Origin: a virus
Virus record (IMG/VR): IMGVR_UViG_3300024343_000106
Coordinates: 1-26,025 of that record
DNA length: 26,025 nt
Direction: 5' to 3' (one strand)
Shown here: piece after piece, positions 1 through 26,025 of the stretch
Position numbering within the stretch: position 1 is the stretch's first letter
Layout of the letters: each line of letters opens with the position of its first letter
Translations under genes and position numbers: made by a program
Notes under the pieces: model-generated
Seen by the model: the letters and a program-made list of their open reading frames with translations, nothing else
The model's database searches: none
What the model was told of the DNA's origin: nothing

Positions 1-291
1 TTGAATTGCTACATTTTCAACACAAAATAAGTTATCAGAAAGATATAAATTCTGTTTAACATTTATGTATACATGATGCGTGTTCGGAATCTCTACCGTA
101 GAGTCAATTGCTTTATCGTTGGTGTCTATGAATTGTATTATCGATGTATCTTGTTGTGCCGATAAAAGCGTATTAGCAAATTCCGATAATGCAACGCCCA
201 AAACAATCTTTTGAGAAAGTAGTTCTAGTCCGAAAGTTAAAGTTTGATTATCAAATGTTTTATTTGTACTATCAAACGTAGTATTGGCCAT
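1..291 (-). CDS. Hypothetical phage protein, 3' end outside window
   Basis: The frame is open from an ATG at 291 to the left edge, giving 97 codons without a stop, so the C-terminus is missing. The protein starts MANTTFDSTNKTFDNQTLTF and is rich in Thr, Asn and Gln, like other virion proteins of this phage. No signal peptide, membrane segment or catalytic motif is visible. It follows the 133-residue gene by 20 bases on the same strand and ends a run of fibre or virion-type genes, so a structural or fibre-related role is a guess from context. No convincing Shine-Dalgarno precedes the ATG, which makes the exact start less certain than the frame. Confidence 0.65.
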   Translation of the reverse strand, partial: MANTTFDSTNKTFDNQTLTFGLELLSQKIVLGVALSEFANTLLSAQQDTSIIQFIDTNDKAIDSTVEIPNTHHVYINVKQNLYLSDNLFCVENVAIQ

Positions 292-311
292 GATTTAATT
301 TATATCAAAAA

Positions 312-713
312 TTAAAGAGCAAAAATTTTACTTGATCCGCTAGAGAAGACTACTGTGATATCACCACCATTAGGCAGAATTGGCAAACCAGTTGCGCTAT
401 CAATGTATGCAATTAACCTAGAAGTAGATTGTACTCCCGTATCTTGAAATATTAATAATGCTTCACAATTTGCACCAGTAACGGATGTGAATGTTGCATC
501 ATCGGCATCAAAAACTCCATTGGTAACGGTTTTACTTGATAGTGATGTACTTGATATTATAGCACTATTTGACACCTCATTTCGATATTGATGTGATGCG
601 CTATAAGTATAGACACCAGTGTCAACAAGTGCTATAGTAACGGTATTTGCTACCATGTTTATCGAACCATTTAAAAATGCTTCTTTTGCTTTAGAATAAA
701 GTGCGTTTGCCAT
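312..713 (-). CDS. Conserved phage virion-type protein (133 aa)
   Basis: The N-terminus MANALYSKAKEAFLNG, the central VTIALVDTGVYTYSASHQY, and the end with IDSATGLPILPNGGDI match my memory of a small protein family common in tailed phages and prophages. Members are usually annotated hypothetical and encoded among tail or fibre genes. The 133-residue length is typical. Alternating hydrophobic residues suggest an all-beta fold, with no membrane segment. AGGGGA lies a few bases before the ATG at 713, and a TATAAATA late promoter lies about 30 bases upstream, overlapping the end of the collagen-like gene. A minor virion or decoration role is inferred; no biochemical function is known to me. Confidence 0.85.
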   Translation of the reverse strand: MANALYSKAKEAFLNGSINMVANTVTIALVDTGVYTYSASHQYRNEVSNSAIISSTSLSSKTVTNGVFDADDATFTSVTGANCEALLIFQDTGVQSTSRLIAYIDSATGLPILPNGGDITVVFSSGSSKIFAL

Positions 714-744
714 GTGTTTCCCCTATTAAATTTTATGATTTACC

Positions 745-752
745 TATTTATA
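745..752 (-). promoter_or_regulatory. T4-type late promoter (TATAAATA)
   Basis: The minus strand reads TATAAATA, the T4 late-promoter core recognised by the gp55 sigma factor. It is about 32 bases upstream of the 133-residue gene's ATG. The TAA stop of the collagen-like gene (748-750) is positions 3-5 of the octamer. Confidence 0.75.
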
Positions 753-2229
753 AAACAACCGGAGTGCCGATTTTTATAAATGCTTTTGTTGATGAAATTG
801 CGTATCCAATTTTTAAAGAAAATGTCGCACCATCGATAGTAGAAGTTGTTACTATATTGCCATTATCTCCAAGATATAACGACTGTTCGGGAGTCCAAGT
901 CCAAGATGCATTTGTGATAGATCCAAACGTAATTGTTTGTCCAGAGTTATTTAAAACACCAAGAATTTTATCAACTTGTGTCAATTGTAATGCAGAAGCA
1001 AGAATTGTTTCGCCATTTGAATTTAACGCAACCATTTTATATGAAGTTGCGTTACTATTAGTGAAAATAACATTCAAAGATTCGGATGCACCACCACCTG
1101 TATTGGCTTGATTGTATGCCGCTTGTGCTAGAGTAGTCGCAGTATTGGCTTGAGTGTATGCGCTATTTGCAGTTGTTCTTGCAAGAGTATCATATCCTGC
1201 TTGACCACCAGTGTTTGCTTGATTGTAAGCGGCTTGTGCTAATGTTGTTGCTGTGTTAGCTTGTGCAAAAGCAGAGTTTGCTTGGGTAAAAGCCGTGTTT
1301 GCTCTTGTTCTTGCAAATGTATCTATTGTACCACCACCGCCACCAGATTGTGCTACAAATTCAAATTTCTGTGTAGATTCATTAAATGCTAAAACATATC
1401 CATCAGTAAGATTAGTTATGTCAACGTCATCAAGTCTACGTAAATTGACTTCACCGCTTCCTCCACCACCGCCTCCACGATCCGATAGAATCGTATTTAC
1501 TTTTGCTTTGTACTGAGTTACATCTTTTTGTAAAACTTCTTTAAACTGATTGACAGATTGTTCAATAGCTTTTAAGTCTGCGTCTTTACCATCCTTACCT
1601 GGAATACCTTGAATACCTTGCGGTCCAATTTCACCTTGTGGTCCTGCTGGTCCTTGTTGTCCATCTCTTCCGTTTTGTCCTCTGTCGCCTTTGTCGCCTT
1701 TGGCACCTCGCTCACCTTGAATACCTTGGGCGCCAATTGGTCCAACGGAACCAATTCTGCCTGCTTCTCCATCTTTTCCGTCCAAACCATTTTGTCCATC
1801 TGCGCCCCTATCGCCTTTCAGTCCTTCCGGACCACGTTCACCAGCAACGCCTTGTATTCCTTGTTCGCCTTGAGGACCAACTTCGCCCTGTTCGCCTTTA
1901 TCGCCTTTGTCTCCTTTAAGCCCACGTGGACCTTCAAGCCCCATATTACCTTGTGGACCGCTTTGGCCTTTGTCGCCTTGTGGTCCTGTTTCACCAGCTA
2001 AGCCTTGTGGTCCACGTTCGCCTTGTGCGCCAGTAGCACCAATAGGACCTCGCAAGCCTTGTGTGCCTGCGGGTCCTTGTATATACTCAACGATTGGCTG
2101 TTTTGTTTTTTCTTCTAAAAAAGATACTAATTCTGTTTTTAGTTTCTGTACTTCTTTTTTAGTATATGCAACAGAGGTTGCAATTGCAACAGCATCGTTT
2201 AGGGTTGTATTAATTTCCTTCTTTGTCAA
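748..2229 (-). CDS. Collagen-like tail fibre protein
   Basis: This is a modular fibre of about 493 residues. A short N-terminal helical segment precedes 55 uninterrupted Gly-X-Y triplets (residues about 52-216, bases 1582-2076). Then come a short coiled-coil stretch, a Gly hinge, an LDDVDITNLTDGYVL module, a second Gly hinge, alanine/asparagine heptads (TANSAYTQANTA type) with an 18-residue segment present twice, and a C-terminal beta domain containing NASWTWTPEQSLYLG. Such trimeric collagen-like rods are known in phage fibres. The triplets are rich in Gln, Glu, Lys and Asp, with Pro almost always in the X position. No ATG exists near the 5' end. A TTG at 2229 preceded by AAGAGG with 6-base spacing is my chosen start; a TTG at 2244 is the alternative. 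It overlaps the end of the portal gene by 20 bases. Confidence 0.88.
   Translation of the reverse strand: MTKKEINTTLNDAVAIATSVAYTKKEVQKLKTELVSFLEEKTKQPIVEYIQGPAGTQGLRGPIGATGAQGERGPQGLAGETGPQGDKGQSGPQGNMGLEGPRGLKGDKGDKGEQGEVGPQGEQGIQGVAGERGPEGLKGDRGADGQNGLDGKDGEAGRIGSVGPIGAQGIQGERGAKGDKGDRGQNGRDGQQGPAGPQGEIGPQGIQGIPGKDGKDADLKAIEQSVNQFKEVLQKDVTQYKAKVNTILSDRGGGGGGSGEVNLRRLDDVDITNLTDGYVLAFNESTQKFEFVAQSGGGGGTIDTFARTRANTAFTQANSAFAQANTATTLAQAAYNQANTGGQAGYDTLARTTANSAYTQANTATTLAQAAYNQANTGGGASESLNVIFTNSNATSYKMVALNSNGETILASALQLTQVDKILGVLNNSGQTITFGSITNASWTWTPEQSLYLGDNGNIVTTSTIDGATFSLKIGYAISSTKAFIKIGTPVVL
1098..1262 (-). repeat. In-frame duplicated heptad segment in fibre
   Basis: The 18-residue stretch NTATTLAQAAYNQANTGG occurs twice at a 37-residue (111-base) offset in the collagen-like fibre. 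The DNA copies have diverged, mostly at synonymous positions, so this is an old or selectively maintained duplication in a trimeric coiled-coil-type stalk. Confidence 0.75.
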
Positions 2230-3868
2230 CTTTAGCCTCTTCAACTAATGTGCCAAAAAATGCTGTCATCGATTTTGCTAATTCTCTTTGATCTGCATCA
2301 TCGATTATTCTAGTCTCGGTTTCTTCTTTCTTCACACTCACAACAAGTTGTTGTGGTGGAGGTGAAGGTGGTGGAATAGGCTCTTCTACTGGATCGTCTT
2401 CGGCCTCTGCGGCTTCTTCTTCCATTTGTTCATCAATCTCTTTAATGTCATCTTCGGATTGCTGAAGAATATTCTTGCGAACATATCCAATAGAAAAATA
2501 CTTGCCAACGTAATTGTCAATGTCAGAAAGAATACCTAAACGTTCTTTCATAATCTCAACGTTCTTTAATTCTGTGAAGTGTGCATCAGATTGGAAATCA
2601 TAACTGATTTCTTCTCTCATTTGTTCCCATTCTTTACGGGTGCAAACACCTTTAAGAAGAAGTTGTGTTTCAAGCATCTTATCAAACAAATGTGAAAATC
2701 TCAAACGTAGTCTAGCAATAAATTTACCAAACTTTAATTCATCTCTAGTAATTTCAGAGGCACGTCCTAAAGAGAATCCACTATCAGACTCTAAACGTGA
2801 AACTGGAACGTTCAAGGACTTAAACATTTTCTTTTGGAAATACAATACGTCTTCAATCTCACCAAGATTCTGCCCACCTTGTAGTGTAGTAATCTCTGTA
2901 CCTTTACCACCTTCTCTACGTGGCAACCAAAAGTCTTCAAGCATTGTTTGATATCGTCTATCGTCACGAATCTCACCAGTGTTTGCATCATACACTAGTT
3001 TGTTTTTATACTTCTGCATGATTTCACGCAAGTACTGTTCAGCCTTCATCTTAGGCAAGTTACCTACGTCAATGTAAAAGATTCTACGTTCTGGTGCCCT
3101 TGCAATACGATAGATGACTGTTGCATCTTCCAGCATACGTAATTGATTGAGTGGCTTGATTGCTTTGTGTAGGTGTGAGATGATAACTTTACCATCTTTG
3201 TCTGTTAGTCCAGAGTGTGTATACGAGATTGCGTCTGGTGCAATCTTAATTCCTTGATTACCATCATTTGCAAAGCCTTTATCAGAGTAGATAAAGTATT
3301 CATTATAACTTGTTGTTGGATTTACAGTTCCTGTTGCAAGATTCTTTTGTGCTTTTTTAGCTTCACGAACTTTGCGAATTTTACGTGGGTCGATGTAGCG
3401 AATTTCTTTTAATCCTTGTCTAGGATTCTTATCGTCAATCATCATGTGATAGTATAGTCTACCATCTACGTACCATCTACGAAAGATATCATATCCTTGA
3501 TTGTTGAAGTCTAATAGTTTCATCACATAATAGAACTCATCACGAATTTTATTTTTAATGGATTCTGGCTGTTCTAGTTTATCTAAAATAACTTGAACTG
3601 GATAGTCGCTGTCATCAAAGACTAATGCTTCATTCACAATGTCTTCAATAGCCGTGTCACATTCTGGCTGTAATGCCATCTCACGATATTTTTTAATTAA
3701 GTCGGAATCTGATCTTATTTGTCCTTCAAGATCCATATAGGTGCCGTAAATACCGCCACCCGAAATCGGAACCGAGCCATCTTCATCGACGGAAGGAACA
3801 AAAGATTTTAATTGTTCAGATTCGGCTTCTTCTTTGCCGATCTTATATCCAAAAAGTTTGAATGCCAT
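2210..3868 (-). CDS. gp20: Portal vertex protein (gp20-like)
   Basis: The portal forms the dodecameric ring at the packaging vertex, through which the terminase (gp17 here) pumps DNA and to which the neck attaches. The 552 residues fit T4-family portals (T4 gp20 is 524). Family features visible are KKYREMALQPECDTAIEDI near residues 59-77, IRYIDPRKIRKVREAKK near 156-172, YIDVGNLPKMKAEQYLREIM near 265-284, and the strongly conserved LEDFWLPRREGGKGTEI near 310-326 with VPVSRLESDSGFSLGRASEI near 354-373. The C-terminus is acidic and proline-rich (EEEAAEAEDDPVEEPIPPP). It is preceded by a late promoter and an intrinsic terminator hairpin. Its end overlaps the collagen-like fibre gene instead of leading to the T4 67-68-21 order. 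Confidence 0.96.
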   Translation of the reverse strand: MAFKLFGYKIGKEEAESEQLKSFVPSVDEDGSVPISGGGIYGTYMDLEGQIRSDSDLIKKYREMALQPECDTAIEDIVNEALVFDDSDYPVQVILDKLEQPESIKNKIRDEFYYVMKLLDFNNQGYDIFRRWYVDGRLYYHMMIDDKNPRQGLKEIRYIDPRKIRKVREAKKAQKNLATGTVNPTTSYNEYFIYSDKGFANDGNQGIKIAPDAISYTHSGLTDKDGKVIISHLHKAIKPLNQLRMLEDATVIYRIARAPERRIFYIDVGNLPKMKAEQYLREIMQKYKNKLVYDANTGEIRDDRRYQTMLEDFWLPRREGGKGTEITTLQGGQNLGEIEDVLYFQKKMFKSLNVPVSRLESDSGFSLGRASEITRDELKFGKFIARLRLRFSHLFDKMLETQLLLKGVCTRKEWEQMREEISYDFQSDAHFTELKNVEIMKERLGILSDIDNYVGKYFSIGYVRKNILQQSEDDIKEIDEQMEEEAAEAEDDPVEEPIPPPSPPPQQLVVSVKKEETETRIIDDADQRELAKSMTAFFGTLVEEAKVDKEGN

Positions 3869-3882
3869 ATATGATTCTCTCT

Positions 3883-3912
3883 AAAAAAAATGGGGGCGTA
3901 ATAGCCCCCATT
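3883..3912 (-). terminator. Intrinsic terminator in portal leader
   Basis: A 7-base G/C-rich stem, TGGGGGC/GCCCCCA (3891-3897 with 3904-3910), is extended by two A-T pairs around a 6-base loop. On the minus strand it is followed by eight T residues (3890 to 3883). It would stop transcripts coming from the tail-tube genes. It lies downstream of the TATAAATA at 3933-3940, so it is inside the portal gene's own leader. Confidence 0.85.
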
Positions 3913-3923
3913 GTTGACAACTA

Positions 3924-3948
3924 TTACGCAATTATTTATACTGCGTAA
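3924..3948. repeat. Inverted repeat flanking a late promoter
   Basis: TTACGCA (3924-3930) and TGCGTAA (3942-3948) form 7-base inverted arms around the TATAAATA element upstream of the portal gene. This could be a protein-binding palindrome or chance. Confidence 0.4.
3933..3940 (-). promoter_or_regulatory. T4-type late promoter for portal gene
   Basis: TATAAATA on the minus strand, in the intergenic gap 65 bases upstream of the portal ATG. The expected transcription start would be about 13 bases before the terminator hairpin. Confidence 0.8.
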
Positions 3949-3962
3949 AAATCAGCATCACG

Positions 3963-4550
3963 TTATGTAGTCATATCTGCGGTAGGCGCAAATGTTTCGT
4001 CCTTATTGCCTGCTTGTAAGTAATGATATTGGAAATTAACTGTAAATTCTGACAATGTATCTGTACTATCAAACGACAAATCTAATGCACCAACGTCTGT
4101 TGGATATGCATCTGTCAATTGATATTGTCTAGATATTGATCCATCAGCTTTTAAGTGTTTAATTTTAACTGTCTGATAATAGTCTGTTGCAAGAGATTTA
4201 GATGTAGACTCATAATCTGATGTAGATACATAATTTACCCAAGCATTAAATGCATTACGTAAAGTGTGATTTTCATCATTCATTATTGTTACTGACCAAT
4301 CTGCAAATGTTCTATCTCCAGCAATCTTAATTCTTCGTCCTGCTCTAAAAGGAACTTCAATGACCCCAATAGTAAAACCTGGCACGGCGGCCGCTTTGCA
4401 TAAAAGTGTCATGCCATTGCTCAATGCTGTTGAAGTTGACGATATGGCCGTGACAACAGTAGGGGGAAATGTTAATTCTATTTGAAATAGATTGGCTCTG
4501 GCGCCTTTGGCGAGTTGTGTTTTTAATGTTGATATTGTTGCGAATGACAT
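3963..4550 (-). CDS. gp19: Tail tube protein (gp19-like), copy 2
   Basis: T4 gp19-type proteins stack as hexamers to form the inner tail tube through which DNA passes. The 195 residues have the family pattern: GARANLFQIELTFP near the N-terminus, a cysteine-containing LLCKAAAVPGFTIGVIEVPF segment, AGRRIKIAGDRTFADWSVTI, and a C-terminal YPTDVGALDLSFDSTDTLSE followed by VNFQYHYLQAG. It is clearly paralogous to the adjacent upstream gene, with the same length and same motif order. AGGAGCC precedes the ATG at 4550. It is the last gene before the portal-leader terminator. Which copy is the main tube subunit cannot be told from sequence. Confidence 0.93.
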   Translation of the reverse strand: MSFATISTLKTQLAKGARANLFQIELTFPPTVVTAISSTSTALSNGMTLLCKAAAVPGFTIGVIEVPFRAGRRIKIAGDRTFADWSVTIMNDENHTLRNAFNAWVNYVSTSDYESTSKSLATDYYQTVKIKHLKADGSISRQYQLTDAYPTDVGALDLSFDSTDTLSEFTVNFQYHYLQAGNKDETFAPTADMTT

Positions 4551-4562
4551 TTTGGCTCCTTA

Positions 4563-4570
4563 TATTTATA
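4563..4570 (-). promoter_or_regulatory. Late-promoter octamer between the tube genes
   Basis: TATAAATA on the minus strand, containing the TAA stop (4566-4568) of the upstream tube gene. It lies only 12 bases before the next ATG. A normally spaced start would therefore cut into the AGGAGCC ribosome-binding site, so its function at this spacing is doubtful. Confidence 0.5.
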
Positions 4571-5153
4571 CGTTATTGCCTGCGGCTTCGTTAGTTGGAG
4601 TGCCAATCTCAAAATAGTCGTATGTCCAAGTTACTGTGTAATCTTCTACAGCATCTGTGGTGTCATATGATAGATCGATTGATGAAATGTCGCTTGGCCA
4701 GCAATTGATTAGTTTATATTCACCGGCATTAACTGAACTTCCATCTTCTCTTAATTGAAAAACTTCAACTGTGCCATATAAACCTTTTGTTGTCGTAGTG
4801 CCAACGGATAGTGATCCAGCGTTTCTGTTACCAATAACGCCCGCACCAAAGTTGACTTTGACAATATCATTCTGCCACTTCTCTAATACTGAACGAGATT
4901 TGAAGTTCTCATCGTTAAGGATTGTTGTGCTGTATTCAGAAAATGTTCTATCTCCACCCATTTTTAAGCGGCGTCCAGCATTCATAGGAATTTCAATTGT
5001 TCCTAATGTTGATGATGGCAATGATGCCGCTCTGCACAAATATTCAACTGCGGTTAAATCATATCCCGCTGGCGCACTAATTTTAATTTTAAATAGATTA
5101 GGTCTTGACCCTGCGCCAAGAACTGATCTAAAATCTGATATTTTAAATGACAT
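4566..5153 (-). CDS. gp19: Tail tube protein (gp19-like), copy 1
   Basis: This is the first of two adjacent 195-residue tube paralogues, lying directly downstream of the sheath gene, where T4 has its single gene 19. Family motifs are SRPNLFKIKISAPAGYD, YLCRAASLPSSTLGTIEIP, NAGRRLKMGGDRTFSEYSTT, LNDENFKSRSVLEKW, WPSDISSIDLSYDTTDAVED and VTWTYDYFEIG. The segment AGRR-K--GDRTF is shared with copy 2. AAAGGAG precedes the ATG at 5153. A GATAAATA late-promoter variant is 25 bases upstream. Its role is the inner tail tube inside the gp18 sheath, with its T4-like position favouring this copy as the canonical subunit. Confidence 0.95.
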   Translation of the reverse strand: MSFKISDFRSVLGAGSRPNLFKIKISAPAGYDLTAVEYLCRAASLPSSTLGTIEIPMNAGRRLKMGGDRTFSEYSTTILNDENFKSRSVLEKWQNDIVKVNFGAGVIGNRNAGSLSVGTTTTKGLYGTVEVFQLREDGSSVNAGEYKLINCWPSDISSIDLSYDTTDAVEDYTVTWTYDYFEIGTPTNEAAGNNV

Positions 5154-5178
5154 AACTTTCTCCTTTATTTTCTGTAAT

Positions 5179-5186
5179 TATTTATC
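5179..5186 (-). promoter_or_regulatory. Late-promoter variant (GATAAATA)
   Basis: A one-base variant of the late octamer, on the minus strand, 25 bases upstream of tube gene copy 1. The sheath TAA stop (5182-5184) is positions 3-5 of it. Confidence 0.6.
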
Positions 5187-7083
5187 CTACAATTTCATTG
5201 AATGTAGCGGTACCTCTTACAGAAACAAAGTTAAGTTGAATGAAGTTAACAGAACGAACTGGTTGTACGAAAATGTCACATACGAATTCATTTGCATTTA
5301 CAACGTCTTCTGGATTATTTGTTCCATCACAAATAACTCTGAATGCTGTAATGCCTCTGCGTGATTGAACACTTCTTAAGTAAGGAGTAATCAAATTCAC
5401 AAAGTTTGAACGTGTTGTGTCATCGTTTTGGTCGAACAACAAATTGTCTGCGGCTTGTCCAATTGTCTTTTGCAATTCAATAAACAATCTACGAACATTA
5501 AGTCTGTTTGTAGATGTATTTCTTAGCGTGAATGTCTTGTCACCAAACAATACTGTACCACGACCAACTTGTGTGATAACTGGATTAACCGATGCACGAT
5601 ACAATGTGTCACGTTCAGTTTGATTTGGATTGAAAGCCAAACGAACTAAGTTTTGAATACGACCAGCAATAAAACCAGCTGGAGACAACCATGGCTCACG
5701 ATTCAAATCGTTACGTGCAATACAACCTGCAACGTCTGCATTCAATGGCACATAAACATATGCATCATTGTATTTGTCATATTGATATTTCCATCCGCTA
5801 TCTGCGACAACGTATGTTGAACGTGTAATAGTGTCTGCCCATGAACCGATAGCAGTTGCTTCAGAACCAGCATTGTTAACAACGTTTGCTCTCAATGGAG
5901 AAACAGCAACCACAACGTCTTTTCTGATATCAGCAACGTCAGCAATAATTCTATTAATTACTGTTGCGTTTGATTGACCAGCGATGATGATTGATGCAGG
6001 AATTTCAGACTTGTTAGCAAATTCTGCATAGCCTGTTGTACGATCACCATCAGATACTGTAGTACCATCAGAACCACCAGCAAGTGAATATACTTTTGGT
6101 GTAGATACTGCGGTATATGTTGTTGCAGAACCAGCTACGAGTAATGCAGTACCCCAATTTGATCCTGATGCATCGTGGTCTGTCCAACGAATCCAATTAG
6201 ATTGTTCGTTGATAACGTCTTTGTAGTAGTTTGATCCACCATTTTCACCTTTAGCATTTGATGCTTTAGATAATGCAGAAAACTTCTCTAAAAGTGTTCC
6301 TGGAACTCCTGTGATATCACCAGTTCTGTCAACGACTGCAATATGGATCTCATCACCAGATGCTCCAAGAGTAGTTGCGGCAGAAGATGTTCCTGGACTT
6401 GTGTTGAATTCACCGAAATATTCCCAACGGCGAGTGGCAGAAACTGCTGATGCACCAGTTAAGTGTGCAGAAGAGATTGTGAATGATGTTGCGTTAGCAA
6501 TAGCAGAAACTTGATTAGTACGACCACCGATAACAACTAAATCACCAACTTGCAACTGTGTGTTAGCAGTAGAACCAGAACCCGTAACGGTTGTTCCACC
6601 AGAAGCAACAGTAAATGTTCCAGTTAATGCTGAAGTATATGCGCTTGCGCTTGGGCAGGCAGACACTTTAATGGCATTACCTAAAGCGCCAGCATATTTA
6701 CCCATCCATGGACCATTGTCAAAAGATGCAGTATTTAAATATACGTCATCGTTCTTAATCAAGGATCCAGTACCTGCTGTGTTAGAACCTGTTGTTGCTT
6801 CTGCTGTTGCATTTAATGCTGTGTTTGCGACACGAACAATAAACAATGGAGATGAATATCCCAAAAAGTTTGCGGCAGACAAGAAGTCTACGATATTATT
6901 TGTATTTGGTTTACCATATTGAGCAACCAAATCAGATTCCGAAGTTACCTGAGTTGGAAATTCAATAGGACCCCAATTGAATTGACCGGCGAAAGCGCCG
7001 GCGGTGGAAGCGACTGACTGATTAGATGCAACCAAATCTTGTTCGGTGATCTTAACGCCTGGTGAAATGAGACTTATAGCCAT
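5182..7083 (-). CDS. gp18: Contractile tail sheath protein (gp18-like)
   Basis: The sheath contracts to drive the tail tube through the host envelope. The 633 residues are close to T4 gp18 (659). Conserved N-terminal pieces are MAISLISPGVKITEQDL, STAGAFAGQFNWGPIEFPT and an FIVRVAN near residues 81-87. The conserved C-terminal third carries DVVVAVSPLR, WKYQYDKYNDAYVYVPLNAD (about 431-450), the PWLSPAGFIAGRIQNLVRLA helix region (about 464-483), NVRRLFIELQKTIGQAADNL, and SRRGITAFRVICDGTNN. Residues about 152-218 (bases 6430-6630) are a Thr/Gly-rich beta module also present in the giant 2042-residue protein. AAGGAG precedes the ATG, and a TATAAATA promoter is 49 bases upstream. Confidence 0.97.
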   Translation of the reverse strand: MAISLISPGVKITEQDLVASNQSVASTAGAFAGQFNWGPIEFPTQVTSESDLVAQYGKPNTNNIVDFLSAANFLGYSSPLFIVRVANTALNATAEATTGSNTAGTGSLIKNDDVYLNTASFDNGPWMGKYAGALGNAIKVSACPSASAYTSALTGTFTVASGGTTVTGSGSTANTQLQVGDLVVIGGRTNQVSAIANATSFTISSAHLTGASAVSATRRWEYFGEFNTSPGTSSAATTLGASGDEIHIAVVDRTGDITGVPGTLLEKFSALSKASNAKGENGGSNYYKDVINEQSNWIRWTDHDASGSNWGTALLVAGSATTYTAVSTPKVYSLAGGSDGTTVSDGDRTTGYAEFANKSEIPASIIIAGQSNATVINRIIADVADIRKDVVVAVSPLRANVVNNAGSEATAIGSWADTITRSTYVVADSGWKYQYDKYNDAYVYVPLNADVAGCIARNDLNREPWLSPAGFIAGRIQNLVRLAFNPNQTERDTLYRASVNPVITQVGRGTVLFGDKTFTLRNTSTNRLNVRRLFIELQKTIGQAADNLLFDQNDDTTRSNFVNLITPYLRSVQSRRGITAFRVICDGTNNPEDVVNANEFVCDIFVQPVRSVNFIQLNFVSVRGTATFNEIVG

Positions 7084-7131
7084 TGAATTCTCCTTGTTAT
7101 AATGTTTTTTTGTTGTTGGGTTTCTTTAATT

Positions 7132-7139
7132 TATTTATA
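7132..7139 (-). promoter_or_regulatory. T4-type late promoter for sheath gene
   Basis: TATAAATA on the minus strand, 49 bases upstream of the sheath ATG, containing the terminase TAA stop (7135-7137). A second copy of the octamer lies at 7209-7216, inside the terminase coding region. Confidence 0.8.
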
Positions 7140-8754
7140 AAAAATCAGTTTTCTGAGTTTCCCAAACCTGCCCTGAAGCGTCTTTAAAAAATGCTTCTTC
7201 TTCTCCATTATTTATAAAACCAAAGGGTGTTACTTCCTCCTCAATCATTTTGATTCTTGCTTCATATAGTTCTTTTCGAATGTTGATATTTGTCAATTCT
7301 TTGAAGTATGAATTTGTTGTTAGCCATGAAAACAGCACTAAAGGCATGACTAAATCATCGTGATATCCTTCGTCAGCAGAATAGCTGTTTCTTTTTTCAA
7401 TAAATGTTGAAATCTCAGATATGGTGTCTGCATCATTGATAAGAAGTTTTTTCTCTTCAACCAATGACTTGAAGTTAGAACATCCGATGCGCTTAACTTT
7501 CTTGTCTGTAATAACACCTAGTTGTGTCTTACCCCCACCAAAACCCCCATTAACAACTTGTCCTTGAGTTGTTCTAGAAACTGATATGATATTTTCATAC
7601 TCATATTCTGCGTAAAGAATTTCTGCAACTTGCTCTGAAGAATTGATTTCAATTAAAACATATGCTTCATTGTATTCTTTGCCAATTCTGTACAATACTG
7701 ACGGATACAAAAGTGGGCTAATTTGATTGTTTCTGTATTTGCCTACCATTTTGTAAGGCATCTGATTTATGTCAATAATTACAAATGCTGAATAATCACC
7801 ACCGACACCCTTTGCTGTGTCTGCAACAATACAGTAAGCGTGATCTTTTTCAACCTTTTCATAAATGTCTAGTCCATCTTTCTGATAGATGATTGGATTA
7901 GCAGACATTTGTGCAATAGAATCGGAAGCAATGAGTGTAAGACTAGAACCTAAGAAGTTACATAACACTTCTTGATTGAACTTCAATTCGCCAAGAAGTC
8001 TTCGCTGTTCAGACGCCCACTTCTCATCACGCCCAGGAATCTCCCAATATGGAATGAATAGATTGACAAATCCATTTCTGTCATTGTCTGCATCATTCCA
8101 GAACTTCCAGAAATGATTGTATCCTAGTGGAGTAGAACTTAGCAGAATCTTTGTTGTTTCACCAGCAGAAATCGTAGGATAAACTGAGGTAAAGAATTGT
8201 TCTGCTACATTGTTTGGTATGATAGCGGCTTCGTCAACGTACAATAAGTTAACTGACTTACCACGAATACCAGATGCGCTTGTTGCGGCTGTGAATACGA
8301 TTGATCCATTCTCCAAAGCAATGTCACCTTTGTTCCATGTAGTGACACCTTGCTGTAACCATGTAGGAAGATTCTCGTACATGATTTGATAACGATACAA
8401 AACTTCTCTAGCGGCTGTTGCTTTGTTTGCTAGAATCGCTACAGTCTTGCTTCCTTGAAACAATGTGTACCAAAGAATGTAAGCGGCTGAGGTTGTTGTT
8501 TTACCTTGTTGACGACCTTCCATAAGAATAACTTTACGATTCTCATGGATAATCTTTACTTTGTTCTTTTGACAATCGTATAATTTGAATGGCTGAAGCC
8601 CGTGATCTAGCGTGACAATCTTACAATAACTTTCAATGAAGTATATTGGATCGTCAGCACATCTTAAATATTCTTCAATCTCTTCTTTGGTGAAATTGAG
8701 TGGTACGCCAGATGCTTTTAGATTAGAATTTCCTAAGTAGGATTTTGCAGTCAT
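7135..8754 (-). CDS. gp17: Terminase large subunit (gp17-like)
   Basis: This is the ATP-driven DNA packaging motor with a headful nuclease; it docks on the portal. The 539 residues contain both domains. In the N-terminal ATPase domain, Walker A is GRQQGKTT (80-87), Walker B with its catalytic acid is LLYVDEAA (170-177), and the coupling motif is LLSSTP (204-209). In the C-terminal RNase H-like nuclease, candidate metal ligands are D312 in ADTAKGVGGDYSAF, E369 in YVLIEIN and D466/D467 in GYHDDLVM, matching the D-E-D pattern of T4 gp17. The length is somewhat shorter than T4 (610). The start overlaps the gp16 stop by ATGA (8751-8754), so the two terminase subunits are probably translationally coupled. 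Confidence 0.98.
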   Translation of the reverse strand: MTAKSYLGNSNLKASGVPLNFTKEEIEEYLRCADDPIYFIESYCKIVTLDHGLQPFKLYDCQKNKVKIIHENRKVILMEGRQQGKTTTSAAYILWYTLFQGSKTVAILANKATAAREVLYRYQIMYENLPTWLQQGVTTWNKGDIALENGSIVFTAATSASGIRGKSVNLLYVDEAAIIPNNVAEQFFTSVYPTISAGETTKILLSSTPLGYNHFWKFWNDADNDRNGFVNLFIPYWEIPGRDEKWASEQRRLLGELKFNQEVLCNFLGSSLTLIASDSIAQMSANPIIYQKDGLDIYEKVEKDHAYCIVADTAKGVGGDYSAFVIIDINQMPYKMVGKYRNNQISPLLYPSVLYRIGKEYNEAYVLIEINSSEQVAEILYAEYEYENIISVSRTTQGQVVNGGFGGGKTQLGVITDKKVKRIGCSNFKSLVEEKKLLINDADTISEISTFIEKRNSYSADEGYHDDLVMPLVLFSWLTTNSYFKELTNINIRKELYEARIKMIEEEVTPFGFINNGEEEAFFKDASGQVWETQKTDFL

Positions 8755-9185
8755 CTCTTGCCAATTAGTTTCTGTAATTCTGCTGTGCTACCAACAAATA
8801 GCGCATTCGTTATATGCTGTGCTGGTTGTGCTGTGTCATCTTTTTTAAATTTCAAGTCTTTTACTTTTTTACCTAAGTCTAACAAATCTTTATTTGTGTC
8901 TGACAATGTTTTAATCAACTGACCAACAACTTCATATGCTCTTGGAGACTCACCTTCTTTTGCTAAGAAGATAATGTTTTCCATAGCAACTTTGCCTTGC
9001 TCAATGAATAGCTTAAGATTCTCTCTCGCATATTCATAGTCAGCATCAATCGATTCATCGTTCGGTGCACCAGTAGAAACAGGCTCTTTAACTTGTTCTA
9101 CTACTGCGGGTACCGATGCTTGTTCAACAATCTTACCCTGCACATCAAATATGTCATTCAACTTATCATCAACAGTTTTTTTCAT
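8751..9185 (-). CDS. gp16: Terminase small subunit (gp16-like)
   Basis: T4 gp16-type proteins form rings that regulate the gp17 motor and help start packaging. The 144 residues align by pattern with T4 gp16 (164 residues). Shared features are an acidic N-terminus, DADYEYARENLKLFIEQGK, the SPRAYEVVGQLIKTLSDTNK core helix with LLDLGKKVKDLK, and the terminal NALFVGSTAELQKLIG. The central part is predicted helical and coiled-coil. It is coupled by ATGA overlaps to gp15 upstream (9182-9185) and gp17 downstream (8751-8754). Identification rests on motif resemblance plus gene order. Confidence 0.92.
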   Translation of the reverse strand: MKKTVDDKLNDIFDVQGKIVEQASVPAVVEQVKEPVSTGAPNDESIDADYEYARENLKLFIEQGKVAMENIIFLAKEGESPRAYEVVGQLIKTLSDTNKDLLDLGKKVKDLKFKKDDTAQPAQHITNALFVGSTAELQKLIGKR

Positions 9186-9925
9186 GTAGGAATTATTGGA
9201 GGTGTTGTTTGTGTTTCAGTTATGTCAAAATTATCGTCACCAGTGAACGTCTGTATATTTATAGCAGTATTATCAATGTGTGAAGTGTTAACTTCTGCGT
9301 TGGAAATATACTTGAATTTTCTACTAGGTCCGAATAGATATCCTTTGATAGTAAAATCCATTTGCCACGAAAGAACTCTACGTCCATCAAAATCGCCTTC
9401 ATATGAATCATCAACTGTGACAGAGTTTAATTCAATTGGTACGTCCATGTTGATTCCTAATTCAGGAACAAGTTTCATTGTGACTGTCCAATCTGGTGTG
9501 AAGAACGGAATAATCTGTTCGACAATTTGCGTACCGTCTTCCGCATATCTAACTAATGCATATAAAGAGAAATTGATATCATATGGAACAGGAGTGTATG
9601 TATAGTCAAAGTCTGTGCCACCAGTGTTTACACCTTTTATAATTTTATGTGCGCTATTTAATTTTCTTTGTGGTGCATATGATATACTAGTAAACTCAAA
9701 TCCCATTCTAGGAAGAGTAACAGAAATCTCACGATTTAGTGTGGGATCACTTAAGACACGCTGAACAAATTTTTGCTTCGGCGAGTACTCAATAGGAACG
9801 TTGATTGTTTGCAGTTTGCTTCCGTCGGTGCCATATCTTTCGACTTGAATTTCATTAAACAAGTTTCCAAACATAACGACATAGCGTCTTAATGTGCCAT
9901 GGTAAAAATCGTGACCGAACATCAT
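9182..9925 (-). CDS. gp15: Tail completion / sheath stabiliser (gp15-like)
   Basis: T4 gp15 forms a hexamer that caps the finished tail, stabilises the sheath and joins it to the neck. The 247 residues begin MMFGHDFYHGTLRRYVVMFG with LFNEIQVERYGTDGSKLQ, followed by VPIEYSPKQKFVQRVLSDP and a TLPRMGFEFTSISYAPQRKL segment, all resembling the T4 gp15 N-terminal half. The middle SLYALVRYAEDGTQIVEQII and FTPDWTVTMKL also fit the family. AAGGAC precedes the tandem ATG codons. The stop overlaps the gp16 start. It lies between gp14 and gp16 as in T4. Confidence 0.93.
   Translation of the reverse strand: MMFGHDFYHGTLRRYVVMFGNLFNEIQVERYGTDGSKLQTINVPIEYSPKQKFVQRVLSDPTLNREISVTLPRMGFEFTSISYAPQRKLNSAHKIIKGVNTGGTDFDYTYTPVPYDINFSLYALVRYAEDGTQIVEQIIPFFTPDWTVTMKLVPELGINMDVPIELNSVTVDDSYEGDFDGRRVLSWQMDFTIKGYLFGPSRKFKYISNAEVNTSHIDNTAINIQTFTGDDNFDITETQTTPPIIPT
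9256..9263 (-). promoter_or_regulatory. Late-promoter octamer upstream of terminase genes
   Basis: TATAAATA on the minus strand inside the 3' part of gp15, 71 bases upstream of the gp16 ATG. It could give the terminase genes their own late transcript. The coding context makes chance possible. Confidence 0.5.
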
Positions 9926-9927
9926 AG

Positions 9928-10740
9928 TTAATAAGTCCTTGTAAGTGCAAATGGGTTTGTTTCGGAGAAGTCTAAAATATCTCCATCAATAATTTTCTCT
10001 CCAATTGCTTCATTGTCTGCGGAAACTTCAAATGGTATAACTGTATCTCCTTCTGCAACAAGTCTAGTGCCATCTTCTAAAGCAAAAATATTTGATTCTT
10101 CATCCAATATCTTTTCAATGTTATCGGTAGAAAGACTATATTGATCTTCAATTGCATCGATTTCAGTAACACCAGTATTAATTTTTTCGCTAGAGTATTC
10201 GTATCTATCACAACGCATTTCGTATGTGTATAGTTTACCTAGCTGAAAGAAGTTTTCAATGTTCTCTGTGAATTTAATTTCGTACATGTATCCAAGCATA
10301 GGAATCCAAATTAAGTCTCCTTCTCTTGGTCTTAAAATACTTGCATAGTCATATAGTTGTTCATCTAGTAGATGTTCGCCATCTTCATTCTTAAAGTTAT
10401 ATCCATACTCTGTTATGAATGATGGCTTCAATGATTGTGTGAATCTTTTCTGTGCAACAACAAATGTGATTGATTCGTCAATTTGCAAACCAAACTTGGT
10501 GAGAAAATCTTCTTGCCCTGCGAATCCATCAAAACTCTTGATGTACAATTCCAATTCAAGCGCATCATCAAATAACATAGACGCATCTTCACCGTAAATT
10601 TTATCTAAGTTTACATGTGTTCTTGGTACGTAATAACCATCCACACCATAAATCTTAATGGATTCAATGACTAAATCTTCAACAAGACTTTGTTCCTGTT
10701 TGACAGGAGTGTATTGATTAAAATGACGATTACGTGCCAT
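9928..10740 (-). CDS. gp14: Neck protein (gp14-like)
   Basis: gp13 and gp14 form the neck that connects the filled head to the tail in T4. The 270 residues (T4 gp14 is 256) begin MARNRHFNQYTPVKQEQSL and contain ESIKIYGVDGYYVPRTHVNL, ALELELYIKSFDGFAGQEDF, ITFVVAQKRF, RPREGDLIWIPMLGYMYEIK and FFQLGKLYTYEMRCDRYEYS, which fit the family. The C-terminal part is acidic. It lies three bases after gp13 and two before gp15, so the genes are almost certainly co-translated. It would sit between the portal-gp13 complex and the gp15 tail cap. Confidence 0.95.
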   Translation of the reverse strand: MARNRHFNQYTPVKQEQSLVEDLVIESIKIYGVDGYYVPRTHVNLDKIYGEDASMLFDDALELELYIKSFDGFAGQEDFLTKFGLQIDESITFVVAQKRFTQSLKPSFITEYGYNFKNEDGEHLLDEQLYDYASILRPREGDLIWIPMLGYMYEIKFTENIENFFQLGKLYTYEMRCDRYEYSSEKINTGVTEIDAIEDQYSLSTDNIEKILDEESNIFALEDGTRLVAEGDTVIPFEVSADNEAIGEKIIDGDILDFSETNPFALTRTY

Positions 10741-10743
10741 GGG

Positions 10744-11493
10744 TTAGCCTAGCATATCAGTAACAGGTAATGAGTACGAACTAATCATTTCTGATTCGAT
10801 AGCTTGAATTTCATCTGTAGCTTCATCCCAGATTTTTTGTCCGTTGAATGTAATGCCACCCGGCATAGAAAGTCCTTCAAACTTTTTCAAGTTTTCACCC
10901 CATTGTTTTTTAATGAGTGCTGTGCAATATCTCTGAAGCCATCTGTCATTATAGATATCTGTATATGTGTCAGGATCAATTTTTTGATACGCTTCGACAA
11001 TAATGTATTCACCGAGAACAACTTTCTCACCCCAAGCAATGTCTACATAAAGTTTGTTTGAGTGGCGTTGAAAACGAATAGCTTGTTTACCAACGAATAA
11101 TTCTTCAGCTAAAGCAACGTTTTGAAGTGCCATGTAGTATGGTGCAAATGGTCCTGTATTGAATGCGAATAAGTCGTTAAGGGCAATCTGATATCTTAAA
11201 TTGAACAAGTTGTTTGTAGAATAACTATTACCAATCGGAAGAATATTGGTGACACCAATAACGGAATCATCAATGGAAAGATATTTATTGGTGATATCGG
11301 TTTGTGTGACTTGATGTGCTAGATACACTTTCTCTGTTGCATCGTAGTGATAATCGTAGTAGTATGAAAATGCCATTTCAATGCAATCTTCAGTTTGTTC
11401 GTCCGCTACGTTTATCTCTAATAGAGGCGCACCTAATCTTCTAAGGCAGAATTCCTTAAACTCATCTCTAGATGCTGGCTTGCTTGTACTCAT
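10744..11493 (-). CDS. gp13: Neck protein (gp13-like)
   Basis: This is the head-tail connector protein that sits on the portal after packaging. The 249 residues (T4 gp13 is 309) contain the family opening SRDEFKEFCLRRLGAPLLEI, DEQTEDCIEMAFSYYYDYHY, the IGVTNILPIGNS segment, and KLYVDIAWGEKVVLGEYIIV with WLQRYCTALIKKQWGENLKK. AAGGGG lies just before the ATG at 11493, and a TATAAATA late promoter is 30 bases upstream. The intrinsic terminator at 11546-11572 separates it from the oxygenase cassette, so gp13 starts a new late transcription unit. Confidence 0.95.
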   Translation of the reverse strand: MSTSKPASRDEFKEFCLRRLGAPLLEINVADEQTEDCIEMAFSYYYDYHYDATEKVYLAHQVTQTDITNKYLSIDDSVIGVTNILPIGNSYSTNNLFNLRYQIALNDLFAFNTGPFAPYYMALQNVALAEELFVGKQAIRFQRHSNKLYVDIAWGEKVVLGEYIIVEAYQKIDPDTYTDIYNDRWLQRYCTALIKKQWGENLKKFEGLSMPGGITFNGQKIWDEATDEIQAIESEMISSYSLPVTDMLG

Positions 11494-11522
11494 TTAATGT
11501 GCCCCTTAAAATGTCTTTACTC

Positions 11523-11530
11523 TATTTATA
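11523..11530 (-). promoter_or_regulatory. T4-type late promoter for neck operon
   Basis: TATAAATA on the minus strand, in the intergenic gap, 30 bases upstream of the gp13 ATG and just downstream of a terminator. Confidence 0.85.
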
Positions 11531-11545
11531 ATACTGGGCATTCAT

Positions 11546-11572
11546 AAAAAAACCCCCAATAAAGGGGGTTTT
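11546..11572 (-). terminator. Intrinsic terminator after oxygenase cassette
   Basis: AAAACCCCC (11549-11557) pairs with GGGGGTTTT (11564-11572) around a 6-base loop. On the minus strand the stem is followed by more T residues, giving a run of seven. It closes the transcript carrying the cassette at 11592-14160. The symmetric A/T flanks allow weaker function on the plus strand. Confidence 0.85.
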
Positions 11573-11591
11573 GATTTTGTTTGATATCGAA

Positions 11592-12071
11592 TTATCGATT
11601 CATGCCTTCAATGAAAAGGTCATCAATCTGTAGTTCAGTAAGTCCAAGAACATTAGAAATTAAAGATGTAATTGGTGAATTATTTCTTTGAACATATTCA
11701 CCATATTGCCATTCGATTTGTGCGACACTTTTTGCATTTTCTTCCTGAATACTATTAATAGCAGATTCTAATGTCGTTAGAATTCCCGCACTTAAGAATG
11801 TTAATCTGGCTTGACGCATAGTAATTGAATTTGGAACAATTGATTTTCTGTATGATGCATTTGCAGTATCCAATTGACTCTGCGTAATGCCAGATGCAAG
11901 TGCTTCGGATTGAGTTAAAAATGCGTGAGTTGGATATCCAGCCCAAGACATATCTTTTCTATGTGCATCATCTAATACATCTATGCCGGAAATAGTTCCC
12001 CATGTGGGAGGTAATGGTCCTGATGATAATACTACTTTTGCGTCTTTATCTATGCAATAAAATGTTGTCAT
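11592..12071 (-). CDS. Tail-fibre-assembly-chaperone-like protein
   Basis: The 159-residue protein has an N-terminal segment (MTTFYCIDKDAKVVLSSGPL) and a helical C-terminal half containing ITMRQARLTFLSAGILTTLE, AKSVAQIEWQYGEYVQRNNS and LGLTELQIDDLF. The R-QARL ... AKI-WEY ... LGLT--QIDDLF pattern is familiar from small proteins encoded beside tail-fibre genes, often annotated as fibre assembly proteins. A chaperone or fibre-associated role is inferred. It is the last gene of a four-gene cassette, overlaps the upstream gene by ATGA (12068-12071), has GGAG before the start, and is followed by an intrinsic terminator. Confidence 0.8.
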   Translation of the reverse strand: MTTFYCIDKDAKVVLSSGPLPPTWGTISGIDVLDDAHRKDMSWAGYPTHAFLTQSEALASGITQSQLDTANASYRKSIVPNSITMRQARLTFLSAGILTTLESAINSIQEENAKSVAQIEWQYGEYVQRNNSPITSLISNVLGLTELQIDDLFIEGMNR

Positions 12072-12805
12072 TTTTGTGTCTCCAGTTTAAATTCTTTTTT
12101 CTGTTGAAATAGTCGTCTGTATGCAGAACGCCATTTGGTAGGGTATCCATATTTATGAAAATCTATATCGTGTTCCGTACCCTTCATTGATTTTCCTGTA
12201 ATAATTTCTCTTTTAAAAGGAATTATTTGCAATAGTGGAGTTCCAGCTGGAATATGAATATGACACTCATGGATTGCAGTAAAAAGCCAATTCATTTGAC
12301 AAAATTTATCGTGATCTATAATTCCTGGATACATATACAAGTCTTTTAAAAATGGACTATGATAATATGCCGGCATTACATATGCAGACCAACCTTTTTT
12401 TGTAAAAAGTCCCCAAGGGCATGGGACTTTATTTACTGCACCCGGAACACCATTTATGGGAACCAAACCATCAACCAATTTATAATTTAACCATGAAATT
12501 TGTCCGGACTCAAAATTAGCAAGTGTTTTAACGTGAGTTCCAGATCGATTTGATTTAATTTCAAAATCAGTCCAAGCAGGAATAATATAACCTGCTCGTA
12601 CAAAATCTGCCATTCCGGGACAATTTAAAAATTTTTCACTTGAAGGTCTGCCTTTTTGTGCTTTGACAAAATCTGGAATCACATCTTTTGCTAATTTAAT
12701 ATTAGTTATGTCACTAACGTATGGGTGTGTATTGAAAGATGCAAACCTAATTATCGGCTCTTCTGTGACCATTTCACTTATATAATTACGAATTTTATTA
12801 AACAT
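12068..12805 (-). CDS. DUF6065-like conserved phage protein, copy 2
   Basis: A 245-residue protein of unknown function, paralogous to the gene just upstream. Shared landmarks are a conserved cysteine region (LNCPGMADFVRAGYIIPAWT, compare CIPMIDAMSIGYTIPFFIDQ in copy 1), a PWG--TKKGWSAYVMPA segment, PGIIDHDKFCQMNW, and the C-terminal IPAGTPLLQIIPFKRE. This layout matches, from memory, a protein family of aquatic T4-like phages assigned to DUF6065 or close to it. No catalytic residues are known to me. It abuts copy 1 (TAAATG junction at 12808-12803) and overlaps the chaperone-like gene by ATGA. Its placement with an oxygenase suggests shared function, which is inference. Confidence 0.85.
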   Translation of the reverse strand: MFNKIRNYISEMVTEEPIIRFASFNTHPYVSDITNIKLAKDVIPDFVKAQKGRPSSEKFLNCPGMADFVRAGYIIPAWTDFEIKSNRSGTHVKTLANFESGQISWLNYKLVDGLVPINGVPGAVNKVPCPWGLFTKKGWSAYVMPAYYHSPFLKDLYMYPGIIDHDKFCQMNWLFTAIHECHIHIPAGTPLLQIIPFKREIITGKSMKGTEHDIDFHKYGYPTKWRSAYRRLFQQKKEFKLETQK

Positions 12806-13534
12806 TTATCTTTTTTCCCTTAATTCATTTTCATAAACATTGTCACGGGTAAGTTGACTTTTTGTTAGAATGTCAATATATTTTTGCTCATCGCTATTTA
12901 ACGATCTAACATTATGTTTAATGTCAAGCATACTGCGTTTAATTGGAATCGCAGTCATCATTGGGGTGCCAGCACGAACATATCCTTCATAGTATGGCAT
13001 AATCCATCTTCCAGGAAAATTAACTTGTCGAACATATTTATCAGTATCTACCAATCCACCCAATAATTGAAATCTATCTTCAAGAGTATTTAAGCAAGGT
13101 ATGAAAAGAGTTGACCATCCAGGAGAAGTTTTAACCACCCAAGGATTTACAAATTTTATTGGTTTAGATTTAAATGGTGCGTTGCCATCTTTATCAGAGA
13201 CTTGAGCCGAGTTATGAAACTCTATGCCGAGACCAAAATCAGCCATTGTTGGACCTGGATCAACATTGCAGTTTCTATCGACATGTACATACTGATCTAT
13301 AAAGAATGGTATTGTATACCCAATTGACATAGCGTCAATCATTGGAATACATTTTTTCGCAGTCATACCAGGACCACCTTTACCATCTCGTTCACCTTTT
13401 GCAAACGGAGGAATTTTTTTATACCATTCGGGAATGGTTTTTGCTGATGGTTTAGGTTCTGGTATTACTTTAAAATATCTTTCATCACATAAAAACTCTA
13501 TTACTGGAGTTTTAAATATTGAAATTAAACTCAT
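12806..13534 (-). CDS. DUF6065-like conserved phage protein, copy 1
   Basis: A 242-residue protein of unknown function. The N-terminal part has KPSAKTIPEWYKKIPPF, the IPEWYK-IP signature I associate with this phage family. It is followed by MTAKKCIPMIDAMSIGYTIP, FVNPWVVKTSPGWSTLFIPC, LLGGLVDTDKYVRQVNFPG and RAGTPMMTAIPIKRSM. Copy 2 keeps most of these blocks but shows no clear IPEWYK motif. The start overlaps the oxygenase stop by ATGA (13531-13534), with AGGGG upstream. The AGTP--IPIKR segment recalls the end of a cupin-like barrel, but I cannot support metal binding from visible residues. Function unknown. Confidence 0.87.
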   Translation of the reverse strand: MSLISIFKTPVIEFLCDERYFKVIPEPKPSAKTIPEWYKKIPPFAKGERDGKGGPGMTAKKCIPMIDAMSIGYTIPFFIDQYVHVDRNCNVDPGPTMADFGLGIEFHNSAQVSDKDGNAPFKSKPIKFVNPWVVKTSPGWSTLFIPCLNTLEDRFQLLGGLVDTDKYVRQVNFPGRWIMPYYEGYVRAGTPMMTAIPIKRSMLDIKHNVRSLNSDEQKYIDILTKSQLTRDNVYENELREKR

Positions 13535-14160
13535 TTAAATTTAGGGCCCCTAACCCAAGTTACTAGGCTAATTCTTTCTCCTGAAGTTACTGGATTTACT
13601 TTATGTGGAACCCAAGACGGAAAAACTAGTATAATTCCAGGTTTTAATTTAATAGTTTGTGCCGTTTCAGGATTTCCGCCTATATTAATGATAAATTCTC
13701 CACCCTCATATTCACTAGGATCACTTAATCCCACAACTATAGATAACTTTCTATGAAATGATAATGATGGTCCAGAATCTGTATGCCAATTATAAAATTG
13801 GTCGTCTTTATATTTTGCATATTGAAGAACATCAAGCGTATCTAAATCAAATTGATATTTGTCGTGATTGATTTTAGACACAATATGTTGAAGTCTTCGA
13901 TATAACCACTCCGATTGTTCTGATGGGTTAATCCAAGAAATATCAGTATCTCTAACATCAAGGTCTGTTGTTGGTGCTGAGTCGGATCCAACAACACCTT
14001 TTTGAAATTCTGCCATTTCACCCAAACTTATAATATCACGAACTTCTTCTTCAGTAAATCCGTCTGACCACACAATCAGTTCCTCTAAGGGCTGATATAT
14101 CTCTTGTATTGTCATTGCCGCAACGGCTCTAGGACCAAAGTTATGTAAAATATGACTCAT
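13531..14160 (-). CDS. 2OG-Fe(II) oxygenase, PKHD/prolyl hydroxylase type
   Basis: This is a 2-oxoglutarate- and Fe(II)-dependent dioxygenase of the prolyl-4-hydroxylase/PKHD group, which hydroxylates a substrate while oxidising 2OG to succinate. In 209 residues the iron ligands are visible as H126-x-D128 in FYNWHTDSG and H186 in FPSWVPHKVNPV, with the 2OG-binding R196 in SGERISLVTWVRG. SDPSEYEGGEF and LKPGIILVFPSWVPHKV are typical of the fold. The active site looks intact. AAGGAA precedes the ATG. It is first in a coupled cassette and lies directly downstream of a Pro/Gly/Asn-repeat virion-type protein. The substrate is unknown; a phage structural protein is a reasonable guess. Confidence 0.93.
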   Translation of the reverse strand: MSHILHNFGPRAVAAMTIQEIYQPLEELIVWSDGFTEEEVRDIISLGEMAEFQKGVVGSDSAPTTDLDVRDTDISWINPSEQSEWLYRRLQHIVSKINHDKYQFDLDTLDVLQYAKYKDDQFYNWHTDSGPSLSFHRKLSIVVGLSDPSEYEGGEFIINIGGNPETAQTIKLKPGIILVFPSWVPHKVNPVTSGERISLVTWVRGPKFK

Positions 14161-14201
14161 AATTAATTCCTTTTTTTAAATAATAAAACCCAAATGCAAT
14201 T

Positions 14202-14209
14202 TATTTATT
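14202..14209 (-). promoter_or_regulatory. Possible late-promoter variant (AATAAATA)
   Basis: A one-base variant of the late octamer, on the minus strand, 42 bases upstream of the oxygenase ATG, just after the upstream gene's stop. Six-base inverted arms AATGCA/TGCATT flank it. Weak evidence. Confidence 0.4.
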
Positions 14210-14900
14210 ATGCATTAATAAGCGACACGTATCCCCCTGGAGGAACAGAAATTGATATACCAACTGTGCTGTAGTCAACACTAACTGCCACTGGTCCAAC
14301 AACGGGAGCATTAGAAGCGCCAGCACCGCCTGGCAATGGGACACCCAATACAACATACGATGGTCCTGCATTTCCTGGAATAGTGTTTCCCGGAACAGTA
14401 TTTCCTGGTGTTGTTGGATTGTAGTTTGTGGGATTAGCGTATGTGAAACCAGGAACATAATATCCATAGGACTGTACTGAGCCTTGACTTCCTCCAGACC
14501 AATAGTTTACCATACTCCATGTGCCTTGTCCATCACTAGTATAATAATTAAAGTATGCCTCAGGAGTGCCTGCCCAAAAAGTGCCGTAAAACCCGCCTCG
14601 GCCAGGAAATGTGGATGCAGTCCAATCAGTAATTATTTGATATGTAATAACAAAACTAAAACCCTGTAACACAAAATAACCAGCCACAGGAACGGGATTT
14701 CCTGGTATTGGATTTCCTGGTACTGTAGGATTACTAGTGGTTGGATTTGTTGTTGTTGGATTACCAGCAGTAGACCGTCCTTGTAACGAAAAATTAGTTT
14801 TTCCGTATGGGGGATAATAAGTCCCTGGCGCATTAAACGTAACTGTCTCTTTGACAACTGCGTTTGTTCGTTCTCTTCTTAATAGTCCAGATATTTTCAT
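14208..14900 (-). CDS. Pro/Gly/Asn-repeat virion-type protein
   Basis: I do not recognise a named family. The 230-residue protein has two low-complexity blocks built from NPT and PGN units: NPTTTNPTTSNPTVPGNPIP near residues 47-66 and NPTTPGNTVPGNTIPGNAGP near 162-181. An aromatic, glycine-rich segment between them contains GRGGFYGTFWAGTPEAYFNY. The C-terminus VSVDYSTVGISISVPPGGYV looks like a short beta domain. There is no signal peptide or transmembrane segment. It sits between the 614-residue fibre and the oxygenase, so a fibre or tip role is inferred from context. The start lacks a clear Shine-Dalgarno, and the gene begins 15 bases after the fibre stop. Confidence 0.78.
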   Translation of the reverse strand: MKISGLLRRERTNAVVKETVTFNAPGTYYPPYGKTNFSLQGRSTAGNPTTTNPTTSNPTVPGNPIPGNPVPVAGYFVLQGFSFVITYQIITDWTASTFPGRGGFYGTFWAGTPEAYFNYYTSDGQGTWSMVNYWSGGSQGSVQSYGYYVPGFTYANPTNYNPTTPGNTVPGNTIPGNAGPSYVVLGVPLPGGAGASNAPVVGPVAVSVDYSTVGISISVPPGGYVSLINA

Positions 14901-14915
14901 AGTTTTATTATATCA

Positions 14916-16760
14916 TTAATAGTTGGTGATTGCAAGTGATCCTACGTATGTAGTACCACCATCTCTAGTAAAGAAAGTGTATGCGTCTTGTTTTGCTGAT
15001 GTTGTTGTTCTTGTTGGAGTCGCACCACCCGACCAAGTTACTGAACCTGGCCATGAAATTGCATATCCACCAGCAGAGTTAACTGTGATAATAGTAAATG
15101 ATGTAATATCAGTTCCCGATGGAGGATTGATAAAGGAGAATGTCGCTGTTCCATTCATTGTCACTACGAATGCGTTACCTAAAGACAAATCAATGTTAGT
15201 TGCGCCGCTTGCAGAAACTGCTGTAACAGAGTCACGTTGAATTTTTGCTTTGATGCTACCTGTCCAAAATCCAGACGAATCAACATAAGCAACAACTGTT
15301 CCCGCATGAGCGATTGTCAATGGAGTTACTGTAGTAGGACCAGATGCAGTCTTAATGTAAATACCATAAGATGTTGCACCATATGCTGAAGTATTTTCAA
15401 ATACACCAGCGGCTGTAGTATTTGTGTTTGTCGAACCGGTTGAAATTACTTTACTGTATATACCAATTGGCATACTCGTACCAGAAAGTAAATTTCCTGT
15501 GTATGATGGCAATGCGCCTGTTGCACTAGATGCACCGGTTGCTTCGGCGTAAACACCAATAGAACCAGCACCATTTGTATTTGCTGTTGCACGACCATAT
15601 AGTGCAAATGAATTCAATCCACCAGACGATGCGGCTACAGAGTATACGCCATATACAGAGTTTGAACTTGCAAACGATTGACCTGCATCAATGTATGCGC
15701 CATATGTTGGTGTTGAATCTCCGCCTGCACTATTAGGAGTCTGTATGTGTAGACCAGATGATGTATTTGCACTATCACTAGTCATTAAAATATGTAACTT
15801 TGATTTAACCGTATCAGCATTTGTGCCAATCACCATATTACCATTACTTGATAGTATGGCACGTTCACTATAAGATTCAGAACCAACTGTGCCAGTATAT
15901 GTACTCAATGCTAAACCGCCACCCGAAAGTGCAGAAACTCTACCACCGCCACTTGTTCCATAAGCCCATTGTGAACCACCGCCAGATGCATTTAAAACAA
16001 CAAATTTAACACCGGTTCCTCCTGGCGTTAACGTTGTTCCAATAGAGATATTATTATTTGCAACAATTGTATTTGCAGTTTCTGTTGTTATGTATGATGC
16101 GTTTCCAAAAAATGTGGCCGCTTGAAAATCCGAAAGTTGAAACGATGCATTAGCTGTATCAATCGGATGTGTTGGTTCTGGAGTATAACCTTTAAATACT
16201 TTCCAACGATCTTCAGAAGCATCTCTAAAAATACCAGTATGTTTGTATGTACCATCATTGTAGTTTGCGGCAAGCCCGATATCTGGATTTGTTACTGTAT
16301 TGTTTGCATTTAAATATATAATGCTATCTTCAATGTCAAATGATTGTGTATTTAATGTGACGGTGTTACCTTGAATAATAAGGTCGCCTGCAATATTCGC
16401 ACTACCACCAATATATATGTCAGAGCCAACCCAAAGTTTTTTGCCGATTGCGGCGCCACCATACGTGCGTAAACTTCCACTATTTGCTGTTTCCGAGTCT
16501 TCTACAGTAGTCAATATCATTCTTTGATATTGCATATTAGCAGAAGCTACGCTAGATATGGAAAGAACATTATTTGCAACGACTGTAGTAATTCCAGTAG
16601 CACCTTGAATTGCTAATGTTTCACCACCAACAGAAATTGAGTCCGAACCAGAATCACCGGTAATGCTTAATCCGGAATTAATAGTATTGCTAATATCGTT
16701 AACGGTTGATCTAAACTCGTTAAACGTATTTCCTAATTGTACTTGATTTATTAATGGCAT
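14916..16760 (-). CDS. Tail fibre-like virion protein (614 aa)
   Basis: The N-terminus INQVQLGNTFNEFRSTVNDI with SITGDSGSDSISVGGETLAI is typical of fibre-type proteins in aquatic T4-like phages. A GGSANIAGDLIIQGNTVTLN segment and IYLNANNTVTNPDIGLAANY follow, as in many phage appendage proteins. The middle is a long Gly/Ser/Ala/Thr-rich beta-repeat region. The C-terminus (AFVVTMNGTATFSFINPPSG, ISWPGSVTWSGGATPTRT, then FTRDGGTTYVGSLA) is a common fibre end module. No S74-type autoprotease end is visible. It lies where T4 has short-fibre gene 12 and wac, so host contact is inferred, not shown. Confidence 0.85.
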   Translation of the reverse strand: MPLINQVQLGNTFNEFRSTVNDISNTINSGLSITGDSGSDSISVGGETLAIQGATGITTVVANNVLSISSVASANMQYQRMILTTVEDSETANSGSLRTYGGAAIGKKLWVGSDIYIGGSANIAGDLIIQGNTVTLNTQSFDIEDSIIYLNANNTVTNPDIGLAANYNDGTYKHTGIFRDASEDRWKVFKGYTPEPTHPIDTANASFQLSDFQAATFFGNASYITTETANTIVANNNISIGTTLTPGGTGVKFVVLNASGGGSQWAYGTSGGGRVSALSGGGLALSTYTGTVGSESYSERAILSSNGNMVIGTNADTVKSKLHILMTSDSANTSSGLHIQTPNSAGGDSTPTYGAYIDAGQSFASSNSVYGVYSVAASSGGLNSFALYGRATANTNGAGSIGVYAEATGASSATGALPSYTGNLLSGTSMPIGIYSKVISTGSTNTNTTAAGVFENTSAYGATSYGIYIKTASGPTTVTPLTIAHAGTVVAYVDSSGFWTGSIKAKIQRDSVTAVSASGATNIDLSLGNAFVVTMNGTATFSFINPPSGTDITSFTIITVNSAGGYAISWPGSVTWSGGATPTRTTTSAKQDAYTFFTRDGGTTYVGSLAITNY

Positions 16761-16762
16761 TT

Positions 16763-17017
16763 TTATCTACTCTCATTCGTTATTTGCAACAACATGCGCT
16801 TGATATCGCTTAATTCCGTTTTCATAAGATGAACCTCATTTCGGATTTGACTTAACTCTTCTGCACCCTTATTTATATCTGTAAATTTTCTCTTTTGAAT
16901 TTTATACTTCAAAAGCGAATCCATATCAGTATTTAATATAGCTTTAGAGTGTATGTCTCTTTCTGTAAAACCTCGTACCGGTTCAATAATAGGAACTTTA
17001 TTTTTTGATGATATCAT
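16763..17017 (-). CDS. Small coiled-coil virion-associated protein
   Basis: An 84-residue protein of no named family. The N-terminal half (VPIIEPVRGFTERDIHSKAI) is extended. The C-terminal half, ELSQIRNEVHLMKTELSDIK followed by RMLLQITNESR, has clear heptad spacing of hydrophobics and is a likely coiled coil. The ATG overlaps the stop of the 2042-residue gene (ATGA, 17014-17017), and its stop is two bases before the fibre start. Tight coupling between two large virion genes suggests a small structural or assembly partner; that is inference. Confidence 0.8.
   Translation of the reverse strand: MISSKNKVPIIEPVRGFTERDIHSKAILNTDMDSLLKYKIQKRKFTDINKGAEELSQIRNEVHLMKTELSDIKRMLLQITNESR
16870..16877 (-). 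promoter_or_regulatory. Possible late promoter for the 614-residue fibre
   Basis: TATAAATA on the minus strand inside the small coiled-coil gene, 110 bases upstream of the fibre ATG. Its coding location makes chance possible. Confidence 0.4.
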
Positions 17018-20000
17018 GCCAATGCAATTCCTCTTAAGTTTTTAATTTTCGGAGCATAATTTGGATTGCTTGAAAGAAATACAACCTTTATTGCAAAATA
17101 TTTGTATCCTTGGAATGTTCTTCCGTCGGGGGTCGTATATGCAATTGAGTTATTTAGCACTTTGAATATATCTTGTCCAGATGAAACTGTTGAGAATGCA
17201 CTATCTACAGTCAACGAAATGTTATTTGCAATCGTAGTGACAACTCTATTTACTCTAGTAACACCAACAGCAATTGTATCACCAATCTTCAAATCTTCCG
17301 TGAATCTAGTTGATGTTCCAGTAACTGTTGTTGATACGTTAGATATTGCAACATTACCAGTAAGCATTGTTGAACCGCCAGTTTTGATGCTTGTTGGAAT
17401 AGCATATTTTTCTTCTTTAAAATCTGTTTGATCCAATGTAAATGTTTCTGTACCAGACAATTCTAAAGGTGTATAGAATTTATCATCAAAGCTATCCGAG
17501 TCATTTTCGTTTAAAACTTTAGTGTAAATTTTAATTGATGTTCCTGGTGGTCTGTTTACATCTAAGTAAACTACCATATCGGATGCTTCAAATCCATCAT
17601 TCAAGGTAACAACTTTTGTAATGTATCTAGATTGTGATGAATAAGGTCCAGTTGGATGCTCTTCATTTCTAGTTGACATTGTTTGAGCCACAGCATTGGA
17701 TGTTGTGAATGCGCTAGTCACAGTTAGATATGTAGCATTCGTAACACTTGCAACTCTTCGGTATTCAGTACCAAAGTCTGCATACTCACCAGCAAATACT
17801 GTGTTAGAGAAATCAGTACCAACACCAACAACCGCTGTATCTGTAGTATATCTTATTGTGCCAGTAATTGGTGTATAGTAGTCATTGTTAATAATGTTCT
17901 TTGAGAAATTGAACAAAATGTTTTCATTGTCAATGTATGGACTAATATACTTATCATTAGTTGACAATGTTGCTCTTAACTGTAAAGACTTAAATGAATT
18001 TGTATCTTCAGCAGTATTTGCAGAAATTTGTTTTCTAGAACGATTTATCAACTTCTCATAGTTTTTAATTGTTGTATATGAGCCATCAACTGCATATGCG
18101 CTATCGGTAGTTTTAATATCGTATGTGATATTAGTTCCTGGTAAAACTTGATCTCCAATAATAGGAGTTAATACATCATACTGGAATGCATTTGAAATTG
18201 GAATGTTTGCCCAATATGCAACTTTACTAGATGTTGTGAATTCAGCAACTCTCATTGTGAATTTAACGTCTAAGTTTTGTCTAGCAGTATGTGTTCTGTC
18301 ATTAGATGATGAGAATAATACTCCGCTATTATATGCGGATTCAATTCTTGTATTCTTATCAGGATTAGTAACGTCAATTGAACCCAACTCTGCAACCCAA
18401 ACTGCATAGTCTGCGTCATTGTTTTCTGGACGCATAGTGAACGCATAGTCATTACCCGAAGCAAGAAAGATAGGATTCTTGAATGTGAATTTTGTTGCCG
18501 TGGTTGCGTCAGTACTAATATTAATGTTCCTATTATTCACAACAGCTTCATCACCTATACCAACAAATTTTGGAGATGGATATCCGTTATCAACTTCTCT
18601 AATTTCAACTCTAACATTTCTGTTATCATCTTTAGATTTAGTTCTGAAGTATAAGTCTATAGATGTTGCATAGAAACCTTTTGGATAGGTTTGTGGATCA
18701 ACATAGAAACTCTGTGACAATGGATCAACTCCAGGCCATTGATTTGCTGGAGGAGGAACAACTGCACGTCCAATTTCAACACGTTCTTGAGAGATTGTTC
18801 TTCTACCCAATAGCGTAATGTTTGTCTGGTCATTAAATGTCACATTATATGGGCGAGAATTAATTGTAACAGAACCTGTAGACTGTTGAATACCTTGTGC
18901 AAAAATTGTGTTTCTGGCAGCCGTTAATGTTGTTCCGGAAGAGTTTGTTGGGCTGTCTGTAACTAAAAACTCTCTCTGACCAACATAGAATGTTCTATAT
19001 GGAACTTCAAACACCAAATGAATTTGATTATTTTTAACGATTAATGGTTGAGTTGCACCATCAGCAATTGCACTCCAACTTGTGCCTTCTTCGGTTAAAT
19101 ATCCATTGTTATCATATTTTGAATTCAATTGTTGAAATGTAGTAGTACCTAACAATTGAATTTGATAACAATTTGCTGTTACGTCTACACCATCAAAGAA
19201 TGCATAAAGTCTTGCATTATTTTTCAAACCTGTTGCATGAATTGCAAATTCTCTTCTACGCATCCATAGTGCAGTCTCAACCTTAACAACTCTATCGAAT
19301 GCAACATCTTGTTTAGATGATGTTGCAGATGAACCAGATGCTAATTGATTGTATGCAATTTGTGTTGTATTTTGAATTGCTGTAGTAACATTAAAGTTTC
19401 CCTGTTGTGCAGTTTGTGCAGTTGAACGATCAATATTTGTTTGTAAACTATTACCAATCCAGTGAACATTCAAAGGCGCAACTTCAGAATTCCAAGCATT
19501 GATTAATGCTTTCCAGTTGTCTGCATCACCAGTGTCATTGTAAACAATCGCTTTGCTTGTGTCATTTGTAGTTTCAAAGAAATTGTCTACGAATGGAACA
19601 GCAGTTAATTCGCCTTTCCAGACGAAGTTTAATTCTTCAGCTAAACGAAGTTGTGCTGATGCATATGGTTGTTTTAATCCTGGCGCTTCAACTTCCGTAT
19701 ATGGAAGCATAATTTTATTACCAGTAGTGTTTGCAGTTTCTGATAGAGTTCCATTGTATCTCATACCGGAAGTATTTGCATTGTCCTGCAATGCAGTAGC
19801 AAATCTATTTGTTCTATCAATAGCCGAAGCCCAATCAGTACTTACTGGATTGCTGACTGCAAATCCAGAGAATGGATCTACAATAATACCATTTTTGAAT
19901 CTATCAAATCCATTGTCATCTAATTGCGTGGTGTCTGTTGCTTGCTTCTCTAAAAAGTTTAATGCAGTAAAATATTCTAACTTTTCAACTCTGTCATTAA

Positions 20001-23000
20001 GTTTAGCAACGTCACGCATAGTGAAACGTTTATTCTTCAGCAATTTGATTTTAACATCAATTGGATTTGAAGGATACGGAGGAATTGTCAACTCAGCAAT
20101 TTCTAACGTATCTGGTTTTGTTGGAGGCGATTCTGCTTTTTGATTTCCTGCGCTAGGTGGAACACCATCATTGATACCAAACACACCACGGTTGTTGATA
20201 TAAACTTTAGAAATTCTACCTTTGTAGTAAACCAAATCAGCATCAAAATCTGAACCAGATTGTGGAATACGAAGTCCATATGTTGGAACTTGATATGTAC
20301 CATCATCAATTGCATTTAGTGATGTATTAGCAGTTTTGATTGATCTAAAGTCAATACAGTCACGCAAATTATATGCAGTCTTTGTCGTAGGACTTGTAAA
20401 GATTGGAATTTGTGCTGTTGTGATTGTGGTATTAGATGTTGTTGTGTCATTAACTGGATATGAATCTACCGATAGATATCCAACACCTTGTGATGTATCA
20501 TGTGTAAAATTATCAAAGACTGCTAACAATCTTCCGGTAGGAGTAAATCCAGTAACTGGAGTGATAGTTCCATGCTCATATGCATAATCACGTTGACCGG
20601 TGTCTAATGTGAAATGTGCAGTAACATTTGTATTGGATGTTGTTGCGGCAGTTGCAAATGATGAGGACTGATAAACTGATCTTAACTGATAGACATCACC
20701 GTATCCAAGTCCAAATGGACCTGCTAGTCCAGATATGTGAGTATTAGGATTGATATTTGCTTGAGTTGCATAGTTGAGAGTTTTAATCTTTTCTTTTGCA
20801 TTAGCACGATCCATCGAAACAATAATGTCTGCGGTGAAAGTTGCGTTTTCTTGCAAATCAATTGATGCAGTACCCGGAGAAGAAACAGTAACAGTACGTG
20901 TGCTTCCTTTGCCACCATTTGTGCCTAATGCTAATACAGTTCCTGTTGGAAGAACTTTTGTGAATGTATTAGCTGTCGCACCAGTTGCATGTGTGCTAGT
21001 GAGAGTTAATGATGTTGCATTTGTAATAGATGCAATCTGTTTCGTTAAACTATTAATCTTTATGAAATCGCCAATGCTAACTTGCGTTGTGAAAGACGTT
21101 CCGCTACCTGTTACAGTATTAGATGCCGCACCCACAGTAACAGTACCAGTCAACGCAGAAGTTTCTACGTTAGCACCAGCATTGTTAACTACAACCATGT
21201 AGTAGTCATTTTTCTGTGTGGAGTTTAATGTTCCAGTACCAACGAAAGTTTCTGTCACTACGTCTGTTGCAATAGTCGATACACCAGATGTGAATGAAAC
21301 AGTAAATTTCTTTTTGAATCTAAATGCAGTTTCAACGTTACCAGCATCAGAACGAATAGTTTTAATTGCCTGATATGGCAATTTAAATAGCATTGAGTTA
21401 AAACCAGTTTCTTGCAACACGGCTCCATATGGAGTCACATCTGCAATGTCAGCAAAACGTTTTGGTGTTGCAGAGTCATATACTGAACGAACATCTTTAA
21501 AATTCTGGCCAGAATTCATTGTAATTTCATACAGATACAAATAATATCTTGCGTCAGGTTGACCTTTTGAACCACTAACGTATTCTACAGAACGTACTCT
21601 AGCGGTACCAATCTTATTTCCAGATACTGTTGCGGTAGAATGAGTTGCATTTGTAACTACTTGCTGTGCCGCATCATATAGGTCAACTTGAGTTGTTTCC
21701 ATAACATCCCAAGCACCAACTAATTCATTGACAAGAATATATTGTCCGTAGTTAATTTGAGTTTTAGTTTGGTCAACATAGTTTGTTGCTAAACCCTTTT
21801 GAACATCAATTGGAGTTTTTGCAATAATTTCATTTCGGTATCCAGAAGTATATGACGTAAAAGGATCAACTTCAACTAATAAAATATTATTGTTTCCGCC
21901 TTGACCAGAAGTGTATCTACCACCATTGCTACCATTTGATAGATGCTCACGAACAGTAACAATAGGATCAGAAATCGTATAGTTTCCAGATTCTTCATTT
22001 GTTCTCTTTGCCATTACATCTTCAAGATTACTATCTACAGTAGTGACTTTGCGCCTTCTTGTAATGCCGTCTTCAATTTCTGTTACTGTGATGAATTCGT
22101 TTTCATCTGTAGTTGCACCTAATGCAACTTTTGTTAGAACAGAATCAATTTTAAATCTATCCGCACCAGGTGCTTGATAATTTGGTGTTCCTTGTGCATT
22201 ATCAACTAATGAGTTGTCTGCAATATAATCGACAAAAGATTTTGTAGGGACTAAACCAATTTTATATGATGGAACATTAGAATATTTGTCAAGAAGAATT
22301 GTTTGATTTGTATGATTGACAAAATGATCTGCCATCCAAATGATACCATTAGAAACAGTTATTTTTGAACCATAGTAATAAATGGTTTCTGTTTCTAAGC
22401 CTTCATCTACAACATTACGAATAGCATTTGTAGAGGCCGCATTAGCATATGCTCTAGTTGAAGTGTTTGCAGTAAAGATTGTCTCCGAATTTGCAAACGC
22501 AGTATTAGACGTATAGTTTGTGATGTTCGTAACATTAACAACAAGAGTTGAACTAGTGCTTGTTACTGTATTTGCAGTTGTTGTAGTCAATGTTCCTGAT
22601 ACGTTAGAAACAAATATTTTATTTGTTCCCGTAATTGGATCAATATAAGCCGCTTCAATTGTTGCAGTATTTCCAGTAGAAAATGTAATTTTATTTCCCG
22701 GAACTAAAGTTGTAGGAGCATTATTTACAGTAAGAACTTGAGTTCCGTTTGTTGCGTAATTGATAAAAAGCGTTTTTGGATCAGTACCTTCTAAGTCGGT
22801 TACTATTCCGCAATACGCTTTGATACCGCTATTTGCGCCGTAAACAATGCTACCGTTAAATGCGGCAACATTTGCTTCACTACCATTATATGTATTTTGT
22901 AATTTTACAAAATTTAAACCTAAATCTAAATTTTGTTCACAACCTTCAACAATAGCGCCTTGCTTGAAAAAGAATTCCGCAAAACGCTTTGTCTGAGTTT

Positions 23001-23142
23001 GCTGAATAGTTTGTGCTTGTGTTAATTCTCTAGCCTGAACAGCACGTCCAGGTCTGTAGAGAACACGTACAAACTTTTTATCTTCATCAAAATCATCATA
23101 ATACGGACTCGTATTAAAGTCTACACCACCTGGATTAGCCAT
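17014..23142 (-). CDS. Giant DUF4815-type virion/tail protein
   Basis: The 2042-residue N-terminus (PYYDDFDEDKKFVRVLYRPG, VQARELTQAQTIQQTQTKRF, FFFKQGAIVEG) is the signature of DUF4815-type structural proteins of T4-like aquatic phages. A central region holds LRDCIDFR, KLNDRVEKLEYFTALNFLEK and VDPFSGF. Residues about 1473-1640 form a beta module starting DPLSQSFYVDPQTYPKGFYA, with VRVEIREVDNGYPSP and SGNDYAFTMRPENND, also seen in this family. Three Thr/Gly-rich modules (about 663-730, 1758-1824 and 1925-1995) resemble each other and one in the sheath protein. Its place directly after gp8 suggests a baseplate-rim or fibre-connector role like T4 gp9-gp11; this is inferred. No frameshift is seen. 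Confidence 0.92.
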   Translation of the reverse strand: MANPGGVDFNTSPYYDDFDEDKKFVRVLYRPGRAVQARELTQAQTIQQTQTKRFAEFFFKQGAIVEGCEQNLDLGLNFVKLQNTYNGSEANVAAFNGSIVYGANSGIKAYCGIVTDLEGTDPKTLFINYATNGTQVLTVNNAPTTLVPGNKITFSTGNTATIEAAYIDPITGTNKIFVSNVSGTLTTTTANTVTSTSSTLVVNVTNITNYTSNTAFANSETIFTANTSTRAYANAASTNAIRNVVDEGLETETIYYYGSKITVSNGIIWMADHFVNHTNQTILLDKYSNVPSYKIGLVPTKSFVDYIADNSLVDNAQGTPNYQAPGADRFKIDSVLTKVALGATTDENEFITVTEIEDGITRRRKVTTVDSNLEDVMAKRTNEESGNYTISDPIVTVREHLSNGSNGGRYTSGQGGNNNILLVEVDPFTSYTSGYRNEIIAKTPIDVQKGLATNYVDQTKTQINYGQYILVNELVGAWDVMETTQVDLYDAAQQVVTNATHSTATVSGNKIGTARVRSVEYVSGSKGQPDARYYLYLYEITMNSGQNFKDVRSVYDSATPKRFADIADVTPYGAVLQETGFNSMLFKLPYQAIKTIRSDAGNVETAFRFKKKFTVSFTSGVSTIATDVVTETFVGTGTLNSTQKNDYYMVVVNNAGANVETSALTGTVTVGAASNTVTGSGTSFTTQVSIGDFIKINSLTKQIASITNATSLTLTSTHATGATANTFTKVLPTGTVLALGTNGGKGSTRTVTVSSPGTASIDLQENATFTADIIVSMDRANAKEKIKTLNYATQANINPNTHISGLAGPFGLGYGDVYQLRSVYQSSSFATAATTSNTNVTAHFTLDTGQRDYAYEHGTITPVTGFTPTGRLLAVFDNFTHDTSQGVGYLSVDSYPVNDTTTSNTTITTAQIPIFTSPTTKTAYNLRDCIDFRSIKTANTSLNAIDDGTYQVPTYGLRIPQSGSDFDADLVYYKGRISKVYINNRGVFGINDGVPPSAGNQKAESPPTKPDTLEIAELTIPPYPSNPIDVKIKLLKNKRFTMRDVAKLNDRVEKLEYFTALNFLEKQATDTTQLDDNGFDRFKNGIIVDPFSGFAVSNPVSTDWASAIDRTNRFATALQDNANTSGMRYNGTLSETANTTGNKIMLPYTEVEAPGLKQPYASAQLRLAEELNFVWKGELTAVPFVDNFFETTNDTSKAIVYNDTGDADNWKALINAWNSEVAPLNVHWIGNSLQTNIDRSTAQTAQQGNFNVTTAIQNTTQIAYNQLASGSSATSSKQDVAFDRVVKVETALWMRRREFAIHATGLKNNARLYAFFDGVDVTANCYQIQLLGTTTFQQLNSKYDNNGYLTEEGTSWSAIADGATQPLIVKNNQIHLVFEVPYRTFYVGQREFLVTDSPTNSSGTTLTAARNTIFAQGIQQSTGSVTINSRPYNVTFNDQTNITLLGRRTISQERVEIGRAVVPPPANQWPGVDPLSQSFYVDPQTYPKGFYATSIDLYFRTKSKDDNRNVRVEIREVDNGYPSPKFVGIGDEAVVNNRNINISTDATTATKFTFKNPIFLASGNDYAFTMRPENNDADYAVWVAELGSIDVTNPDKNTRIESAYNSGVLFSSSNDRTHTARQNLDVKFTMRVAEFTTSSKVAYWANIPISNAFQYDVLTPIIGDQVLPGTNITYDIKTTDSAYAVDGSYTTIKNYEKLINRSRKQISANTAEDTNSFKSLQLRATLSTNDKYISPYIDNENILFNFSKNIINNDYYTPITGTIRYTTDTAVVGVGTDFSNTVFAGEYADFGTEYRRVASVTNATYLTVTSAFTTSNAVAQTMSTRNEEHPTGPYSSQSRYITKVVTLNDGFEASDMVVYLDVNRPPGTSIKIYTKVLNENDSDSFDDKFYTPLELSGTETFTLDQTDFKEEKYAIPTSIKTGGSTMLTGNVAISNVSTTVTGTSTRFTEDLKIGDTIAVGVTRVNRVVTTIANNISLTVDSAFSTVSSGQDIFKVLNNSIAYTTPDGRTFQGYKYFAIKVVFLSSNPNYAPKIKNLRGIALA

Positions 23143-23160
23143 TTATATTTCTTCGTTTGT

Positions 23161-24438
23161 TTAGAACTGGATGATAAGTTTTACGTCTTCGATCTGGTCT
23201 GCCGCTCTAGAGATAGGTACTCTATTCTCAACATAGAGAATGTCACCTGTATATGGTTGCAAACCTGGAGTTGTGATTGCGGCAATCGTACCAGTTGCTG
23301 TAGATGTTGCGCCAGTAATTGTTGCTCCATTAGCAAAGTTTTGATTTATTGGTTTAATCACATATAAGTTTGGTGTATCCCACTCAACAACATTAGAAGT
23401 ATTTGATCCTGATGAAACAGGCTCATCTAATGAGAATGTACCAGAAATTCCGGACAATTGATATTTAAATGTTTGTCTGTAAGAAGATGCACTTGCTCTT
23501 GTTGTGGTGCCAAACAAATATGGATCACGAACAATACCAACTTGACGGAATTCGTTAGCTGTAGAAATTGTATTGGATTCGCTACCATCTAAACGAACGT
23601 TAATCATAATATATTTTGCGCCCAACTCTTCAATAGGATCAGCGCCATGACCATAACGTGGAGAGATAATTGCTGTAGCCGCAGCCGCACCAGAAGCAAA
23701 AGACACACTTGCTTTAGTGTATCCAGTACCGGCCGCTGTGATTGTAACTGCTGTAACTACGTTAGCGGTAATTGTTGCATTTGCAGTAGCGCCAGTTCCG
23801 TCACCAACAATTGTAACTGAGGGGGCAGTAGCATATCCAGAACCACCAGAAGTAACCTTGATGACTTCAATCCCACCATCAACTGCGGCACTCTGAACAC
23901 TCCATTGAGTTGTTCCATCATCAGATGCTAATGTCTGAATTGGCATGTAGTCGCTAGTCAAAAATTTAAGTGCTTTAGCAGTAGAAACTGTATACATGAA
24001 TTTCCAAATGTATCCGTCTGCTGTTGTAAATCTAGCAGAACTTGTTCCTGTCGGCTTTGTTGTTGATGCCGCACTGGCATTATTGAATAAACACTTGTAA
24101 ACGTTATAATCTTCTGTCATAACGTAGAATGTGTCTGTTAAAAGACTTGTACTTGTATCATCATATGCAGTATAAACTGTGCCGCTTGTCCAATCATAAC
24201 GTGGAACTGCATGTGTTACGTCAGCACTTTGAATGCGTTTTACGCCATACATATCACGCCATGGAGTATATTCGATATTAGCTGTCGAATTTATTGGAGT
24301 TGGAGGAGAGTTGTCGTTTGCGAATGCGGTATTTTTACCGACAAACAAATACATAATCGTATTTGCCGCTTCTGAAAAAGATTCATAGAATTGCTGTGCA
24401 TTATGAATTCTGAACTTACTTGTTACTATTGATGCCAT
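23161..24438 (-). CDS. gp8: Baseplate wedge protein (gp8-like)
   Basis: T4 gp8 is a dimeric subunit of the baseplate wedge. The 425-residue protein begins with KFRIHNAQQFYESFSEAANT and MYLFVGKNTAFANDNSPPTP, then YTPWRDMYGVKRIQSADVTH, VPRYDWTSGTVYTAYDD, YVMTEDYNVYKCLFNN and DGYIWKFMYT, the usual features of gp8-like proteins in T4-type phages. It is longer than T4 gp8 (334). Much of the excess is a glycine-rich insertion at about residues 193-260 (SGGSGYATAPSVTIVGDGTG and a related second half). The C-terminus LQPYTGDILYVENRVPISRA is conserved. AAAGGAG precedes the ATG, and a late promoter lies 52 bases upstream. It heads the tail/baseplate operon. Confidence 0.85.
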   Translation of the reverse strand: MASIVTSKFRIHNAQQFYESFSEAANTIMYLFVGKNTAFANDNSPPTPINSTANIEYTPWRDMYGVKRIQSADVTHAVPRYDWTSGTVYTAYDDTSTSLLTDTFYVMTEDYNVYKCLFNNASAASTTKPTGTSSARFTTADGYIWKFMYTVSTAKALKFLTSDYMPIQTLASDDGTTQWSVQSAAVDGGIEVIKVTSGGSGYATAPSVTIVGDGTGATANATITANVVTAVTITAAGTGYTKASVSFASGAAAATAIISPRYGHGADPIEELGAKYIMINVRLDGSESNTISTANEFRQVGIVRDPYLFGTTTRASASSYRQTFKYQLSGISGTFSLDEPVSSGSNTSNVVEWDTPNLYVIKPINQNFANGATITGATSTATGTIAAITTPGLQPYTGDILYVENRVPISRAADQIEDVKLIIQF

Positions 24439-24489
24439 TTGTTAGCTCCTTTGATTATTTTGTTGGATACTGTTTGTTTTTCTTTTACT

Positions 24490-24497
24490 TATTTATA
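24490..24497 (-). promoter_or_regulatory. T4-type late promoter for gp8 operon
   Basis: TATAAATA on the minus strand, in the non-coding gap, 52 bases upstream of the gp8-like ATG. It would start the baseplate/fibre transcript. Confidence 0.8.
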
Positions 24498-24564
24498 CAA
24501 AGTTTTTTTGATTTTACGTTAAATTGTGGCTGATATCTTTAATATTAGTATGCTAAATAATTCT

Positions 24565-24759
24565 ATGAAAATCATCTATACCTTCTTAACATTATCTCCA
24601 TCGATCCTATTCTTTATAGGATTTATTTATAGCCTCTCTATTCCTAGTGCAATTTGCGGACACGATTGGCAAATGCCTGCAATGTGGTTCGTTATGATGT
24701 TGGCACACTTAACACCTTGGCTAATTTGGTGGCAACAGCGTAACTTTACCAGGAATTGA
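24565..24759 (+). CDS. Small two-helix membrane protein, opposite strand
   Basis: This is the only credible plus-strand gene. From the ATG at 24565 it encodes 64 residues: a hydrophobic helix (about 3-24, MKIIYTFLTLSPSILFFIGF), a short polar loop with ICGHDWQ, and a second Met/Trp-rich helix (about 36-55, MPAMWFVMMLAHLTPWLIWW), ending in a basic tail. The in-frame ATG at 24550 and GTG at 24526 are alternative starts; none has a good Shine-Dalgarno. The two-helix pattern and codon choice look like real coding, and no long competing minus-strand frame covers most of it. A holin, exclusion or host-membrane role is possible, but nothing specific is visible. The 3' end runs convergently into a minus-strand ORF, overlapping 14 bases. 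Confidence 0.72.
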   Translation: MKIIYTFLTLSPSILFFIGFIYSLSIPSAICGHDWQMPAMWFVMMLAHLTPWLIWWQQRNFTRN

Positions 24760-24946
24760 AAAACAGCAATGATACGCTCCTTGTAGTACCGCCCACGATT
24801 CCCAATAATATATTTCCAACAAATCCATTCTGTCCTTCGGCACCCAAACCAAATCCTTTATCAGTATTACACCGCACGGTCCCTGTATTGTCACAGTCGA
24901 ATTGTATTCTCCTGTGGTTGTAAGTAAAGTCAACATTAATTGTCAT
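24746..24946 (-). CDS. Small hypothetical ORF after fibre gene
   Basis: A 66-residue frame starts at an ATG four bases after the stop of the cupredoxin-ended fibre. It contains a glycine-rich GFGLGAEGQNGFVGNILLGI followed by VGGTTRSVSLLFFNSW. A second ATG frame of 71 codons (24721-24936) overlaps it, and neither has a Shine-Dalgarno. I prefer this frame because its C-terminal half has more plausible composition and it follows the fibre directly. It may be a real small virion protein or a remnant of a fibre C-terminus. Function unknown. Confidence 0.4.
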   Translation of the reverse strand: MTINVDFTYNHRRIQFDCDNTGTVRCNTDKGFGLGAEGQNGFVGNILLGIVGGTTRSVSLLFFNSW

Positions 24947-24950
24947 GTTG

Positions 24951-26025
24951 TTAGATAGCAGATATATCTTTAATGCTAATTACGCCTATCATGCTTCCGT
25001 GATTAGAACAAAGATAGCCATAACTACCATTTATGTTTGCTGGAACTTTCCAATACAATGTACCTGAAGTTTTACCTTGAGCCGCCGATCCCGTTGTGAC
25101 TACTCCTGCACTAGTTACGTGTGTTAATCCCGTGTCATAGTTTGCGCCAGAATATCTAATCAAAAATGGATGACTACTCAAAGCACCAGTGCCCAGATCA
25201 AATGCTATAGTAGTGCCGCTGATAGCATATATAGTCGGGTTGGGTCCTGAGTATTGATCGAACAAATATGCCGATGAACCACTTGCAGTAACTGCTAATC
25301 TTGTAATAGCAGGCAGATAAAATTTATCTACTGTAAGACTAGCATTATCGGTGAGGGCGGCAAATGTTGTAGCACCATTGGCTCCTGCTGGCCCTGTTGC
25401 ACCTGTAGCGCCAGTAGGACCAGTATTTCCTGTGGCTCCTTGTATTCCTTGTATTCCTTGTATTCCTTGTGATCCAGTTGCACCTGTAGCGCCAGTAGGA
25501 CCAGTATTTCCTGTTGCACCCGTAGCGCCAGTGGCTCCTGTATTTCCTGTCGGTCCTGCTGGTCCAGAAGTTATATCAGTATATTTGGCAAGTTGAACCC
25601 ATGCACTTGAATCTGCAAAATACATATAACCAGTAGTATTACTGTAAGCAATTGCACCCTGATAAGTTGCGGCACTCGGAAATACGGATGTATTTGCCCA
25701 ATTAAATGAAATAATACTACTTGCAAGTGGCGCTGTAATTGCACCATTATCAGTAATTGTCACTAAACTTTTTTGTATAGTAGTGCCAGAAGTTCCGTCG
25801 TATCTTACAATAGAATTATCAACGTATGCACCACCAGCACTAACTACGTCACCACTTCCAGCACCAGCAGGACCAGTATTTCCTGTGGGTCCTTGTGCCC
25901 CAGTATTTCCTGTGGGTCCTTGTATTCCTTGTATCCCTTGTATTCCTTGTATCCCTTGTGGCCCAGTATTTCCTGTTGGTCCCGTGGCGCCAGTTGGTCC
26001 TGTATTGCCTTGACCGCCACTATAA
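24951..26025 (-). CDS. Collagen-like fibre with cupredoxin-like end, 5' partial
   Basis: The frame stays open to the right edge, so the N-terminus is missing; the GTG at 25763 is internal. Visible order: 17 Gly-X-Y triplets, a linker with [13 protein letters not shown], a [20 protein letters not shown] module, 22 more triplets, then a C-terminal beta domain of about 110 residues. The triplets are mainly GAT, GNT, GPT and GIQ, so Thr dominates the Y position. The C-terminal segment [17 protein letters not shown] ... [11 protein letters not shown] ... [17 protein letters not shown] carries the C-x2-H-x2-M spacing of type 1 copper (cupredoxin) sites, as in many aquatic phage fibres. An adhesin role is likely; copper binding is unproven. 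The single protein chain continues upstream of the window. Confidence 0.88.
25396..25514 (-). repeat. 38-bp exact direct repeat in collagen coding
   Basis: A 38-base sequence occurs identically at 25396-25433 and 25477-25514, an 81-base (27-codon) offset, flanking the GIQ block. Because the offset is a multiple of three, recombination between copies would shorten the collagen rod in frame. Confidence 0.85.
25438..25470 (-). repeat. 9-bp tandem repeat (Gly-Ile-Gln codons)
   Basis: Three full copies of CCTTGTATT plus a partial fourth encode consecutive GIQ triplets on the minus strand. Slippage would change copy number without breaking the frame. Confidence 0.85.
25918..25958 (-). repeat. Second 9-bp tandem repeat (GIQ codons)
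   Basis: Four units alternate CCTTGTATT and CCTTGTATC, encoding GIQ triplets in the first collagen block of the same fibre gene. It is closely related to the array at 25438-25470. Confidence 0.8.

Follow-up and report, generated by a model that had tools for sequence, protein, structure and literature searches.

What an oxygenase gene and two genes of a family without assigned function are doing among the tail-fibre genes of a virus is the question raised by a cassette in IMG/VR record IMGVR_UViG_3300024343_000106, of which positions 1 to 26,025 (26,025 nucleotides, referred to here as the window) were analysed. The cassette consists of four minus-strand genes, encoding a 2OG-Fe(II) oxygenase of PKHD/prolyl-4-hydroxylase type (13531–14160, 209 aa), the DUF6065-like protein DUFa (12806–13534, 242 aa), its second paralogue DUFb (12068–12805, 245 aa) and a protein resembling tail fibre assembly (TFA) chaperones (11592–12071, 159 aa), joined in this order by ATGA, TAAATG and ATGA junctions. 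Upstream lie two minus-strand genes, FIB1 (14916–16760, 614 aa), a fibre protein with PHROG tail fibre and virion structural matches (E 1e-11 to 4e-10), and FIB2 (14208–14900, 230 aa), assigned from an ortholog alignment as a probable fibre-tip adhesin. A hairpin resembling a terminator, which has a run of T and can be read on either strand, is located at 11549–11572, and the cassette is bounded by the minus-strand gene of the gp13-like head-tail adaptor Ad2 (10744–11493; phrog_211, E 2.5e-41), which lies outside it and starts the neck operon. A preliminary description of this DNA had proposed a tightly coupled four-gene cassette, closed by a terminator and inserted between fibre genes and neck operon, and genes, junction letters, hairpin and placement were all found as it had said.

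The oxygenase matched PF13640 with 59.3 bits (cut-off 27, E 7.5e-16). Residues H126, D128, H186 and R196, described beforehand as an intact active site, were present and invariant in nine homologues, giving the HxD...H iron triad and the basic residue for 2-oxoglutarate. In a PDB profile search the nearest solved structures were PKHD-type and prolyl 4-hydroxylases; PiuC, Sbal_3634 and the prolyl 4-hydroxylases, the best structural-database sequence matches, share the PF13640 fold family and the HxD...H...R site with the window enzyme, which differs from them in being encoded in a phage fibre operon together with DUF6065 partners. With a profile of the oxygenase subfamily found in related arrays (see below), the matches were PKHD enzymes, procollagen lysyl hydroxylase and prolyl 4-hydroxylase. 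At E < 0.1 the oxygenase profile searches listed neither AlkB nor TET structures; some array oxygenases gave weak Pfam Tet_JBP matches (E about 0.001). Since the enzymes matched by the oxygenase profiles are protein hydroxylases, a protein target is favoured, and the chemistry is likely to be protein hydroxylation.

DUF6065 relatives in IMG/VR were located in same-strand arrays following fibre genes, larger forms of the cassette being present in many uncultured viruses from water. Such loci were collected by three separate selections, namely by FFPP repeat DNA alone (at least 108 deduplicated loci), by PF19541-type DUF6065 (42 deduplicated loci, 43 genes) and by a fibre C-terminal motif alone (55 loci among the matches listed). 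Around the PF19541-type genes an oxygenase was found at most two genes away in 43/43 cases and the second DUF6065 type within the same distance in 37/43, with the near-fixed core order repeat protein-O1-O2-b-a-O3; oxygenase and DUF6065 genes thus occur together far more often than chance would give, and the neighbourhood check suggested in the preliminary description was passed. In the FFPP loci listed, an oxygenase was present within six genes downstream in 45/54 and upstream in 3/22, and DUF6065 downstream in 36/54 and upstream in 1/22. The fibre-motif loci listed showed a short-period repeat tail in the gene that follows (48/55, compared with 7/349 background genes, p 6e-47), a 2OG oxygenase downstream (44/55 versus 0/17 upstream, p 2e-9), DUF6065 downstream (39/55 versus 0/17 upstream, p 9e-8) and an oxygenase more often with FFPP (28/30) than without (16/25, p 0.015), the p values being those of Fisher tests on deduplicated loci that ignore shared ancestry, with a small upstream sample of 17–22 loci. 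DUF6065 was also carried by 5/9 listed fibre loci with neither an FFPP gene nor a PF13640 oxygenase, so that it is linked no less to the repeat adhesin than to the oxygenase. The repeat units themselves vary (FFPP, HFPP, FFAPPG, PPIIAVT, FGFTP, NPPVYS, TPAPPDF, GGFGHY); what is conserved is therefore a repeat-tail protein beside these enzymes and not one sequence. Within the repeats of 29 repeat-tail genes, variation was 0.45 at third codon positions and 0.27 at first and second positions, an excess that is consistent with selection on the protein.

In the relatives of the window (L233–L237 and L006) the order FIB2-oxygenase-DUFa-DUFb-chaperone-gp13 is kept as far as the contigs reach, down to 55–69% identity, and pN/pS values of 0.17–0.48 for the oxygenase, DUF6065 and chaperone genes indicate purifying selection. 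Comparison with L235 and L236 revealed an allelic swap block. Upstream, through the fibre gene to about 14,800, the window is 97.3–97.6% identical to both, and below about 11,900 it is 93.6% identical to L235 and 99.8% to L236; from about 11,900 to 14,800 nucleotide identity drops to 67%. This divergent block comprises FIB2 past its conserved N-terminus, the oxygenase, DUFa, DUFb and the N-terminal part of the chaperone-like gene, and its position between near-identical flanks indicates that its parts follow the adhesin in inheritance, rather than the phage backbone. The block swap is the strongest evidence in this analysis for functional coupling, and that the oxygenase, the DUF6065 pair and the fibre tip are functionally coupled is well supported by these sequence comparisons. 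The earlier suggestion that the paralogues work with the oxygenase thus stands, on co-occurrence in 43/43 cases and on exchange with the fibre tip as one block.

The ortholog alignment of FIB2 shows conservation at both ends and, between them, a hypervariable centre that is rich in aromatic residues and flanked by NPTT/NPTV and PGN repeats; in L234 FIB2 is present in four tandem copies. The repeats of the window protein are degenerate (best 24-residue self-match 54%) and much weaker than those of the FFPP class, of which FIB2 is not a sequence relative. It had no database match in the Pfam, PHROG and PDB-type sequence comparisons made, and tblastn with FIB2 or with the fn3-FFPP protein, a search in which BLAST masks simple repeats, found no isolate phage. 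The AlphaFold2 model (pLDDT 29) has no usable fold, also for comparison with a gp38-like PGII sandwich. Similar in layout are the T-even gp38 adhesins, in which Gly-rich motifs border the hypervariable regions (PMC12892980): the adhesin gene follows the fibre gene, and simple motifs stand on either side of the hypervariable region, those of FIB2 being Pro/Asn/Gly repeats instead.

The fourth protein of the cassette combines a variable N-terminus with a conserved C-terminal module, a layout matching that of Mu/Pam3-type TFA chaperones (PMC9608196). The module recurs in genes directly after the tail-fibre genes of Curvibacter phage P26059A and Sinorhizobium phage phiM9 and in a tail-region gene of Acidovorax phage Acica; post-fibre position and conserved module together bear out the chaperone-like identity proposed before, and they imply that the oxygenase and DUF6065 genes were inserted between the adhesin and its probable chaperone. 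Sequence comparison of FIB2 and the chaperone-like protein with gp38 and TFA structures, including a PDB search with the latter protein, gave no match. In L005 and L233 the chaperone is absent from the automatic gene list; a reading frame in L005 matches it.

Upstream of the cassette, 42 bp from the start of the oxygenase gene, the late-promoter-like motif ATAAATA (AATAAATA in context; 14202–14208, minus strand) overlaps the stop codon of FIB2. The window contains 15 copies, 15/15 on the coding strand, of which 8/15 overlap intergenic gaps, 13–65 bp before a gene start. This total is not above chance (11/100 shuffles reach 15), for which reason the motif is taken as supporting evidence only; it suggests that the cassette may be expressed late, as in T4-like phages.

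Both paralogues had been called DUF6065-like, and both matched phrog_7084 (DUFa E 7e-43, DUFb E 4.5e-25), a family without assigned function that corresponds to DUF6065 (PF19541) and is represented in the window by two diverged tandem copies beside an oxygenase. DUFa is at the edge of PF19541 (26.1 bits, just under the 26.6 cut-off, E 7e-6), no PF19541 match was returned for DUFb in the Pfam search, and the two share about 21% identity in the family alignment, with profile comparison of the DUFA and DUFB types giving a 100% probability of homology. The structure prediction proposed for the paralogues was run for DUFa (AlphaFold2, pLDDT 82, pTM 0.79) and yielded a dUTPase (beta-clip) fold: the best 50 PDB matches per comparison were all dUTPases, both in Foldseek (best E 9e-4) and in VIA-align (Z 10.7), and BFVD gave uncharacterised phage proteins first and then mainly dUTPases. 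The profile comparison of DUF6065 with dUTPases was weak (probability 46%, E 2e-4; unrelated families give 0.1% or less), in register with motifs III and IV; a Pfam dUTPase match was found in 1/29 DUF6065 members (E 0.03), and a PDB sequence search with the DUF6065 profile found nothing. DUF6065 is accordingly described here as a predicted dUTPase-fold family, like the trimeric dUTPases and related proteins in modelled fold and in motif III/IV register, and unlike them in lacking motifs I, II and V. Pattern counts for motifs I, II, III and V were 1/45, 1/45, 1/45 and 0/45 in the DUFA type and 2/52, 2/52, 0/52 and 0/52 in the DUFB type, compared with 6/7, 7/7, 7/7 and 4/7 in seven reference dUTPases, and the strict forms of motifs III and IV occur hardly or not at all. 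As five array-bearing phage contigs moreover encode a separate true dUTPase, DUF6065 should not be classed as a dUTPase in spite of the shared fold.

Haloviruses, cyanophages of two types and one bacterial genome carry DUF6065 with no oxygenase next to it. In haloviruses and cyanophages the single copies have thymidylate synthase, ribonucleotide reductase or auxiliary metabolic genes in their vicinity, which makes a nucleotide-related ancestry plausible. A conserved-peptide search for cellular DUF6065 returned one MAG contig, itself viral-looking and with a phage array; a phylum sample contained DUF6065 in 2/395 genomes, in one of which it stands between nuo-like genes (names judged by eye) without an oxygenase. 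No isolate phage was found by tblastn of PF19541-type DUF6065.

Taken together, these data are best explained by a cassette that is expressed late and serves the tail-fibre tip as an accessory unit. In this reading the oxygenase would act as a protein hydroxylase, most likely on the adjacent repeat-bearing adhesin FIB2, presumably at Pro or Asn within the NPT/PGN repeats and while virions are being assembled; the two DUF6065 proteins would be partners that do not act on nucleotides and would probably keep the repeat protein in place, or fold it, so that the oxygenase can modify it, and a fibre-folding chaperone would be supplied by the fourth gene. We put the probability that the fibre-tip protein is hydroxylated late, with DUF6065 proteins as partners, at about 0.52, the substrate, the residue and the adaptor role being inferred. 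Where the preliminary description had left a fibre or a host component as the target, a protein is now favoured and the candidate substrate is narrowed to the neighbouring fibre-tip protein.

A host component nevertheless has to be considered, since the block swap fits the adhesin and a matching host target equally well: if the adhesin picks the host, and enzyme and DUF6065 act on the corresponding host protein or surface polymer, the enzymes would be exchanged together with host range. The glycosyltransferase or oxygenase-sulfotransferase fusion that is sometimes present in array loci would also suit such a target. We regard it as unlikely, given that a late-promoter-like motif precedes the oxygenase, that the cassette is placed between the genes of the adhesin and the fibre chaperone, and that the association with repeat-tail proteins does not depend on which unit is repeated. 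Comparably unlikely is a structural role, in which dUTPase-like trimers of DUF6065 would cap or scaffold the fibre and the oxygenase would modify it separately. The matched dUTPases and phage fibres are both trimeric, and DUF6065 follows repeat adhesins even without a nearby PF13640 oxygenase; on the other side, its position between the specific oxygenases O1/O2 and O3 is nearly fixed, and the single cyanophage copies are away from fibre genes.

A collagen-like protein of the phage itself could serve as substrate, as for collagen hydroxylases, because prolyl and procollagen-lysyl hydroxylases are among the matches of the oxygenase profiles and Gly-X-Y triplets occur in the window (55 in 748–2244 and at least 22 in 24951–26025); this is improbable, for the long run has just one Pro at position Y, collagen-like genes accompany only 23/163 oxygenase-bearing loci, and those of the window lie beyond the swap block, at a distance of about 10 kb. 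The least probable reading, by a small step, is hydroxylation of DNA bases with dUTPase-fold proteins acting on nucleotides, to which the predicted fold, the weak Tet_JBP matches, the DUF6065 copies of haloviruses and S-RIM4 that have thymidylate synthase or ribonucleotide reductase nearby and an extra oxygenase-DUF6065 copy in the replication region of L200 and L215 might point, and against which stand the lack of DNA-oxygenase structures among the profile matches, the missing dUTPase motifs, the separate true dUTPase of five array phages and the canonical fibre array also held by three genomes of the replication-region type (L202, L207, L208), for which last reason the L200/L215 pair was rejected as support.

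Hydroxylation of the fibre tip would give phage 2OG oxygenases, which are many in marine and freshwater phages and have been treated as metabolic genes (PMC9602691, PMC9599517), a specific candidate substrate in the repeat-bearing fibre tip, and DUF6065 a predicted fold with a proposed partner role. If it holds, phage receptor-binding proteins are chemically modified, which bears on host-range prediction and on the recombinant expression of phage adhesins and could provide new hydroxylases for protein materials. The literature search, with most subscription papers outside its scope, returned no paper on DUF6065, on FFPP or PPFFPPFF repeats or on prolyl hydroxylation of phage fibres, and no description of an oxygenase-DUF6065-fibre-tip module. 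More tentatively, and with the odds somewhat against it, short-period repeat adhesins in general (FFPP, FFAPPG, PPIIAVT, FGFTP, NPPVYS and others) may be hydroxylated by dedicated oxygenase arrays guided by DUF6065 pairs, as a widespread system that would amount to collagen- or extensin-like modified receptor-binding proteins in phages. The arrays concerned would comprise up to about ten putative 2OG protein hydroxylases.

Clusters of 2OG oxygenases are known from cyanophages and pelagiphages, where several oxygenases lie near fibre or neck genes, similar to the window, and S-SCSM1 carries 24 of these enzymes (PMC9602691). In the stretches examined of the isolates HTVC008M and Syn1, neither a DUF6065 pair nor a short-period Pro/aromatic repeat protein was found. 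The same arrangement logic is followed by both at the level of gene order, without DUF6065: in HTVC008M four oxygenases stand next to Ad2, and in Syn1 the order is fibre-oxygenase-chaperone-oxygenase.

Two phage proteins of the window, both encoded on the minus strand, contain collagen-like Gly-X-Y runs, one of 55 triplets (748-2244) and a second of at least 22 triplets (24951-26025), and would be alternative substrates for the hydroxylase. In the comparison loci, repeat-tail proteins were found in which the repeat tail is followed by an intein/Hint-like C-terminal domain (L340:9869-11074, L342:11837-13129 and L189:3707-5002; the domain matches Pfam weakly, at E values between 2e-4 and 0.02), a sequence arrangement that suggests self-processing of the fibre-tip protein.

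Within the arrays, a GlcNAc-type glycosyltransferase (L014:2092-3096) and an oxygenase-sulfotransferase fusion (L010:5008-6423) were located, by which hydroxylated residues could possibly be modified further. Genes judged redoxin- or glutathione-peroxidase-like by eye only lie amid the oxygenases of one array (L092:6713-7369 and 10838-11452). Three DUF6065-type genes also stand close together without a PF13640 oxygenase, behind structural-looking genes, at L012:3517-6389 and L013:5277-7417. A phage fibre-FFPP-oxygenase-DUF6065 array was present in JAFMJX010000128.1 (L239), filed under a Chitinophagaceae MAG and probably a viral contig.

Compared with L235 and L236, contigs near-identical to the window outside divergent patches, the N-terminal part of the fibre gene FIB1 harbors a second short divergent patch (16500-16690; identity about 0.60-0.86).
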